A DNA stretch of 64,000 nt, taken from Bacillota bacterium (GTDB taxonomy: Bacteria; Bacillota; Bacilli; Paenibacillales; NBRC-103111). This document shows positions 1 through 64,000 of the stretch, one piece after another. The notes below the pieces were generated by a model. The model worked only from the letters and a program-made list of their open reading frames with translations. It had not been told where the DNA came from and made no database searches. Where the stretch lies: positions 62,001 to 126,000 of the forward strand of contig JAEWIS010000023.1 of NCBI GenBank assembly GCA_023386955.1. Direction: 5' to 3'. The translations under genes were made by a program, and so were the position numbers. Positions within the stretch are counted from its first letter, which is position 1; the number at the start of each line of letters is the position of its first letter.

Positions 1-2330
1 GTCAGGTGGATGTTCTGTTCGATAACGGCTTCACGAAAGCTAACGTTTCGTGGAACGGATATGATCCGGCCAGCTATGCCAATGAAGGTGAATTCGTAGT
101 CACGGGTAATATTACAGGCATCAGTTCGCAGGCACGCGTCACCGTATATGTGGTGAAATCACAGCCTAATAATAATGCGCTGACTGCAAGACCTACGGCC
201 AGCTTCTCCGGCGGTGACGGCTACCCGGAGGCATTGAACAACGGTTTCGATCCCAAGAGCTCAGCTGATTTTTCTCCCACCAAGGGAGCGGCGAACAGCG
301 CCTGGCATAACTGGGGGAAAGAAGGGGACCCTGCATGGATCATGTATCAATGGGATGAAGCGTTCCTGGTGTCGTCTATGGATGTGTATGTGTTCCGGGA
401 CGGCTCCGGAAATTTCCAGCCCACCGACATGAAGCTCCAGCTTCGTGATAATAACGGCAATTGGTATACGCCAAGAGCTGTGAGCGGGCTCGGAAATGCA
501 TTGAACAAATACAACATAACCACCTTTGAGCCTGCTTATATTACTGGAGCACGCCTTGATATGAAGCCCGTTGCCGTGGGTACCGGTATTCTGGAATGGA
601 AGGTCAACGGCTATACAAGCGGTGTGGACAAAACGGAGCTGGCAAAGCTATACAGCTATGCGGATACATTAAAGGCGGCTAACTTTACCGGTGAAGGTCT
701 GGCGCCCATAGCTGTCGCCAAGGCCAACGCATCCGCCGTGATGGGCAACAAGGCTGCTACAGAGGAGCTGGTTGCCCAGGCGATTACAAGGCTGCTGACC
801 GATCTGCGGCTGCTCACTCCGCGCGAGCATAATATGGCGTTTGCCGCCAGTGCTTCCGCCAGCTACACGTCATCCTGGGAAAGTCTCCCTGCAATCAATG
901 ACGGAAGAAAGGACACTGCCAATATCCCCCATTGGGGTACATGGGGCGTAACCAGCTCTGAGGAATGGGTGCAGTATGATTGGCCGCAGGGGGCGACCCT
1001 CCAAAGTTCAAATTTGATGCTGTGGACGGATAATGGCGGCATCCTTGGTCCCTCCAAAATCACATATTCGTACATTCCTAAGGATAGTGCAACGAATGCA
1101 TGGGTTACGGCAGGAACGGTAACCACCGGCATCGTCGTGAAGGATACTCCGGTGGGGGCCAACAATAGCTATACATTTACCCCTTCATTGGAGGTGAAGT
1201 CGCTGCGTGTTACGTTGACCAAGCAAGTACGGGACGGTAATGGTGTAGGGTTGTGGGAATGGGAGGTTTTCACCGGGGAGTCCAACCAGAACCAACCGGC
1301 ACCTGTGACACCGGCAGGGGTTGCACCGGCAGCCTTCAACGGCAGCGATGGAAAGCTCATTGGTGTGACGGTGAAAATGGAGTATAGAAAGGAAGGCACC
1401 GCAGAATATACTCCGGTTACTGGAGAGGAGGTCACTGATCTTGCTGCCGGCAAGTACTATGTCCGGTACATGAAGGCGGGTACACTCCAGGCCAGTCCGG
1501 ATAAGGAGGTTGTGATTCCAGAGGGCGAGAAGTCGCTTTCATACCGGCTGAGCGGGCCAGGCTCCGTACAGACGGGAGAAGCCTTCCAACTGGTTTATGG
1601 TTTGTCCAATGTAACCGGCAGTGTATATGCCAAATCCGTAACGGTCCATTACAATCCTGCGGAGCTGGAATTTGTAGACGTGAGCTCCTTGCTGGACGGC
1701 TTCAGCGTAGTGGGAAGTGTCTATGGTCCAGGAACGTACCGGGTTATCGAGGCAAGCACAGGCCCGTCTCCGGTGACCGGTACAGTGGATCTTCTTTCAT
1801 TGACCTTCAAGGCTATGCATCAGTCGGTTACGACGAGTGTTTATATGAGTGGAATCGTGCTGGGTGACCAGCTCGGCAATGAGCAGATCGTAAGCAATGG
1901 GAATTCCCACCAGATTACCATTGTTGCTCCGGATAAGACTGAGTTGTCGGCAATCCTCGCCGAGGCTTCAGAAGCTGCTGCCAACGCGAAGGTTCTGAAT
2001 CTGGATGCGCCGCGTTTTGGTTATTATCCGCAAAGTGCGATAGACGGCTTGAAGCATGCCATCGCTGCAGCCCTTGCGGTATCCGGTCAGATTGATGCCA
2101 CCCAAGCTCAGGTGGATCAGGCTCGCGACGCCCTCTCACAGGCGTTGATACAGTTCCGGGCTGAGGCCAGCCAACTGGCAAGTATCGGGGATTTGGCTAT
2201 TATTGCGGCAAACTACAACGCCACCAGCAGCTCCGCCAATTGGCAGTCCCTTCGCCTGTATGATACGGACGGCAACGGCAGGCTGGATCTATTCGATCTT
2301 GTTTTTATGGCGCGGCGCATACTTCATTAA
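1..2330 (+). CDS. Secreted multidomain glycan-binding protein with cohesin and dockerin (5' partial)
   Basis: The frame is open to the left edge, so this is the C-terminal part of a larger extracellular protein. A GTG at 6 is only the first possible start codon inside the window. Counting from that codon, the domains in order are the end of a bacterial Ig-like domain (about 1-50), a discoidin-like F5/8 type C domain (52-205), a helical FIVAR-like segment (210-275), a second discoidin-like domain (275-430), an Ig-like linker (440-525), a cohesin-type beta-sandwich (525-650), a second FIVAR-like helix pair (655-725), and a terminal dockerin-like pair. The second dockerin loop, DTDGNGRLDLFDL, has the full calcium-binding pattern; the first is degenerate. 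In known families such tails attach to glycoside hydrolases or lyases, but the catalytic part lies outside the window. The next gene encodes a wall-anchored cohesin protein, which suggests non-covalent docking at the cell surface. Confidence 0.85.
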   Translation, partial: QVDVLFDNGFTKANVSWNGYDPASYANEGEFVVTGNITGISSQARVTVYVVKSQPNNNALTARPTASFSGGDGYPEALNNGFDPKSSADFSPTKGAANSAWHNWGKEGDPAWIMYQWDEAFLVSSMDVYVFRDGSGNFQPTDMKLQLRDNNGNWYTPRAVSGLGNALNKYNITTFEPAYITGARLDMKPVAVGTGILEWKVNGYTSGVDKTELAKLYSYADTLKAANFTGEGLAPIAVAKANASAVMGNKAATEELVAQAITRLLTDLRLLTPREHNMAFAASASASYTSSWESLPAINDGRKDTANIPHWGTWGVTSSEEWVQYDWPQGATLQSSNLMLWTDNGGILGPSKITYSYIPKDSATNAWVTAGTVTTGIVVKDTPVGANNSYTFTPSLEVKSLRVTLTKQVRDGNGVGLWEWEVFTGESNQNQPAPVTPAGVAPAAFNGSDGKLIGVTVKMEYRKEGTAEYTPVTGEEVTDLAAGKYYVRYMKAGTLQASPDKEVVIPEGEKSLSYRLSGPGSVQTGEAFQLVYGLSNVTGSVYAKSVTVHYNPAELEFVDVSSLLDGFSVVGSVYGPGTYRVIEASTGPSPVTGTVDLLSLTFKAMHQSVTTSVYMSGIVLGDQLGNEQIVSNGNSHQITIVAPDKTELSAILAEASEAAANAKVLNLDAPRFGYYPQSAIDGLKHAIAAALAVSGQIDATQAQVDQARDALSQALIQFRAEASQLASIGDLAIIAANYNATSSSANWQSLRLYDTDGNGRLDLFDLVFMARRILH

Positions 2331-2397
2331 AAAAGAGGAGATCGGGTGGGGGATAACAGAAGTCATCCCCCATCTGACCAATTGGAGGAATGGCTCC

Positions 2398-4173
2398 ATG
2401 ATACGTCGACTTCTTACCCTTTGTATCGTTCTCATGCTGGGTATTACCGGAATCCTGCCGATAGCTGCCTTTGCGGAAAGCTCCCCTTCCTTTTCGTTGT
2501 CCGTCGACAAACCTTCACCCGCTTTGGGTGAGGAGATTCGCGTCGAGGTCAAGGGCAATCAGCTGACGGATCTGTTTGGGAATGAAGTGAATGTGACGTT
2601 CGATTCCAGCAGACTTGAATTTAAAGGTGCGGTTAGCAGTCCCGGGGGATACGCGATCACGCCCATCGTAAAAGAGAATACGATCCAGCTGGCTCATACC
2701 TTGGTGGGTGCCATACCCGGCCGAAGCGGGGACTTGACGCTGTATACCTTGACCTTCAAAGCAACATCCACAGGACCTGCCCCCATTCAATTAACAAGCT
2801 TGCAAATGCTGGACTCACAAATGGTGTCCAGATCGGTAACCAGCGGTGCGAAGGTGACTCCAGTCATTGGAAATACAAATACGGAGCCAACTCCAACGCC
2901 TACATCAACACCGACACCAACGCCGACGCCAGACTCCACACCAACATCAGCCCCGATACCAAACCCGGGTACAGTCCCGGCAGCTACACCTGGTTCCGGT
3001 GACGGGAATAGTGTGTTCGTAAAGCCGACGGTAAAGCTTGATCCTGTGAGCCTGACCGCCACCGCCGCTATCGACTCAGCGGTTTGGACCAAAACACTGG
3101 AGCAAGCCGGCAGTGCGAATAAAGAAATTCGCATTATCGTTGGGGACGTCCCGAAGGCGAAAGCCTATGTTCTGGAGCTGCCTTCGGAGGCGATTTCCAG
3201 GAAGAAAACGGACATCCGCATTCAAGTAGAAACGCCGATGGCCACAATCGTTCTTCCTAACGGCATGTTCCCGGGAGCGAATCTGCCTGCGTATGTGGGA
3301 CTTTATGTCGGGAGAGCGGACATCAACGGACTTAATGAGAGTATAAAGGCGGGAATCGGCAACCATCCCGTTATCGAGCTGGACATTCAGGCAGGCGTTG
3401 AGACGATTGCGTGGAGCAATCCTAACGCGCCGGTGACAGTGAGCATCCCATACAAACCAACAGCAAATGAGCTGCTTGAGCCGGAGCATATTGTAGTCTG
3501 GTATCTGGACGGCAGTGGCCAAGTCATCCCCGTTCCCAACGGTAAGTTTGATCCAAAGACGGGGCAAGTGACATTCTCGACAACCCATTTTGGCATGTAT
3601 GCAGCTGCCTTCGTAAAGAAGACATTTGATGACACCGCTTCGCTGGATTGGGCGGCCAAGCAGATTGAAGTGCTTGCCTCCAAAGGTATTATTAACGGTA
3701 TCTCGGAGACGCAATTCGATCCTGACCGCCAAATGACCCGTGCGGATTTCCTGCTGCTTTTGGCCAGAGTTCTGGAGCTGCAAGGAACTCCGGGAAGTCG
3801 CTTCACTGATGTGCAGGCGGAGGATTATTACGACGGAGCCCTGCGTATTGCCAGAGGCCTGGGCATTGTACAAGGAAGCGGAGACAATACATTCAATCCG
3901 CAAGCATCCATTACAAGGGAAGATATGATCGTCATGACGCATAGAGCGCTTAAGGCAGTAAAACGGACTTCCGGCGAAACAACAGCAGCTCAGGAACCAG
4001 CTTTATTTGCCGATATGGCGGAGGTTTCGGATTATGCACTGAACAGTGTCGTGGAGCTGAGCAAAATGGGCCTTATTCACGGCGATGGACAGGGCATTCA
4101 TCCGAAGAATTTGACCACCCGAGCTGAGGCGGCTGTATTGATTTACAATATTTATTATTTAGGAGTAAACTAG
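2398..4173 (+). CDS. Cohesin-domain protein anchored by three SLH domains
   Basis: This is a predicted surface protein of 591 residues. The ATG at 2398 is preceded by GGAGG at 2384-2388 and opens a clear signal peptide (MIRRLLTLCIVLMLG, cleavage near AFA-ES), so the open frame upstream of it, which overlaps the previous gene, is not used. Residues about 30-150 look like a cohesin beta-sandwich (SVDKPSPALGEEIRVEV, then FDSSRLEFKGAV). A Thr/Pro linker (TPTPTSTPTPTPTP) follows, then a beta-rich region, then three SLH repeats over the last 180 or so residues (GIINGISETQFDPDRQMTRA is typical). SLH domains bind pyruvylated secondary wall polymer. The architecture resembles a one-cohesin anchoring scaffoldin. 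It lies 67 bases downstream of a protein with a dockerin-like tail, so the two may be partners; this is inference. Confidence 0.85.
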   Translation: MIRRLLTLCIVLMLGITGILPIAAFAESSPSFSLSVDKPSPALGEEIRVEVKGNQLTDLFGNEVNVTFDSSRLEFKGAVSSPGGYAITPIVKENTIQLAHTLVGAIPGRSGDLTLYTLTFKATSTGPAPIQLTSLQMLDSQMVSRSVTSGAKVTPVIGNTNTEPTPTPTSTPTPTPTPDSTPTSAPIPNPGTVPAATPGSGDGNSVFVKPTVKLDPVSLTATAAIDSAVWTKTLEQAGSANKEIRIIVGDVPKAKAYVLELPSEAISRKKTDIRIQVETPMATIVLPNGMFPGANLPAYVGLYVGRADINGLNESIKAGIGNHPVIELDIQAGVETIAWSNPNAPVTVSIPYKPTANELLEPEHIVVWYLDGSGQVIPVPNGKFDPKTGQVTFSTTHFGMYAAAFVKKTFDDTASLDWAAKQIEVLASKGIINGISETQFDPDRQMTRADFLLLLARVLELQGTPGSRFTDVQAEDYYDGALRIARGLGIVQGSGDNTFNPQASITREDMIVMTHRALKAVKRTSGETTAAQEPALFADMAEVSDYALNSVVELSKMGLIHGDGQGIHPKNLTTRAEAAVLIYNIYYLGVN

Positions 4174-4188
4174 CCTAATATGAATGCA

Positions 4189-4219
4189 CAAAAGGCTCTT
4201 TATATGAAGAGCCCTTTTG
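4189..4219 (+). terminator. Intrinsic terminator after the cohesin-SLH gene
   Basis: AAAAGGCTCTT pairs with AAGAGCCCTTTT across a short TATATG loop, followed by a T-rich run. It sits 15 bases after the stop codon. Confidence 0.75.
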
Positions 4220-4456
4220 TTGCAGTCTATGCAGGAGAAGGATCTGAAGGCGTAGCTTTGTAGTGCTAGAGTAGCTTGTATGTATACGAAATAGTCCATT
4301 AGTTTACAAAGTTCGCCAAACATTGGTGAAACCGTTGCCATGATCCTGTTTTTGGGATATTATTCTTACATTACTTCCTCAATTTGGGTCGAATTTTCGG
4401 GGCTCATGCTTGTTTTGGGAGAATAATAGGGTAGTATCATCCACTGGAGGAGAACA

Positions 4457-7400
4457 ATGGCAGGTAAACAAGGTCGAAGGCAGGTTAGCATACTCCTGGT
4501 TTTTGTGCTGCTGGCCACTATGCTGATGCCAGCTATGGCATACGGCGCGGAAGCTTCGCTAATGGATATTAGCGGCTCTTACGCACAGAAGGAAATTCAA
4601 AGTTTGGTCCAGCAGGGAATTGTCAATGGTTATGGGGACGGGACATTCCGGCCTGAGCAAGCCATGACCCGGGCGGAATTCGCCAAGATTCTTTCGCTTG
4701 CGCTTGGTTTACAGGAAAAGCCGGAAGCGGCCGCCCCGTTTGGCGATGTGGCTGCAGCAAGCTGGTACAACGGGTATGTAGGAGCCATTACTGAGCTCGG
4801 CATAACAGAAGGAACCTCGCCCGGCATGTTTTCCCCCGACAGCCCGGTAACCCGGGAAGCGCTGGTTGTGTTTTTTATGCGGGCCCTGGATTTGGAGAAA
4901 ACCGCAAGCCAGCTTCCTGTCCATACTGATTTGGCTGACCAGAACAAGATTTCCGATTGGGCCCAATCCGCTGTTTCCCTGGCTTACAAGATTGGGTTTA
5001 TTAATGGGGTTGAACAAAACGGAGCCATATCCTTTCATCCCCAAGACCATGCGGAAAGACAGGCTCTGGCCCGATTGACGTATGAGTTCATACATAATAA
5101 GCACGTATTCGTGGAGAAAGCTCAAATCCTGGCCGCAACCGAAGTACCATCACCGGTTTCGAAGGTTGAAGCCATTACCAATACTACGGTTGAAGTGAGC
5201 TTCTTCAATGAACCTGAGGGTATAGACTTATCCGACTTTGCTTTCGCTGGGCTGAAAATTTTGAAGGCTGAGCGCAAACCAGGAAACAAGACCCTCGTCG
5301 TATTAACCACCGAACCGCAAGCTGCCGGCACGGTTTATCCCCTGATCTACAAAGGCCTGAACAGCATGAAGTCCTTCACCGGCATGACAGCCTTCGCCGG
5401 CGGGGGTGGTCCGGGTCCAATCGGAGGCAGCGCCTCTACATTGACCGACACAGAGAAGCTCAATAAGGGCGGCACCTACACTTCTTTAACGATTAAATCC
5501 TCCGGTACCTTGGGCCCTGCCAGCGGTTTAACTGTCATTACCGGCACACTCACTCTTGACCCCGGTGAAAACGGTGAGATCACATTGCGCAATGTGGAGG
5601 CGGACCGGATTGAGGTACTGTCCGGCAGCCCGGACACCATCAAACTCCAAAATACCATCATCAATACCTTGAAAATAGCCTCCACGAATCAAAGTCATCC
5701 TACCCGGATTGAAACTCTTGACGGATCGCTGATTACAACAACACTTATCCAATCCAAAGCTATCATTGAATCTACTGCCGGCAGTCTGGGCATGATCCAG
5801 ATCGGCTATGGAGCAGCAGGTCAGGAAGTGGAGCTTCGCGGAACCATTAAAGGCAATATTACCGTAGATAGCGCCAGCACCCAAATTAAAATCGCTGCAC
5901 CGAAGGAAGGCGGTGTCACCTCTGTCTCAACGCTTCAAGTAGGCAAAGAGGCCTCCATCGACGTAGCTGATGGTGCAACTTTGGGCAATATTAGCATTAC
6001 TTCTTCTCATGCAGCCATTGAACTGGCAGGTAAAGGCCAGATCAACCAAGTAACAGTAGCCAAGGAAGCCGAAGGCGCAACACTCAACCTGTCCACTGCC
6101 AACATTACCAGTCTGCGGCTTGAGGCCAACGTGAAGCTGGAAGGTGATGCAGCCACCATCGGGGCTGTCCCCATTGTTGCCGCTCCTGGAGTATCCGTAG
6201 ACGTGTCTGCCGGCGTCCTGGTTGAACTTAAAGCGAATATGGCGGCAGCCATAGGGGGAATCGGTGAGGTAACAGAATATTCCTCCCTGCAGGATGCCCA
6301 CATTCAGGCTGCGGAAATTTTGTTCAATAATGCCCTTGTCCTGGGGATCGATTCGCAGGAAATTGCGGGTTATGAACCCATACTGCAGAGCGCCAAAGAG
6401 ACAATTACTGTTTATGCCCTAAAGGCAGCAGTTAATCTGCTGAAAATTAAATATCACGAGAACGACAGCCAGGCATCTGTTTCCCATGACATTACTCTTC
6501 CGGTAACCGATCCGGCTACGGGAGTCACTATTACCTGGAAAACCTCGGATGCTTCATTAATTACAAGCAGCGGAGTTGTTACCCGCCCTGCAATCGGATC
6601 GGCTGATGCTGCCGTTGTATTGACGGCAACCTTGGCCAAAAACAACAAAACGGAAACCATAACCCTCCATATTACCGTCGCGGCGCTGCAGCCTGCGGCA
6701 GAGCTGGTAGCTCTCTTAGTTGAGCCGAACCAGTTGTCACTGGATAAAGGGGAAAGCCGTGACCTGAAGGTTTTCGGCAGCTATTCCGACCACACCTCAA
6801 CTTTATTAATCGGCAAGGCCGCGTTTGTCAGCACCGATCCCATGATTGCAACGGTCACCTCCGCAGGAACTGTAACAGCTCTGTCTGGAGGAACTGCAGA
6901 AATCATCGTCTCCTGCATGGGGTTATCTGAACGTATAAGCGTCACTGTGAAAGCGCCTTTTGAGATCCATTTGAAGGCTGAAGCAGGAAACCGGGAAGCC
7001 GCTTTATATTGGACTTCCATTGGTGATGGGGTGACTTATCAGGTATACCATTCCAGAAGCAGCGGTTCGTATGAAATCCCGTTGGTTACTGTCCAAAGCG
7101 TGACCTACACAGCAAAGGGGCTTTTGGAAAACACGGATTACTATTTCATGGTAAAAGCCTGGACAGGCGGCATTGCCTATACCTCCAATGAAGTGCATGT
7201 TGTTCCGACGGATGGAACAGTGCTTCAAACGGCCAAGCCTGTTGTGTCCGGAGCCATTTACCCCAATGGATTTGAATTATGGGGAACAGCGGAGGGCGCT
7301 GCCGAAAATAAGTCAACGGAAATTTTCCTATCCAAGCGGGACGGTACTTCAGTAGCTTATGGCTGTGCAGCTTCTTCAGGGAAGTTCGAACTTTCAAGCG

Positions 7401-9445
7401 TTAATCTCCTTTTCTACAATAGAAGCCTTACTGCCGGTGAAGAGGTTTTGGTCACTGCCAGGGCCTACGGAAAAATCACCAGCGAGCCGGTTATTCTGAC
7501 TGTTCTGCCGACAACGGGAGAAACAGCCATACCGGTCATTACAGACGTTGTGAATGAAGTATCCAATATTACCGGAACAGCTGAGCCGGGGGCAGCAGTC
7601 CATATGGAATACAGATATGTCCCGGTTGAACCGGGAACCAGTGATGGCGGTTCAAACGGAGTTGGAGAGAGATTTACGAGAATTGCCGCTGTCAAGGCTG
7701 CTTCAGACGGACGTTTTACGTTCCATGGCTATGAGGGCCAATTCGAAATAGGCGAGAGATTGACCATTACTGCTGCCGCATTGGGCAAAGCTACCAGCCA
7801 GCCGGTTCAACTAATTGTCCAACCTGCACCACAAGCGGTAACGCCAACAGTTTCTGGTTCAGTTTACACTAACGGCTGGAAACTGAACGGTTCTGCCGAC
7901 CCCGTCGAAGGAAATGACTACGCCTATGTGTCACTTTGGACGAAAAACGGCTTTAATCTCAGCTCGGCGAGCGTTAGAGAAAATGGATCTTTCACCATGG
8001 AAGGTATTAACTATACCGATATCAATGTAACCCCCGGTGAATCGCTCTATCTTGTCTTTCATAAATATGGAATGAAAAAGAGCGAGCCGGTTGAGCTTAT
8101 TGTCCAAGCTGCCGGTGTTAAGACCGCCGTGGTTATGCTGGATGTAACAAATGAGCTGCTGGTCAGCGGCTGGGCAGAGTTCAGCTCCTATGTTACCATT
8201 GTCGGCGGTACGGACTTCAAGCAGACGATTGCCGCCTCATCTACTACAGGTGCCTTCACCCTGCCGCTTCCCGAGGGCTATTTTAAAGAAGGTGACAAAC
8301 TGGCTATTACGTCAACTGTAATCGGGCAAACAACAAGCGATCCTGTTTGGGCCACCCTTCAAGCCGCTCCTGTAACAGCAACGCCTACTGTTAGTGGAAC
8401 GGTATACAGTAATTTCATGCAATTGTCAGGAACAACTGAAGCTATGCCTGCCAATGCTCATACCATCATCCGGTTGTCCAAGCCTGATGGAGGCACGGTC
8501 TATTACGGGTATCAGGGTTCAGACCGGTTTATGTTGCAGGATTTCCTGGATTCTAACACTCTTTTGCCGGAGGGAATGGAGCTTCTGCTTACCGCCCAAA
8601 CCCTTGGCAAGAAAAAGAGTGCTCCGGTTCGTGTTATGGTTCAGGCTGTAAACGGACAAACAGCCCAGCCGGTCCAAGTGGATGCTAAGGAAGCGTTGAT
8701 TACAGGAAAAGCGGAGCCAGGTGCCTTTGTCCAACTCCAATATGCCCGAAACGGCGGAATTTCCAGAAGTATGGTCATAGCCTCTTCTGATGACGGCAGC
8801 TTTTTATTTGTTACATCTTGGGATAATTTGCAGGCAGGAGACACAATCACGATTATTGCATTAACTTCCGGTAAAGCAGCCAGCGATCCGGTGCAGGTTG
8901 TAGTTCAGGCTTCGGCAAAATCACCAACCCCGGTAGTTGCCGGTACGATCTATACCAATGCGTTGACGTTAAGTGGAACAACCCATCCTATTGATGATAA
9001 CATCACTGTGTATGTCACAACCGTCACAGGAAGCTACGTAATGGCTATCGGGGTCTACAGGGGTCAATTCTCTGATAGCAGCCTTATAGACCAGATACTG
9101 GTTCCCGGTCAAGAGCTTCTAGTGACATCACAAGCAATGGGCCTTAAGAAGAGCGACCCGGTTCGGTTGACCGTACGGGCCACTGAGGGCCAAACCTCTG
9201 CTCCGAGCTATACAGGATTAAATGAGTCTAACTGCTTCATTGGAACCGCAGAACCAGGAGCCCTTGTGAAGTTGATGAACGACACCCGAAATTGGAACGG
9301 CAGAACCATTGCTTCAGCCTCCGGTACGTATTCTATATATGTTCCTGCAGAATTGCTTAAGCTGGGGGATCAACTGTCCCTCACCTCCACTGTGTTAGGT
9401 AAAGCGACCAGCGATACCGTTCACATTACAGTGATTGGCGATTAA
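4457..9445 (+). CDS. Large SLH-anchored surface protein with Ig-like and fibronectin-like repeats
   Basis: This is a 1662-residue predicted S-layer-associated protein. The ATG follows TGGAGGAG (4445-4452) and opens a signal peptide ending near MAYGA. Three SLH domains occupy roughly residues 38-212 (GIVNGYGDGTFRPEQAMTRA is the first). Residues 300-560 are rich in short T/I/V/G strands and look like a beta-helix or beta-solenoid. Then come two bacterial Ig-like domains (about 670-840; the second has SLDKGESRDLKVFGSYSD, a Big_2 hallmark), a fibronectin type III-like domain (about 840-920), and eight modules in an A-B-A-B order to the C-terminus. No catalytic motif is recognised. A role as adhesin or wall-associated structural protein is inference from architecture. 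It stands alone between two terminators. Confidence 0.85.
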   Translation: MAGKQGRRQVSILLVFVLLATMLMPAMAYGAEASLMDISGSYAQKEIQSLVQQGIVNGYGDGTFRPEQAMTRAEFAKILSLALGLQEKPEAAAPFGDVAAASWYNGYVGAITELGITEGTSPGMFSPDSPVTREALVVFFMRALDLEKTASQLPVHTDLADQNKISDWAQSAVSLAYKIGFINGVEQNGAISFHPQDHAERQALARLTYEFIHNKHVFVEKAQILAATEVPSPVSKVEAITNTTVEVSFFNEPEGIDLSDFAFAGLKILKAERKPGNKTLVVLTTEPQAAGTVYPLIYKGLNSMKSFTGMTAFAGGGGPGPIGGSASTLTDTEKLNKGGTYTSLTIKSSGTLGPASGLTVITGTLTLDPGENGEITLRNVEADRIEVLSGSPDTIKLQNTIINTLKIASTNQSHPTRIETLDGSLITTTLIQSKAIIESTAGSLGMIQIGYGAAGQEVELRGTIKGNITVDSASTQIKIAAPKEGGVTSVSTLQVGKEASIDVADGATLGNISITSSHAAIELAGKGQINQVTVAKEAEGATLNLSTANITSLRLEANVKLEGDAATIGAVPIVAAPGVSVDVSAGVLVELKANMAAAIGGIGEVTEYSSLQDAHIQAAEILFNNALVLGIDSQEIAGYEPILQSAKETITVYALKAAVNLLKIKYHENDSQASVSHDITLPVTDPATGVTITWKTSDASLITSSGVVTRPAIGSADAAVVLTATLAKNNKTETITLHITVAALQPAAELVALLVEPNQLSLDKGESRDLKVFGSYSDHTSTLLIGKAAFVSTDPMIATVTSAGTVTALSGGTAEIIVSCMGLSERISVTVKAPFEIHLKAEAGNREAALYWTSIGDGVTYQVYHSRSSGSYEIPLVTVQSVTYTAKGLLENTDYYFMVKAWTGGIAYTSNEVHVVPTDGTVLQTAKPVVSGAIYPNGFELWGTAEGAAENKSTEIFLSKRDGTSVAYGCAASSGKFELSSVNLLFYNRSLTAGEEVLVTARAYGKITSEPVILTVLPTTGETAIPVITDVVNEVSNITGTAEPGAAVHMEYRYVPVEPGTSDGGSNGVGERFTRIAAVKAASDGRFTFHGYEGQFEIGERLTITAAALGKATSQPVQLIVQPAPQAVTPTVSGSVYTNGWKLNGSADPVEGNDYAYVSLWTKNGFNLSSASVRENGSFTMEGINYTDINVTPGESLYLVFHKYGMKKSEPVELIVQAAGVKTAVVMLDVTNELLVSGWAEFSSYVTIVGGTDFKQTIAASSTTGAFTLPLPEGYFKEGDKLAITSTVIGQTTSDPVWATLQAAPVTATPTVSGTVYSNFMQLSGTTEAMPANAHTIIRLSKPDGGTVYYGYQGSDRFMLQDFLDSNTLLPEGMELLLTAQTLGKKKSAPVRVMVQAVNGQTAQPVQVDAKEALITGKAEPGAFVQLQYARNGGISRSMVIASSDDGSFLFVTSWDNLQAGDTITIIALTSGKAASDPVQVVVQASAKSPTPVVAGTIYTNALTLSGTTHPIDDNITVYVTTVTGSYVMAIGVYRGQFSDSSLIDQILVPGQELLVTSQAMGLKKSDPVRLTVRATEGQTSAPSYTGLNESNCFIGTAEPGALVKLMNDTRNWNGRTIASASGTYSIYVPAELLKLGDQLSLTSTVLGKATSDTVHITVIGD
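7231..9442 (+). repeat. Four A/B pairs of Ig-like modules inside the SLH protein
   Basis: Modules alternate. Type A starts with P-V-SG-x-IY-x-N and ends in KKS-x-PV; copies begin near 7231, 7832, 8370 and 8918. Type B carries a GTAEPGA-like motif and ends in GKA-S-x-PV; copies begin near 7517, 8110, 8650 and 9184. Each module is about 90-100 codons. The protein repeats are clear while the DNA copies have diverged, so the duplication is old or the copies are under diversifying pressure. Confidence 0.8.
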
Positions 9446-9454
9446 CCATTAAAG

Positions 9455-9493
9455 GGCTGCCCTGTACCGGTAACATATCCGGTTGGGGCAGCC
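9455..9493 (+). terminator. Stem-loop after the large SLH gene
   Basis: GGCTGCC (9455-9461) pairs with GGCAGCC (9487-9493), with an inner ACCGG/CCGGT pairing. The following tract is not T-rich, so this is a weak or factor-assisted terminator at best. Confidence 0.5.
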
Positions 9494-9518
9494 TATTCAA
9501 TTGTCAAAAAGGAATTTT

Positions 9519-9548
9519 GGTATAGTATAAATGGAATGTTCCATATAT
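9519..9548 (+). promoter_or_regulatory. Promoter-like 30-bp element, copy 1
   Basis: The sequence GGTATAGTATAAA is followed by TGGAATGTTCCATATAT. It contains a TATAGTATAA -10-like stretch and the dyad ATGGAA-TG-TTCCAT, 38 bases before the start codon of the ABC exporter. A copy differing at one of 30 bases lies at 21220-21249 before an unrelated gene. A TTGTCA at 9501-9506 could serve as a -35 box. Confidence 0.6.
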
Positions 9549-9586
9549 AATTTCATTAAAATGGGATTAAGAATAGGTGGATATTC

Positions 9587-11404
9587 ATGAGGGAAAAGAC
9601 CATGTCGTTATCCAATAATCTTTATATGCTTAAGTTTATAGCAGAAGCATGTCCATCCAGAATAGGGGTGGATTTGCTTTTGAAGACCGTAAGCTATGGA
9701 CGGACGGTCTTCTTTTATGTCATTTTCACCCGAATGTTATTCAATGCGTTACAGGATGGAGTCTCCTTTTCGGAGGTTGCTTTATTCATTGGCCTGGCCA
9801 TGGCGGTATTGTTTTTTGTGGATCTTTTCCAAACGTGGTATACGAGCAAAATCAGGCCGCAAACGGATCAAACCATCTTCGAATATATCAATCTGAAGCT
9901 CTTCGATAAAGCATTAGACGTTGAATTGGCTTGTTTTGAAAATCCGAATTATTACGATACACATACCAAGGCCGTTGCTGAAGCAAACGGAAGAGCGGTA
10001 AAGGTTTTGGATCATGTTACGGATCTGGCGGGAACGATTCTTTCAGCCATTGCGATTGTAAGCATCATGATGTCACTTGACCATATCGCGATCTTGTTTG
10101 CATGTATTCCGTTATGCACGAGCTTCTTCATTAACAACCTCATGAACAAAATCAGGTTTCGGCTGTACACTGAAAATGTGAAGGATAACCGGATCAAGGA
10201 CTATGTGAAGAGAGTCGTATATTTGCCTCAGTATGCGAAGGAATTCCGGCTTACCGGGATACTTGAGGTACTGCTGGACAAATTTCAGCACTCCATCAAG
10301 CAAAATGTTGTCCGGATAAAAAAGTATGGCAAGCAACTGGCGCTTCTGCTCTCTCTGCAAATGGGTTCGAGTCAAACCATTATGTTTGTCGGTTCCATAA
10401 TATATGCCACTTACAGAATGATGGTCTCCAAAACCCTGCTGATTGGGGATTACATCGTTCTCGTAAATTCCATTATGATGCTGTCGAACAGTATGGTGGA
10501 TATTACCAAGAAAATGATTGCGCTTTCCGAAAACAGCCTATATATCGATAACCTGAAAGGTTTTATGGAATATGAACCCCAAATCCCCCAAAGCCAGGGC
10601 GGACTTACACCGCCAGCCGATGAGGCTGTACTGACGTTGAACAATGTTTCCTTTTGGTATGAGGGTATGGACAAGCCCAGCCTGAAGCATATCCATATTC
10701 AAATCCGGCAAGGGGAGAAAGTATGCATTGTCGGTCACAACGGTTCGGGTAAAACAACGCTGACTAAGCTCATTCTTCGACTGTATGATCCTACGGAAGG
10801 CGAAATCATGCTCAATCGGATTAATATCAAGCAGTATAATGTGAAGAAATACAGAGCCTTGTTCAGTACAGTTCTCCAGGACTTTCAGATTTTTTCCTTC
10901 AGCGTCGCCGAGAATGTGTTGATGCAAGAAGCTGCTGGAGAAGGGCATAAAGCCTTAGCCGCAAAAAGCTTACAGAAGGTCGGTTTACTTGATAAGGTGG
11001 AGCGAATGCCCAAGGGACTTAACACCGTTCTGACAAAGGAATTCGATGATAATGGTATGATCTTATCCGGTGGTGAAAACCAAAAAATTTCAATTTCCAG
11101 AGTGTTTGCCAAACCCAGTAAAATCGTGATTATGGATGAACCCTCCAGTGCGCTGGACCCTATTGCCGAGCATGAGCTGTTTCAAATGATGACGAGAGCC
11201 GCGGAGGACAAAACAGTCATTTTCATCTCCCATCGTCTTTCTTCCACCGTAAGCGCTGACAAAATCATTGTGATGGATAAGGGTTGTATTGTGGAGGAAG
11301 GTACTCATCACCAATTAATGAGGCAGAATGGCAAATACGCGGAGATGTACAAGATGCAGGCTGAAAGCTATACAGAAGGAGGGGCATATGGACAAGAAGC
11401 TTAG
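9587..11404 (+). CDS. ABC exporter half-transporter (membrane plus ATPase domains)
   Basis: This is a 605-residue fused ABC exporter subunit. The N-terminal 330 or so residues hold the transmembrane bundle, and the C-terminal 230 the nucleotide-binding domain. Walker A is GHNGSGKTT, the signature is LSGGE (Gln replaced by Glu), and Walker B with catalytic Glu is IVIMDEPSSALDP; the switch His is in ISHRLSS. The start ATG follows AGGTGG. The stop overlaps the next gene, which encodes a homologous half-transporter, so the two probably form a heterodimer. Such pairs export peptides, lipids or drugs; the substrate cannot be read from sequence. The promoter-like element upstream is shared with a DUF3139-like gene 11.7 kb away, which may mean common control. 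Confidence 0.9.
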   Translation: MREKTMSLSNNLYMLKFIAEACPSRIGVDLLLKTVSYGRTVFFYVIFTRMLFNALQDGVSFSEVALFIGLAMAVLFFVDLFQTWYTSKIRPQTDQTIFEYINLKLFDKALDVELACFENPNYYDTHTKAVAEANGRAVKVLDHVTDLAGTILSAIAIVSIMMSLDHIAILFACIPLCTSFFINNLMNKIRFRLYTENVKDNRIKDYVKRVVYLPQYAKEFRLTGILEVLLDKFQHSIKQNVVRIKKYGKQLALLLSLQMGSSQTIMFVGSIIYATYRMMVSKTLLIGDYIVLVNSIMMLSNSMVDITKKMIALSENSLYIDNLKGFMEYEPQIPQSQGGLTPPADEAVLTLNNVSFWYEGMDKPSLKHIHIQIRQGEKVCIVGHNGSGKTTLTKLILRLYDPTEGEIMLNRINIKQYNVKKYRALFSTVLQDFQIFSFSVAENVLMQEAAGEGHKALAAKSLQKVGLLDKVERMPKGLNTVLTKEFDDNGMILSGGENQKISISRVFAKPSKIVIMDEPSSALDPIAEHELFQMMTRAAEDKTVIFISHRLSSTVSADKIIVMDKGCIVEEGTHHQLMRQNGKYAEMYKMQAESYTEGGAYGQEA

Positions 11405-13196
11405 TATACCAATACTCAGAAATAATGGGATGCTGATCCGGTATGTGTTCCAGTGCACTCCTGTATATTTTGGGCTGACCATGTTTTACCATGTTCTGCT
11501 TGGGCTCTATAGCATCGTAGGAGGTGTATTGGTCTCCAAAGTAATTATTGACGCTGTCCAATTCAATAAGCCATTCTCTGGCGTCCTTGTTTTTCTGATT
11601 TTTGTTGGCTGCTTCAACTTAGGAATTCATACCTTGGGTTCATTCCTTCAGGAGAGAATTTATCCGGAGATGAAGGAACGGCTTCATCAGCACATGCAGA
11701 CCGAACTGTTCACCAAAGCGGTAAAAACTGATTTAGAACGATATTACCAGCCTTCATTTTATAACGATTTTATCTTCGCTTCCTCGGAGGCGGATACAAG
11801 AGCATTCAGCTGTTTTGCTACCTTTGGGAGTGCCATTCAACAAGTAGTAACGATTGTGGGGATAGGAGCGGTTATCGCAACTCTCGATGCTATAGGGCTG
11901 TTTTTTGTGGGGGCTTCCTTTGCACTATCCATTTTCCTGAATGCAAAAACAAATCGGATTTCTTTTGAACAAACTGAACAAACCGTTCCGCTCAAAAGAA
12001 AGCTTGCTTATATCAGCCGATTGTTCTACTTGCCGGATTATGCGAAGGAGATGCGCCTTCATGAAATGGATGACAGACTTCAGCGGGACTTTAGGCAAAG
12101 CAATGAGGGCGTTAGGCAAGTCGTTCAGAATACGTCACCCAAGCTAATCCTTTACCGCTTTTTAGACCGGTTTATATGCGGCACGTTATTGCTGGATGGT
12201 ATATATCTGATCCTGATGGCTTATAAGTCCATTGTGCTGCAAACCCTGTCATATGGCTCGATGATGGGGATGATCAATGGGGTATGGAATTTAAAGGGCA
12301 GCCTGCAAAGTGTAGTGTCGATCCTTTCCCAGTTGCAGCAGCATAGCTTGTATGCCGTCAAATTAAAAACGTTTTTGGAGCAGGAGCAAAAGATAAAAAA
12401 TACCGCGTCGCCTCTTTTACCTGGAGATCAGATTGGGACCATCGCATTTGAGAATGTAAGCTTCTGTTATGAGGGCTCCAATCAACCGACCTTGCGTCAT
12501 TTATCCTTTGAAATCAAACCAACGGAGAAAATCGCGATAGTTGGGTACAACGGGGCGGGTAAAACGACTCTGATTCAATTAATGCTTCGTTTGCTGGATG
12601 TGACGGAAGGCAGAATTCTGCTGGATGGGGTTGATATCCGGGATCTTGAAGTGGACCGATACCGCGAACAATTTGGTGTGGCTTTCCAAGATTTTCAGAT
12701 CTATGCGGCTACGGTAGCGGAGAATGTAAGTATGAGCCCCGTCTCTCCATCTGATCGAGGAAAAATAGAAGAGGCGCTGGTTGCTGGAGGAGTGTATAAA
12801 CGGATTCTATTATCGGAACAAGGTATCGATACGCCGTTAACCCGGGAATTTGATCAAGACGGGATCAATCTTTCTGGAGGCGAAGCACAGAAAATAGCCA
12901 TTTCCCGATGTTTCTTCAAGCCGTCCCGGTATCTGATCATGGACGAACCCTCCAGTTCCCTAGATCCGATCAGTGAATACGAATTGAATCAGACCTTACT
13001 ACATGGCGCTGTCGGCAAAAGTGTCATTTTTATTTCCCACCGTCTCTCTACAACTAGAATGGCGGACAAAATATTTATGATGGATCAAGGGGAGATCGTT
13101 GAACGAGGCAGCCATAATGAATTGATGGAGCAAAATGGGAAATATGCCGAGATGTTTCGGCTGCAAGCAGAGAATTATGTGCAGCATGCAGGATAG
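11388..13196 (+). CDS. ABC exporter half-transporter, partner subunit
   Basis: This 602-residue protein has the same layout as the preceding gene product: a transmembrane bundle, then an ATPase domain with Walker A GYNGAGKTT, signature LSGGE, and Walker B YLIMDEPSSSLDP. The ATG at 11388 is preceded by AAGGAGGGG (11377-11384) and overlaps the upstream gene by 17 bases, a sign of translational coupling; an in-frame start upstream at 11328 lacks comparable support. Both subunits keep the catalytic Glu, so neither nucleotide site is obviously dead. A terminator follows 38 bases after the stop. Substrate unknown; no peptide precursor or modification enzyme is adjacent. Confidence 0.9.
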   Translation: MDKKLSIPILRNNGMLIRYVFQCTPVYFGLTMFYHVLLGLYSIVGGVLVSKVIIDAVQFNKPFSGVLVFLIFVGCFNLGIHTLGSFLQERIYPEMKERLHQHMQTELFTKAVKTDLERYYQPSFYNDFIFASSEADTRAFSCFATFGSAIQQVVTIVGIGAVIATLDAIGLFFVGASFALSIFLNAKTNRISFEQTEQTVPLKRKLAYISRLFYLPDYAKEMRLHEMDDRLQRDFRQSNEGVRQVVQNTSPKLILYRFLDRFICGTLLLDGIYLILMAYKSIVLQTLSYGSMMGMINGVWNLKGSLQSVVSILSQLQQHSLYAVKLKTFLEQEQKIKNTASPLLPGDQIGTIAFENVSFCYEGSNQPTLRHLSFEIKPTEKIAIVGYNGAGKTTLIQLMLRLLDVTEGRILLDGVDIRDLEVDRYREQFGVAFQDFQIYAATVAENVSMSPVSPSDRGKIEEALVAGGVYKRILLSEQGIDTPLTREFDQDGINLSGGEAQKIAISRCFFKPSRYLIMDEPSSSLDPISEYELNQTLLHGAVGKSVIFISHRLSTTRMADKIFMMDQGEIVERGSHNELMEQNGKYAEMFRLQAENYVQHAG

Positions 13197-13234
13197 CCAA
13201 GCCTTTACCAAACTTAATATCGAAAGGCAAAACG

Positions 13235-13270
13235 GAGCCGGGCGGTATGTTGACGGCTCTATTTTTTATT
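13235..13270 (+). terminator. Intrinsic terminator of the ABC exporter operon
   Basis: GAGCCG (13235-13240) pairs with CGGCTC (13254-13259), followed by ATTTTTTATTT. It lies inside the upstream part of the next open frame, which argues against a start at 13247 for that gene. Confidence 0.8.
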
Positions 13271-13381
13271 TCCGGACCCATTTTAGATAAAATGAAAGCT
13301 TGGTTATGGTCAAAAAAGAATGGGCATGACATAATGGTTGTAAATTCTACTACCATTGAACGGAACAGAAAGAGGGATTGT

Positions 13382-15577
13382 ATGGAGACTTTGCCGTATG
13401 AATCGATGATTGATCATTCACCTATGGCCTTTGCTTACCACCGGATCATACTCGATGAGGCAGGGAAGCCATGCGATTATGAATTCTTGCGGATAAACCC
13501 GGCGTTTGAGAAAATGACAGGATTAACGTCTGCGATCATTGGCAAACGGGTGACGGAGGTTCTCCCCGGCATTCGCGGAGAGGCATTCGATTACATCGCG
13601 GCTTATGGTGCAATTTCGCTGGACGGAGGAACTGCCGAATTCGAGGAATATCTGGAGGCTCTGGGACGCTGGTACCGCATCCAGGTGTATTCACCGGAGA
13701 AGTTCTGCTTTGTAGTGAACTTTCTGGATGTGACCAAGGAACGGAAGCAGGTGGAGGAGCATGCCCGGCTGATGCGGCTTCTGAAGGAGAATGAGCTGCA
13801 ATTCCACCGGATCATCGATAATCTCCCCTTTTCACTTAGCATCGTTGCGCTGGATGGAACCATCCGTTACTCCAACCCGTTGGGCTTTAAACTGTTTGAA
13901 TTGGAGGAAACCGATCTTTCAAACCAAACGACTTTGCCCATATGGATTCACCCGGAGGATCGGCTTCGCTTCATTGAAGCTGTCCAAAAAAACGGCCTGA
14001 TCAAGGACTGGGAAATGCATCTTTGCACCATGCGGGGCAAGGAGCTGTGGGCCATGGGCAGTGCGATGATGATCGACTATCAGGGCGAACCCTGCACCCT
14101 TTCCACCCACCATGATATTACGGAGCGAAAAAGAATGGAGGAGAAGCTGCGGGAGAGTGAGGAAAAATACCGGCTGATCACCGATTTTGCCTCGGATGTC
14201 ATCTGGGTCTTTAATTATACCCAATGGGCCTTCACCTATATTAGTCCGCCCGTTTATCCCTTGTTTGGTTACCGCCCGGAAGAGGCGATGCAAGCAAATG
14301 TGGAGATTTTGGTAGCCAGGGAATCTCTGGAGCAAATTAAACAGCGGTTTCCCCAGCGGCTCCAGGCTCTTCAGAGCGGGACAAGCATAAATGAGCCATA
14401 CATTGCCGAGATCCAAAATCTCCACCGGGACGGCCACCCTATCTGGGTGGAGACTTCCTCCAAGTACCGTTACAATGCAGAGGGTGAAATTGAGATCGTC
14501 GGCGTTACCCGCAATATTGAAGAGCGCAAACGGGCAGAGCGGGAAATTTTGTATCTCAGCTACCATGATCAACTGACGGGCCTCTACAACCGCAGATTCT
14601 ATGAATTGGAGCTTCAACTGCTGGATACGGAGGAGCAGCTTCCCGTTTCCTTCATTCTGGCGGATGTCAACGGTCTGAAGCTGACGAATGATGCTTTTGG
14701 CCATATGACCGGTGACCAGATGCTGATCCGCATTGCCTCCATATTGCAGGGGGCTTGCCGGGCAGACGATGTTTTAGCACGGATTGGAGGAGACGAATTC
14801 GTGATCCTGCTTCCCCGTACGAACCAGGAGCAGGCAGAGGGGATCATCCGCCATCTGGAGCACACCCTCTCCGAGGAGCAGAACGAATTTATGATTTTTT
14901 CCGTTTCGTTCGGATCCGCCACCAAGGATTCAATCGAGCAGAAGATGACAGACGTGTTCCTCGAAGCAGAAAATGCCATGTACACCCGTAAGCTTCGTGA
15001 CAGCAACGAGGTGCACAATGAGACGGTCAGGCGAATTCTCCGCACCTTATACGCCAAAAGTCCGGCAGAGGAAGCTCATAACCGGCAGGTCAGTGAGATC
15101 AGCCGTACCATAGCAGTGGCAATGGAACTGGGCGAGGAGCTGGTGCAAGAAACGGCAGCCGCCGCTTTGGTTCATGATATTGGAAAAATCAGTCTAAGCG
15201 ACAGGGTGCTGTTTCAGGAAGAACCACTCACCGAGGAGGAATGGATGGAATTCAGACGGCATCCGGAACGGGGCTACCGGATTCTGAAGTCGGCCAGCGA
15301 ATACGCCTCATTGGCGCCGATCATCCTGTGCCACCACGAACGTATGGATGGCAAGGGATTTCCAAAAGGGTTGTCCGGTGAGGCCATTCCCTTGCCATCC
15401 AGGATATTGGCTGTTGCCGACGCCTACGATTCCATGACCTCCCCGCGGGGCAGCCAACCCCTCTTTTCGCCGGAGGAAGCGTTAGAGGAGCTGCGACATA
15501 ACGCCGGAACCCAGTTTGACCGGGATGTAGTGCGGGCTTTTGCCGAAACCGTACGCAAGGGATTGGCTCCAATGTAA
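13382..15577 (+). CDS. PAS-PAS-PAS-GGDEF-HD-GYP cyclic-di-GMP turnover protein
   Basis: This is a 731-residue soluble signalling protein. Three PAS-type sensor domains (about 1-120, 135-255, 260-385) precede a diguanylate cyclase domain with an intact GGDEF motif at residues 469-473 (RIGGDEF) and an HD-GYP phosphodiesterase domain with HDIGK (H598) and HHERMDGKGFPKGL (from H651), where the usual Tyr of GYP is Phe. GGDEF domains make and HD-GYP domains break cyclic di-GMP, so the protein could do both. The ATG at 13382 follows AGAGGG; in-frame starts from 13247 would translate through the upstream terminator. No transmembrane segment is seen. It stands alone with respect to its neighbours; PAS ligands (haem, flavin, small molecule) cannot be told. 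Confidence 0.9.
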   Translation: METLPYESMIDHSPMAFAYHRIILDEAGKPCDYEFLRINPAFEKMTGLTSAIIGKRVTEVLPGIRGEAFDYIAAYGAISLDGGTAEFEEYLEALGRWYRIQVYSPEKFCFVVNFLDVTKERKQVEEHARLMRLLKENELQFHRIIDNLPFSLSIVALDGTIRYSNPLGFKLFELEETDLSNQTTLPIWIHPEDRLRFIEAVQKNGLIKDWEMHLCTMRGKELWAMGSAMMIDYQGEPCTLSTHHDITERKRMEEKLRESEEKYRLITDFASDVIWVFNYTQWAFTYISPPVYPLFGYRPEEAMQANVEILVARESLEQIKQRFPQRLQALQSGTSINEPYIAEIQNLHRDGHPIWVETSSKYRYNAEGEIEIVGVTRNIEERKRAEREILYLSYHDQLTGLYNRRFYELELQLLDTEEQLPVSFILADVNGLKLTNDAFGHMTGDQMLIRIASILQGACRADDVLARIGGDEFVILLPRTNQEQAEGIIRHLEHTLSEEQNEFMIFSVSFGSATKDSIEQKMTDVFLEAENAMYTRKLRDSNEVHNETVRRILRTLYAKSPAEEAHNRQVSEISRTIAVAMELGEELVQETAAAALVHDIGKISLSDRVLFQEEPLTEEEWMEFRRHPERGYRILKSASEYASLAPIILCHHERMDGKGFPKGLSGEAIPLPSRILAVADAYDSMTSPRGSQPLFSPEEALEELRHNAGTQFDRDVVRAFAETVRKGLAPM

Positions 15578-15618
15578 AGCTCCCATAAAAATCTTGGGTA
15601 AGGAGGTGCGCGGTAATT

Positions 15619-16158
15619 TTGAAAAGAACATTAGAAAAAAGAATGGCTTATTTATATTCGGGGGAATTATTTTCTATAATCACTTTTGTACCCGTTAGTT
15701 TTATAGTAAATTCTACATTCCCCAAGCTGCAATTGTATTCTCTCTATTCATTTTGGGTATCCTTTATCCTACTAGAGTTTCTTTTATTACAAGGAACGAT
15801 TTATTGGTATGTAAAACTTAAGAGACTAAGAAACGAGAATAACCCTAAAACTCTGTTGAAGGTTCTTCGTCAGTTACATCATTCAAAAACGGTGAACGTT
15901 GTTATGATGATTACTGCAATTGTTGGATTTGCTTTAGATTTCATTAAATGGTACCCAGCTTTGCCATTAGGAGGGTTAACCATCACCTTCTTCATATATG
16001 GTTTTGCAATCTTGGAGTTTATAAACTACTTTTACATTCAACTCTCATACGATAATGTCTCTGATATTAAAAATTTGTTCAGAAGTAGAAAATTGAAGAT
16101 TTCCTCTATGAATAAGGATTTTAAACGAATTAAAAAATGGGATGCAGCTGAGAAATAA
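15619..16158 (+). CDS. AT-rich hypothetical membrane protein
   Basis: I do not recognise this 179-residue protein. A TTG start at 15619 is backed by AAGGAGGTG at 15600-15608; an ATG at 15643 is the alternative. Hydrophobic segments near residues 15-32, 37-57, 90-110 and 115-138 suggest four membrane spans, with a basic C-terminal tail (RSRKLKISSMNKDFKRIKK). The gene is much richer in A/T than its neighbours, which hints at recent acquisition. Its stop lies one base from the stop of the convergent ABC ATPase gene, and no terminator separates them. Confidence 0.65.
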   Translation: MKRTLEKRMAYLYSGELFSIITFVPVSFIVNSTFPKLQLYSLYSFWVSFILLEFLLLQGTIYWYVKLKRLRNENNPKTLLKVLRQLHHSKTVNVVMMITAIVGFALDFIKWYPALPLGGLTITFFIYGFAILEFINYFYIQLSYDNVSDIKNLFRSRKLKISSMNKDFKRIKKWDAAEK

Positions 16159-16159
16159 C

Positions 16160-16918
16160 TTAAATCCCCACTGCCGCCATACCGGCGAGTACCTGTTCAC
16201 CCCGGGCCTCTATCTCCCGGGGATTGAACTTACCCAGCGGCAGCTCGGAGACGATGCTTCCGTCCTTGGTAAACAAAACTCGGTCAGCTCGGGCTGCGAC
16301 CTTCGGGTCGTGGGTCACCAGCAGGATCGCAGTGCCTTCTTGGTTGATTCCCACCAGCAAGCTCATAATGTCCTCCGCCGATTTGGAGTTGAGTGCACCG
16401 GTGGGCTCGTCGGCGAAGAGAATCTCCGGCGCGTTCATCAGGGCGCGGCAGATGCCGGCCCGCTGGAGCTGGCCGCCTGAAACCTCGGTGGTATCTCTGT
16501 TTTCAAGCCCGGCAATCCCGGTTTGCTTCATCAGAGCGGCTGCCTTTTGGGTGAGCTTCTCCCGATCCTTCTTGCCCTTACTTGCCGCGGGCAGGATAAT
16601 ATTGTCCAGAATATTCAAGTTCCTCAGCATAGTGGACTGCTGGAAGATAAACCCCATTTGGGTCCGGCGCACATTGGCAAGCGCTTTTTCATGAAGCTTC
16701 GAAAGCTCGATATCCCCGATCTTCACCGACCCGCCTGTAATCCCGTCCATGCCGCTGAGCGCGAATAGCAGGGTAGATTTGCCTGACCCGGAAGGTCCCA
16801 TCACGGCAACAAACTCTCCCTTGGCAATGTCCACATTTACTCCATTCAGCGCGTTGACCAGCTCGTTCCCCTTGCCAAAGGTCTTCACGATATTTTTGCC
16901 TGATAGGATGGTATTCAT
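16160..16918 (-). CDS. ABC transporter ATP-binding protein (MacB/LolD-like)
   Basis: This 252-residue ATPase has Walker A GPSGSGKST, Q-loop FIFQQS, signature VSGGQLQRAGICRAL and Walker B EILFADEPTGALNS, followed by the switch HD. It belongs to the family that powers FtsX-type permeases, used for antimicrobial peptide sensing and removal, lipoprotein transfer or macrolide efflux. It is the last gene of a four-gene minus-strand operon: response regulator, histidine kinase, FtsX permease, ATPase. The gap to the permease is four bases. The operon pattern is like peptide-antibiotic detoxification modules, though the permease lacks a clear match I can name. Confidence 0.92.
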   Translation of the reverse strand: MNTILSGKNIVKTFGKGNELVNALNGVNVDIAKGEFVAVMGPSGSGKSTLLFALSGMDGITGGSVKIGDIELSKLHEKALANVRRTQMGFIFQQSTMLRNLNILDNIILPAASKGKKDREKLTQKAAALMKQTGIAGLENRDTTEVSGGQLQRAGICRALMNAPEILFADEPTGALNSKSAEDIMSLLVGINQEGTAILLVTHDPKVAARADRVLFTKDGSIVSELPLGKFNPREIEARGEQVLAGMAAVGI

Positions 16919-16922
16919 CTGC

Positions 16923-19247
16923 TTACGCCTCCTTGAGATGGTGGGAAATTCTGACGTTCTGAATGCCGGAAACGCCTAACATGGTGGCGGTGACGACGCA
17001 GGCAACGATCAGCAGGGGGCAAACCAGGTAGACAAACCAGGGGTTTACCGCAAAATGGAAGGCTGCTGCGCCAAAGGAGGAGATAATCGCTGTGCCCACT
17101 AGCTCTCCCAGCGTATTGGCCAGTATGGTGCCCACGGTAACTCCCAGCACCAGGACAGTGATGGACCGCGTAAGATATTGTCTGCGAATATCCATGCCGG
17201 TGAAGCCCGTGGCCTTCAGGATGGCGATGGGATAACGGTCCTTCGCCACCAGCATGTTCATAAACAGCATTGTAACCAGCAGGATCAGCAGGGCGGTTGC
17301 TCCGATGGCGGTGACGGAGGCTTTTTGGATGGCATTCCGCACAGGGCCAAGCATCTGCCTAATGGTTTCGTCAATGCCGGTAACCTTGGCGAAGGGGAAT
17401 TGCTCCCTGTACTGCGATATGGCTGCTTTCACATTCTGCCGGTCACGGAAGGTCACCGCAATGCCCGTACTCAAAACCTCTTCATGTTTTGCGTCAAAAG
17501 TGGCCTGCGCCGTCCGTCCCCCGTTGGTGACATCCGAATAAATGCCGGATACTGTCAGGTGTTTTTCAGCACCGTCCACGATTAATACCACTTCATCCCC
17601 AATGGTTTTCTCAAGATCCTTGGCATTGAGGACAGAGAGGGCCAGCTCCGATTCTGATCGAGGCGCGTGTCCTTTGGAGTAGGTTATGGGATAGGCGGCA
17701 TAATCCCCCACGGTTACCCGCAGCCGCTCTGTCCTTCCGTCATCTGTCCTCCGGTTAAGCATCAGGCCGGTGAACAAAGCGTACCGTTCCACATTCTGAT
17801 CCGCCGCCAGCATACCGGCAATTTCCGCCGCTTTCCCCGGAACGTCCTCCACCTGTGTTCGCATCACTCCGATATTGACGTCGCATATGCCCATCCCCAT
17901 GGAGGTGATGAAGCTATCCTTCGAGATGGTGCTGCTGATATTCTGCGGAACGATCATCAGGAAGGAGGAAATGACCAGCACCATCAGCATGGTGAGATAG
18001 AGCTTTTTCCTGACAAGGACATCCTGGATACCGAGAAACACATTCCGCGAAAAAAGCCGGTTCCAGCTCAGCCTGAGGAGTCTGGCTGATCTGGATTTGT
18101 CCCGGGGTGCGCCGAACCGGACCGCCTGTGCCGGGGATATCCTGCGGAAGCGCCGCAGCACGCCGTTCACATACAGCAAAATCATCCCGAAGATGACCGC
18201 CGCTCCCAAAAGTCCGCAGACAAAACCAGGTAATGGGCTGCCACCTTCCCCGATATACAGACGGATGTTCCGCATAAAGGGAGTTTGGAGGGGCAGGGAG
18301 GCCAGAAAGCCCAATACACACGCCGCCCCGGCCATGACGCCGTATTTTGCAAGGAAGAGCTTTTTCATCTGCTGCAACGGTATGCCAATCGCCTTCAGGA
18401 CACCGATTTCCTTGTAATCCTCTTCGATTTTGGCCAGCAGGGTAAAGCGGATACACAAGAACGCCACCATGATAACCAGAAGGCCGATCAGCACCAGCAC
18501 AGCAATCATGATGCCGTCCGTAAGGCCGTTGATCATCTTCACCTGCGTGTACGTGATCGGGGGCGGGCCATTGGCCGGAAGCCCCGCTTCCAGATAGGCC
18601 GCCTCGAAGGCTTGGAAGGATACGTCCTTGGCCAGCCGGAATTCAATCAGGTTTTCGACCTGTCCGAAGACACGGACCTTCTCGAAATCCGCCGGGCTCA
18701 CCAGAAACCGCTTGGAGCTAATCAATGCGGGGTTCATGATGGAATCTCTTAAAAATCCTGCAACGGTAAAGGAAACGCCATGGATAACCACCGGATCGCC
18801 CAACGCGGCCTCTTCCTTATAGTAGAGAGGCACATACATTTCGCCGTTGGCAGGATGGATAACCTCACCGTTCAGGTCAAGCAGGAAGTCGAATTTGTCC
18901 CCCTGCACGGAAAGGCCGTTGTCCTGTATGCTTCCGGCAAGGGAATCCTCCCCGATGACAATATCTGAACCCTCCAGGTTGAGGAACTCCAGCACCTGAA
19001 CCTCCTCCACCGTGCCGTTGGAGTCTGCGAATCGCCGCAGTTGTCCCATATCCACGCCACCTGTGTGCATTTGCATATAATGGACCGACTTTGCCGAAAG
19101 CAGCATATGGTCGATAGTGCCCATCAGGTTGGCGGAGAGTGAAGCGGCCAACGCGGTCAGCATGGCGGAAATGAGGATAAATGCTGTCACCGTCGCGGTA
19201 GTCACCTTGCTTCGGCGCATATCGTTCTGAATCATTCTCCGATACAT
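16923..19247 (-). CDS. FtsX-like ABC transporter permease
   Basis: This is a permease of 774 residues with two FtsX-type halves. An N-terminal span (about 18-42) leads to a large extracytoplasmic domain, then three spans (about 245-370); a second long soluble region is flanked by a span near 420 and three C-terminal spans (about 640-760). The start is best placed at 19247, six bases from GAGGG; an ATG at 19253 abuts the ribosome binding site. It partners the ATPase downstream. Unlike transport-type permeases, FtsX-type systems usually do mechanical work on lipoproteins, wall enzymes or antimicrobial peptides. The kinase gene ends just upstream, so all four products are co-expressed. Confidence 0.85.
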   Translation of the reverse strand: MYRRMIQNDMRRSKVTTATVTAFILISAMLTALAASLSANLMGTIDHMLLSAKSVHYMQMHTGGVDMGQLRRFADSNGTVEEVQVLEFLNLEGSDIVIGEDSLAGSIQDNGLSVQGDKFDFLLDLNGEVIHPANGEMYVPLYYKEEAALGDPVVIHGVSFTVAGFLRDSIMNPALISSKRFLVSPADFEKVRVFGQVENLIEFRLAKDVSFQAFEAAYLEAGLPANGPPPITYTQVKMINGLTDGIMIAVLVLIGLLVIMVAFLCIRFTLLAKIEEDYKEIGVLKAIGIPLQQMKKLFLAKYGVMAGAACVLGFLASLPLQTPFMRNIRLYIGEGGSPLPGFVCGLLGAAVIFGMILLYVNGVLRRFRRISPAQAVRFGAPRDKSRSARLLRLSWNRLFSRNVFLGIQDVLVRKKLYLTMLMVLVISSFLMIVPQNISSTISKDSFITSMGMGICDVNIGVMRTQVEDVPGKAAEIAGMLAADQNVERYALFTGLMLNRRTDDGRTERLRVTVGDYAAYPITYSKGHAPRSESELALSVLNAKDLEKTIGDEVVLIVDGAEKHLTVSGIYSDVTNGGRTAQATFDAKHEEVLSTGIAVTFRDRQNVKAAISQYREQFPFAKVTGIDETIRQMLGPVRNAIQKASVTAIGATALLILLVTMLFMNMLVAKDRYPIAILKATGFTGMDIRRQYLTRSITVLVLGVTVGTILANTLGELVGTAIISSFGAAAFHFAVNPWFVYLVCPLLIVACVVTATMLGVSGIQNVRISHHLKEA

Positions 19248-19257
19248 ATCCATCCCT

Positions 19258-20391
19258 CTATCTTTCTGTACCCTTATCTTTCGGAAACCTTAAGACAAAC
19301 CTCTTGGTATAAGGGGAGGGGGCAGCCAATACGAAAACCTCACCCGAATGCTGCTCCATTACCTTTTTCACAATGGCAAGCCCCAGTCCTGTCCCGCTGC
19401 TGGCGCTTCTTGAATCGCTGCCGGAAACAAAAGGCTCGAACAGATTCCCGGCGATAGCCTCCGGGATGGCAGGTCCGTTATCGTCAATTTGGATGGTGAT
19501 ACAGCCGGGTTCCTCTGTCAGTCCCACGGACAGTAGACTGCCCGCAGGGTTATGGCGGATGGCATTGGTGAGCAGATTGCTAATGGCACGGTTGGTTTCC
19601 AGCGAATCCGCCATACAATATACGGGGGTGTCCGGGAGCTGCAGCTCCAATGTCATCTGCTTGTTTTCGATTTCACCGAATATAACGGCGCAGGAAACAC
19701 GAAGCAGCTCGGCCAAATCAACCTTTTCCACCTTCATCCGGTATTGGGGGGTACCCAGCTTGGAATAAAAATGCAGCTGGTCAATCAATTGGTTCATCTG
19801 CCCGGCTTTCGCTTTTATCGCCAGATGGTATTCCTGCTGTTTGTTCGGCTCCTCCACCAAACCGCTGGACAAGGCTTGCGCATAGCCGGAAATGGTGGTG
19901 ATGGGGGTTTTTAAATCATGGGCGATGTACGAAAAAAGCTGCATCCGCTCGTTTTCCATGGTCATCCGTTTTTCCTCGGACTCCTTCAGCTTCTGTACCA
20001 TCAGATTGAAGCCATCCCGCATATCCTTAAATTCCGTTTCCGTTTCAAAATCCAGCGTGGTGTCCAAACGGCCGGCGGTTACTGCCTTAAAGCCTTGTTC
20101 CATTTTCCTCACAGGAACCAATAGCTTCTTGTTCATTCCCCGTCCAAACAGGATAATCCCTGCAGCATACACGGCAGCGGTTATGAGTATCCAGGAGGCC
20201 GACAATATGATTTGAAGCTTTTTCGTTCCTTCCTCCAAGGGGGAGGAGGCCAGCTCCGAGAAGTTCATGCCGTTCTTCCAGGTAAACAGGCTGAACAAAA
20301 ACTCCAGCAGCAGAAGCGACAGTGCAATGCCGAGGATACAGCCGATGAAGCTGCGCATGATAAGGCTTTTGAAGCTTCGTCTGTTCTTCAT
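19258..20391 (-). CDS. Sensor histidine kinase (HAMP-HisKA-HATPase)
   Basis: This is a 377-residue membrane kinase. Two spans (about 12-34 and 60-84) enclose a short extracytoplasmic loop, followed by a HAMP linker, a dimerisation/phosphoacceptor helix with YIAHDLKTPITTISGY (the His is the phosphorylation site) and a HATPase domain with N box NLLTNAIRH, DDNGPAI and GTGLGLAIVKK. The loop is too small for a classical sensor domain, as in kinases that read stress through their transporter partner. The start overlaps the stop of the response regulator gene by four bases. Likely regulates the ABC genes downstream. Confidence 0.9.
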   Translation of the reverse strand: MKNRRSFKSLIMRSFIGCILGIALSLLLLEFLFSLFTWKNGMNFSELASSPLEEGTKKLQIILSASWILITAAVYAAGIILFGRGMNKKLLVPVRKMEQGFKAVTAGRLDTTLDFETETEFKDMRDGFNLMVQKLKESEEKRMTMENERMQLFSYIAHDLKTPITTISGYAQALSSGLVEEPNKQQEYHLAIKAKAGQMNQLIDQLHFYSKLGTPQYRMKVEKVDLAELLRVSCAVIFGEIENKQMTLELQLPDTPVYCMADSLETNRAISNLLTNAIRHNPAGSLLSVGLTEEPGCITIQIDDNGPAIPEAIAGNLFEPFVSGSDSRSASSGTGLGLAIVKKVMEQHSGEVFVLAAPSPYTKRFVLRFPKDKGTER

Positions 20392-21074
20392 ATCCCCACC
20401 TCCAGGCGGTATCCCAAACCCCGGACCGTTCCGATGGATACCGCGCTATCGCCAGGCAGCTTGCCCCGCAGCTTGCTGATGGCCACCATCACCGTATTAT
20501 CGTCGACGATGGCTGACTCCTGCCAGGCCGCATCATAAATCTGCTGCTTGGTGTATACACGTCCGGGCTGCTGCATAAACAGCTTCATCATGTTAAATTC
20601 CGTGGCGGTAAGTGGGATGATCCCGGCACCAAAGCGAAGCGTACAAGCCGTAACATCCAGGCTTAACCCGCCTGTGCACAGCATAACCCTTTCGGCATCT
20701 GCCGCAACGCAGTCGTAACGGCGCAATTGGGCTTTGATCCGGGCCACAATTTCCAGAGGGTCAAAGGGTTTGGCTACATAATCGTCGGCACCCAGATCCA
20801 GTCCCAGGATTTTTTCGTGATTCTGCGTTTTGGCGCTCACCACAATAATCGGAAGATTGCTGTGTGCCCGCAAACCCTTGATAAGCTGGTAACCGTCCAG
20901 CTCCGGCATCATAATATCGATCACCGCCAGATCAATCCGCGCGGACGCTGCCTGCTTCAGGGCCTCTAATCCATTCTCCGCCTGAATGACAGAATATCCG
21001 TCCTTTTCGATATACAACCGCAGCAGCTCCCGGATTTCCTTCTCGTCATCCACGACCAGTATCGTTTTGCTCAT
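20388..21074 (-). CDS. OmpR/PhoB-family response regulator
   Basis: This 228-residue regulator has a receiver domain (ILVVDDEKEIRELLRLY, phospho-acceptor Asp in DLAVIDIMMPELDG, Lys in DDYVAKPFDP) and a C-terminal winged helix (LTATEFNMMKLFMQQPGRVYTKQQIYDAAW). It is the first gene of the minus-strand operon with the kinase and FtsX-type ABC transporter. Upstream, two ACCTTAA heptamers spaced 11 bp apart are placed as an OmpR-family binding site would be, so the operon is probably self-regulated. Confidence 0.92.
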   Translation of the reverse strand: MSKTILVVDDEKEIRELLRLYIEKDGYSVIQAENGLEALKQAASARIDLAVIDIMMPELDGYQLIKGLRAHSNLPIIVVSAKTQNHEKILGLDLGADDYVAKPFDPLEIVARIKAQLRRYDCVAADAERVMLCTGGLSLDVTACTLRFGAGIIPLTATEFNMMKLFMQQPGRVYTKQQIYDAAWQESAIVDDNTVMVAISKLRGKLPGDSAVSIGTVRGLGYRLEVGI

Positions 21075-21118
21075 GGTTCACCTCTTTTCTAATCATCGCA
21101 TCTTCAAGCTGTACGTTC

Positions 21119-21172
21119 ATTATAACGGGCCTATCTTTCAGTTAACTAGGATGAACCTTAACATTACCTTAA
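21119..21172 (-). promoter_or_regulatory. Promoter and direct-repeat operator of the FtsX/two-component operon
   Basis: On the minus strand a TATAAT -10 box (21119-21124) lies about 45 bases before the start codon. No good -35 hexamer is present. Just upstream, TTAAGGT occurs twice with an 11-bp period (21155-21161 and 21166-21172 on the plus strand as ACCTTAA). Tandem heptamers on one face of the helix next to a weak -35 are typical for activation by an OmpR-family regulator. Confidence 0.6.
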
Positions 21173-21219
21173 GGATTTTCCCGACAGTCTGCTTATCTAT
21201 TTAGGAGCGGAGTAAAGAT

Positions 21220-21249
21220 GGTATAGTATAAAAGGAATGTTCCATATAT
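21220..21249 (+). promoter_or_regulatory. Promoter-like 30-bp element, copy 2
   Basis: GGTATAGTATAAA followed by AGGAATGTTCCATATAT: identical to the element at 9519-9548 except for one base. It ends 25 bases before the GTG start of the DUF3139-like gene. Confidence 0.6.
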
Positions 21250-21274
21250 TTACTGAAGGAAGGAGGCCGTTTCG

Positions 21275-21613
21275 GTGAATGTTATCCAAAAAACGTTCAG
21301 TATCCTTCTAATAATGTTCTTTGTAGGAATTGTGATTCTATTTGGTTGGATCAAGTTAACCGTCTATCAGTTAGAGAAAGATGTCCAATCTTATTTGGTG
21401 GAGGAAAAAGGTTACCAAGAAGCGGATATTTCCACGTTGAAAGGACAATTTTCCAAATTGCCGACGTTTAGTGTTGATGTGACTTTTCGAGATGAGCCTC
21501 AAAAGATCTATTATTACATGCGGGATAACGGACATATCGTTCAGTACAATTGCGCTTCTGTATCTGATCCATTCGACCACGGCTGCAAGCATAAAGAAGT
21601 GAAGGGATCGTAG
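21275..21613 (+). CDS. DUF3139-like small membrane-anchored protein
   Basis: This 112-residue protein has one N-terminal membrane segment (about 7-27) and an outside domain with YLVEEKGYQEADI and a YYYMRDNG strand near residues 78-85, matching the DUF3139 pattern of short Bacillales proteins with no known function. The GTG start at 21275 follows AAGGAGG (21260-21266). The promoter-like element upstream is nearly identical to that of the ABC exporter at 9.6 kb. It stands between two opposite regulatory systems and does not seem part of the nitrate block downstream, which has its own TATAAT at 21650-21655. Confidence 0.7.
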   Translation: MNVIQKTFSILLIMFFVGIVILFGWIKLTVYQLEKDVQSYLVEEKGYQEADISTLKGQFSKLPTFSVDVTFRDEPQKIYYYMRDNGHIVQYNCASVSDPFDHGCKHKEVKGS

Positions 21614-21691
21614 CGAATTTGTCGTACCACCTTCCCCCCCAATCAATGATATAATTCCAATAAGACGAGGTAACGGAGGGAAGGCGCCGGG

Positions 21692-22951
21692 ATGACAACG
21701 GGAATGACAACGTTTCAGAAGACCAAAACCTTCGTGCGGTTTATGGTGAAAAACGGAATATTGGCCGTGACGACAACCCTGATTATTGTGCTGGCGATCC
21801 GGGCGATTCTGCATGAGCAGGAGCGGGGCTGGCTGGAATATGTTCCGATTTTCTTGTTTGTGCTGATGATTATTACGCTGTTCTTCTTTATGATCTATTG
21901 GCAGAGTCATAAGCTGCGGTCGGAGCAGGAGCTGCTGGCGAATGTGTTTACCCATAGTCCGGACGGAATTCTGGTGCTGGATCAGGAGCTGAATATTATC
22001 CGGATGAATCCGGTGGCCGGGCAGATGATGCAGATCGGCGAGGAAGCGGCTGTGTTGAATTTTTGCAGTGTGTGCTCCAATTATCCGGGGCTGCATAAGC
22101 TCTGCTCGTACCAGAATTGTTTCATTACGGAGCCGGGGGCGCAGGTGATGACGCTGCAGCTGACGACGCCCAGCGGGTTGAAGAAGTCGATGAATGCCAG
22201 CCTGTCGCAATATCAGGACCCGATCTATGGTCCTTTGAATATTCTTCGGATGCAGGAGGTGGAGGGGCAGCGCCAGGAGGAGCAGAATCAGATTGCCAGG
22301 ATGATCACCCACTCCATTCTGTCCGCGCAGGAAAATGAACGGAAGCGGATTTCCCGTGAGCTGCATGACGGCATTGGCCAGTCCCTATACAGCATCCTCA
22401 TCCAGACGGAGATCATTAAAGCTTCGCAGGAGGCCGAGGAGGAAGCAGCAGAGAATAAGCCGATGACGGCTTTACAGGAATCGATCCGCCATACCATTGA
22501 GGATATCCGCGATTTGTCTGCCGAGCTGCGCCCTTCTGCCCTGGATGATATCGGACTGGTGCCAGCCTTGCGGAATTATGTGCGCTTGTACGGTCAGAAA
22601 TTCGGCATTCAAGTGCTGTTTACCATGGAAGGGGACAGCGGCCGTCTGCCTGCAGCCCACGAAATCGCGCTGTACCGTATCGTGCAGGAGGCACTGACCA
22701 ATGCGGCGAAATATTCCCAGACGGAAGTGGTGGATGTGAAATTGAAGCTGCATCCGGAGTTTGCCGAATTGGTGATCCGCGATTATGGAACCGGATTCGT
22801 GATCACGACGGAATTGCGTCAGGGCGTTGGGCTGTATAGTATGGAGGAACGGGTGAACATACTGGGCGGGGAATTCGAGATCGAATCCGCGCCGGGTCAA
22901 GGGACGGTTATCCGGGTCAAGGTGCCCATCACCGGCCAGCATACCAGGTAA
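21692..22951 (+). CDS. nreB: NreB-like sensor kinase with Cys-rich PAS domain
   Basis: This 419-residue kinase has two membrane spans (about 22-40 and 50-69), a PAS domain (about 80-195) and a HisKA_3/HATPase unit typical of the NarX/NreB group (phospho-His in ISRELHDGIGQSL; GVGLYSMEERVNILGG; GQGTVIRVKVP). The PAS domain holds four cysteines, C125, C128, C138 and C143. NreB of staphylococci binds an oxygen-labile [4Fe-4S] cluster through four PAS cysteines, so an oxygen-sensing role is likely. The spacing here (C-X2-C-X9-C-X4-C) differs from the one I know (C-X2-C-X11-C-X2-C), and the known NreB is soluble, while this one has membrane spans. It is followed by its response regulator, then a GAF protein and the nar genes. 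Confidence 0.85.
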   Translation: MTTGMTTFQKTKTFVRFMVKNGILAVTTTLIIVLAIRAILHEQERGWLEYVPIFLFVLMIITLFFFMIYWQSHKLRSEQELLANVFTHSPDGILVLDQELNIIRMNPVAGQMMQIGEEAAVLNFCSVCSNYPGLHKLCSYQNCFITEPGAQVMTLQLTTPSGLKKSMNASLSQYQDPIYGPLNILRMQEVEGQRQEEQNQIARMITHSILSAQENERKRISRELHDGIGQSLYSILIQTEIIKASQEAEEEAAENKPMTALQESIRHTIEDIRDLSAELRPSALDDIGLVPALRNYVRLYGQKFGIQVLFTMEGDSGRLPAAHEIALYRIVQEALTNAAKYSQTEVVDVKLKLHPEFAELVIRDYGTGFVITTELRQGVGLYSMEERVNILGGEFEIESAPGQGTVIRVKVPITGQHTR

Positions 22952-22969
22952 CGGGGGGATGAATACGTA

Positions 22970-23623
22970 ATGGATATTAAGGTATTGATTGTGGACGATC
23001 ATGCTGTAGTCCGGGACGGACTCCGGGCCGTGCTGGATGCGAAGCCGGGGATCAAGGTAGTGGGCGAAGCGGAGGATGGCATATCCTGCATGAGGAAGGC
23101 TCTCGAGCTGCACCCTGATCTGGTGCTCATGGACCTGAGTATGCCTAATGGCCGTGACGGATTGTATACCACGAGTGAGCTGGTGCAATCCATGCCAGAG
23201 GTGAAGGTCATCATTCTGACCATGCATGACGAAGACCAATATTTGTTCCGTGCGCTGAAGGCCGGAGCGTCAGGATACATTTTGAAGTCGGCGCCTATGT
23301 CGGAGCTGATCACGGCGATTCTGCAGGTTCATCAAGGGCTTGTTTACCTGCATCCCAATGCCACCAAGAAGGTCATAGAGGGTTATCTGCAGGGCCAGAC
23401 CAAGGAGATGACAGATACCTTCGAGACATTAACCGAGCGGGAGAAGGAAATTCTCACACTGGTAGCCAAGGGATACACCAATAAGGAAGCCGCCGAGCTG
23501 CTAACCATCAGTGTGAAGACGGTGGAGAACCATAAGGCGAATATTATGGAAAAGCTGCAATTGAATAACCGCCGCGAATTGATGAAATTTGCGCTGCGAA
23601 GGGGGCTGCTTGACTTTGATTAA
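22970..23623 (+). CDS. nreC: NreC/NarL-family response regulator
   Basis: This 217-residue regulator has a receiver domain (VLIVDDHAVVRDGLRAVL; phospho-acceptor in LVLMDLSMPNG; Lys in YILKSAP) and a LuxR-type helix-turn-helix (LTEREKEILTLVAKGYTNKEA, split as TEREKEILTLVA and KGYTNKEAAELL). It partners the Cys-rich kinase 18 bases upstream and should activate narK and narGHJI when oxygen is low and nitrate is present. Candidate targets are the paired inverted repeats before narK and narG. Its last 14 bases overlap the start of the GAF gene. Confidence 0.9.
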   Translation: MDIKVLIVDDHAVVRDGLRAVLDAKPGIKVVGEAEDGISCMRKALELHPDLVLMDLSMPNGRDGLYTTSELVQSMPEVKVIILTMHDEDQYLFRALKAGASGYILKSAPMSELITAILQVHQGLVYLHPNATKKVIEGYLQGQTKEMTDTFETLTEREKEILTLVAKGYTNKEAAELLTISVKTVENHKANIMEKLQLNNRRELMKFALRRGLLDFD

Positions 23624-24509
23624 CGAAAGCGGCCAACCGCTTACCACACAGCAGCAGATTCAGCTGGAATTGCAGCAGCTGAAGTCGGATATGGCGCTGG
23701 ATTTTGTCGCTTTGGCCTTGGCGGATGCCAATTACCGGGATATCCATTGGAAAATTGCGCTTGGCGCCCAATCCGAACGGTACAAAAAAATTACAGTGCG
23801 TATGGGCAACGGGATGGCAGGCAAAGTCTTGCAGACCAGACGGCCGCATGTGGTGACGTATTTCCCGGAGGAGGTCCAGGATGAGGTGTTGGGTTATCCG
23901 ATATTTCTCGTGGAATCGCTGCGCTCCGGAGTAGGGGTTTCGGTGGATTCCGTCCGGCCCGAGCAGAAAAAAGCCTATGGTGTCCTGCTGGTAGGGCAGC
24001 GGGAGGAACGGATTTTCAGCGAATCGGATATTGAAGCGGTGAAACGCTCCGCCGCGAGACTGGCTGTATGGTATGACAGCATAACAACCCCTGCCCAGGA
24101 GCCCGAAGCGCAGGAAACGCTCCAGGAGGAGAAGGCCAGCCCGCTGCTGCTCCGGTTGAAGGAGTTCCGTAGACAGGGCATTACCTGCCAATTGCTGGAT
24201 CAGCGGATGACGCGGCTTCCTCTTGAACGGCAGGAGCAGATCGCCGCCATTCTGGAGCTGCTGGTGCGCCATAGCATCGAGGCTCATGCCACGGCGGGAG
24301 TTGTACTAGGACAGGACGAAGCAGGCAATACCCTGGTTGAATTCGAAAGCGAAGAAGACACCCTGGTATCCCGCGAGCTTCTGGACCCGGTTAAGGAAGA
24401 GCTGTTTGCCTTAAAATGCGATTTGGAGATTCTGGCGGAAGGCAGCAGTCAAACCGTACGGTTTACGATACCAACGCGGATACTGCTGGATGAGCAGCAC
24501 TGGAACTGA
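23610..24509 (+). CDS. NreA-like GAF protein with degenerate histidine-kinase ATPase tail
   Basis: This is a protein of about 299 residues from the TTG at 23610, which follows GAAGGGGG (23598-23605) and overlaps the regulator gene; TTG 23616 is an alternative. Residues about 20-150 form a GAF domain (VRMGNGMAGKVLQTRRPHVV, YGVLLVGQREERIFSESDIE). In staphylococci a GAF protein, NreA, binds nitrate and controls NreB, and the gene order here suggests the same job. The C-terminal 120 residues are extra: ILELLVRHSIEAHATAGVV and SSQTVRFTIPTRI resemble the N box and last strand of a HATPase domain, but Asn/Asp ATP-site residues and the glycine boxes are missing. It may dock on the kinase as a pseudo-ATPase. 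Nitrate binding is inferred from context. Confidence 0.75.
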   Translation: MTLINESGQPLTTQQQIQLELQQLKSDMALDFVALALADANYRDIHWKIALGAQSERYKKITVRMGNGMAGKVLQTRRPHVVTYFPEEVQDEVLGYPIFLVESLRSGVGVSVDSVRPEQKKAYGVLLVGQREERIFSESDIEAVKRSAARLAVWYDSITTPAQEPEAQETLQEEKASPLLLRLKEFRRQGITCQLLDQRMTRLPLERQEQIAAILELLVRHSIEAHATAGVVLGQDEAGNTLVEFESEEDTLVSRELLDPVKEELFALKCDLEILAEGSSQTVRFTIPTRILLDEQHWN

Positions 24510-24526
24510 ATAACGGCAACCCGAGA

Positions 24527-24563
24527 TGGGGAAATTCCTGCGAAGCAAATGAGGGATTTCCCC
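24527..24563. promoter_or_regulatory. Inverted repeat between the GAF gene and narK
   Basis: TGGGGAAAT (24527-24535) and ATTTCCCCA (24555-24563) are perfect inverted arms, extended by TCC/GGG. A short ATTCTTTT follows, so it may be the terminator of the sensor operon. A similar repeat follows narK, so an operator role is also possible. A second small dyad, TCTCCA/TGGAGA, lies at about 24582-24600 just before narK. Confidence 0.55.
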
Positions 24564-24630
24564 AATTCTTTTCATGAGCGTCTCCACGGATAATGGAGAG
24601 AGGCAGTTGATGTCATGAGGAGGAATGGGA

Positions 24631-26217
24631 ATGAAACCACCCAAAGGGATTTTGCCGCTGCAGACCTTCAGCTTGATCCTGGGATTTGCGGTTTGGGGGA
24701 TCTTGTCATCGTTGATCGTGTTTATCAAGGACGGGATTGCTTTAACCCCGGGGCAGTTATCTCTCGTTACAGCAGTGCCAGTTGTGCTTGGTTCGATTCT
24801 GCGGATTCCCTTCGGCTACTGGACGAATAAATTCGGTGCCCGCAATATGTTCCTGGTCAGCTTCATCGTGCTGCTCGCTCCGGTATTTTATATCAGCCAG
24901 GCCCAAAGCTTCACCGATCTGATTATCGGCGGGTTATTCCTGGGTATATCGGGCGCCACCTTCTCCGTAGGGGTCACCTCTCTGCCGAAGTATTATCCCA
25001 AGGATAAACACGGGTTTGTCAACGGAATTTATGGACTGGGCAATTTAGGATCAGCAATAAGTACCTTTTTTGCTCCGGTGCTGGCTTCGCAGATCGGATG
25101 GCGCTCCACGGTGCAGATGTATTTGATTCTGCTGGCAGCCTTTGCCCTGGCCAACTTCCTCATCGGAGACCGGAAGGAATCCAAGCTCAATGTCCGGCTG
25201 ATGGAGCAGATCAAAGGCATCTACCGCAATGAAAAGCTATGGCTGATCTGCTTTTTCTACTTTATTACCTTCGGCTCCTTCGTTGCGTTTACGGTTTTCC
25301 TGCCGAATCATCTGGTGAATACCTTCGGGATCAGCAAGGTGGATGCGGGACTGCGGACCGCCGGATTCGTAACGCTGGCCACCTTCATGCGGCCAACGGG
25401 TGGATGGCTTGGAGACCGGTTTAATCCCTTTAAAATCTTGGTGCTGGTATTCAGCGGCTTGACCATCGGCGGCATTCTGCTGGCATTTTCCCCGTCGATT
25501 CCGCTTTTTACGGTGGGCTGTCTGTTGATCGGGCTTTGCGCCGGGCTGGGCAACGGCACGATCTTCAAATTGGTTCCGCTTTACTTTGCGAAGCAATCCG
25601 GGATTGCCAACGGTTTGATCTCTGCCATAGGCGGTTTGGGCGGTTTTTTCCCGCCTCTGATGCTGGCTTCCCTGAAGGCCATAACCGGACATTATGCAAT
25701 CGGATTCATGGCGTTAGGGATGGTTGCCCTGTGCAGCGTTCTGCTTGCCCTCTACATGTACTGGCAGGATCGGGTAAAGCTGGCGGAGCAAATGATCCAG
25801 AGCACCTCCCAGGCGGTGTTGGTGACCAATCCCAAGGGACTGATCCTAACCGTCAATCCGGCGTTTACAGCCATTACCGGCTACACCAAAGAAGCGGCTA
25901 TCGGGCAAAAGCCGGGTTTTCTGAAGTCCGGGCTGCATGATAAGAAGTTCTACGAATCCATGTGGAAGCAGCTGGCTGAGGAACAGGCATGGTCGGGCAG
26001 CATCTGGAACAAAAAGCGCAACGGTGAGGTATATCTTCAGCATATCACTATTAACGCCATCCAAAATGACGTTGGAGAAACCGCCTATTATGTAGGCGTT
26101 TTCAACGAGATTAATGCCGGGCAGCCTGCGCCGACCGACGCTGCTCCGGAATTAACCAGGTCCTTGCCACAGGCCGGATTTGCAATGCAACCACCAAAAC
26201 CGGCAAGGCCGTTCTAA
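24631..26217 (+). CDS. narK: Nitrate/nitrite transporter NarK fused to a PAS domain
   Basis: This 528-residue protein combines a 12-span major facilitator transporter (residues about 8-380) with a cytoplasmic PAS domain (about 385-493). The transporter part has both nitrate-signature loops (GLGNLG 135-140; GLGNG 305-309) and the two membrane arginines that bind substrate in NarK (R58 in SILRIPFG and R254 in FMRPTGG). The PAS part has the standard core (LVTNPKGLILTVNPAFTAIT, WSGSIWNKKRNGEVY). The ATG at 24631 is seven bases from GAGGAGG; the ATG at 24625 is too close. It sits between the nitrate sensor genes and narG. A NarK with a PAS tail is unusual: the tail could gate transport by redox or ligand state, or report transport to a kinase. 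Confidence 0.88.
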   Translation: MKPPKGILPLQTFSLILGFAVWGILSSLIVFIKDGIALTPGQLSLVTAVPVVLGSILRIPFGYWTNKFGARNMFLVSFIVLLAPVFYISQAQSFTDLIIGGLFLGISGATFSVGVTSLPKYYPKDKHGFVNGIYGLGNLGSAISTFFAPVLASQIGWRSTVQMYLILLAAFALANFLIGDRKESKLNVRLMEQIKGIYRNEKLWLICFFYFITFGSFVAFTVFLPNHLVNTFGISKVDAGLRTAGFVTLATFMRPTGGWLGDRFNPFKILVLVFSGLTIGGILLAFSPSIPLFTVGCLLIGLCAGLGNGTIFKLVPLYFAKQSGIANGLISAIGGLGGFFPPLMLASLKAITGHYAIGFMALGMVALCSVLLALYMYWQDRVKLAEQMIQSTSQAVLVTNPKGLILTVNPAFTAITGYTKEAAIGQKPGFLKSGLHDKKFYESMWKQLAEEQAWSGSIWNKKRNGEVYLQHITINAIQNDVGETAYYVGVFNEINAGQPAPTDAAPELTRSLPQAGFAMQPPKPARPF

Positions 26218-26271
26218 AGTCTCCCCGTGTACTTTCTCCGCACGACTCCATCTATCGTTTACCGCGAAATC

Positions 26272-26305
26272 GGGGAATTCCTCCTGTGGAATGGGGGAGT
26301 TCCCC
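26272..26305. promoter_or_regulatory. Inverted repeat between narK and narG
   Basis: GGGGAATTCC (26272-26281) faces GGAGTTCCCC (26296-26305), with a loop of 14 bases. It resembles the repeat before narK in both arm sequence and loop length. It is followed by CTCTCTT, a weak terminator tail, and lies about 50 bases upstream of a TACAAT -10-like box (26325-26330), so it could end narK transcripts or bind a regulator of narGHJI. Confidence 0.5.
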
Positions 26306-26368
26306 TCTCTTATCCCCACGCTCCAGCATCTACAATAGAAGTATCATAAGGTGCAAGGAGCTGGAACG

Positions 26369-29300
26369 ATGAATAAGTTCAATCCTCTAATCCAAAAGCT
26401 GAAGTTTTTCCAAAAGCGTGAAACCAATGCGGAAGGGTGGAGTGAAGAATCCACAGCCGACCGCTCCTGGGAGAACATGTACCGGAACCGTTGGCAGCAT
26501 GACAAGGTAGTCCGTTCCACCCACGGGGTAAACTGCACGGGCTCCTGCAGCTGGAAAATATTCGTGAAGGACGGAATCGTCACCTGGGAAACCCAACAGA
26601 CGGATTATCCCACCACAGGGCCGGATATGCCGGAATTCGAACCCCGGGGCTGTCCCCGCGGAGCCAGCTTTTCCTGGTATCTCTACAGTCCCCTCCGTGT
26701 GAAATATCCCTATATCCGCGGCAAGCTGCTGAATCTGTGGCGCGAAGCCAAGAGCAAACATCATGATCCCGTAGAAGCGTGGACCTCCATTGTCCAGGAT
26801 GAGCAGAAGAAGCTGACCTACAAATCGGCCCGGGGCAAAGGCGGCATGGTCCGTGCTTCGTGGGATGAGGTTACGGAAATTATCTCCGCGTCCATGTTAT
26901 ATACCATCAAAAAGTACGGTCCTGACCGGGTCATCGGGTTTTCCCCTATACCGGCCATGTCCATGGTCAGCTACGCGGCAGGCTCCCGGTTCCTGTCTCT
27001 TCTCGGTTCACCCTTGCTGAGCTTTTACGACTGGTATGCGGATTTGCCTCCGGCCTCCCCGCAAATCTGGGGCGACCAGACGGATGTTCCCGAAAGCAGC
27101 GACTGGTATAACTCCAGCTATCTGCTGGTCTGGGGTTCGAATCTGCCGATGACGAGAACGCCGGACGCCCATTTTATGACGGAGGCCCGTTACCGTGGAA
27201 CCAAGGTGGTATCCATCAGCCCGGACTATGCGGAGTTTGTGAAATTCGCAGATAAATGGCTGCCCGCCAAACAGGGAACCGACGGCGCTCTAGCGATGTC
27301 CATGGGGCATGTCATATTAAACGAGTTTTATGTGAAGCAGCGTACGCCTTATTTTGAAAACTACTCCAAAAAATATACGGATTTCCCGTTCCTCGTGCTG
27401 CTCCAGGAGCAGGATGGGGCATATATGGCAGACCGGTTTCTCACAGCCCATGATCTGGGGGTCACCACGAATAACAGCGAATGGAAGACGGTTCTCATAG
27501 ATGAAAATACAGGGGAGCTGCGTATCCCCAACGGCACCATCGGCTCCCGCTGGGGGGAAGAGGGCAAGTGGAATCTGCAGATGGTAGACACCATAACCGG
27601 GGAAGAGATTGATCCCCAGCTGGGTTTGCGGGATTCCGCGGCAGGCAAGCTGGTGGTCAGGCTGCCGTATTTCTCTGATGAGGGGAAATCTGCCGTTTCC
27701 CGGTTAATTCCATACCGCACTGTCACCGATGCCAATGGCGTTGAGCACCGCGTCACCAGTGTGTTCGATCTGATGCTGGCCCAATATGGCGTTGATTCGG
27801 AGCAGGGAAGTGACTACGATGACGCCAGCATCGCCTATACTCCGGCTTGGCAGGAGGAAATCACCGGCGTGGACCGGGCTTCCATCATTCAGATTGCCCG
27901 GGAGTTCGCGCAGAATGCGGTAGACAGTGAAGGCCGCTCGATGATTATCGTCGGGGCAGGGATTAACCACTGGTACAACTCGGATACGATTTACCGCAGT
28001 GTGCTGAACCTGGTCCTGATGACAGGCTGCCAGGGTGTCAACGGCGGAGGCTGGGCGCATTACGTCGGCCAAGAGAAGCTGCGTCCTGCGGAAGGCTGGG
28101 CCAATGTAGCCTTTGCCAGAGACTGGACCATGCCGCCGCGGCAGCAGAACGGGACTTCCTTCTTCTATTTTGCCACCAATCAATGGAGATTCGAATCCAA
28201 TCCTGTAGACGGTCACACCTCGGCCTTAACCGGCAAAGCCCGGTATGCCCATTATGCGGATTACAATGTGTTGGCGGCGCGTCTGGGCTGGCTGCCGTCT
28301 TATCCGCAGTTTAATAAGAGCTCCATTGACCTGGCGGAGGAAGCAGCGGGACAAGGGCATCAATCCCCTGAGGCGGTAGCGGCATATGTGGCGGCTCAGC
28401 TCAAAAATAGAGAGCTTCAGTTTGCCATTGAAGATCCCGATGCGGAAACGAATCACCCCAAGGTGATGTTCGTCTGGCGGGCCAACCTGATCTCCAGCTC
28501 CGGCAAGGGGCATGAATATTTCCTGAAATATCTGCTGGGCGCACACAATGGTCTCTTGAATGATGACTCGGAGACGCTTCGTCCCGAAGAAATCCAATGG
28601 CATGATCAAGCGGCGGAGGGCAAGCTGGACCTGATGGTGGATATCGACTTCCGGATGTCCGGAACCGCCGTGTATTCGGATATTGTCCTGCCGGCGGCAA
28701 CCTGGTACGAAAAAAGCGACCTTTCGTCCACAGATATGCATCCCTTTATCCATCCGTTTAACCCGGCGGTACCGCCATTGTGGGAATCCAAGTCGGACTG
28801 GGAAACCTTCAAGGCCATTGCCAAGACCTTCTCGGAGATGGCTGAACAGCAATTTGACACCCCGCAACGGGATATTGTAGCCGTCCCGCTTCAACATGAC
28901 AGTCCGGATGAGCTGGCCCAGCCCTTCGGTAAGATTCTCGACTGGAGCAAAGGCGAAGTTGAGGCTATTCCCGGCAAAACCATGCCCAAGTTTGTGGTGG
29001 TGGAGCGGGATTACGCTGCCGTGTATAAGAAGATGACCTCTCTGGGGCCGAACATTAAGGATAAGCCTTATGGTATTAAGGGAATGAGCTGGTCTGCGGC
29101 TGACGAATACGAATTGATGAAGAAGGTTAACGGTGTTGTGGATGAACCCGGCATTAGCCAAGGCTGTCCGAAGCTGGTGACGGACCGCCACATGTCGGAG
29201 GCGATTCTCACCTTATCCTCTACAAGCAATGGCAAAATGGCCGTGAAAGCGTGGGAGGCCTTGGAGAAGAAAACGGCGCTTAAGCTGAAGGATTTGGCGG

Positions 29301-30049
29301 AGGACCGGATGGAGGAGCGCTTCACCTTCGAAGCGATTACCACCCAGCCGAAGACGGTGATTACCTCGCCTGCCTTCAGCGGCTCCGAGCAGCATGGACG
29401 GCGTTATTCACCCTTCACCACCAATGTGGAGCGGCTGATTCCATACCGGACATTGACCGGGCGCCAGCACTATTTCCTGGATCATGAGATGCTGACCGAG
29501 TTTGGCGAGAATCTGGCGGTTTACAAGCCGACCATGAAGCATGCGCCTTTCCATACCAACAAGAACCGTCCGGCGGCCAAGGGCAAGGAAATTACCCTGA
29601 ACTTCATGACTCCGCACAGCAAATGGTCGATTCACAGTATGTATTTCGATTCACTGCCCATGCTGACTCTGTTCCGGGGCGGACCTACCGTCTGGATCAA
29701 CAAGGACGATGCCGCTGATGCGGACATTAAGGATAACGATTGGATTGAATGCTTCAACCAAAACGGTGCGGTAGTGGCACGGGCGGTGGTCACACACCGG
29801 ATGCCCCGGGGAATGGCGTATATGCATCATGCCCAGGACCGGACGATAAACGTGCCAGCAACGGATGTAACAACAACTCGCGGCGGGACCCATAACAGCC
29901 CAACACGGATTCATGTGAAGCCGACCCATATGATCGGCGGATATGCACAGCTGAGCTACGGCTTCAACTACTACGGGCCTACAGGAAACCAGCGGGATCT
30001 GTATGTGGTGATCCGTAAACTTGAGGAGGTGAACTGGCTTGAGGATTAA
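26369..30049 (+). CDS. narG: Respiratory nitrate reductase alpha subunit
   Basis: This 1226-residue catalytic subunit reduces nitrate to nitrite at a bis-MGD molybdenum centre on the inner face of the membrane. The N-terminal FS0 [4Fe-4S] ligands are H52, C56, C60 and C95 (STHGVNCTGSCSW, RGCPRGASFSW), the His-first pattern of true NarG. The Mo-site Asp region VPESSDWYNSSYLLVWGSN is intact, and no twin-arginine signal is present, as expected. The ATG at 26369 follows AAGGAG with good spacing; a GTG at 26351 is in frame but unsupported. Length matches the family. It overlaps narH by 11 bases and heads narGHJI. Confidence 0.97.
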   Translation: MNKFNPLIQKLKFFQKRETNAEGWSEESTADRSWENMYRNRWQHDKVVRSTHGVNCTGSCSWKIFVKDGIVTWETQQTDYPTTGPDMPEFEPRGCPRGASFSWYLYSPLRVKYPYIRGKLLNLWREAKSKHHDPVEAWTSIVQDEQKKLTYKSARGKGGMVRASWDEVTEIISASMLYTIKKYGPDRVIGFSPIPAMSMVSYAAGSRFLSLLGSPLLSFYDWYADLPPASPQIWGDQTDVPESSDWYNSSYLLVWGSNLPMTRTPDAHFMTEARYRGTKVVSISPDYAEFVKFADKWLPAKQGTDGALAMSMGHVILNEFYVKQRTPYFENYSKKYTDFPFLVLLQEQDGAYMADRFLTAHDLGVTTNNSEWKTVLIDENTGELRIPNGTIGSRWGEEGKWNLQMVDTITGEEIDPQLGLRDSAAGKLVVRLPYFSDEGKSAVSRLIPYRTVTDANGVEHRVTSVFDLMLAQYGVDSEQGSDYDDASIAYTPAWQEEITGVDRASIIQIAREFAQNAVDSEGRSMIIVGAGINHWYNSDTIYRSVLNLVLMTGCQGVNGGGWAHYVGQEKLRPAEGWANVAFARDWTMPPRQQNGTSFFYFATNQWRFESNPVDGHTSALTGKARYAHYADYNVLAARLGWLPSYPQFNKSSIDLAEEAAGQGHQSPEAVAAYVAAQLKNRELQFAIEDPDAETNHPKVMFVWRANLISSSGKGHEYFLKYLLGAHNGLLNDDSETLRPEEIQWHDQAAEGKLDLMVDIDFRMSGTAVYSDIVLPAATWYEKSDLSSTDMHPFIHPFNPAVPPLWESKSDWETFKAIAKTFSEMAEQQFDTPQRDIVAVPLQHDSPDELAQPFGKILDWSKGEVEAIPGKTMPKFVVVERDYAAVYKKMTSLGPNIKDKPYGIKGMSWSAADEYELMKKVNGVVDEPGISQGCPKLVTDRHMSEAILTLSSTSNGKMAVKAWEALEKKTALKLKDLAEDRMEERFTFEAITTQPKTVITSPAFSGSEQHGRRYSPFTTNVERLIPYRTLTGRQHYFLDHEMLTEFGENLAVYKPTMKHAPFHTNKNRPAAKGKEITLNFMTPHSKWSIHSMYFDSLPMLTLFRGGPTVWINKDDAADADIKDNDWIECFNQNGAVVARAVVTHRMPRGMAYMHHAQDRTINVPATDVTTTRGGTHNSPTRIHVKPTHMIGGYAQLSYGFNYYGPTGNQRDLYVVIRKLEEVNWLED

Positions 30050-31508
30050 AGCGCAGATTGGAATGGTCATGAACCTGGACAAGTGCATCGGCTGCCATAC
30101 CTGCTCCGTTACCTGCAAGAACACCTGGACCAACCGTAAGGGCGCCGAATACATGTGGTTCAATAATGTGGAGACGAAGCCAGGCATCGGGTATCCCAAG
30201 CAGTGGGAGAACCAGGAGAAATATAAGGGCGGTTGGGTGCTGAAAAAAGGAAAGCTGGAGCTGCGCTCCGGCAGCCGCGCTAACCGGCTTAAGAATATCT
30301 TCTTCAATCCCGACCAGCCGATGATTGATGACTACTACGAGCCCTGGGATTACGATTACGAGAAGCTGCAGCAAAGCCCGGAACGCAAGCATCAGCCGGT
30401 GGCCCGTCCGAAATCCCAGATCACTGGTGAATATATGAACCTGGAATGGGGTCCCAACTGGGAGGATGACCTGGCTGGTGTGCACGAATCCGGCTACCGC
30501 GATCCCAATATGGCGGGGATTGAAGAATCCGTCCGTATGGAGTTCGAGCAGGTGTTTATGATGTATCTGCCGAGAATTTGTGAGCACTGCATTAATCCCC
30601 CCTGCGTTTCCAGCTGTCCGTCCGGCGCGATGTATAAGCGGGAGGAGGACGGGATTGTCCTGGTGGACCAGAATGCGTGCCGGTCATGGCGGTTCTGCGT
30701 CTCCAGCTGTCCGTACAAGAAGGTGTACTTCAACTGGCAGACCAATAAGGCGGAGAAGTGTACCCTCTGTTTTCCGCGGATTGAACAGGGTTTGCCCACC
30801 ATTTGCTCGGAAACCTGCGTCGGGCGTATCCGCTATCTTGGCGTGATGTTCTATGATGCGGACCGGGTGGAGGCAGCGGCCTCCGTTACCGACGAGCAGG
30901 ATCTTTATGAGTCGCAGCTGGATATTTTCCTCGATCCCAGCGATCCTGAGGTGATTGCCGCAGCACGTGCAGCGAATATTCCCGAGGACTGGATCGAATA
31001 TGCTCAGCGCTCTCCCATTTACAAAATGGCTGTCGATTGGAAAATTGCCCTTCCGCTTCATCCGGAGTACCGGACGCTGCCTATGGTTTGGTATGTTCCG
31101 CCGCTTAGCCCCATTACCAACATGGTGGAGGGCAAGGGGGCAACAGCGTCGCCGGAGGATATTTTCCCCGCCATTGACGATATGCGGATTCCCGTACAAT
31201 ACCTGGCCAATCTGCTCTCGGCCGGGAATACGGAGGTCATTACCCATGTACTGAAAAAAATGGCCGTGATGCGCTCCCATATGCGTTCCTTGAACCTGAA
31301 GAAGGCGCCAGACCTTGATCTGCTGGAGCAATTCGGGATGTCAGCCAAGGATATGGAGGAGATGTACCGCCTCCTGGCCATTGCCAAGTATGAGGACCGG
31401 TTCGTTATTCCGGCAGCACACCGCGAGGAGTTTGCGGATCTGTATTCGGAGCAGGGGGCTTGCGGCTTCACCAATATGATGGGCGGCCCGGGACCCTGCG
31501 GCGGTTAA
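30039..31508 (+). CDS. narH: Respiratory nitrate reductase beta subunit
   Basis: This 489-residue electron-transfer subunit carries four iron-sulfur clusters between the NarI haems and NarG. Cysteine groups are CIGCHTCSVTC (C16, C19, C22, C26), CEHCINPPCVSSC, CRSWRFCVSSC and CTLC with CSETC. The Trp in CRSW replaces a cysteine, which makes that cluster a [3Fe-4S], as in known NarH. The TTG start at 30039 lies inside the end of narG, seven bases or so after GAGGAGGTG, a sign of translational coupling. The N-terminus lacks a signal peptide. Confidence 0.96.
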   Translation: MRIKAQIGMVMNLDKCIGCHTCSVTCKNTWTNRKGAEYMWFNNVETKPGIGYPKQWENQEKYKGGWVLKKGKLELRSGSRANRLKNIFFNPDQPMIDDYYEPWDYDYEKLQQSPERKHQPVARPKSQITGEYMNLEWGPNWEDDLAGVHESGYRDPNMAGIEESVRMEFEQVFMMYLPRICEHCINPPCVSSCPSGAMYKREEDGIVLVDQNACRSWRFCVSSCPYKKVYFNWQTNKAEKCTLCFPRIEQGLPTICSETCVGRIRYLGVMFYDADRVEAAASVTDEQDLYESQLDIFLDPSDPEVIAAARAANIPEDWIEYAQRSPIYKMAVDWKIALPLHPEYRTLPMVWYVPPLSPITNMVEGKGATASPEDIFPAIDDMRIPVQYLANLLSAGNTEVITHVLKKMAVMRSHMRSLNLKKAPDLDLLEQFGMSAKDMEEMYRLLAIAKYEDRFVIPAAHREEFADLYSEQGACGFTNMMGGPGPCGG

Positions 31509-31540
31509 GCTAATTATTCATCGGATGGGAGTGATGAGGA

Positions 31541-32203
31541 ATGAAGGTAATGACGCAGCGTTCCAGCTGGATGCTGTTCTCGCAGCTCCTGCAATACCCG
31601 GATGCGGATTGGCAGGAAACATCGGATGAATTGTACGTGAATTGGTGCCATTTCCTTGAACGCGAGGAAGAGGCTGAGATAGCCGGACCTCTTCAAGAGC
31701 TTGCCGGGCAATGTTTGGCCGGATTGACGGGAATGGATGCGGAGGCAATTCGGGCGGGTTATGTGAAAACCTTTGATTTCGGCAAAAAGTCCAATTTGTA
31801 CTTGACCTACGGACAGCTTGGCGATGACCGGGAACGCGGTCCGGTGCTGCTGCAGCTGAAGCAAGTTTTTGAGCAGGAGGAGATTGTCCTGGCCACAGAT
31901 GAATTGCCGGATTATCTTCCGTTGGTGCTGGAATATGCGGCGGTTGCCGGGGAAGACCGGGGGCTGCGCCTGCTGGTATCCTTCCGGAAAGCCATGGTGA
32001 CCATTCAAGAGGCACTTCACCGCTCAGACAGCCCGTACCGGCATGTGCTGGATGCGATTCTGTGGATTATCGATGAATCAGGAGTCACAGAGGGGTCTTT
32101 TGATATGACGGGAGCGGCCGGTTGCGGAAGCACGCCGCCCGCACTGGGCTGCGGACCCATGTGGGCTGCTGCCGGGTACGGAAACGTAGGGAGGAATGCG
32201 TAA
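31541..32203 (+). CDS. narJ: Nitrate reductase assembly chaperone
   Basis: This 220-residue cytoplasmic chaperone inserts the molybdenum cofactor into NarG and holds NarGH until membrane docking; it is not part of the final enzyme. The sequence has the NarJ/DmsD-type helical pattern (SSWMLFSQLLQYPDADW, ETFDFGKKSNLYLTY-like segment reading VKTFDFGKKSNLYLTYGQLG). The C-terminal tail is Gly/Cys-rich (GAAGCGSTPPALGCGPMW), which is longer than in the E. coli protein. It sits 32 bases after narH and its stop overlaps the narI start (TAATG). Confidence 0.93.
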   Translation: MKVMTQRSSWMLFSQLLQYPDADWQETSDELYVNWCHFLEREEEAEIAGPLQELAGQCLAGLTGMDAEAIRAGYVKTFDFGKKSNLYLTYGQLGDDRERGPVLLQLKQVFEQEEIVLATDELPDYLPLVLEYAAVAGEDRGLRLLVSFRKAMVTIQEALHRSDSPYRHVLDAILWIIDESGVTEGSFDMTGAAGCGSTPPALGCGPMWAAAGYGNVGRNA

Positions 32204-32883
32204 TGGCGTGGGGAAGCCAGTTTCTCTGGGTGATTTACCCTTATTTGATCCTCGTCATCTTCCTTGTAGGTCTCTATTACCGCTACCAGACGGATCAGTT
32301 CGGATGGACAGCCAAATCCAGCGAACTGCTGGAGAAGAAGAAGCTGCGGTGGGGAAGCAATCTGTTTCATATCGGAATCATGCTTGTTTTCTTCGGTCAT
32401 GTGGGCGGTATTCTGATCCCCAAGCAGTGGCTCGAAGCGTTGGGTGTATCGGATCATTTGTACCATACCATGGCGCTTTATGTTGGCTCCATCGCGGGAT
32501 TATTGACCTTGATCGGTTGTATCATTCTGGTGATCCGCCGGTTCTCGGATGCCCGGGTCCGCCGAACCAGCAGCTTCGGGGATATGCTGTCCATCATCCT
32601 GCTGACGCTGATCGTGGTGGTGGGTATGGCTGCGACCCTGTTCAATATGGCTGGGCACTCCGACTTTGATTACCGGGAAACTATCGGACCGTGGATGCGC
32701 GGTGTGCTTCGTTTTATGCCGGACTACACCCTCATGGAGACAGTGCCGCCAATTTTTAAGGTGCATATTATTCTGGGTCTTGCCTTGTTCGCCGTATTTC
32801 CCTTCACCAGACTGGTGCACATGCTGAGCCTGCCCATCAAGTATCTCTCCAGAAGCTATGTAGTGTACCGGAAGCGCAGATAA
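32203..32883 (+). CDS. narI: Respiratory nitrate reductase gamma subunit (cytochrome b)
   Basis: This 226-residue membrane cytochrome b oxidises menaquinol and passes electrons to NarH. Five spans are visible (about 4-24, 45-65, 85-108, 122-145, 178-200), with His residues suited to bind two haems b: IGIMLVFFGHVGG, HTMALYVGS, FKVHIILGLALFAVFPFTRLVHM. The ATG at 32203 has AGGGAGGA (32188-32195) upstream and shares one base with the narJ stop. It closes the narGHJI operon; moaE begins 45 bases further on and may be cotranscribed. Confidence 0.96.
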   Translation: MAWGSQFLWVIYPYLILVIFLVGLYYRYQTDQFGWTAKSSELLEKKKLRWGSNLFHIGIMLVFFGHVGGILIPKQWLEALGVSDHLYHTMALYVGSIAGLLTLIGCIILVIRRFSDARVRRTSSFGDMLSIILLTLIVVVGMAATLFNMAGHSDFDYRETIGPWMRGVLRFMPDYTLMETVPPIFKVHIILGLALFAVFPFTRLVHMLSLPIKYLSRSYVVYRKRR

Positions 32884-32927
32884 TGTTGTGTGAAAATAAG
32901 GCAATGTATGGAGGCAGGAGTTTGCCT

Positions 32928-33419
32928 ATGAATAACCCGCTGTTTGAGATTACGGATCAGCCGATTGATCCGGAGGAGCTTACGAACAAGGTGAGCCGCA
33001 GGGAGGCCGGGGCCATTACGTTATTTCTTGGCACTGTGCGCGAATTGACCTTTGGCAAAAAGACCTTATACTTGGAATATGAGGCTTACCCGGCTATGGC
33101 TGTTGCGCAGCTGGAGCGGATCGGGCTGGAGGTGCGTGAGCGCTGGGCGGATACCGTCGTTGCGGTTACGCACCGCATCGGCCGGCTGGAGATATCCGAT
33201 ATCGCCGTGGTGATCGCCGTCTCCTCCCCCCACCGCAAGGCGGCTTATGAAGCCAACGAATATGTCATTGAACGGATCAAGCAGATTGTGCCCATCTGGA
33301 AAAAAGAGCATGGCGAGGATGGCTCCGAGTGGATCGGGGACCAGCTGAACCGGCAGGCCTATCCGGAAGGGCGGCCATTGCTTGCGGATATGGCGGAGAG
33401 AGTCAAGGAGTCTGTCTGA
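32928..33419 (+). CDS. moaE: Molybdopterin synthase catalytic subunit
   Basis: This 163-residue enzyme adds the dithiolene sulfurs to precursor Z, using MoaD as sulfur donor, to make molybdopterin for NarG. Family marks are GAITLFLGTVRE, SSPHRKAAYEAN and the catalytic Lys region IWKKE. The ATG at 32928 has GGAGGCAGGAG upstream; a frame extending to 32883 has no support. No moaD is adjacent, so the small subunit must be encoded elsewhere. It follows narI closely; moaA comes next after a 230-base gap filled by a long palindrome. Confidence 0.94.
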   Translation: MNNPLFEITDQPIDPEELTNKVSRREAGAITLFLGTVRELTFGKKTLYLEYEAYPAMAVAQLERIGLEVRERWADTVVAVTHRIGRLEISDIAVVIAVSSPHRKAAYEANEYVIERIKQIVPIWKKEHGEDGSEWIGDQLNRQAYPEGRPLLADMAERVKESV

Positions 33420-33429
33420 GGGAGTGATT

Positions 33430-33601
33430 GGTGAAACCATATTCATAGGACACATTCACTACCGGGATAGGCTTGGCTTGGAAGCTCAAACACGTTTTGT
33501 CGGCCTTGATTGAATTGGATGTTAAGGTGTCAAAGCCGCCAAAAAACTCGCCCTCAAGCCAACCTATCCCTCCTGTTCATGTTAATGAATATGGATTCAC
33601 C
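33430..33601. repeat. 172-bp imperfect palindrome (MITE-like) between moaE and moaA
   Basis: Outer arms GGTGAAACCATATTCAT (33430-33446) and ATGAATATGGATTCACC (33585-33601) match at 16 of 17 positions. Inner arms GGGATAGGCTTGGCTTG (33464-33480) and CAAGCCAACCTATCCC (33555-33570) match at 16 positions with one bulged C. Between the inner arms, GTTTTGTCGGCCTTGA and its partner near 33530-33548 still pair imperfectly, leaving a small loop around 33510-33525. The whole unit folds on itself and encodes nothing plausible. It fits a miniature inverted-repeat element or a long structured RNA. No clear target-site duplication was seen. Confidence 0.8.
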
Positions 33602-33649
33602 GTTTTGCTTTTGTCAGACAGACTCAAACTATCAAGAGGGGGCAGAGAA

Positions 33650-34660
33650 ATGGACATTCCCCGCTTAATCGATCCCTTTGGACGGGAGCATAACTATTTG
33701 CGGATATCGGTAACGGACCGGTGCAACCTGCGCTGCGTATATTGCATGCCTGAAGAAGGGATGGAGTTTGAGCCGGCGGAGAACATCCTGACCTTCGACG
33801 AAATTGCCCAGGTAGTTCGTGTCAGCGCCGGGATGGGAGTCCGCAAAATCCGCTTAACTGGCGGCGAGCCTCTGGTTCGGAAGAACCTGGAGCAGCTGGT
33901 GGCTATGATTGCCGCTGTTCCCGGGATTGAGGATATTTCTATGACCACCAACGGGATGTTCCTGGCACCCAAGGCACAGCTGTTGAAGGATGCCGGGCTT
34001 ACCCGCGTCAATATTAGCCTGGATTCCTTGAAGCCGGACCGGTTCAAGCAGATTACCCGCGGCGGATACCTGAAGAAGGTGTTGGCGGGCATTGATGCTT
34101 GTGCGGAGGCAGGATTAAGTCCCATCAAACTGAACGTGGTGCTGATGAAAGGGCAGAACGAGGATGAAATCGCGGATTTTATCCGGTTGACCCGGGATCG
34201 TGAGCTGCATGTCCGGTTTATCGAATACATGCCCATTGGGCATAACGATGCGGGATGGAAAAGCTTGTACCAGCCTCTGTCACGGGTGATGGAGGTTTGT
34301 TCGGAGCAGGGCTGGGGGATTAACCCGGCGGATACTGCTCCAGGGGCAGGACCCTCTGAGAATTTCCGGGTTAACGGAGCACGAGGGAGTTTTGGATTGA
34401 TCCACCCGGTCAGCGAGCATTTCTGTAAAACCTGCAACCGGTTAAGGCTGACGGCAGATGGATATATCAAGCCCTGCCTGGCTTGGACGGAGCAATTCCA
34501 GATCCGCCGCGTGGTCGGAGATGATGAGGCCATACGAAGGATGCTGCTGGAGGCGCTCGGTACGAAGCCCGAGAAGCATGAAATGTCGCAGTTCCTGCAG
34601 GATGACGCAGCGGTGTCCCATACACCAACTGCCCGCAGAATGTCGCAAATCGGGGGATAG
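33650..34660 (+). CDS. moaA: GTP 3',8-cyclase, molybdenum cofactor synthesis
   Basis: This 336-residue radical SAM enzyme performs the first step of molybdenum cofactor synthesis with MoaC, turning GTP into cyclic pyranopterin. The radical SAM cluster motif is CNLRCVYC (C25, C29, C32), the second cluster is bound by CKTCNRLRLTADGYIKPC, and the protein ends in the conserved Gly-Gly. The ATG at 33650 follows AGAGGGGG (33635-33642). An in-frame start at 33473 would add about 59 residues encoded by the palindrome and is rejected. moaC, moaD and the later genes are not in the window. Confidence 0.96.
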   Translation: MDIPRLIDPFGREHNYLRISVTDRCNLRCVYCMPEEGMEFEPAENILTFDEIAQVVRVSAGMGVRKIRLTGGEPLVRKNLEQLVAMIAAVPGIEDISMTTNGMFLAPKAQLLKDAGLTRVNISLDSLKPDRFKQITRGGYLKKVLAGIDACAEAGLSPIKLNVVLMKGQNEDEIADFIRLTRDRELHVRFIEYMPIGHNDAGWKSLYQPLSRVMEVCSEQGWGINPADTAPGAGPSENFRVNGARGSFGLIHPVSEHFCKTCNRLRLTADGYIKPCLAWTEQFQIRRVVGDDEAIRRMLLEALGTKPEKHEMSQFLQDDAAVSHTPTARRMSQIGG

Positions 34661-34708
34661 GAGTTTTCTAAAGCATCAGTCACACTCCGAAGGAAAGGAG
34701 GTAATACA

Positions 34709-35440
34709 GTGGACACCAAAAATAAAGGCATTGTAATTCCCCACGAACACGGGGGCTGGGCGATGATCAGTGTGCCGTTTCTGTTCGGCATGATGGCAGG
34801 GACGCCGCAGTGGAGCCACTGGTTATTGTTTATAGCATGGCTATTCTTTTATTTGGCGTCGTATCCATTCCTGCAAGCATTGAAAAGAAGCAAACAACGC
34901 GGTCATTTGCTGAAATGGTCGGCAAACTATGGGGTTATTGCCTTGGCTGCGGTGCTTTATCCGCTTATTCAGAAACCGGCGTTATTTTATTTCGGCATTC
35001 CCTTCGTGCTGCTGCTGATCGTGAACATCTGGCATGTGAAGCAGAAATCCGAGCGGGCCATTATCAATGACTTATGCGCGATCTTGATCTTTGCCCTGGG
35101 AGGGGCCGCGGCATACTTGTATGGAGGCGGCGGTTGGGATTGGACCATGCTGGCTGTGACGGTGTTTAACTTTATATACTTTTTGGGGACAGCCTTTTTT
35201 GTGAAAACCATCTTCCGTGAACGGGGTAATCCGAAGTGGAAGACCGCGGCAAACCTCTACCACGTGCTGATTATGGTTGTGCCATGGGGCCTTGGGTATC
35301 CTTGGATGATGCTGCCGTTCGTCTTCCCATTGATTCGCACCTTTCTATTCGCCGGCAAACAGATGCGTCCCATGAAGGCCGGGATTCTGGAGATAGTCGG
35401 TTCCGTGCAGTTTATGGTTGTGTCGTGGGTTGTATTTTGA
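34709..35440 (+). CDS. ywiC: YwiC-like membrane protein
   Basis: This 243-residue integral membrane protein has the N-terminal HEHGGWAM motif (residues 12-19 or so) and six to eight predicted spans, as in the YwiC family of Bacillales. In Bacillus subtilis ywiC lies beside fnr, narK and narGHJI, and the same neighbourhood here supports a role linked to nitrate respiration, though its biochemical function is unknown. The GTG start at 34709 follows AAAGGAGGT. It closes the nitrate block and is followed by a terminator. Confidence 0.88.
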   Translation: MDTKNKGIVIPHEHGGWAMISVPFLFGMMAGTPQWSHWLLFIAWLFFYLASYPFLQALKRSKQRGHLLKWSANYGVIALAAVLYPLIQKPALFYFGIPFVLLLIVNIWHVKQKSERAIINDLCAILIFALGGAAAYLYGGGGWDWTMLAVTVFNFIYFLGTAFFVKTIFRERGNPKWKTAANLYHVLIMVVPWGLGYPWMMLPFVFPLIRTFLFAGKQMRPMKAGILEIVGSVQFMVVSWVVF

Positions 35441-35460
35441 TTTACTAAAATTGAATATAC

Positions 35461-35510
35461 GCGTCAGCGTGCATATTCCGGGAACGGTAACTGCGTGCTG
35501 GCGCTTTTTT
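35461..35510 (+). terminator. Terminator at the end of the nitrate block
   Basis: GCGTCAGC (35461-35468) pairs with GCTGGCGC (35497-35504, one G-T pair), followed by TTTTTT. Confidence 0.8.
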
Positions 35511-35559
35511 GAACCTACTCTTTAGGTCATAAATCCATTGGAATAACAGGAGTGAAGCT

Positions 35560-36135
35560 ATGTCTAAAAAGCTGCTCTTTTTTATAGCAGGTGGCGTTTT
35601 ATTTATCTTTATTTTGTGTTTCTTTTTTATTCAACACGTTAATGGCGGCAAAATCAGTCCTGAGGGTGCTATCATAGGCGAGGAGGAAATAACCCGGGAT
35701 ATAAAGGTGCTTATTCAAAAACCAATGAAGGTTAAACGGGTCGAATTCTGGCATAACGGTCAATATCCTTTTAACCCAAAAACTGAAGATTTTAAAATGG
35801 ATCAACATACTGGCTCTGCAATTAGCATTATTGGTACTGTTCCCGGCCCCATGGATATACATGGTAGAGAGCCCCACTCTATTAGGGAAGCCATGAGAAT
35901 ATGGATTTATCTTGATACTCGTAAACCATCAATACCAGTTGATTTAATTTGCACTGCTGTAACAAGACGGCCCGGCATGGATAATTTGTGGTGGATCGGA
36001 GTAATGAAAAGTGATTTTGAGGAGTGGTATACACCACTAAAAAATTCGGGGTTGAGTGAAGATGATATTTTGTCCAAACTAACCGATAATTGGATTGCAA
36101 AATATCCAATTGTTAGTTACTGGAATATTAAGTGA
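35560..36135 (+). CDS. AT-rich hypothetical membrane-anchored protein
   Basis: I do not recognise this 191-residue protein. It has one N-terminal hydrophobic segment (about 4-24, LLFFIAGGVLFIFILCFFF) and an outside domain with strands around VKRVEFWHNGQYPF and IWIYLDTRKPSIPVDLI. The ATG follows AGGAGTG. Base use is clearly more A/T-rich than in the nar genes before and the ABC genes after it, which suggests separate acquisition. No terminator is seen after it, but the next operon has its own operator-like repeats. Confidence 0.65.
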   Translation: MSKKLLFFIAGGVLFIFILCFFFIQHVNGGKISPEGAIIGEEEITRDIKVLIQKPMKVKRVEFWHNGQYPFNPKTEDFKMDQHTGSAISIIGTVPGPMDIHGREPHSIREAMRIWIYLDTRKPSIPVDLICTAVTRRPGMDNLWWIGVMKSDFEEWYTPLKNSGLSEDDILSKLTDNWIAKYPIVSYWNIK

Positions 36136-36155
36136 AAGCACAGACTGATTGCCTC

Positions 36156-36198
36156 CCTTATCATTTCCTTATAACTCTCCTTTACACTGGTCTATGTG
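36156..36198 (+). promoter_or_regulatory. Putative NisR/SpaR-type operator of the LanFEG-like operon
   Basis: CCTTAT occurs at 36156-36161 and again at 36167-36172, an 11-bp period. A TATGTG -10-like box lies at 36193-36198. Direct repeats with one helical turn between them are the known layout of sites for OmpR-type lantibiotic regulators, and such a regulator is encoded in the same gene set. Confidence 0.5.
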
Positions 36199-36216
36199 GA
36201 AAGGGGAGTTTCTTAT

Positions 36217-36942
36217 ATGTCGGATATCATTTTGCAAACTGAAAACCTCTGTAAAAGCTTCAAAAAACAACTGGCTGTGGACCATGTCTCGCTGTCCGTG
36301 CCCCGGAACTCCATCTATGGGCTACTGGGGCCTAACGGGGCGGGCAAATCGACGACGCTGAAAATGGTCGCGGGTATGCTGCGGCCGGATTCGGGACGGA
36401 TTTTGTTTCAGGGTCATGAATGGGTTCGGAAGGACTTGAGCGAGATTGGCGTTCTCATTGAGTCGCCGCCGCTGTATGAGAATCTGACCGCCCGGGAGAA
36501 TCTGAAGGTGCGGACGCTGGCCCTTGGGCTGCCGGATTCGCTGATCGCGGAGACGCTGGAGATGGTGGATCTCACGCATACCGGCAAGAAACGCGCCGGG
36601 CAGTTCTCCATGGGCATGAAGCAGCGGCTGGGCATTGCGATTGCGCTCTTGAACAAGCCGAAGCTGCTCATTCTCGATGAGCCGACCAATGGGCTGGACC
36701 CGATCGGGATTCAAGAGCTGCGGGAACTGATCCGCTCTTTCCCACGGCAAGGTATTACCGTCATTCTATCCAGCCACATTCTATCCGAGGTGGAGCAGGT
36801 AGCCGATCAGATCGGGATTATCGCCGGTGGCCGGCTGGGATACCAGGGCGCTGCGCCGCATGGAGCAGAGCTGGAGGCTCTATTCATGCAGGTGGCTGCT
36901 GCGAACCGAAGGGCGGGTGAAACCAGTGCTTCCACTCATTAG
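36217..36942 (+). CDS. Lantibiotic-immunity-type ABC transporter ATPase (LanF-like)
   Basis: This 241-residue ATPase has Walker A GPNGAGKST, signature FSMGMKQRLGIAIAL and Walker B LLILDEPTNGLDP. FSMGM in place of LSGGQ and the overall sequence are typical of the LanF/BcrA group that expels peptide antibiotics from the membrane. The ATG at 36217 follows AAGGGGAG. It is followed by two permease genes and a NisRK-like two-component system, the gene order of lantibiotic immunity loci (F-E-G-R-K). No precursor peptide or LanBC/M/T gene is nearby. Confidence 0.9.
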   Translation: MSDIILQTENLCKSFKKQLAVDHVSLSVPRNSIYGLLGPNGAGKSTTLKMVAGMLRPDSGRILFQGHEWVRKDLSEIGVLIESPPLYENLTARENLKVRTLALGLPDSLIAETLEMVDLTHTGKKRAGQFSMGMKQRLGIAIALLNKPKLLILDEPTNGLDPIGIQELRELIRSFPRQGITVILSSHILSEVEQVADQIGIIAGGRLGYQGAAPHGAELEALFMQVAAANRRAGETSASTH

Positions 36943-37654
36943 CGCGGAACGCCTGAAATGGCGGCGAACCTTTATTCCATGGCTGGTCTGGATTGCACCC
37001 CTGTTTACATTGGTGCTCTGCGGCCTTCTCATGGGTGGGCAGTATTTTCAGACCGGAGCGTATAATTGGTGGTACACCATGCTGCTGCCCGGTGCGTTGA
37101 CGCTGGCCTGCTCGCTGGCTATACAGAAGGAAACGAAGATGAAATACCGCGCCTTGCTGGCACTGCCGCTGAAGCAGCAGACCCTCTGGTCCACAAAAAT
37201 CGCAGCCCTTGCCGGCTGGCTCCTGCTGAGCACTCTGCTGTTTTTCATGGGCATCTCCTTGGTTGACTGGCTATTTGGTCCTGCGATTCCGCTCACGAAC
37301 AGCGCAATGGGCAGCCTGCTGATCATTGTTACCTTCCTGTGGCAAATCCCGCTGTGTCTGTTCCTGTCCGCACGCTTCGGACTGTTTGCCGCAGTGCTGC
37401 TCCATATGGCTCTCACCATCATAGGAGTGGTCACATTTAACATCGGCGGGCTGTGGAATTTCATGCCTTATACGATTACGCCCCGGCTCATGTGCCCGGT
37501 GCTCCATATTCTGCCGAACGGTCTTCCGGTTCCGGAGGGCAGTCCGCTGAGAAGCACAGACACGGTCCTGCTGGATGTTCTGGTTTCGCTTGCCTGGTTC
37601 GGAATCCTGTTCTTCCTGACGGGGCGGCGCTTCCGCAAGCAGGAGGCGAAGTAA
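36917..37654 (+). CDS. Lantibiotic-immunity-type permease (LanE-like)
   Basis: This 245-residue membrane protein has six predicted spans and the LanE/MutE-type N-terminus (LISAERLKWRRTFIPWLVW). It pairs with LanG to form the channel driven by LanF. The best start is GTG 36917, which overlaps the ATPase gene by 26 bases and has a weak GAAGGG before it; GTG 36926 is an alternative. The reading frame is open further upstream but those residues (MAGWDTRALRR and so on) lie over the ATPase gene and look non-membrane. Confidence 0.85.
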   Translation: MKPVLPLISAERLKWRRTFIPWLVWIAPLFTLVLCGLLMGGQYFQTGAYNWWYTMLLPGALTLACSLAIQKETKMKYRALLALPLKQQTLWSTKIAALAGWLLLSTLLFFMGISLVDWLFGPAIPLTNSAMGSLLIIVTFLWQIPLCLFLSARFGLFAAVLLHMALTIIGVVTFNIGGLWNFMPYTITPRLMCPVLHILPNGLPVPEGSPLRSTDTVLLDVLVSLAWFGILFFLTGRRFRKQEAK

Positions 37655-37655
37655 C

Positions 37656-38414
37656 ATGGTATCATTATATGGACTCTTGAGGGCAGACCTGCTCAAAACC
37701 CGGCGCACGCCGTTTCTGCTCCTCCATCTGCTGGCTCCACTCATCGCGGGGGCTGTATTCCTGGCGTACTACTCCTACTCTCCTTGGAGCACAACCGACA
37801 AAGTGCAGGCGTACCTCCAGGTGCTGGGCTGCGCTTTTCCTACTCTAACTGCCTTGGTATGTTCAATGACGGCGGAGCAGGAGGCGTTGGCCGGTCATTT
37901 TCAGGGGCTGCTGGCACTCCCCGCCCAGCGGATCAAGGTTTACTTGAGCAAGCTGCAGATGCTGCTGATCTACAGTCTTGGCGCCGTCCTGCTGGCGGTT
38001 ATCCTGTTCGGGCTCGGGTTCCGTGAGGTGCTGGGGGAGAACAGCTTGGGAATGGCTTTTTATTGGAGCAGTGCAGGTATTTTGTTCGGAAGCAATCTGT
38101 TTCTTTATCTGTTCTTCAGCTTCGTCGGCCTGCGGTTTGGCCGGGGGCCGTCTATCGGAATTGGCATTGTGGGGAGTCTGGTGGCTGCTCTGCTGCTGAC
38201 CGGATTGGGTGAGGGGATCTGGCCGTATGTGCCTTTTGCCTGGGGAGTCCGTCTGGTTTCGATTTGGACTGTTCACGCTAGTGGCACCCAGCTTACGCTT
38301 GCCGTATCGCAGGCAGATAGTGGAATCCTTGTGTGTATCATTGCAACGGTAGTTGCTCTCGCCCTTTCACTCCTCTGGTTCCAGCGGTGGGAGGGACGAT
38401 CGGCAGATAATTAA
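37656..38414 (+). CDS. Lantibiotic-immunity-type permease (LanG-like)
   Basis: This 252-residue membrane protein has six spans and an N-terminus typical of LanG subunits (LLRADLLKTRRTPFLLLHLL). It begins one base after the LanE stop, with AGGAGGCGAAG over the end of that gene as ribosome binding site. Together the F, E and G products should protect the cell membrane from a lantibiotic or a related peptide. The response regulator gene follows after a 30-base gap. Confidence 0.87.
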   Translation: MVSLYGLLRADLLKTRRTPFLLLHLLAPLIAGAVFLAYYSYSPWSTTDKVQAYLQVLGCAFPTLTALVCSMTAEQEALAGHFQGLLALPAQRIKVYLSKLQMLLIYSLGAVLLAVILFGLGFREVLGENSLGMAFYWSSAGILFGSNLFLYLFFSFVGLRFGRGPSIGIGIVGSLVAALLLTGLGEGIWPYVPFAWGVRLVSIWTVHASGTQLTLAVSQADSGILVCIIATVVALALSLLWFQRWEGRSADN

Positions 38415-38444
38415 TTTGACAACTTGGAAACTGAGGGAGTGCAT

Positions 38445-39107
38445 ATGGCTAACATACTCGCCGTCGACGACGAACCCGCCATCCTTGCGCTGATCAAAAG
38501 CGCGCTGACCGCGGACCGCCATCTGGTCACGACGATCCCCGATTCGGCTCAGGTACGTCAGATGGATCTGGGTTCCTATGACCTGATTCTCCTCGATGTG
38601 ATGATGCCGGGTATCGACGGGTTTACGCTCTGTCGGGAAATCCGCACAGCGGTGGATTGCCCGATTCTTTTTTTGACGGCAAAAACGCTGGAGAGTGATC
38701 TGATGTACGGCCTTGGACTGGGCGCGGACGATTATATGTTGAAGCCCTTCGGGATCGGCGCGCTGCGGGCGCGGATCAACGCCCATCTTAGAAGGGAGAC
38801 CCGGGAGCGGAGGAATGTGCTTTACCTGGAGCATGTCCATTTTAATCTCTCCGGTAAGGAGCTGCTTGCTCACGGCCACAAGCTGTCCCTGACCAAGAGT
38901 GAATACGAAATCTGCGAGTTCCTCGCACGGAGCCGTGGACAGGTTTTTTCGAAGGAGCATATTTATGAAGCGGTTTTTGGGTTTGACGGGGAGAGCGACA
39001 GCAGCGCCATTACGGAGCATATCAAGAACATCCGCGCCAAGCTGAACAAAGCAGGCATCGAAGCCATTGAGACGGTCTGGGGGATTGGTTACAAATGGAG
39101 GCAATAA
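38445..39107 (+). CDS. OmpR-family response regulator (NisR/SpaR-like)
   Basis: This 220-residue regulator has a receiver (ILAVDDEPAILALIKSAL; phospho-acceptor in LILLDVMMPGIDG; Lys in DDYMLKPFG) and a winged helix (LTKSEYEICEFLARSRGQVF). The ATG at 38445 follows GAGGGA; the in-frame upstream ATG at 38424 is less well placed. It follows the LanFEG-like genes and precedes its kinase, as in nisin and subtilin loci. It probably controls the transporter through the direct repeats at 36156-36172. Confidence 0.9.
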   Translation: MANILAVDDEPAILALIKSALTADRHLVTTIPDSAQVRQMDLGSYDLILLDVMMPGIDGFTLCREIRTAVDCPILFLTAKTLESDLMYGLGLGADDYMLKPFGIGALRARINAHLRRETRERRNVLYLEHVHFNLSGKELLAHGHKLSLTKSEYEICEFLARSRGQVFSKEHIYEAVFGFDGESDSSAITEHIKNIRAKLNKAGIEAIETVWGIGYKWRQ

Positions 39108-39121
39108 CGAAGGGACGGAAG

Positions 39122-40513
39122 ATGCACCTGCGCACCTTTTTTCTGCAGTATCTCCTGGTCTTCAGCATCGGTACGATTCTGCTGCTGGGACTGCTGCTGG
39201 GGTTGTTCACTGCAGCGTTTACGTTCAATGTTGTGCTGCCTGCCAACTATGCGGAGAAGGAAATAGAGGCGGTGAAGGATCAGCTGGCAGCAGGCGTCAG
39301 CTTCCCCTCCGGTCCCACGCTGAAGCTGGCGGATTATGCGGTGTTCACGCCTGGGGGCGAACGTCTCTTGGGAAATCTGAACGACCGGGAAACCAGCCGG
39401 GCATGGGAAGTTGTCCAGCAGGAAAAAGGCCGCAGTCCGGATTCTTACACCACTGTCGGAGGCGGGGATAAGCCCTGGATTCTTCGATATTTCTATACCA
39501 CCATTCAAAGCGGAGAGGATATCTGGATCTTCCGGTATACCTTAGCGCCGCAATATCATTCAGCCTGGATGCGCGGCCATCTTCCCAATCCGCAGCTGCT
39601 GGGTATTCTTCTCTTTATCTTTGGTATTCTACTGCTGGCCGCCGTATTGGCCGCTCGTTTCGGACGCAAGCTGGCGCAGAAGATGGCCGGTCTCCAGGAG
39701 GCTACAGAGAATATCCGGCGCGAGAACCTGGAGTTTGCCGTGCAGCCTAGCGGCATTTTCGAGATCGATGAGGTGCTGGCTTCTGTTGAGCAGATGAAGG
39801 AGGCTTTGCGCTTGTCGCTGAAGCGGCAGTGGGAGCTGGAGCGCTCCCGCCGCGACCAGATTTCTGCCTTGGCGCATGACATCAAGACTCCGCTGACCAT
39901 CATCCGGGGCAATGCGGAGCTGCTGCAGGAGACCGTTCAGGATAGGGACCAGCAGGAGTACAACGGGTACATCCTGCGCAGTGCGGAGGACATCGAAGCC
40001 TTCGTGCAGGAGGTCATCGGCCTGTCCAGCTTGCAATCCTCCGCGGGGCAGCGCAAAGTGCAAGTCCGACTGATGGAATTCCTCGGGGAATTGGAGAACC
40101 AGCTGCGGGCTTTGTCCAGCGGGAAGAACATCACTGCCCAGGTTCAAACTGAGGAGCCCCTGCCTGAATCCATCGCAATGGATAAAGAGCTGCTCCAGCG
40201 GGGCATCGTCAATATCATCGCCAATGCCGTGAGACACACGCCTCCCCAGGGGAGTGTGACTCTTCATGTACGGGGTGACGCTTCAGCCGTCTATTTCACG
40301 GTTACGGATACGGGAGACGGCTTCTCACCCGTTGACCTCCGCGAAGCCGCTACCCAGTTCTACATGGGCGACCAAAGCCGCAACTCCGGCCGCCATCATG
40401 GGATGGGCCTCTACATCGCTGAATCCGCCGCGCAGGAGCACGGAGGATCCTTGACGCTGGAAAATGCGCCCGCCGGTGGGGGGAGAGTGACGGTGAGTGT
40501 AAGGATTGAATAA
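39122..40513 (+). CDS. Sensor histidine kinase (NisK/SpaK-like)
   Basis: This 463-residue kinase has two membrane spans (about 8-32 and 155-177) enclosing a sensor of some 120 residues, then a HAMP-like linker, a phospho-acceptor helix (ISALAHDIKTPLTIIRGNAE) and a HATPase domain (NIIANAVRHTPP, DTGDGF, HHGMGLYIAES). The start is ATG 39122, 14 bases after the regulator stop with GAAGGGA in between; an ATG at 39095 overlaps that gene. In known lantibiotic systems the kinase senses the peptide from outside. With no peptide gene nearby, the signal may be a competitor's product. Confidence 0.9.
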   Translation: MHLRTFFLQYLLVFSIGTILLLGLLLGLFTAAFTFNVVLPANYAEKEIEAVKDQLAAGVSFPSGPTLKLADYAVFTPGGERLLGNLNDRETSRAWEVVQQEKGRSPDSYTTVGGGDKPWILRYFYTTIQSGEDIWIFRYTLAPQYHSAWMRGHLPNPQLLGILLFIFGILLLAAVLAARFGRKLAQKMAGLQEATENIRRENLEFAVQPSGIFEIDEVLASVEQMKEALRLSLKRQWELERSRRDQISALAHDIKTPLTIIRGNAELLQETVQDRDQQEYNGYILRSAEDIEAFVQEVIGLSSLQSSAGQRKVQVRLMEFLGELENQLRALSSGKNITAQVQTEEPLPESIAMDKELLQRGIVNIIANAVRHTPPQGSVTLHVRGDASAVYFTVTDTGDGFSPVDLREAATQFYMGDQSRNSGRHHGMGLYIAESAAQEHGGSLTLENAPAGGGRVTVSVRIE

Positions 40514-40535
40514 TGAATAAATGGGAACTTTTGTA

Positions 40536-40564
40536 TTTACATCGTCCTTTCGTAGCTTTATAAT
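40536..40564 (+). promoter_or_regulatory. SigA-type promoter of galactokinase gene
   Basis: TTTACA (40536-40541), a 17-base spacer, then TATAAT (40559-40564). This is the best vegetative promoter in the window. Confidence 0.75.
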
Positions 40565-40578
40565 AGACCCAACACTTA

Positions 40579-40597
40579 CTTTATTTAATTAATAAAG
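40579..40597. promoter_or_regulatory. Operator-like dyad downstream of the galactokinase promoter
   Basis: CTTTATT-TAATT-AATAAAG: 7-bp arms around position 40588, about 15-20 bases after the -10 box, a place where a repressor would block transcription. Confidence 0.45.
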
Positions 40598-40625
40598 AAA
40601 GATATGTGTATAAGGAGGTTAATTT

Positions 40626-41924
40626 ATGAATTCCTTACCATTCAGTCAGTCTGAACTGTTAGTAGAATCGGCTTTCTTCCTTAAACTACTGGAGGACATG
40701 TATGGGAAAGACGAATTACTTGATCAAAAACAACGATATCTCCAGCTTCATGAATCATTTAGAGAGCATTTTGGGGAAGGGGAGGTAAGCCTTTTTAGCT
40801 CTCCCGGAAGGACGGAAATTTGCGGGAATCATACTGACCATAATAATGGGAAAGTCTTGGCTGGGAGTATACATTTTGATACCATCGCGATTGCCAAACA
40901 GGTGTCCTCCAATAGGATTTCTATTGTTTCACAAGGGTACGGGAAGAAAATTGTTATCGATCTGGCCGGATCAACCGAAGGGATACCCCAATATGGTACA
41001 GCTGCATTAATTCTTGGGATTTGTAAGGGCTTTCGTGAATTTGGTTATGAAATTGGCGCTTTTGAAGCGTATGTAACCAGCAATGTGCTGTCTGCAAGCG
41101 GACTAAGCTCATCGGCTTCCTTCGAAATGTTGGTGTGCTCCATTATGAATCACTTTTATAACCATGGACGAATAGATCCTGTCACCTTATCGAAGATCGG
41201 GCAATATGCCGAAAATCACTTTTGGAATAAACCCTCCGGATTGTTGGACCAAATGGCATGTGCGATAGGCGGTGTTATTGCCATCAACTTTGCGGATTCC
41301 AAGCAGCCCGTTGTAAAAAAAATGGACTTTGATCTACATCAGCATGGATACAGTATGTTAATCGTAAATACAGGCGGCAACCATGCCGATTTAACGGAAG
41401 CCTATGCTTCCATTCCGAATGAAATGTTTTCCGTTGCACAGGCACTAGGGGCAAACAAGCTTGCAGAAATCCGCCTCGAAGATATTTACCGGCAATTCGA
41501 GGATTTACGAAATCGTGTTGGCGACCGTGCCGTCTTACGTGCCCTCCACTTTTTTAAAGAAAATGAGCGGGTTGAAATGCTGGATGAAGCATTGGGAAGA
41601 AAAGATTTTCCCGCGTTTATGAATCTCATCAATGCTTCCGGGAATTCATCTTGGAAATGGCTGCAAAACTGCTATGTAAGCCATGAGCCAACGGAACAAA
41701 GTATTGCGGTTGCCTTGGCTATAACAGAATCCTTTATAGATCAAATAGGAGAAGGTGCCTGCCGGGTTCATGGAGGTGGGTTTGCCGGAGTTATTCTTGT
41801 CATTCTAGCAGATGAATATGTGCAGGAATATCAGGAACTCATCAAAACCACAATCGGAACAGAAGCATTCAAGATAAAAATACGTAAACAGGGCGCCATT
41901 TGTTTAAATGAAAACATGAATTAG
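40626..41924 (+). CDS. galK: Galactokinase (GHMP family)
   Basis: This 432-residue sugar kinase phosphorylates galactose at C1, the first step of the Leloir pathway. The signature SPGRTEICGNHTDHNNG uses GNHTDH where classical GalK has GEHTDY; this variant is seen in a Firmicutes subfamily. The ATP-binding motif is LSASGLSSSASFEM and the C-terminal motif is RVHGGGFAGVI. The ATG follows AAGGAGGT. galT and galE are not nearby. The gene is more A/T-rich than its upstream neighbours and has its own promoter, a dyad operator and a terminator, so it is a monocistronic unit. Confidence 0.9.
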   Translation: MNSLPFSQSELLVESAFFLKLLEDMYGKDELLDQKQRYLQLHESFREHFGEGEVSLFSSPGRTEICGNHTDHNNGKVLAGSIHFDTIAIAKQVSSNRISIVSQGYGKKIVIDLAGSTEGIPQYGTAALILGICKGFREFGYEIGAFEAYVTSNVLSASGLSSSASFEMLVCSIMNHFYNHGRIDPVTLSKIGQYAENHFWNKPSGLLDQMACAIGGVIAINFADSKQPVVKKMDFDLHQHGYSMLIVNTGGNHADLTEAYASIPNEMFSVAQALGANKLAEIRLEDIYRQFEDLRNRVGDRAVLRALHFFKENERVEMLDEALGRKDFPAFMNLINASGNSSWKWLQNCYVSHEPTEQSIAVALAITESFIDQIGEGACRVHGGGFAGVILVILADEYVQEYQELIKTTIGTEAFKIKIRKQGAICLNENMN

Positions 41925-41942
41925 TTTCGTAGATACAGAAAT

Positions 41943-41981
41943 AAGGAGCCGCGCGGCAAAGCGGGCTCCTTTTCGTTTTTT
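41943..41981. terminator. Bidirectional terminator between convergent genes
   Basis: GGAGCC (41945-41950) and GGCTCC (41964-41969) form the stem of a hairpin flanked by A- and T-rich runs (TTTTCGTTTTTT on the plus side). Confidence 0.8.
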
Positions 41982-43929
41982 AAGGTTTGTAATAGCTGCG
42001 GGTATAGTCAATAGTCCCGCTAAAGTTCATTACAATGTTGTGGATGTTTTTCTTCTGTGCCCAAATGCTTGGATAGTAATAGAGAGGCATTAGAACTGCC
42101 TGATCTTCAATGAGGTATTTCTCGGCATCTGCAAGAATACGCATTCTTTCGTGAGCATCCGAGGTTTCATTTGCCTCTTGGAGTAACTCATCGTAGGTTT
42201 TATCCTTAAATCCGGAGTGATTTTGAGTGCTTTCAGAGCTCCATAAATTTAAGAAGGTAGCAGGATCATTAAAGTCAGCCATATATCCAGCACGTGCAAT
42301 TTGGTAGTTTAATGCTTTCCGGTTATCAAGCCATGTTTTTGCATCCTTGATTTGGATTCTGGCTTGAAACCCCAGATTTTCCTTCCACATCTTAATGACT
42401 TCCAAAGCAATTTTGTAGTGTGCACCCTCATTGACTAATACGGTTATTGAAGGAAGGACAGTCATTCCCTCTTCCTTTAGCCCTTCCTTCAACAATTCCC
42501 TTGCTTCTGCCGCGTTGTATGGATTAGAGGGTTCAGCGTGTTCCTCCCTAAAATCTGATTGGATTCCTTTTATTCCACGGGATACGATACCATGAGCAGC
42601 ATGTACATCATCAACTTCGAAGAAACGATCAACGAAAACTTCATTATTAACCGCCATCATAAAGGCCTTCCGCACCTTTACGTTATTGAAGGGCTTCTGG
42701 GTAAGATTAAATAAATAATAATATGTAGCCGCCTTTGATTTTACGAACAAATCACTCGTTTCATCCTGTTCCAACAGCTCCGCGTCATAATAGGCGAGAT
42801 CAGAAAAAGGGCTTCCTGTCCAATCCAACTCACCGTCCAGATACATAGAAGTGGGGTTATCCACATTATTTGTGATCACAAACCTGACCTTCGGGAAGAA
42901 GATTTCACTGGTGCTGTGAAAGGACGAATTCTTCTTTAGTGTAATTTCTTCTCCATGCTTCCAGCTTTCCAGTGTAAAAGGCCCATTGGATACAAAATGA
43001 AGAGAGTCGTTACTCCATTGGGACAGCTCTCTGGCATCAGCATGGACAGGAACCAATGAAATCTCGGCCATTAGCTCCAAAAAGTAAGGAACCGGTTGCT
43101 CCAAGCGGATCACCAAGGTTTTGTCTGATTCGACCTGGATTCCTGTTTCTTCCCACGAGGTTTTTCCCGCACGATAGGCTTTAACCTGGTCAATATGACT
43201 TAAGAAATCGGCGCCTAAGGATGCGTTCAAATCGGCGACCCGTTTCCAGGAGGCTGCAAAATCCTGGGCGGTTAACGGATCTCCGTTTGACCAAACTGCG
43301 TCGGAACGGATGTGGAATGTGTAGCTTTTTTTGTCCTCCGATATCTCCCAAGAAGATGCTGCTGCAGGTACAATGCCGCCATTCTCAGTGCTGCGTACCA
43401 AGCCTTCGAAGAGTCCGATAAGAGGTTCGTACGAAATGTTATCATTGGATACAGCTGGGTCCAGCGAGTATGGGTCCCTGCTTAACGGAAGCCGCAAAGC
43501 GGAGGTTCTGAGATGGATAGAAGCGGACCCTTCACTTTGCTGGAAATCCACCAGATAATCCAGGGCTTCCCCGACAAAGCGGAGAGGCACATACGCAATC
43601 CCTTCGATGAGCTGAGGTGAAATTTCCAATTCAACGGTCTGTCCGTTATTAGTGGCATTGTCATCCCCGATACGCAGTTGAAGCTTCTTTTGATTGCCTT
43701 CCGCTGTAATGGTCTGGGTCTCCCCATCCCATAAAACCTCCATCTCAACCGCTTCAAAAAGAGCCCGAAACGGTACAAGAGTGGTACCGTTTTCAATCCG
43801 CGGCGGTGCCGGGAAAACCACTTCTTTTCCGTTCAGAATCACATGAATGGGCTTATCCTCCGCCAACACCTGAACCGGAACGAGCCCAAACAGGATTACG
43901 GCAACCAAAAACACATAGATGCTTCTCAT
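41980..43929 (-). CDS. Stalk-domain fusion with peptide ABC transporter substrate-binding protein
   Basis: This 649-residue protein has a signal peptide (to about VLA-ED), two copper amine oxidase N-terminal-like stalk modules (residues about 28-145; TTLVPFRALFEAVEMEVLWD and IAYVPLRFVGEALDYLVDF) and then a full OppA-type solute-binding domain (about 150-649; TYTFHIR-like strand SYTFHIRSDAVWSNGDPLTA is the signature). Binding proteins of Gram-positive bacteria are usually lipoproteins, but no lipobox Cys is present. The stalk modules may attach it to the wall instead. No opp permease or ATPase genes are adjacent, so its transport partner is unknown or it acts as a sensor or chaperone. The start has AAAGGAG upstream and a TATACT box. 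Confidence 0.85.
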   Translation of the reverse strand: MRSIYVFLVAVILFGLVPVQVLAEDKPIHVILNGKEVVFPAPPRIENGTTLVPFRALFEAVEMEVLWDGETQTITAEGNQKKLQLRIGDDNATNNGQTVELEISPQLIEGIAYVPLRFVGEALDYLVDFQQSEGSASIHLRTSALRLPLSRDPYSLDPAVSNDNISYEPLIGLFEGLVRSTENGGIVPAAASSWEISEDKKSYTFHIRSDAVWSNGDPLTAQDFAASWKRVADLNASLGADFLSHIDQVKAYRAGKTSWEETGIQVESDKTLVIRLEQPVPYFLELMAEISLVPVHADARELSQWSNDSLHFVSNGPFTLESWKHGEEITLKKNSSFHSTSEIFFPKVRFVITNNVDNPTSMYLDGELDWTGSPFSDLAYYDAELLEQDETSDLFVKSKAATYYYLFNLTQKPFNNVKVRKAFMMAVNNEVFVDRFFEVDDVHAAHGIVSRGIKGIQSDFREEHAEPSNPYNAAEARELLKEGLKEEGMTVLPSITVLVNEGAHYKIALEVIKMWKENLGFQARIQIKDAKTWLDNRKALNYQIARAGYMADFNDPATFLNLWSSESTQNHSGFKDKTYDELLQEANETSDAHERMRILADAEKYLIEDQAVLMPLYYYPSIWAQKKNIHNIVMNFSGTIDYTRSYYKP

Positions 43930-44045
43930 TCTTATTCTCCTTTAGTATACTGGATAGGGTCTCCATCTATTTCTCGGTTTACGTAGAAAACCCTTTATTT
44001 AACAGAGGCTCTTGGGAGATTTGGTCTCAAAAAGGAGGAAATCAC

Positions 44046-44870
44046 GTGATCATCACGGCATTAGTGGAGAATTCGTCCATATCCAAGGAATACATTCATA
44101 AACATGGCTTATGCCTTCATATACAAACTGCCAAGCATAACATTCTATTTGATGTAGGTCCGGACGATACCTTTCTCCACAATGCAGAGAGGCTTCACAT
44201 TGATATCAAGGCTGTGGATCTGGTCATTATCTCGCATGGTCATAAGGACCACGGTGGCGGATTAAAGGCCTTCTTGGCGCATAACGACAAAGCCAAAATC
44301 TATATACGCCGCCAGGCGTTCGATGCATATTACGCGTCCCTTTTCAAGTATCTGAAGGTATATGTTGGGTTAGAGCCGGAACTGAGGGCTCATAACCGGA
44401 TGGTATTTACAGAGGATCTTCACCGAATCGATGAAGAGTTAACACTGGTATCGAATATCACAGGAGTGGAATTAACTCCTAATGGCAACCGGAGCCTGCT
44501 GGTGAAGGATAAACATACATACGCATTAGATGGCTTTCAGCATGAGCATCATCTCCTGCTGCAGGAGAAGGGAAAAACGATATTAATTTCGGGATGCTCC
44601 CACACGGGAATCGTAAATATTCTCCAGGAATGCGAAGAGAAAGCGGGGTTAAAAATCGACTGTGTCGTTGGCGGCCTGCATCTCTACAATCCGATTAGCA
44701 AAAAAACGGAGGGCACCCGTTTTATTAACGAATTGGGAGCCAAATTGCACAGCAAAAATGTTGAAATATATACCTGTCATTGTACAGGGCCAAAAGCATT
44801 CGAGCTATTACGGAAAGCTTTGGGAAACCAGATCAGCAGCTTGAAAACAGGGCAGGTCATCGATTTGTAG
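44046..44870 (+). CDS. Metallo-beta-lactamase-fold hydrolase
   Basis: This 274-residue protein has the zinc-binding motifs of the metallo-beta-lactamase fold: HGHKDHGGG (H-x-H-x-D-H), GCSHTGI and CHCTG. The sequence is closest to the subfamily annotated as dihydropterin-aminobenzene phosphate synthase-like, whose members have varied or unknown substrates. The GTG start at 44046 follows AAAGGAGG; the open frame upstream (from 43806) runs antisense over the stalk protein gene and is not used. An AraC-type regulator follows 13 bases later, so the two form an operon. Confidence 0.85.
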   Translation: MIITALVENSSISKEYIHKHGLCLHIQTAKHNILFDVGPDDTFLHNAERLHIDIKAVDLVIISHGHKDHGGGLKAFLAHNDKAKIYIRRQAFDAYYASLFKYLKVYVGLEPELRAHNRMVFTEDLHRIDEELTLVSNITGVELTPNGNRSLLVKDKHTYALDGFQHEHHLLLQEKGKTILISGCSHTGIVNILQECEEKAGLKIDCVVGGLHLYNPISKKTEGTRFINELGAKLHSKNVEIYTCHCTGPKAFELLRKALGNQISSLKTGQVIDL

Positions 44871-44883
44871 AGGAGTGCTTGCC

Positions 44884-45669
44884 ATGAACGACATCTTCCA
44901 CCCGCAGATTATCTATTTCGTGAAGAAGGAATGCGACTCCAACTGGAGGATCGTGAATCACAAAATTCACTGCTACGACCTGGTTTTTGTTTTGGAGGGG
45001 AGTGCGGATTATATTATCGACGGCATCCCTTGCCAACTGCAGCAGGGTGACATTCTGTGTATCCGGCCGCAAAGCGTCCGCACTGCCACTACCCCGGGTA
45101 TGGTTTGTGTAGCCATCGATTTTGTCCTGCCGGAGGGGGAAAAGCTGGATCTGCCTCCAGTAACCCAGTGGAAGGACATCATGGAGTTTCAGGGGTTATA
45201 TAATGAAATGAATTATGAGTGGCTGCAGAGAAAAGATGGTTACCTGATGAAATGCCACGCCCTCTTTAGCCTCATACTGCACAAGCTTCTGTTTGAAAAA
45301 GGGAAGGAAGAGGCCAATGTCCACGTAGGGCTGATCAAGCGGCATATCATCGAGCATTACCATGAAGAATTGACCGTCAAGTCTCTGGCGGCTGCGGCCA
45401 ATATCAATCCCGTTTATTGCGGAGCCCTATTCAAAAAGCTGGAGAAACGCACCATCTCGGACTTTATTAATCAGGTCCGCATCAACAAAGCGGCTTCCCT
45501 GCTGGAATCCGGAGAATATAATGTGGGTGAAGTAGCGGAGAAAACCGGCTTTAAGGATATCTATTATTTCAGCAGCACCTTTAAACGTCTGATGGGGGTT
45601 AGCCCCAAAGCGTACCGGAACAACGCCGATGTCTATAAAATATCTCAGCATGAGGTTCAACATAAATAG
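44884..45669 (+). CDS. AraC-family transcriptional regulator
   Basis: This 261-residue regulator has an N-terminal cupin-like ligand domain (DLVFVLEGSADYIIDG) and two C-terminal helix-turn-helix motifs (LTVKSLAAAANINPVYCGAL and VGEVAEKTGFKDIYYFSSTF, then the family end GVSPKAYR). The ATG at 44884 has AGAGGAG upstream; in-frame starts at 44875 are possible. It is cotranscribed with the metallo-hydrolase and converges on an oxidoreductase gene. It may regulate that oxidoreductase through the 25-bp dyad at 46936-46960; this is a guess from position. Confidence 0.88.
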   Translation: MNDIFHPQIIYFVKKECDSNWRIVNHKIHCYDLVFVLEGSADYIIDGIPCQLQQGDILCIRPQSVRTATTPGMVCVAIDFVLPEGEKLDLPPVTQWKDIMEFQGLYNEMNYEWLQRKDGYLMKCHALFSLILHKLLFEKGKEEANVHVGLIKRHIIEHYHEELTVKSLAAAANINPVYCGALFKKLEKRTISDFINQVRINKAASLLESGEYNVGEVAEKTGFKDIYYFSSTFKRLMGVSPKAYRNNADVYKISQHEVQHK

Positions 45670-45677
45670 GATAAAAG

Positions 45678-45717
45678 AAGGACGCATTCTTTAGTAAGAG
45701 TGCGTCCTTTTGCGTTA
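45678..45717. terminator. Bidirectional terminator between AraC gene and oxidoreductase gene
   Basis: AAGGACGCA (45679-45686 region) pairs with TGCGTCCTT (45701-45709), with A and T runs on both sides. Confidence 0.85.
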
Positions 45718-46878
45718 TTTGCTGCTGTAGCTGCCGCCTAGCGTAATCTCCTGGCTGCTGCCCAGATTGATCACCGAGTTGGTCTTCTCGTAGAAGTGTG
45801 GTGCATTCTCCATAATCCCTTGAACAGTATAGTAGGGATCGCTCTTGGTAATGGGAAGCTCAACCGTCTTTTGCTGAAAACCCGCTTTGTAAATCGCCGT
45901 AATAAGCTCGATGGTCATACGGCCGCTTTCTCCGGTAATAAAAGGAGCGCCGCCCGTTTCGATGGCTGTAAGCACATTCTCAATTTGGCCTTCATGTGCC
46001 TGATGGGTGAGCTGCGGAAGTGTGCTGTAGAGGTCGTTAAGCTCCTGCTCCAATTCCTCATTCTTCTTGGGGAACCCATTCTCGAGAGAGGTGGAGGCAT
46101 GCACCTTCCACGGAGCAGAAATCCGCGCATTTTCACCCTGGAAGATGAGCTGTTGTTCCTCACCATGATGAATGACAGAGCTGGTCACTTGGGCAACTGC
46201 ACCTTTCTCATACTGCAGCGCCGCTATGGAAATATCCTCGATCTCCGCGTTGTCATGTGCGGCATTGCTTAACAGGGCGGATACCTTGTTGGGCAAACCC
46301 ATCATCCAGCCTAGCATATCAATATGATGCACGGCATGGTTCAGGGTGCAGCCGCCCCCTTCCTTGGACCACAGCCCCCGCCACCACAGATCGTAATAGC
46401 AATGCCCCCGCCACCAGAAGGAATCTACCTGTGCGTGAAGCACCCGGCCGATTTTGCCGCTGTCCAATACATGCTTCAGATTCATAATGGGATTGAGGAA
46501 ACGGTTTTGGGCGATGACAGAAAACACCGTTCCACTTTTTGCGGCAGCGGCATTCATGCGGTCACATTCCTCCAACGAAGCAGCCATGGGTTTTTCCACG
46601 ATGACATGTCTGCTGTCGTTCAGGAAGTCCACAGCAATTTCCGCATGGCTGAAGGGCGGGGTACAGATGCTGACCAAATCAATGTCCTCTGATCCCAGCA
46701 ACAGCTTATGGGAATCGTATACGTCGGCGTCCAGACCAAACTGTTCCTTTTTGGCCTGGGCCTTCTCCGGATAAATGTCCACCAAAGCCACAATTTTGCA
46801 GCGCTCCGGAAATGCAAGATATGCATTAATATGGGCGGCCGAAATATTCCCGGTTCCGATAATTGCAACACGAATCAT
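45715..46878 (-). CDS. Gfo/Idh/MocA-family oxidoreductase
   Basis: This 387-residue NAD(P)-dependent dehydrogenase has an N-terminal Rossmann fold (IRVAIIGTGNISAAHINAYL), the family EKP motif in HVIVEKPMAASLEE (catalytic Lys) and a C-terminal substrate domain with GGGCTLNHAVHHIDMLGWM. Members act on sugars, inositols or sugar amines; the substrate cannot be told. The ATG has AGGGGGC before it. Its promoter region (TACAAT on the minus strand at 46913-46918) carries a 25-bp dyad over the -35 zone, so the gene is probably tightly regulated, perhaps by the AraC protein of the convergent operon. Confidence 0.92.
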   Translation of the reverse strand: MIRVAIIGTGNISAAHINAYLAFPERCKIVALVDIYPEKAQAKKEQFGLDADVYDSHKLLLGSEDIDLVSICTPPFSHAEIAVDFLNDSRHVIVEKPMAASLEECDRMNAAAAKSGTVFSVIAQNRFLNPIMNLKHVLDSGKIGRVLHAQVDSFWWRGHCYYDLWWRGLWSKEGGGCTLNHAVHHIDMLGWMMGLPNKVSALLSNAAHDNAEIEDISIAALQYEKGAVAQVTSSVIHHGEEQQLIFQGENARISAPWKVHASTSLENGFPKKNEELEQELNDLYSTLPQLTHQAHEGQIENVLTAIETGGAPFITGESGRMTIELITAIYKAGFQQKTVELPITKSDPYYTVQGIMENAPHFYEKTNSVINLGSSQEITLGGSYSSK

Positions 46879-46935
46879 AATAATAGCCCCCTACTGGCAA
46901 GATGATGCTTTTATTGTAGTAGAGAGAGTGGACGG

Positions 46936-46960
46936 ATAAAATGTGTACAGTACATTTTAT
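46936..46960. promoter_or_regulatory. 25-bp operator-like dyad before the oxidoreductase gene
   Basis: ATAAAATGT (46936-46944) and ACATTTTAT (46952-46960) are perfect inverted 9-mers around GTACAGT. The site overlaps the -35 zone of the minus-strand promoter and lies in the divergent gap with the lipoprotein gene, so either gene could be controlled. Confidence 0.65.
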
Positions 46961-47043
46961 TTGTGTCAATTAAAGAACTTGGGATTTAGAGGATGTGGTA
47001 GAATTGCTGTAACCGAAAAAGAGAATGGAAAGAAGGGTAAACG

Positions 47044-47415
47044 ATGGCCAAAAGGAAAATCGTGGTGTCGGTATTGCTTTTTGTACTTATCTTGACAGCC
47101 TGTTCCTCATCGGATTTTGATGGGAGCCGGATAGGAGATGCGCATCAGTTAAGGATGGAGTACAAGGTATTGAATACAACGGATGTTCAATTGCTGGAGG
47201 TGAAGCAAGGGGATTCGGTGAGCCTCGAGATCGTCAGCACAGCAGGCAAGCTGGATATTGTCTTACAAAAAGATAGGGATGAACCGGTATATCAAGGGTC
47301 AGATATTCCTACAGGTTCGTTTCAAGTAAAAATCGCCGAAAGTGGCACCTATACATGCTCGGTAACAGGTAAAAAAGCCAATGGGAGTGTAAGCATTGTT
47401 GTGAAGGGACCTTAA
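47044..47415 (+). CDS. Small lipoprotein of unknown function
   Basis: This 123-residue protein has a lipoprotein signal (VLLFVLILTACSSS; lipobox LTAC, acylated Cys at 20) and an all-beta domain of about 85 residues with two strands ending GTYTCSVTGKKANGSVSIVV. I do not recognise the family. The ATG follows AAGAAGGG. It is divergent from the oxidoreductase gene and is followed by the cluster of TGCAAAASTGCA repeats. Confidence 0.8.
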   Translation: MAKRKIVVSVLLFVLILTACSSSDFDGSRIGDAHQLRMEYKVLNTTDVQLLEVKQGDSVSLEIVSTAGKLDIVLQKDRDEPVYQGSDIPTGSFQVKIAESGTYTCSVTGKKANGSVSIVVKGP

Positions 47416-47450
47416 GGGTGGGGGATGCCGGGTGAAACACAGACGTAAAA

Positions 47451-47625
47451 TGCAAAACTGCATTTATTTTTTGAGGTGTGGAGGTAGAGGGGGATCCATC
47501 CTGCAAAAGTGCATCTATTAACGCTGCAAATGCCGCGGTAGCGCTTACTGGTAGAAAATAACTGCAGTTTTGCAGGATAGGACAGTTAAAAGGTGCGATA
47601 TGAAAAAAATAGATGCACTTTTGCA
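47451..47625. repeat. Four copies of a TGCAAAASTGCA motif, two direct and two inverted
   Basis: Copies: 47451-47462 (plus, TGCAAAACTGCA), 47502-47513 (plus, TGCAAAAGTGCA), 47563-47574 (minus, same as the first) and 47614-47625 (minus, same as the second). Similarity extends a further 8-10 bases on the 3' side of each motif as a TTATTTTTT-like tail. The two C-type and the two G-type copies form two interlocked inverted pairs. The gap holds no gene. It could be a regulator binding array, a structured RNA, or part of a dispersed repeat family. Confidence 0.75.
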
Positions 47626-47669
47626 TTTGAGCTGTTCGTTCGGCGTATGGGGAGGTGGAGAATAAGGGG

Positions 47670-47921
47670 TTAGCCCTGTTGCTCCCCAAGCAGTTCTTGC
47701 ACAGAAACCTCCAATGCCTTGGCGATAGCGATGAGCTCGTAGTCCTGGACCAGCCGGTATTGCCCTTCAAAACGGGAGAGGCTGGTGGGGCTGATGTCCA
47801 GGCCAAAGGTTTGCAATCGGGCAAGAAAGTCCTTTTGCTTCATCCGCTTGGCTTTTCGAATGGCTATAACTCTGCTTCCGATAATGTTTTTATCGCCGGG
47901 AGGCTCATTCCGGTGCTTCAT
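47670..47921 (-). CDS. XRE-family helix-turn-helix regulator
   Basis: This 83-residue DNA-binding protein has a single XRE helix-turn-helix (IGSRVIAIRKAKRMKQKDFL, then ISPTSLSRFEGQYRLVQDYE) and the typical end VSVQELLG. Its start overlaps the stop of the cupin gene by 17 bases, so the pair is one operon; a split XRE plus cupin resembles the common XRE-cupin fusion regulators. The repeat array at 47451-47625 lies directly downstream, not at its promoter. Confidence 0.87.
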   Translation of the reverse strand: MKHRNEPPGDKNIIGSRVIAIRKAKRMKQKDFLARLQTFGLDISPTSLSRFEGQYRLVQDYELIAIAKALEVSVQELLGEQQG

Positions 47922-48282
47922 TTACGGTCACCTTTACACTCATATACAACGAAGGATTTAATTCCTCACTTTCGATGACGATGGCCGTTAAACCTGAGGT
48001 CGTTTTGGTTTCATGCCACTCCTCCTTGTTCCAGAAGACAGCATCACCGGCTTGCACGTTCACATACTCGTCCTTATCCCCTCTGACCGTGCCCTCCCCG
48101 ATTAGAATAAGGAGTAACTGAGGCGTAACCGCCTGGTGATAACCAATCACACCACCCGCTTCCAGATGCATACATCCAATATGAGCAGCATGTTCGGTTT
48201 GGATAATGCGGGACATGATAAAATCCGAGTTAAATTTTGAAATTTGCTTGCCAGTCTCTTGGCCGAATCTGTAAAATTCCAT
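47905..48282 (-). CDS. Cupin-domain protein
   Basis: This 125-residue protein is a single cupin beta-barrel: IGCMHLEAGGVIGYHQAV, then VNVQAGDAVFWNKEEWHETK. It has one His (GYHQ) in motif 1 and one in motif 2 (EWHE), so metal binding is possible. It sits in front of an XRE regulator gene with overlapping ends. Cupins in this setting often act as ligand sensors for the regulator; no enzymatic role can be assigned. Confidence 0.85.
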   Translation of the reverse strand: MEFYRFGQETGKQISKFNSDFIMSRIIQTEHAAHIGCMHLEAGGVIGYHQAVTPQLLLILIGEGTVRGDKDEYVNVQAGDAVFWNKEEWHETKTTSGLTAIVIESEELNPSLYMSVKVTVNEAPE

Positions 48283-48468
48283 GGATTCCCTCCCAAAGTC
48301 AGTTTTATTTCGATTCTATCATACTTAGTCACTGGCATCATGCCGGATGAACGGAGCCTCTATTTTTTACATCCACCAAAAAGGACTCTGCCCCAGGAAA
48401 GCGAATTATATAGATGCAGCAACCTGCAAGCGCTAACAAATGGATATGTCGATTACAGGAGGGGCTTT

Positions 48469-50745
48469 ATGAAGCGGTTTCCCATGATGCTTCAATTGGC
48501 GTTGATTCTGTTCTGCGTAATGGCGATTCCCACCGCGACCCTGACCTGGTACAGCGGGGCGCAGATACTGGAGAATTCGGAGCATGCCATTGCGGAGTCT
48601 GCCCTGGCCGGCTTGATCGCCAGTCGCAATCTGAACGAGAATACCTTGGACATTATGGCGGAGAATACGATCCGGCTGGCTGCAACGCAGATTTTTGACA
48701 AAATCCGGTCCTACGAGACCTTCGATGAGATGAACTCCAGCTACGAAAATGTGGTGAACGCCTTGTCGGTCCAGAATGATCTGCGGAACATGAACCAGAT
48801 CGGAGACGGAATTTACTCCTCCTTTTTTCACCTGAGCGATTCGGATTATGTGGTCTCTACCGACAAGGGTATTACCACCCTGGAGCGGTATGAGGATATG
48901 GAGTGGATGAAGGAGGCGTTGATGGAACGCAGCGGTATTATGGGGATCTGGTACCCCCGCAAGCTGGAATCCGGCGTTCACGTGGTGTCTTATGTTCTGC
49001 CTCTTAACCGGCTGTCCACGACAACCCGCGGCACAATTGTAGTGAATGTGCGGGAAACGCAAATGGAGCACGATATGCGCGCCTCCAATGGGGGCGACCA
49101 CCGCTATATGTTCATGAACGGCAATGGGACTATCGTCTCCAGCCAGGACAAAAGCCTGCTATTGACCAACGGAACGGATGATTCCTATATCGCCGGACTA
49201 ATGGCGAAGAACCGGATGGAGGGTTATGCGTTCCGGCAGGAAAACAATGACCGGCAGCTGTACACCTGGTCGCGGTCTGAGCGTTACGGCTGGATGTATG
49301 TGAACATTACCTCCGTTAATGAGCTGCTGAGCACCACCCATTCCATGCAGAGGAATATCATTCTGTTAACGGTGATTATTATTTTTGCAGGTACGGTGTT
49401 TACGGTTTTCTTCGCCACCTGGCTGTCCAAACCCGCGCGGGAGCTGGTTCGGACCTTGCGCAAGCGGGGTCACCCGGGGGTAAAAGCCCGGAATGAGCTG
49501 GCTTATCTGAACGCGGCATTCCAGCGGATGCAGGAGGAGGAGGCAGCGCTTCATGGTCTGCTAAACGTACGGGAAAAGGATGCCCGCAGCCTGGCCGTGC
49601 ATAATCTGCTCCGAGGGGAATTGACGCCGCAGGCGGCGGTGATGTTTCCCTCCCGGTACTTCCTGGTGGCGGTTATATCCATTGACGGATACCGAGTGTA
49701 TGTAAACGGGAATGAGCCGGAGCAGCGGCATAATCACCGCCAGGAGTTGATTGCTTTTTGTGAGGCCCTGTTCCCGCCGGAGGTGCATAGCCGTTGTGTA
49801 TATCAGGGGAACGGCTGCTTCGCCATTGTGGTTAACTACCCCCGGCAGGAGTATGAAAGCGAAAGCACCGGGCTTGACGCTGCCCTGATGGAGATCCGGG
49901 ACCAAGCAGGCAGGATTCTGTGCCAGTCGGTAACGATCGGGGTGAGCAGCCAGACGCAATCCAGCGACCGGGTGGCGGATTGCTTCATTGAGGCCATGGA
50001 GGGCATCAAGCACAGGATGATAGCGGGAAGCGGTGGCATTCACTACTGGAGGGAGCAGGAAGGCTTCGAAAAACGCTATATTTATCCCGCAAACAGTGAA
50101 CGCCGGATTCTGAATTTCCTGGATAACGGGCAGTTGGACAACATCATCAAGGAATTGGATGTGATCAGCACCGAAATCCGTTCTGCGGATTATATTTCCT
50201 ACGACAATATCCTGTTTATTTATCATCAGCTGACAGGGGTGACCATCAAGCATCTGCGGGAAAATTACGTGAATACCGCCAGGATTTTTGTGGGACGGGG
50301 CAATGTGTATGCAGCCCTCGCTTCTATTGATACACTGGATGAGCTGGATGAATATCTGCACCGCTTCTACAGTGACATTGTGCAGCAGCTGACCCGTACG
50401 CCGGGAGAAACCGCCAATTACGGCGAGCGGATGATCCAATATTTGAATGAGCATTACCGGGAGGATATTGTGTTTGAGGATATGGCCAAGGAAATCGGGA
50501 TTAGCTATTCGTATATGCGCAAAATTGCCTTCGAGATGACAGGTATGAGTTTGATCGATTATCTGAACCAATTGCGGATCGAGCACGCTAAGAGGCTGCT
50601 GCTTGAATCCAATCTGTGTATTTCGCAGATTGCGCTGGAGGTTGGATACATGAATACCCAAAGCTTCAACCGGTTCTTTCGCAAATTTGAGGGAATGCCT
50701 CCCAGCAGCTATAAAGCGGGGAAATCCCGTCCGTTAGAAATGTGA
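48469..50745 (+). CDS. Membrane-bound AraC-family regulator
   Basis: This 758-residue protein has an N-terminal membrane span (about 7-28), an extracytoplasmic cache-like sensor (30-290), a second span (about 295-318) and a cytoplasmic part that ends in a two-motif AraC DNA-binding domain (VFEDMAKEIGISYSYMRKIA; CISQIALEVGYMNTQSFNRF). This layout is common in Paenibacillus next to carbohydrate ABC importers. The ATG at 48469 follows CAGGAGGGG. The importer genes start 225 bases downstream behind a terminator and a perfect 17-bp inverted repeat, so the regulator probably reads an outside sugar and switches the importer on. Confidence 0.9.
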   Translation: MKRFPMMLQLALILFCVMAIPTATLTWYSGAQILENSEHAIAESALAGLIASRNLNENTLDIMAENTIRLAATQIFDKIRSYETFDEMNSSYENVVNALSVQNDLRNMNQIGDGIYSSFFHLSDSDYVVSTDKGITTLERYEDMEWMKEALMERSGIMGIWYPRKLESGVHVVSYVLPLNRLSTTTRGTIVVNVRETQMEHDMRASNGGDHRYMFMNGNGTIVSSQDKSLLLTNGTDDSYIAGLMAKNRMEGYAFRQENNDRQLYTWSRSERYGWMYVNITSVNELLSTTHSMQRNIILLTVIIIFAGTVFTVFFATWLSKPARELVRTLRKRGHPGVKARNELAYLNAAFQRMQEEEAALHGLLNVREKDARSLAVHNLLRGELTPQAAVMFPSRYFLVAVISIDGYRVYVNGNEPEQRHNHRQELIAFCEALFPPEVHSRCVYQGNGCFAIVVNYPRQEYESESTGLDAALMEIRDQAGRILCQSVTIGVSSQTQSSDRVADCFIEAMEGIKHRMIAGSGGIHYWREQEGFEKRYIYPANSERRILNFLDNGQLDNIIKELDVISTEIRSADYISYDNILFIYHQLTGVTIKHLRENYVNTARIFVGRGNVYAALASIDTLDELDEYLHRFYSDIVQQLTRTPGETANYGERMIQYLNEHYREDIVFEDMAKEIGISYSYMRKIAFEMTGMSLIDYLNQLRIEHAKRLLLESNLCISQIALEVGYMNTQSFNRFFRKFEGMPPSSYKAGKSRPLEM

Positions 50746-50772
50746 GAAAGGACTGCTATATCCGTATCCTTC

Positions 50773-50820
50773 AAGCTGTCTGTTCCGGTGCAAAAGCTGG
50801 GGCAGACAGCTTACTTTTGC
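50773..50820 (+). terminator. Terminator after the membrane AraC gene
   Basis: AAGCTGTCTG (50773-50782) pairs exactly with CAGACAGCTT (50803-50812), followed by ACTTTTGC. Confidence 0.75.
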
Positions 50821-50823
50821 TCC

Positions 50824-50896
50824 TACCCGTCATTTTTGATCATGGAGGGGTGAATGGAGAAGCAGTTTATGATAGCGTTATCAAAAATGACGGGTA
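50824..50896. promoter_or_regulatory. Perfect 17-bp inverted repeat at the sugar importer promoter
   Basis: TACCCGTCATTTTTGAT (50824-50840) and ATCAAAAATGACGGGTA (50880-50896) are exact inverted copies, 39 bases apart. The right arm runs into a TATAAT box at 50895-50900 and no good -35 is present, so the promoter probably needs a regulator. The arms are about 5.3 helical turns apart centre to centre, which would suit DNA looping by AraC-type dimers. A hairpin role is less likely because the left arm is upstream of the promoter. Confidence 0.7.
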
Positions 50897-50969
50897 TAAT
50901 CAAACCTCATGATTTACGGAAAAGCCCAGGGGACGTTATGATGGGGCTATCCCGGAAGGAGGTGAAACT

Positions 50970-51938
50970 GTGAAAGGAACGGCTGCTTCTCATCCCAATA
51001 ATGAAACCGCTTTATCTCTATCCAGAAGACGAAAATACGGAGTATTCCATTATCTCCGCCGGGATTGGGAGCTGTATGTTCTGCTGCTGCTTCCTTTGAT
51101 GATGGTTCTTGTATTTAAGTACGCCTCCATGTTTGGGCTAACCATTGCCTTTAAGGACTATAAGGTGGCAAGAGGCTTTTGGGGGAGCGACTGGGTTGGC
51201 CTCCAGGTGTTTAAAGATATCTTCGCCAAGCCGGATTTTGGAAGAGCGGTCCGGAATACGCTGCTTTTGAATATCTTGGACCTGATCTTCAGCTTCACTA
51301 TGCCCATCATACTGGCGCTTCTCATTAATGAGGTCAAGAATTTGATTTTCAAACGGATCAATCAAACCCTGCTTTATCTGCCGCACTTCTTGTCCTGGGT
51401 TATTATCGGGGCGATCGCATACCAGCTGCTAAGCGAAGGCAGCGGTATGGTAAACAATGTGATTGAACTGCTGGGAGGCACACGAATCCCGTTTTTGCAG
51501 GAGGATATGAACTGGCTGATCAGCTACTTGGCGATTGGGGTGTGGCAAAGCATGGGCTGGGGCACGATTCTGTACCTCGCCGCCATGAGCGCCATTAATC
51601 CGGAGTTGTATGAGGCCGCCATCGTGGATGGAGCAGGGCGGTTCCGCAAAATGTGGAATGTGACGCTTCCCTCTATTCGGATGACCATTGTGACCTTGCT
51701 CATTCTCAGCATGGGAGGTGTAATGGGAGGCTCCTTCGAACGGATTATGGGGCTGCAGAACAAGGCAACGACCGAATTCACCACAACCATTCCGGTATTG
51801 GTGTACCGTTGGGGGATTGAAAGCGGCAATTTCAGCCGCGCTACGGCATTGGGGTTATTTCAATCCGTCATTGGCCTGATCCTCGTTCTGACGGCAGACC
51901 GGATTGCGAAGAAGCTGGGTGAGGACGGATTGATTTAG
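50970..51938 (+). CDS. Carbohydrate ABC transporter permease (LplB-like)
   Basis: This 322-residue permease has six spans and the inner-membrane importer EAA loop VDGAGRFRKMWNVTLP. The sequence matches the LplB group of oligosaccharide importers (WGSDWVGLQVFKDIFAKP region). The GTG start at 50970 follows AAGGAGGTG. It is the first gene of an importer operon with a second permease and a lipoprotein binding protein; no ATPase gene is present, as usual for this family, which shares a common MsmX-type ATPase. Confidence 0.93.
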   Translation: MKGTAASHPNNETALSLSRRRKYGVFHYLRRDWELYVLLLLPLMMVLVFKYASMFGLTIAFKDYKVARGFWGSDWVGLQVFKDIFAKPDFGRAVRNTLLLNILDLIFSFTMPIILALLINEVKNLIFKRINQTLLYLPHFLSWVIIGAIAYQLLSEGSGMVNNVIELLGGTRIPFLQEDMNWLISYLAIGVWQSMGWGTILYLAAMSAINPELYEAAIVDGAGRFRKMWNVTLPSIRMTIVTLLILSMGGVMGGSFERIMGLQNKATTEFTTTIPVLVYRWGIESGNFSRATALGLFQSVIGLILVLTADRIAKKLGEDGLI

Positions 51939-51952
51939 CAAGGAGGCGTACC

Positions 51953-52852
51953 ATGAAACCATCTGCCGGCATCTTCGCCGTAAAACGCAGACACCGCTTC
52001 GACATTTGGGATGTGCTGATCCACCTGGTGCTGATTCTCGCTTCTCTGGTGTGTACGCTGCCATTTCTGCATGTTGTAGCCAAATCGCTTAGTGAAGATG
52101 CTTATGTAATCGCTAACAAAGTATATCTGTGGCCTGCCGGCTTCACCTTGGGAGCCTACGAGAAGATATTCGCCGATGCCAGTATCCTCCGGTCGCTTTA
52201 TATTTCGGTGCTGGTGACGGTCGTATATACCGTAATTGGGATGATCATCACCATATGTGCGGCATATCCCTTATCCCGGAGACAGCTGAAGGGCAGGACC
52301 GTGTTTACCTTCCTTTTTATCTTCACCATGTACTTCCACGGGGGAATTATTCCCGACTACATGCTGATGAACAATCTGGGCATGCTGGATACCATTTGGT
52401 CCCTGATATTGCCGGTGTCCTTCAGCGCGTTTAATCTTCTGATTATGAAAAGCTCCATTATGAGCAGCATCCCCGCCAGCTTGGAGGAATCTGCCCGGAT
52501 TGACGGAGCCGGTCATTTCCGGATTCTGTTCAATATTGTTCTTCCCTTGTGCAAGCCCATATTGGCCACCTTGTCTCTGTATTATGCGGTGTGGCGCTGG
52601 AATGCGTATGGGGATGCCCTGTTCTACATTAAGCATAATACCGACTTGCGTCCGCTGCAGCTCAAGCTGTATTATCTGGTCATCCAGGCCTCAGAAAGCT
52701 TCCAGCTGGAGGCGGTGAATGTACAGCTCAGCAATCCCGAGGTGTTGAAGGCTTCGGTTGTGGTATTTGCCACACTGCCGATTGTGTGTGTATATCCGTT
52801 TATCCAGAAGTATTTTGTGAAAGGGTCCATGCTAGGGGCGGTCAAGGAATAA
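51953..52852 (+). CDS. Carbohydrate ABC transporter permease (YtcP-like)
   Basis: This 299-residue permease has six spans and the EAA loop ARIDGAGHFRILFNIVLP. It belongs to the YtcP/MalG group and pairs with the LplB-like permease 14 bases upstream. The start follows AAGGAGG. Its C-terminus, IQKYFVKGSMLGAVKE, is the standard end of the family. The binding-protein gene begins 47 bases later. Confidence 0.93.
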   Translation: MKPSAGIFAVKRRHRFDIWDVLIHLVLILASLVCTLPFLHVVAKSLSEDAYVIANKVYLWPAGFTLGAYEKIFADASILRSLYISVLVTVVYTVIGMIITICAAYPLSRRQLKGRTVFTFLFIFTMYFHGGIIPDYMLMNNLGMLDTIWSLILPVSFSAFNLLIMKSSIMSSIPASLEESARIDGAGHFRILFNIVLPLCKPILATLSLYYAVWRWNAYGDALFYIKHNTDLRPLQLKLYYLVIQASESFQLEAVNVQLSNPEVLKASVVVFATLPIVCVYPFIQKYFVKGSMLGAVKE

Positions 52853-52899
52853 CCTTGCCACCCAGGTCCATACAAACAATTGATTATGGGGGAGATTCA

Positions 52900-54549
52900 A
52901 TGAGCAAAATGAAATGGGTACCCGTACTGCTGGCAGGAGCGGTCAGTGCGGGCTTATTGGCCGGCTGTAATGAGAAGGACAACGGAAGTGCAGCATCACC
53001 CTCCGCAGCAGCAAGCACTGCCAGTCCCGGCGCAAGCGCACCTGCCAGCACAGGGATTTTGGATGCAAACAACAAGTTTGCTCAGACGGTTACCCTGGAT
53101 ATCCCGGTATATGACCGGGCATTCGAGGGCTGGAATGTAGCGGACAACTATTACACCCGTTGGGTCCAGAAGGAATTCGGGGAGAAGCATAATGTGAAAG
53201 TGAATTTTGTGCCGATATCCAGAACCAATGAGGTCCGGGATTTCGAACAGCTGCTCTCTGCCGCCAAGGCGCCGGATATTATTTTCCACTATGATATGCC
53301 TCAAGCGTTGACCTATTACGGAGAAGAAGTCCTGCAGCCCCTTAAGCTGGACGAAATTCAGAAGTATGCCCCGACCTATTGGAAAAGCATGAGCAAAACC
53401 ATCGAGCAGTACGGCAATGTAGATAAGAAAAATATGTTCGTGTTCGCCAAGCGCCCCAACTACAGCAACTGGGTAGGCATTATCCGCAAGGATTGGGTGG
53501 AGAAGGTCGGTATGAAGGTAGAGGATCTTACCTCTCTGGAGAAATACAATGAGATGCTGGCCAAATGGAAGCAGGCCGGGCTGGGTGTTGGTGGAGCAGG
53601 TTTGACGCGGAACAATTTCAACTACAGCTTTGCATTCCGCGAGTGGCCCGTAGACGCCAAGAAGCACGCCCTGTATTCAGACCTGGCAGTAGCTGACTTC
53701 ACCTCTCCGGCAACGGAAGCGTGGCTGAAGAACCTGAACTATCAATATACCAACGGGCTTATTGACAAGGAATTTTACCTGCGGGATGATGACAACAAGC
53801 TAAAGGCGGAGTTTGTTGCAGGCAAAACCGGGACCTACGGGCTTTATCTCACTAGCAATTCCGATGTTTTCAATGCCACACTAAAGAATAATCCGGGAGC
53901 AACCTTCGCTGTTGTTCCGCCGGAAGCGGGAATCCCGAAGGGAGGCAAGGCACCGGGCCGTGCGGATTGGCCCTTTGGCCTGATCATGGGCATTAACCAC
54001 AAGTCCTCCGAGCAGGAGCGGGTGGCAGTTTGGCTGTACCTGGAATGGCTGAGCCAGCCCAAGAATTTGTTCTTCCTGCAGAATGGGGTGGAAGGCCAAA
54101 ACTATACGCTGGACGCCAACGGTCTGCCGAAGAAAACCCCCGATTTTAAGGGTGAATCCAAGCTGTCCAATAACAACAACAAGGACTATTGGGCTTTGGT
54201 TACCGAAATTGCCGAATTCTCCACTCCGGAGCTGACGGACAAGGCAAACCGGATCAACTGGACGGTGGCAGGGCAGGAGGGTTTAACCGACCAGCTGCTG
54301 AAAAACTGGAAGGACGGCGAGCAATACCGTATCCCCGATCCATTGTTCACTGTGGTGCTGAAAAAGGTCAGTGAGCACAAGGCCGACCTGAACGCCCTCT
54401 TCCAGGAGCTCTATCTGAAGATTGTCATGTCCCCGGCGGACCAGTTCGACAAGCAATATGCGGACGCCAAGAAGAAGTTCCTGGATGCAGGTTACCAGGA
54501 AATCCTGAATGAAAAGCAAAAGGCCATTGACGCCAATCAGTTCAGGTAA
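52900..54549 (+). CDS. Extracellular sugar-binding lipoprotein
   Basis: This 549-residue binding protein has a lipoprotein signal (VSAGLLAGCNEKD; acylated Cys at 22) and a Ser/Ala/Pro linker before the binding domain. The length and the sequence around WVGIIRKDWVEKVGMKVEDL match the LplA-type family that feeds LplB/YtcP permeases with oligosaccharides. The ATG at 52900 follows GGGGGAG; in-frame starts from 52786 run over the permease gene and lack a signal sequence. Substrate unknown; no glycoside hydrolase is adjacent. Confidence 0.92.
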   Translation: MSKMKWVPVLLAGAVSAGLLAGCNEKDNGSAASPSAAASTASPGASAPASTGILDANNKFAQTVTLDIPVYDRAFEGWNVADNYYTRWVQKEFGEKHNVKVNFVPISRTNEVRDFEQLLSAAKAPDIIFHYDMPQALTYYGEEVLQPLKLDEIQKYAPTYWKSMSKTIEQYGNVDKKNMFVFAKRPNYSNWVGIIRKDWVEKVGMKVEDLTSLEKYNEMLAKWKQAGLGVGGAGLTRNNFNYSFAFREWPVDAKKHALYSDLAVADFTSPATEAWLKNLNYQYTNGLIDKEFYLRDDDNKLKAEFVAGKTGTYGLYLTSNSDVFNATLKNNPGATFAVVPPEAGIPKGGKAPGRADWPFGLIMGINHKSSEQERVAVWLYLEWLSQPKNLFFLQNGVEGQNYTLDANGLPKKTPDFKGESKLSNNNNKDYWALVTEIAEFSTPELTDKANRINWTVAGQEGLTDQLLKNWKDGEQYRIPDPLFTVVLKKVSEHKADLNALFQELYLKIVMSPADQFDKQYADAKKKFLDAGYQEILNEKQKAIDANQFR

Positions 54550-54565
54550 AAACGGTAGGATGGAA

Positions 54566-54612
54566 GAAAAAGACAGTCACGGCTCCGGTTGGGGGCGTGG
54601 CTGTCTTTTTTG
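54566..54612 (+). terminator. Terminator of the sugar importer operon
   Basis: AAAAAGACAG (54567-54576) with CACG pairs with CGTG and CTGTCTTTTTT (54595-54611). Confidence 0.85.
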
Positions 54613-54616
54613 AATT

Positions 54617-55090
54617 TTATTCATAGGGTATGCTTCCAAGGTAATGGTTAATAAAATCCGTGGCAGCATTCATGGAACTGGGATGAAAGAATTCTGTAAA
54701 AGCTTCATTCCCTCCTATTCGTTGCAATTCCAACTGAAGGGCGACAGTGTCGTTGCTGTTGATAAGCAGATTATGGTCGATGCGGGGGAGATACCCTTTT
54801 GCATATGAAAGGACGGTATAACCCATTTGAAATTCTCCGTTAGAATGCAGAGAAGCTATGTCAGGTAAAGAAACACTGTGTGACCCTTCCCGGATTTCAA
54901 AAGCTTGCTTTGTTTCGTTAATAATGATTTTTCCTTCAGTAACTTCCTGGCCGGTAAGACTATCAATAAATGTAATATTCCAAGAACCGGTTTGATTATT
55001 GGTACTTACCTGAGGTTCATTTGTTTGTGAACACCCTACGATAAACAATGCCACACTAAAGATAAGTATAGATTTTCTTACGATGGCCAT
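54617..55090 (-). CDS. Small lipoprotein of unknown function
   Basis: This 157-residue protein has a lipoprotein signal (SVALFIVGCSQT; acylated Cys at 20) and a beta-rich domain that reads like a carboxypeptidase-regulatory or Ig-like fold (GSWNITFIDSLTGQEVTEGK). I do not recognise a family with certainty. It is A/T-rich compared with the importer genes. Upstream, TGACATGTCA is a perfect 10-bp palindrome at about 55103-55112. Confidence 0.75.
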   Translation of the reverse strand: MAIVRKSILIFSVALFIVGCSQTNEPQVSTNNQTGSWNITFIDSLTGQEVTEGKIIINETKQAFEIREGSHSVSLPDIASLHSNGEFQMGYTVLSYAKGYLPRIDHNLLINSNDTVALQLELQRIGGNEAFTEFFHPSSMNAATDFINHYLGSIPYE

Positions 55091-55157
55091 GCATCCCCTT
55101 TTGACATGTCATTTCGGTAGAAGTAAGAGTCAAAATAAAATCCAAGGTGACAGAACA

Positions 55158-55179
55158 AGAGCCGCACCCACGCGGCTCT
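55158..55179 (-). terminator. Terminator of the VOC-family gene
   Basis: AGAGCCGC (55158-55165) and GCGGCTCT (55172-55179) are perfect inverted arms; on the minus strand they are followed by TTGTTCTGT. Confidence 0.75.
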
Positions 55180-55211
55180 GTTAATTTCCATATAGTATTC
55201 TTTGTTTATCC

Positions 55212-55628
55212 TTAATCTTGTGCCGCATCCATGTTCATGTAGTTAATGGCCCACAGATGGCCGTCCAAGTCCACGAAGCCCCAATGATACATGGAGCCAT
55301 AGTCTTCCGGTTCAGCGTGCAATTTCCCGCCCAAGGAGACCGCGGTATTCACGATTTCATCGACCTTTTCCCGGCTCTCGAAGGCCAATGCGATCGTCAT
55401 CTGTGCATACTTGCTCGTATCGACGGATTCCTTCTCCGTAAGCGTATTAAAGAATGCTTGATTGATCAGCATGACCTGCAGGTTGTCGCCGATTACGATG
55501 GCTGCCGAATTCTCGTTGTCGGGGAATTGCGGGTTGAGCTCGAATCCGAGTCCGATGAAGAATGCCTTGGAGTGTTCTACGTTGTTTACGGGCAGATTGA
55601 TGCTCGTGAATGTGGACATTAATGCCAT
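55212..55628 (-). CDS. VOC (glyoxalase-like) family protein
   Basis: This 138-residue protein has the two beta-alpha-beta-beta-beta modules of the VOC fold (INLPVNNVEHSKAFFIGLGFEL; MYHWGFVDLDGHLWAINY). The closing DLDGHLWAI motif is common in the lactoylglutathione lyase-like group of small resistance or detoxification proteins; the substrate is unknown. The ATG at 55628 lies seven bases after GAGGTG; an in-frame start at 55649 precedes that site and is not preferred. Confidence 0.87.
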   Translation of the reverse strand: MALMSTFTSINLPVNNVEHSKAFFIGLGFELNPQFPDNENSAAIVIGDNLQVMLINQAFFNTLTEKESVDTSKYAQMTIALAFESREKVDEIVNTAVSLGGKLHAEPEDYGSMYHWGFVDLDGHLWAINYMNMDAAQD

Positions 55629-55718
55629 TTTTAAACACCTCGTCGTCAATTAGTTTGTTTTCATTGATCACTTCGTTTATTTAGACGAAAGCCGATCCGG
55701 GAATTCATCGGTCACGGA

Positions 55719-56531
55719 TCAATCCAACTCCACCCGATCCAGCCATTCCTGGATCAAGGCATTGAACAGCACCGGCTGTTCAACCTGCAGATTATGGCCG
55801 GCTGTATCCAAGGCTGAGAAGGTCGTCCGCGGATACTGCTGTAATACAGGCCAGGCATCGCGGTAACCTGTAGAGGTGTCCTGGCGGCCGGTCAGGAGCA
55901 GTCCCGGCTTATTGAAGGGGGATGTCTCCAGCGGGAACGTATAACCGTAGCGGGTTTTCACCCGTTCAAGAAACGCTCCGTCACTCAACCGGCATCCCGG
56001 TACAATATCCTCCATATACCGCTGCCAGGTGTAAGCATTCAGCACAGCTCCCATCTGGCAGTATTCATCGAAATCTTTTCCGCCTTGTGCCCGGACAAAG
56101 GCCTCATCCTGGCGCAGCACCTGGTGCTTAGGCAAATCCCGCTCGGCAAATTGAGGGACGATCATCGGGCAAATCAGTGCAACTCCGTCTATTTGATCCG
56201 GACGTTTCTGGACCATACCCCTGGCGATGTAACCGCCATAGGATTGTCCGGCTACGCAGTAGCGTTCCCCCGGCAGCAGTTGGTCCACTGTCGCCAGTAC
56301 CGCATCAAGCATGCCGTCGGAATCGGTGATGGTATTATAATTGCGGGTTAAACCCATACCCGGCAGATCCAGATAGATTCTCCGCCACCCGCTCCGTTGT
56401 AAGAACACAGGCTCCATGCAGCCCTTCATGATCTGATGGTCCACGCCGTAGCCGTGTATCAGCATAATGGGGCGTCCTTCTCCAATTTCCTCATAATACA
56501 TTTCCGCTTGAGGTGTTTGACAATAAGGCAT
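55719..56531 (-). CDS. Alpha/beta hydrolase
   Basis: This 270-residue enzyme has the oxyanion-hole motif HGYG, the nucleophile elbow GQSYGG and a late catalytic His in TAGHNLQVE. It is of the size and type of small-molecule esterases and peroxidase-like hydrolases. No signal peptide, so it is cytoplasmic. The start follows AAGGAGAG. It is one of five unrelated minus-strand genes here and does not appear cotranscribed with its neighbours. Confidence 0.88.
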   Translation of the reverse strand: MPYCQTPQAEMYYEEIGEGRPIMLIHGYGVDHQIMKGCMEPVFLQRSGWRRIYLDLPGMGLTRNYNTITDSDGMLDAVLATVDQLLPGERYCVAGQSYGGYIARGMVQKRPDQIDGVALICPMIVPQFAERDLPKHQVLRQDEAFVRAQGGKDFDEYCQMGAVLNAYTWQRYMEDIVPGCRLSDGAFLERVKTRYGYTFPLETSPFNKPGLLLTGRQDTSTGYRDAWPVLQQYPRTTFSALDTAGHNLQVEQPVLFNALIQEWLDRVELD

Positions 56532-56654
56532 GTCCGGACTCTCCTTCGCATCCCGTAAGAACTAATGTTCCTACAACATTACCATAACCAGGAAAAAAAG
56601 AAAAGAGGGTTTTCCCTGTACCCGGGGAATCATCTCGTCACTTCTGGGGGAGTT

Positions 56655-57572
56655 TTAGCGTTTCACCGCATGGATATAGTGGATGGTTTCGAAGGCGGAC
56701 AGCTCGTCCGTCCGGTTGGCGAAGTATCGCTCCTGGATGGCAGCAGGGGACAGATGCTCGTAAATATGCAGCCCCGCCTCCTCCAGCAGCTTCTCCAATT
56801 CCTCATAGGCATAACAAGCCTTCATCGGCTCGCCGGCAGTAGCCGCCATATGAACCATGTTCTCTACCCGGTTGGATCTGCCTTTTGTGTCGAAGAGGGT
56901 TTCATCCGCATAATCGAAAACAATGGAGCTGCCTGCCGGAGCGTCGGCGAACAATTGCTGGAGCAGCCCCTTCATATCCGCCTTCGTTAGATAATAGGAT
57001 ACGCCCAACAGACTGAAAAAGGTTTGACGGCTAGGGTTAAACCCTTCCGCCAGCAGCGCCGGATAGAAAGCAGCACCGGTAAAATCAGCAGGAACCCAAT
57101 GCCGATTGGCAGGAGCGGTGAGCTCTGCGCGGGACAGCCTTTGTTTCTTGAATTCCTGTGCGGTTGGAAGGTCCAACTCGAAAATGTCCAAGCAATCTTT
57201 CAGCTCCGGATGCCGGAAGGAGAAGGTATCCAGTCCCGCGCCTAGAATAACATACTGGTTAACACCCAACACGAGCTCATGAAGCAGAACGCCCTCACAA
57301 TAGGCAGCACGCGCCAGAGGAGTGGGAGAAAGGTGAACCTGGGTGATCCATTGTAATTTTTGCTCCGGGGTATCAAGAACCGACTGATCTGTTTCCTTGC
57401 AGAAAAAGGAAAAACCCTGAACCATGTGCCCGCTTATCTGGGCGAATTCCTCCTGGGAGATAAGCTCCTTGGCAAGATAGTCATCGAAAATCTTCGGAGA
57501 ATCATACTGACTGTGATACGCCCGCCCAAAAGCGGCGATAAGGGCAGTTAATCCGGACTCTTTTTGCGGCAT
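56655..57572 (-). CDS. Class I SAM-dependent methyltransferase (LCMT-like)
   Basis: This 305-residue protein has the SAM-binding motif VILGAGLDTFSFR followed by the acidic FELDLP, which places it in the leucine carboxyl methyltransferase-like family found widely in actinobacteria and Bacillales. Polyketide or small carboxylate methylation is known in the family; the substrate is unknown here. The start follows GGAGG. A striking palindromic terminator lies just upstream. Confidence 0.88.
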   Translation of the reverse strand: MPQKESGLTALIAAFGRAYHSQYDSPKIFDDYLAKELISQEEFAQISGHMVQGFSFFCKETDQSVLDTPEQKLQWITQVHLSPTPLARAAYCEGVLLHELVLGVNQYVILGAGLDTFSFRHPELKDCLDIFELDLPTAQEFKKQRLSRAELTAPANRHWVPADFTGAAFYPALLAEGFNPSRQTFFSLLGVSYYLTKADMKGLLQQLFADAPAGSSIVFDYADETLFDTKGRSNRVENMVHMAATAGEPMKACYAYEELEKLLEEAGLHIYEHLSPAAIQERYFANRTDELSAFETIHYIHAVKR

Positions 57573-57591
57573 ACATCCGCCTCCATAAACA

Positions 57592-57624
57592 AATAAGATT
57601 CCCCCTGGCCAGGAGAATCTTATT
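57592..57624. terminator. Strong palindromic stem-loop between methyltransferase and reductase genes
   Basis: AATAAGATTC (57592-57601) and GAATCTTATT (57615-57624) are perfect 10-bp arms, and the loop itself contains the palindrome CCTGGCCAGG. It lies 60 bases past the stop of the reductase gene on the minus strand, so a terminator is the simplest reading. Confidence 0.7.
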
Positions 57625-57680
57625 ATAAACCGAAAGCTATAATATGTAAATTATAGCATAAAAACACTATTTTGTCAATA

Positions 57681-58259
57681 TCAATTTTCGCTGAGTTGCT
57701 CCAATTCATAGCGGGTGGCGATAACACCCGACTTGAATGTTCGGCTCGACAGCAGCTTAAGCTTAATTTTCTCACAGCCTTCGAATACGGTTTTTCCGCC
57801 GCCCAGGACCACCGGACAGATGGTAAGCCAGAATTCGTCAATCAAACCCAGCTCCAGCAGTGTTTTCGCCGCTCCCGGACTGCCGAAGATCACCAGATTT
57901 TTGCCGGACTGCTCCTTAAGCGACTTCATCTGCTCCGCAATATTGTCCTTGATCAGCATAGTATTGTTCCATTCCGTCTTGTCCATTGTACCTGAGATGA
58001 CGATCTTCTTGACATCCTGCAGCCATTGGGCATGCTCCAAATCATGCTTTGATGCATTCGGTTCGTTCAGCACCGAGGGCCAATAACCCTCCATCATCCG
58101 GTATGTTGTGCGTCCGTAAACGGGGGAGCCGACTTCGGCTACAACCTCTTCGGCGTATGCTTCGAGTTCCTCGTTATACGGAATCCAATCCAGTCCACCG
58201 TTTGAATCCGACGCATACCCGTCCAATGACACATGCATGAACAAGACAAGCTTCCCCAT
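57681..58259 (-). CDS. Dihydrofolate reductase / RibD C-terminal-like protein
   Basis: This 192-residue protein has the family marks VLFMHVSLDGYASDS at the N-terminus, a GRTTYRMMEGYWP helix and NLVIFGSPGAAKTLLELGL. Proteins of this group (YwjB and relatives) use a DHFR-like NADPH fold; their substrates are mostly unknown and they do not replace FolA. The ATG follows GGAGGAG. Divergent from the ECF sigma factor gene. Confidence 0.87.
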   Translation of the reverse strand: MGKLVLFMHVSLDGYASDSNGGLDWIPYNEELEAYAEEVVAEVGSPVYGRTTYRMMEGYWPSVLNEPNASKHDLEHAQWLQDVKKIVISGTMDKTEWNNTMLIKDNIAEQMKSLKEQSGKNLVIFGSPGAAKTLLELGLIDEFWLTICPVVLGGGKTVFEGCEKIKLKLLSSRTFKSGVIATRYELEQLSEN

Positions 58260-58424
58260 ATACGATTCTCCTCCAATATAAAATGTATTGTATCGCCTTT
58301 GGCCAACGATCAGGCTCTCTCAAGTTTACTATAAACCATCGTATAACGTTAAGTTTCATGTAAAATACTTCTGTTTTGTAACGAAACTCTCACAACCGGG
58401 TCTTATCCATAAGGTGGTGAACAT

Positions 58425-58928
58425 GTGGCCGATGTAGAGCAGATTTATGAGCAATATTTTCAGGATGTGTATCTGTTTGCGCTATCCCTATGCAGAGACC
58501 GGCAGCTTGCGGAGGAGATCACACAGGAAACCTTTGTGAAAGCAGTAAAAAGCATAGACCAGTTTAAGGGTCAATGCAAAATCAGCGTTTGGCTGTGCCA
58601 AATTGCAAAAAATACGTACTTCAAGCATATGGACAAACAAAAGCGCCTCCACCTAAGTGATCCTCCTGAGAAGATTTCCGAAAAAATGGGGGGCGGCAGC
58701 TTGTCCATTGAGCAAGGCCTGATCGACAAAACGGAAGCCTTGCGGATTCATAAGCTGCTGCACAGTTTGAAGGAGCCCTATAAAGAGGTCTTTACCCTGA
58801 GAGTTTTCGGGGAACTGTCGTTTCTGCACATCGGGGAGGTTTTCAGCAAAACGGAAAGCTGGGCCAGAGTCACCTTCCACCGCGCACGGAATATGATCCA
58901 AGACCTGATAAGGGAGGAAAACCAATGA
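58425..58928 (+). CDS. ECF-type RNA polymerase sigma factor
   Basis: This 167-residue sigma factor has region 2 (YFQDVYLFALSLCRDRQLAE, then ITQETFVKAVKSID) and region 4 (LRVFGELSFLHIGEVFSKTE, then WARVTFHRARNMI). The GTG start at 58425 follows AAGGTGG. The anti-sigma gene overlaps its stop by four bases. Upstream, GTAAC (58379-58383) with a GGTC about 16 bases later is a weak match to an ECF promoter, which would mean autoregulation. A TAACGAAACT decamer here recurs at 61768-61777. Confidence 0.92.
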   Translation: MADVEQIYEQYFQDVYLFALSLCRDRQLAEEITQETFVKAVKSIDQFKGQCKISVWLCQIAKNTYFKHMDKQKRLHLSDPPEKISEKMGGGSLSIEQGLIDKTEALRIHKLLHSLKEPYKEVFTLRVFGELSFLHIGEVFSKTESWARVTFHRARNMIQDLIREENQ

Positions 58929-59656
58929 GTAAGCTGTCATGTGAGATTGTCCAGGATTTGCTGCCGCTATACCATGATGAAGTATGCAGTCCGGAGACCA
59001 GAGCATCCATTGAAGCCCACTTGGCTGATTGCGAACACTGTAAGGCCGCTCTGCAGAAGCTCAGGCAAAACAGTAGCCTGCCTTTTGAGGTCTTCAGGGA
59101 AAACAAACAGGAAAGCGCCGCGCTGGTAAGCTTCAAGGGATATTGGAAACGCTCCAAGGCCGTCTCCTTTGCCAAAGGCCTGCTTGTGGCCACTGTCATA
59201 TGCACCGTTATTATTACGGGATATTACGGTTTATGTCGTTGGAACAGTACGGAGGTTCCTTCCAGTGTCATAAAGATTACAGATGTAAGCCTGATGAAGG
59301 ACGGGAGAATCGCCTATCATGTAAAATTGACAGACGGATACCGGGTGAATCAGATATCCGGCAGAATGGGAGATGACGGAATCCTGTACATGACTCCCAA
59401 ACGGCCGGTGATCAAATCCAAAGCAGACGCGGAGCGTGGCCTGGCGAATGGATATACCGCCATTAATCTTGAACAATTTAACGCCAACCGTTCCAGCTCC
59501 GCCCCCAAGGTTAAAGCGATTTATTATGGGGCGAAAAAAGACAACCCCATTCTGCTCTGGGAGCAGGGAATGGAGCTGCCTCCTTCAAGTGCTGCTGTTG
59601 AAGCCCAGCTGCAGGTTGGGACTAGAGAGCTTCCTCCGGGTCCTCCCGGAAAGTAA
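58925..59656 (+). CDS. Anti-sigma factor with zinc-finger motif
   Basis: This 243-residue membrane protein has an N-terminal anti-sigma domain with the HLADCEHC motif (H-x3-C-x2-C, usual zinc ligands), one span (about 82-104, LLVATVICTVIITGYYGLC) and an outside domain of about 140 residues. It should hold the sigma factor at the membrane until an envelope signal acts. The ATGA overlap with the sigma gene shows coupling. Its 3' end overlaps the convergent beta-propeller gene by 35 bases, an unusual tail-to-tail overlap. Confidence 0.88.
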   Translation: MSKLSCEIVQDLLPLYHDEVCSPETRASIEAHLADCEHCKAALQKLRQNSSLPFEVFRENKQESAALVSFKGYWKRSKAVSFAKGLLVATVICTVIITGYYGLCRWNSTEVPSSVIKITDVSLMKDGRIAYHVKLTDGYRVNQISGRMGDDGILYMTPKRPVIKSKADAERGLANGYTAINLEQFNANRSSSAPKVKAIYYGAKKDNPILLWEQGMELPPSSAAVEAQLQVGTRELPPGPPGK

Positions 59657-61664
59657 GATAAGACTCGTCCGGGAAGGAATATTCGCCCCGGTAGTTGGAT
59701 GCGTTGTGGTGGGGGTATTTCACTGGAGCATATACCTCCGCCAGCGGCGCATCCGCCTGGGTGTAAATGAACATCCGTTTGTAATTCCATACCACAATTT
59801 CGTCCCGGGCGTCGTGGCACAGGTCAATGGCTTCGCAGCACAGTACCGGATGCCCGTCATCCGGGAAACGTACCGCCTGCACACCTTCCCCGTTGATCAA
59901 CCCGCCGCGCTCCACATCCGCATTCAGGAGGATCAGGTCGGAGCCGTCGCCCTTCCAGTTTACCGGGGTGAGCAGGTTGCCGTTTAATTCATTCTCCATC
60001 TCCCAGAGCGGGTTACCGAAGCAATCATACATGTAAATCACTCCCTGATGGCCCCAGAAGTTGCTCACCACCAGCTCAAAACCCTCCCGGTCCGGGTAGA
60101 AATTCCCCACGCTGACCCGCTGGGCATGGCCGATGTAATCCCGCTTTACAATATTACCCTGAAAATCCCCGATGAAAAAACCCTCGGTTCCCGATACACA
60201 GGCGAAATACCCCTTGTCGCTGCCCGCCATAAACTTGCCCGCTACAATTTCATCCGTGTGGTCAGCGCTGATGGGATAGGTCCAGATAGGCTTGCCGCGG
60301 GAATCTAACAGCGTATACCCGCATAACAGCTCGTCCCGGCCGTCGCCGTTTATATCCAGAGCTAACGGGAAGTGGCCGGTATTTTTGTCGCTTTTGTACT
60401 TCCACAGCAGGTTCAGATCGGCATCCAGGGCATAGACCCGGCAGTAACGGTCCTTAATCAGGATATCCGAAGGGCACTCCTTGCCGGAGAAATTGGCAAT
60501 GCGGATGCCGTCCGGGTTGATCCGGTCAAAGGCATAGAGTTGGTAGGGTACCCCGAACAGGGTGGTGTCGTCATCATCGGAGAGAGGCGTTTTGACGCTT
60601 TTTTTGACTTCTCCCGTCCGGCCGTCAAGGATCAGAAGCTCGAAGTTCAAGGCGGTAATCACCTCATCCACGCCGTCGCCGTCAATATCGTAGACCTGGA
60701 GAGGCAGGTCGGCTGATATTTTCCCCAGCTTATCCGCCTGGTCGGAGGGGGTCCCCCGCTGCCAGAGCACATTCCCTTCCAGATCGATAGCCGTGAGGCA
60801 GCTGATATGGGCGTAGGCGTCACGGTTGACCCGTTTTTGCGCCTGGGCCAGCACGATAAACCATTCGCCGGAGCCATTCAGGTGACCAAAGCGGATTTGG
60901 CGGCTGGTACCGAAGCTTTGCAGGTCAATGGTTTTCCACAGCTTCATAGCCGGATACTGCTGTTGAAGGAGGGCAGCTTTTTGCTGCTCGGCGGTTTCCT
61001 TATTCTCAATATCCTTCAAGGTGTCCTGACAAACCTCCACACGCACATCCGTAAATTGGGTGGGGCAGTCCGCGGTAATCCCGATTTTACCGCCGCGGGC
61101 AACGAGAGGGGAGGAGTAGCTCAGCACTTTGCTGCCGTTAATACGGGCCTCCACCGTATCGCCATTGCAGTCGATTTCCAGGGTATAATACGTGTCGCAG
61201 TTATGCGGGTAAGGTGCTTTGGCCAGAATCTCCACTTCTTCCTTGTGACGGTAAGCCAACACAACCTCGTCCTGCTCCAGCACAAAAACCAGTGTATTGA
61301 TGCTGTTCTGCATACAGAAGGCGAGCCCGGCGCTGCCTTTGGTGGAGAGGCGCCTCAAGACGGTCTGCAGCCGGTAGCTGTGCCAGGCGGTTTTGCCCGT
61401 TTGGAGCGTGGGGAAAATCCGGTGGGGCCGGTTTTTTTCGATACGCATCTGCTCCATGTAGTGTTTGCCTCCGGCCTCGGTGATGATCCAGGACGGTCCG
61501 GTGCCGTTGTAGGCATAGCTGCAAATCTGGTCGGTCCAGGCCCCGTGCTCCCCCGGGTCGGTGACATATTGGTACTCGCCCATGGCGGAATGATCGCGGT
61601 CATACGGGAATTCCCCGATGGCAAAGCCGGCGAAATCGTCTGTGAATAACGTAACGTTCTTCAT
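59622..61664 (-). CDS. Beta-propeller protein with concanavalin-like N-terminal domain, no signal peptide
   Basis: This is a protein of about 680 residues. The first 220 residues are a jelly-roll similar to laminin-G or lectin folds (LEIDCNGDTVEARINGSKVL, SPLVARGGKIGITADC). Residues about 250-660 form a repeat-rich beta-propeller with calcium loops of the FG-GAP type (DIDGDGVDEVI, DINGDGRDELL). The ATG at 61664 has GGGGAAGG upstream; one at 61685 is in frame. No signal peptide or anchor is seen, although such folds are usually extracellular. The architecture recalls the propeller of rhamnogalacturonan lyases but no catalytic residues are recognised. It is divergent from a secreted CBM9-like gene and may act on products it releases, if both work on the same glycan. 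Confidence 0.75.
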   Translation of the reverse strand: MKNVTLFTDDFAGFAIGEFPYDRDHSAMGEYQYVTDPGEHGAWTDQICSYAYNGTGPSWIITEAGGKHYMEQMRIEKNRPHRIFPTLQTGKTAWHSYRLQTVLRRLSTKGSAGLAFCMQNSINTLVFVLEQDEVVLAYRHKEEVEILAKAPYPHNCDTYYTLEIDCNGDTVEARINGSKVLSYSSPLVARGGKIGITADCPTQFTDVRVEVCQDTLKDIENKETAEQQKAALLQQQYPAMKLWKTIDLQSFGTSRQIRFGHLNGSGEWFIVLAQAQKRVNRDAYAHISCLTAIDLEGNVLWQRGTPSDQADKLGKISADLPLQVYDIDGDGVDEVITALNFELLILDGRTGEVKKSVKTPLSDDDDTTLFGVPYQLYAFDRINPDGIRIANFSGKECPSDILIKDRYCRVYALDADLNLLWKYKSDKNTGHFPLALDINGDGRDELLCGYTLLDSRGKPIWTYPISADHTDEIVAGKFMAGSDKGYFACVSGTEGFFIGDFQGNIVKRDYIGHAQRVSVGNFYPDREGFELVVSNFWGHQGVIYMYDCFGNPLWEMENELNGNLLTPVNWKGDGSDLILLNADVERGGLINGEGVQAVRFPDDGHPVLCCEAIDLCHDARDEIVVWNYKRMFIYTQADAPLAEVYAPVKYPHHNASNYRGEYSFPDESYLTFREDPEEAL

Positions 61665-61765
61665 ATTCCTTCCCCTTCCAGTCAAGAAAATTGAAGTTAA
61701 AGCGGTTTCCTGGTTAAATCATACACCAAATTATATCTAGATAGTAGATTTTTCTACCCCTACCA

Positions 61766-61818
61766 GCTAACGAAACTGTGACACGTGGAGCCAAATGGCG
61801 CTCCATAGATTCGTTAAA
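61766..61818. promoter_or_regulatory. Nested inverted repeat in the divergent control region
   Basis: Outer arms TAACGAA (61768-61774) and TTCGTTA (61810-61816) enclose inner arms TGGAGC (61786-61791) and GCTCCA (61800-61805). The left outer arm begins the decamer TAACGAAACT that is also present before the ECF sigma gene. Confidence 0.45.
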
Positions 61819-61924
61819 GCTTGCATCTTAACAAGGAATTCAAATTGTGTTGATCAAGCGTTAACAAACCGGTGCTAAAGTGTAACCGTAAGGAACAACT
61901 GAATACGGGGTACGAGACGAGGAG

Positions 61925-61997
61925 AATACCCTGATTATGCGCCTGACGGACGTGCGTGAATTTGTGCCGTGCCGGGTGGATAAGGGGTATTTTTTTG
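61925..61997 (+). promoter_or_regulatory. Possible leader attenuator before the CBM9-like gene
   Basis: AATACCC (61925-61931) pairs with GGGTATT (61985-61991) and continues into TTTTTTG. The 53-base loop is G/C-rich and can fold internally (CGGAC with GTGCCG). A T run directly after the stem and 26 bases before the start codon suggests transcription attenuation, but no known riboswitch motif was recognised. Confidence 0.35.
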
Positions 61998-62023
61998 TTC
62001 CCAAAAATGAGAGGAGCGATTCC

Positions 62024-64000
62024 ATGATGAAGAGATTGGCCAGGCTGATGTGTTTGTTCCTGGTAACGGCAATGCTGGCGGGGCTGGTAGAGCCTGCTTT
62101 GAGCCTGCCGGAAGTCCATGCTGCGGAGGCCAGACCTGAATTGACAGTAAGCAGGACGGTATATGCTCCTGTGATTGACGGCAGCTTGGACGAGTCCATT
62201 TGGAGCGTCAGCCAGCCTCTGCCGGTCCATGCCGGGGAAGGTGCCTTCCAGGATGCCCGATTCGGCGTGCTTTGGGACAACACGTATCTGTACGTCGGGG
62301 TAAAGGCGGATGATTCCACCCTGATTAATGACCCGTCCGCAGGGTATTGGTTTGACCAGGACAATATTAACATTTTCCTGGATCCGACTATGCACCGGTC
62401 GGGGCCTTTTGTGAACGGGGATATGCAGCTTGGTTTTGTTTACCGGCCGGGTTCTATGACACCGGAGTTCCGCTTCGGTGCTGCCTTGAACAACCATAGC
62501 GGCAAGGACGAAAAACGGATTCTCCGGGCTATCAGCCAAACCGGCACCGGCTGGAATCTGGAGGTGGCCGTTCCATGGGATATGCTGGGCTTCGATCCCG
62601 TCACCACCAAGCAGCTGGGCATGAACATCGGGGTGACCGATCGGTACGACGATGGCTCCGCCAAGGCCGTCAAAAGCCGCAACAGCTACTGGAGCGCCTT
62701 CGGCTCCGCTACCTTCTGGAATGATACCACCGGCTACGGCACACTGGTTCTGTCGGAAACTCCGGCAGCGGGAACGGTGAGTCAGGTGCTGCTGGAGGAG
62801 GATTTTGAACAAGTTCCGGCCGGAGAACTGCCTGTGGGCTGGATCTCCGACGTCAACGCAGGAAGCCCTGCCTTCAGTGTAGTGGAGGATACCTACGGCA
62901 ACCGGCGTTTGGCCTTCAGCGGCAGTGCTTCGGGCAAACAAAGCAGGGCCATTGCGCCTGTGCAAGGCGATAATTATATGATTGAAACGGATTTGCGGTT
63001 CGAAAAGGTGCTGGACAGCGCCAGATGGGCCTCGTTGATGTTCCGTGTGCCCTCTGAGGGGAAACCGCCGTATAATCAGATGGCTGTGCGCCAGGACGGC
63101 AGATACGAGTTCGCTTACCGGACGGCAAGCGGAGGCTGGCAGGTGCCGGAGAAGGGCAATTGGAGCCAGGCTTTGGCTGTGGGCGGCGATTATACCTTGA
63201 AGGTGCGGGTATATGGAAGCAACATTCAGGAGTTTATCAAAGCCAAGGATGATCCCGAATACACCAAGCTGCTGGATATGAACGTTTCCGGCGCTAATGC
63301 AGCCTATCTGAACGAAGCCGGCAAGGTCGGCCTCCAGGTGGATCAAAGCCAGGTCTCCTTCGATAATCTGAAGGTAACCCGGATTACTGCGGACCGTTTA
63401 GACCTCTCGGTGCCTGCTTCTGTTGAAGCGTTAACAGGACCGTTGACCGTAACGGGAGCCGTGTATTATTCCGATGGCATCCTCCAGAGTCCGTTGCCCG
63501 GCAAGCTGAAGCTTTACTCCTCCGATGAAAGTGTGCTGGCAGTACGCAGCAATCTTGCCTATCCGGTAGGCGCCGGATCTGCGGAGTTGAAGCTGGTGTA
63601 TGAGAATCTGGAGCTGACCCGGACGGTTGCGGTTACTCCATCGACGGTTGGCGCCCAAGCAACGGCAATCCGACACACTCCGGGTTACGTGCTTGCCGAT
63701 GCTGGAATACCTTTTTCCTTGCATGATATTGTGTTAAACGCTGACTTTACCGATTTCAGCACCAAGGATATCCGGGGAGACGCGGCAACCTGGACGGCGT
63801 CGCAGGACAGCGGCGTCACTATCACCAATGGCACCGTTACGGCGGCTTCCCAAGGTGTTTATCCTTTGACGGTAAAGAAGGATGCGGCAAGCACTCAAGT
63901 GCTTCTGGTGGTCAAAAATCCGGGGGACAGCGAATATGTTCTCTATGAGGAGAATTTCGACGGAATCGCTGATGGCACCATGCCGGAGGGCTGGAGCCGT
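62024..64000 (+). CDS. Secreted CBM9-like multidomain glycan-binding protein (3' partial)
   Basis: The frame is open from the ATG at 62024 to the right edge, 659 codons without a stop. GAGGAG (62011-62016) precedes the start. A signal peptide (to about VHA-AEA) leads to a CBM9/DOMON-like domain (about 40-240; VYAPVIDGSLDESIWSVSQP, then FGVLWDNTYLYVGVKADDST), a jelly-roll domain (about 255-450; starts near LLEEDFEQVPAGELPVGW), Ig-like segments (450-640) and, at the edge, the start of a second jelly-roll (YEENFDGIADGTMPEGW, same pattern as the first). In known proteins this layout belongs to large polysaccharide-degrading enzymes, with the catalytic part further downstream. It should bind plant or fungal glycan outside the cell. 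Confidence 0.85.
   Translation, partial: MMKRLARLMCLFLVTAMLAGLVEPALSLPEVHAAEARPELTVSRTVYAPVIDGSLDESIWSVSQPLPVHAGEGAFQDARFGVLWDNTYLYVGVKADDSTLINDPSAGYWFDQDNINIFLDPTMHRSGPFVNGDMQLGFVYRPGSMTPEFRFGAALNNHSGKDEKRILRAISQTGTGWNLEVAVPWDMLGFDPVTTKQLGMNIGVTDRYDDGSAKAVKSRNSYWSAFGSATFWNDTTGYGTLVLSETPAAGTVSQVLLEEDFEQVPAGELPVGWISDVNAGSPAFSVVEDTYGNRRLAFSGSASGKQSRAIAPVQGDNYMIETDLRFEKVLDSARWASLMFRVPSEGKPPYNQMAVRQDGRYEFAYRTASGGWQVPEKGNWSQALAVGGDYTLKVRVYGSNIQEFIKAKDDPEYTKLLDMNVSGANAAYLNEAGKVGLQVDQSQVSFDNLKVTRITADRLDLSVPASVEALTGPLTVTGAVYYSDGILQSPLPGKLKLYSSDESVLAVRSNLAYPVGAGSAELKLVYENLELTRTVAVTPSTVGAQATAIRHTPGYVLADAGIPFSLHDIVLNADFTDFSTKDIRGDAATWTASQDSGVTITNGTVTAASQGVYPLTVKKDAASTQVLLVVKNPGDSEYVLYEENFDGIADGTMPEGWSR

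What the first reader, a model, noticed from the sequence alone, without database searches (positions are those of the whole stretch)
24631..26217. NarK nitrate transporter fused to a C-terminal PAS domain
The transporter half is intact (both nitrate-signature loops, R58 and R254) and continues without a break into a well-formed PAS domain of about 110 residues. NarK proteins normally end after span 12 or are fused to a second NarK. A sensor on the inner face could gate uptake by redox state or ligand, or act as a co-sensor that tells the Cys-rich PAS kinase about nitrate entry. All partners are encoded next to it.
Basis: partly seen in the sequence, partly recalled or inferred. Interest (0 to 1): 0.8.

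Follow-up and report, generated by a model that had tools for sequence, protein, structure and literature searches.

The report
Nitrate transporter with flavin-type redox-sensor domain
A bacterial nitrate transporter carries, as its last part, a sensor domain of the kind that usually holds a flavin and reads the cell's redox state; the combination is old and common in Bacillus-like bacteria, and it offers a way to test how oxygen shuts off nitrate uptake.

Summary
In detail: one unbroken ORF (24631-26217, 528 aa) encodes a NarK transporter followed by a PAS domain; no sequencing error. The fusion is not rare: the 120 listed best hits of 3113 are all MFS+PAS, and in two genome samples 72 of 94 NarK-clade copies are fused. 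The PAS most resembles the FAD redox domain of NifL. Four NifL FAD contacts are kept in at least 114 of 115 fused proteins, six of 11 are not, and a PAS with the same Trp and Asn failed to bind FAD in a published test (PMC10874727). The trees fit one fusion and at least nine losses. The TM12-to-PAS spacing is identical in 115 of 115 and the PAS is the C-terminus, so its only covalent signal route is back into TM12. Best explanation: a flavin redox switch that gates nitrate transport, a candidate for the known but unexplained redox inhibition of respiratory nitrate uptake (PMC3445494). Flavin binding and gating are untested. MFS-PAS fusions as a class are in print (PMC10710835); my searches found no description of NarK-PAS.

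The parts
24631..26217 (+). narK-PAS coding sequence, 528 aa
24631..25761 (+). MFS/NarK part, residues 1-377; R58 and R254
25762..25803 (+). helical connector, residues 378-391, continuous with TM12; constant length in the family
   Evidence: helix 355-391; F359 to N409 is 50 residues in 115 of 115
25786..26121 (+). PAS domain, residues 386-497, NifL-type flavin class
26122..26214 (+). low-confidence C-terminal tail, residues 498-528; most relatives have only a few residues here
   Evidence: pLDDT under 50 at 497-528; median tail after residue 495 is 6 aa
24528..24563 (+). palindrome GGGGAAATTCCT-N8-AATGAGGGATTTCCCC upstream of narK-PAS, candidate operator; GATAAT follows after 25 bases
26272..26305 (+). 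second copy of the palindrome, upstream of narG; TACAAT follows after 25 bases; the terminator scan also lists it as a hairpin
21692..22951 (+). histidine kinase with two hydrophobic segments (by eye), C-x2-C-x9-C-x4-C PAS and HisKA_3 (NreB-like variant)
22970..23623 (+). LuxR/NarL-type response regulator (NreC-like)
23589..24509 (+). NreA-like GAF protein with about 140 extra C-terminal residues of unknown kind; start codon uncertain
   Evidence: (NF038250, 79.7 bits, below cut-off)
26369..30049 (+). narG (TIGR01580, 2021 bits)
30039..31508 (+). narH (TIGR01660, 880 bits)
31541..32883 (+). narJ (31541-32203) and narI (to 32883)

Best explanation
NarK-PAS is a respiratory nitrate (probably nitrate/nitrite) transporter with a built-in cytoplasmic flavin redox switch. 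Proposed mechanism: FAD sits in the PAS pocket; when the cytoplasm is oxidised (oxygen respiration running) the PAS holds TM12 and the C-terminal half-bundle so that transport is slow; when the flavin is reduced (oxygen limitation) the change is passed through the continuous TM12-PAS helix and transport is released. Shown by sequence and models: the fusion, its conservation, rigid spacing, terminal position, and a flavin-type fold with four conserved NifL contacts. Inferred: FAD binding, the sign of the effect, and that the transporter itself is the target.
Against: No FAD binding is shown. Of 11 NifL contacts, six (S39, A45, E70, R80, L90, H133) are not kept in the family; E70, said to promote the reaction with O2 in NifL (PMC12540587), is Pro in 94%. 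Enrichment of conserved columns among the contacts is modest (4 of 11, P 0.026). PA0285 PAS2 has the Trp and Asn but bound no FAD in a published assay (PMC10874727). The oxygen-inhibited NarK2 of PMC3445494 has no PAS mentioned, so a PAS cannot be the general mechanism; that paper suggests the quinone pool as the signal. Nine or more losses show that it is dispensable. LOV domains match the fold within about 1 Z unit of NifL, so fold alone does not single out FAD.
Confidence: 0.45

Rival explanations
1. The PAS gates the transporter but senses something other than FAD redox state (a small metabolite or no cofactor), acting as an allosteric or dimerisation module.
For: Six of 11 NifL contacts are not kept; PA0285 PAS2 with Trp and Asn bound no FAD (PMC10874727, passages). 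Rigid spacing and terminal position argue for gating whatever the ligand.
Against: Four central flavin contacts are nearly invariant across 115 fused proteins, although the PAS parts of 84 of them average 54% pairwise identity.
Confidence: 0.25
2. Co-sensor: the PAS reports transport or redox state to a partner protein (the NreB-like kinase, NreA-like GAF protein, or NarGHI), not to its own transporter.
For: In the window clade seven of seven loci carry kinase, regulator, GAF protein, narK-PAS and narG in the same order; narK-PAS and narG share a palindrome.
Against: NreB/NreC near fused and unfused copies alike (15 and 16 of 59 against 8 and 8 of 23); 23 of 81 loci have an alternative reductase instead of narG and 12 of 81 have neither in the stretch held.
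Confidence: 0.15
3. The PAS serves stability, assembly or placement of the transporter (for example next to nitrate reductase) and senses nothing.
For: Lost at least nine times, with similar neighbours kept, so transport does not need it.
Against: Four flavin-contact columns are among the 13 of 108 PAS columns that are at least 99% conserved, which a pure scaffold would not need.
Confidence: 0.1
4. The PAS is a vestigial passenger without function.
For: Repeated loss; one truncated PAS (L159) and one cut off by a stop codon (L039/L089).
Against: Purifying selection (pN below pS in 28 of 28 pairs), constant length, joint inheritance with the transporter.
Confidence: 0.05

Closest known systems
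E. coli NarK nitrate/nitrite antiporter (PDB 4u4w, 4jr9; TIGR00886)
   Different: no PAS after TM12; the window protein scores below the TIGR00886 cut-off
NifL PAS1 (PDB 2gj3), FAD redox sensor of Azotobacter vinelandii
   Same: closest fold and second-best profile hit; Thr41, Tyr83, Trp87, Asn102 kept
   Different: NifL is a regulator of NifA (PMC8063818), not a transporter; Ser39, Glu70 and His133 are replaced here
MmoS and Aer FAD-PAS redox sensors (PDB 3ewk, 8dik)
   Same: flavin-class PAS
   Different: output is a kinase or chemoreceptor (PMC10468136); here the attached protein is a transporter
MFS transporters with C-terminal fused domains, PAS among them (Willson 2019, cited in PMC10710835)
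   Same: the general class: a regulatory domain fused to an MFS transporter
   Different: the review does not contain the word NarK; the primary papers could not be read here
Staphylococcal NreABC with NarT
   Same: nitrate/oxygen regulation of nar genes and of a nitrate transporter gene by kinase, regulator and GAF protein (PMC8139620, passages)
   Different: the window kinase has hydrophobic segments and another Cys spacing, and the GAF protein has an extra C-terminal part
NarK1-NarK2 double transporters
   Same: a NarK-type transporter with something fused behind it (example L191 of Shinella)
   Different: the second part is another NarK, not a sensor
KCNH (EAG/ERG) potassium channels with PAS domain
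   Same: works like: a PAS attached to a transport protein helps regulate it (review seen in a search listing only; PDB 4hp4)
   Different: unrelated channel, N-terminal PAS; analogy only

Membership tests
NarK/NNP nitrate transporters | MFS fold closest to NarK structures | tested here: met
NarK/NNP nitrate transporters | two intramembrane arginines that bind nitrate (TM2 and TM8) | tested here: met
   R58 and R254, 115 of 115 fused; role from PMC3445494 passage
NarK/NNP nitrate transporters | curated NCBIfam TIGR00886 score cut-off | tested here: not met
   227.4 bits against 311.7; it is the best-scoring transporter model of that scan, so the protein is called NarK-like by fold and arginines
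NarK/NNP nitrate transporters | transport of nitrate | not testable with these tools
   needs an uptake assay
FAD-binding PAS (NifL/MmoS/Aer clusters) | Trp on F-alpha | tested here: met
   W445, 114 of 115; criterion from PMC10468136
FAD-binding PAS (NifL/MmoS/Aer clusters) | Asn (or His) as second conserved FAD residue | tested here: met
   N460, 115 of 115
FAD-binding PAS (NifL/MmoS/Aer clusters) | bound FAD | not testable with these tools
   needs purified protein
LOV (FMN, blue light) PAS | photoactive Cys in the E-alpha region | tested here: not met
   0 of 115 fused proteins have Cys at residues 427-429; the place of the LOV Cys is recalled
NreB oxygen-sensor kinase (window kinase) | four Cys with spacing C-x2-C-x11-C-x2-C (spacing of staphylococcal NreB recalled) | tested here: not met
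   window clade has C-x2-C-x9-C-x4-C in 7 of 7; 11 other loci carry C-x2-C-x11-C-x2-C
NreA nitrate receptor (window GAF protein) | NF038250 score cut-off | tested here: not met
   79.7 bits against 175

The most novel reading that the evidence does not exclude
The ancestral NarK of Bacillales was a redox-gated nitrate transporter with its own flavin switch: oxygen control of nitrate uptake is built into the transporter itself, and the plain NarK copies of the clade are later losses that gave this control up or moved it elsewhere.
Probability: 0.33. Interest if true: 0.82.

Novelty: new variant of a known kind. Interest (0 to 1): 0.6.

Why it matters
[quoted passage not shown] A transporter with a flavin-type PAS at fixed spacing behind TM12, plus close relatives that lost only the PAS, gives natural with/without pairs for a direct test. 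If confirmed, it would also be a clear case of an MFS transporter gated by a fused redox domain.

Tried and rejected
Sequencing error at the junction: rejected, it is conserved in 115 of 115 fused proteins. Rare fusion: rejected. Fused proteins as one clade apart from plain NarK: rejected by the AU test (p 1.6e-77; the group was named from a trait, the tree was a quick one). A second test, holding plain copies plus outgroup together, did not finish. Light sensing (LOV): no Cys at the expected place. Repeated independent fusions: not favoured, because the 84 transporter PAS fall on one side of one branch (support only 52, so weak) and the distances correlate. PAS loss linked to a neighbour gene: no clear pattern; lowest p 0.046, uncorrected, for a Crp/Fnr-like cluster among seven genes tested (identity). 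Plasmids: of 20 rows listed of 434 records one is a fused copy (Niallia taxi, H1); rows that align past residue 450 elsewhere were opened in three cases and are a plain 402-aa transporter followed by a separate reductase gene (L189), the same by annotation (L190), and a NarK1-NarK2 double (L191). A phylum-wide draw found fused copies in 4 of 299 genomes, all four already in the family-of-G001 draw; genomes of other phyla were not searched. The first collapse of weak branches was redone with other code: 12 losses at threshold 80, 9 at 95. The third protein search was not used. The VIA-align list of the whole model is filled by the MFS part; NifL appears with the PAS model alone.

Limits: the genome search scores only a few candidates per genome, so its counts are lower bounds. 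The 80 loci are the best of 512 and lean towards fused copies. Tree rows: 176 ORFs, 154 rows after duplicates were removed and the window added, 117 after thinning at 93%; 8 of these left out (five far outgroups, one extreme branch, one long row, one partial row). The base of the tree is poorly resolved, and branch support is SH-aLRT from quick searches. The neighbour test uses only loci with 4.5 kb on both sides: 59 fused and 23 of 27 plain. The palindrome expression was written after seeing the sequences. MFS topology, LOV Cys place and NreB Cys spacing are recalled.

Papers: passages only of PMC10468136, PMC10710835 (plus the last part of its reference list), PMC3475470, PMC4719734, PMC8139620, PMC8063818, PMC12540587, PMC10874727, PMC8199190, PMC3445494. 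That no description of NarK-PAS was found rests on the searches (listings; 14, 15 and 24 list 20 of 54, 23 and 265 papers) and on those passages; the two Willson 2019 papers are not held and may name it.

Full report

How common. A search with the PAS part gave 24 MFS+PAS proteins among the 120 listed of 152 hits, the rest mainly GGDEF/EAL and kinase proteins. With the whole protein, all 120 listed of 3113 hits carry both MFS and PAS in their precomputed Pfam domains. Of the best 80 loci in named genomes (out of 512), 79 are fused and unbroken and one, Virgibacillus subterraneus L039, has a stop between the parts. Genera include Paenibacillus, Cohnella, Brevibacillus, Bacillus, Neobacillus, Cytobacillus, Virgibacillus, Sporosarcina, Planococcus and Shouchella. 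In a draw of 148 genomes from the family of G001, 45 hold a fused copy (47 copies), and 11 plain (one of them partial) plus one truncated copy of the same clade were found. In 150 genomes of the order of G005, 23 hold a fused copy (25 copies), and 10 plain copies were found at 54% identity or more. Together 72 of 94 copies are fused. In a draw from the whole phylum 4 of 299 genomes have it. The counts were made by hand from the tables.

Evolution. In the transporter tree (117 rows; 109 rows) fused and plain copies are mixed; a single clade of fused copies is rejected (p-AU 1.6e-77). Among PAS domains, the 84 transporter PAS lie on one side of one branch against 41 others, with weak support 52, and PAS and transporter distances correlate (r 0.69, none of 2000 permutations reached it; r 0.46 among 3200 distant pairs). 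The simplest reading is one fusion and 12 losses on the tree, 9 when branches under 95 are collapsed. Two losses are caught in progress: L159 with a truncated PAS, and L039/L089 with the PAS cut off by a stop, its remainder 91% identical to the PAS of the fused sister L049. Of 27 plain copies examined (over 45% identity), the other 25 show no PAS remnant in about 1.5 kb downstream. Plain copies have similar neighbours to fused ones (NarG 7 of 23 against 18 of 59).

Geometry. The model has TM12 and the connector as one helix, 355-391. From F359 to N409 there are exactly 50 residues in 115 of 115 fused proteins, and exactly 51 from N409 to N460; after residue 495 a median of 6 follow. With no output domain behind the PAS, its covalent partner for a signal is TM12. 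The PAS evolves faster than the transporter (mean pairwise identity 54% against 68% among 84 fused proteins), but under purifying selection.

Neighbourhood. In the window and L001-L006 the order is kinase, NreC-like regulator, GAF protein, narK-PAS, then (in L001-L006 after MobB, or MoeA-like and MobB genes) narG, narH and narJ. Across 81 loci 46 have narG in the stretch held (up to 8 kb each side, less at contig ends), 23 an alternative molybdopterin reductase, often with Fe-S and Rieske proteins, none both, 12 neither. Upstream of narK-PAS and of narG lies the same palindrome, GGGGAANTTCC...AATGAGGGAATTCCCC: a regular expression, written after seeing the sequences, finds 13 of 14 places in the seven genomes, against 0.2 per mononucleotide shuffle of the same loci, and three more sites in the other 74 loci; the fourteenth (L006, narK) is visible by eye. 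In the 64 kb window the conserved half matches exactly at two places only; with up to two mismatches there are three matches, where shuffles give 0.57 on average and 3 of 100 reach three. A -10-like hexamer (GATAAT or TACAAT) follows the palindrome after 25 bases in 12 of the 14 places and after 26 in one; at the remaining one (L006, narK) the hexamer pattern did not match and AATAAT stands there by eye. This fits an activator site, perhaps for the NreC-like regulator. The promoter scan did not list these hexamers, and parts of both palindromes also score as terminator-like hairpins.

Interpretation. I favour redox gating of the transporter by a PAS-bound flavin (0.45), over gating by another signal (0.25), a co-sensor for a partner (0.15), a structural role (0.1) and no function (0.05). 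[quoted passage not shown] That work concerns a transporter for which no PAS is mentioned, so the PAS would be one solution, not the general one.

Known or new. MFS-PAS fusions as a class are mentioned in a 2023 review (PMC10710835) citing Willson 2019, which I could not read. A paper on Bacillus nitrate genes lists a narK of 1500 bp, the length of the fused genes, in B. azotoformans, assigns it to the NarK2 nitrate/nitrite antiporters, and does not hold PAS as a whole word (PMC3475470); neither does a paper on B. licheniformis (PMC4719734). That the B. azotoformans gene is a fusion is my inference from its length. The listings showed no paper on NarK-PAS. I rate it a new variant of a known kind.

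Noticed in passing
24528-24563 and 26272-26305: Same palindrome upstream of narK-PAS and narG, conserved in the seven window-clade genomes, 25 bases before a -10-like hexamer in 12 of 14 places (26 in one); the GGG-N4-CCC core recalls the staphylococcal NreC site (recalled, not checked).
   Followed up: partly
21692-22951: Kinase with two hydrophobic segments (by eye) and a PAS with cysteines C-x2-C-x9-C-x4-C (7 of 7 loci), apparently a membrane-anchored variant of the NreB type with other Cys spacing.
   Followed up: partly
24072-24509: C-terminal 140 residues of the NreA-like GAF protein are conserved in 7 loci but match no Pfam family at E 0.01.
   Followed up: partly
L007, L018, L025, L027-L030, L032-L034, L068 and others (clusters 7, 8, 9, 11): Conserved cluster of molybdopterin oxidoreductase (23 of 81 loci), membrane protein (22), Rieske protein (21) and 4Fe-4S protein (18) beside narK-PAS, perhaps an alternative nitrate reductase of Bacillales.
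   Followed up: partly
L018:1772-2878, L048:11372-13096, L051:766-1869, L074:11313-12386: Histidine kinases near narK-PAS whose own PAS domains resemble, by eye, the MmoS flavin type, so flavin-type PAS may occur in both kinase and transporter of these loci.
   Followed up: no
L039:7953-9500 (same as L089): Virgibacillus subterraneus copy with a stop codon between transporter and PAS, while V. litoralis (L049) is fused.
   Followed up: partly
16923-21074 (-): ABC-type permease with a two-component system (kinase 19258-20391, regulator 20388-21074) on the opposite strand next to the nitrate cluster, judged by eye from the ORF translations.
   Followed up: no
21275-21613: Small DUF3139 protein just upstream of the kinase.
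   Followed up: no
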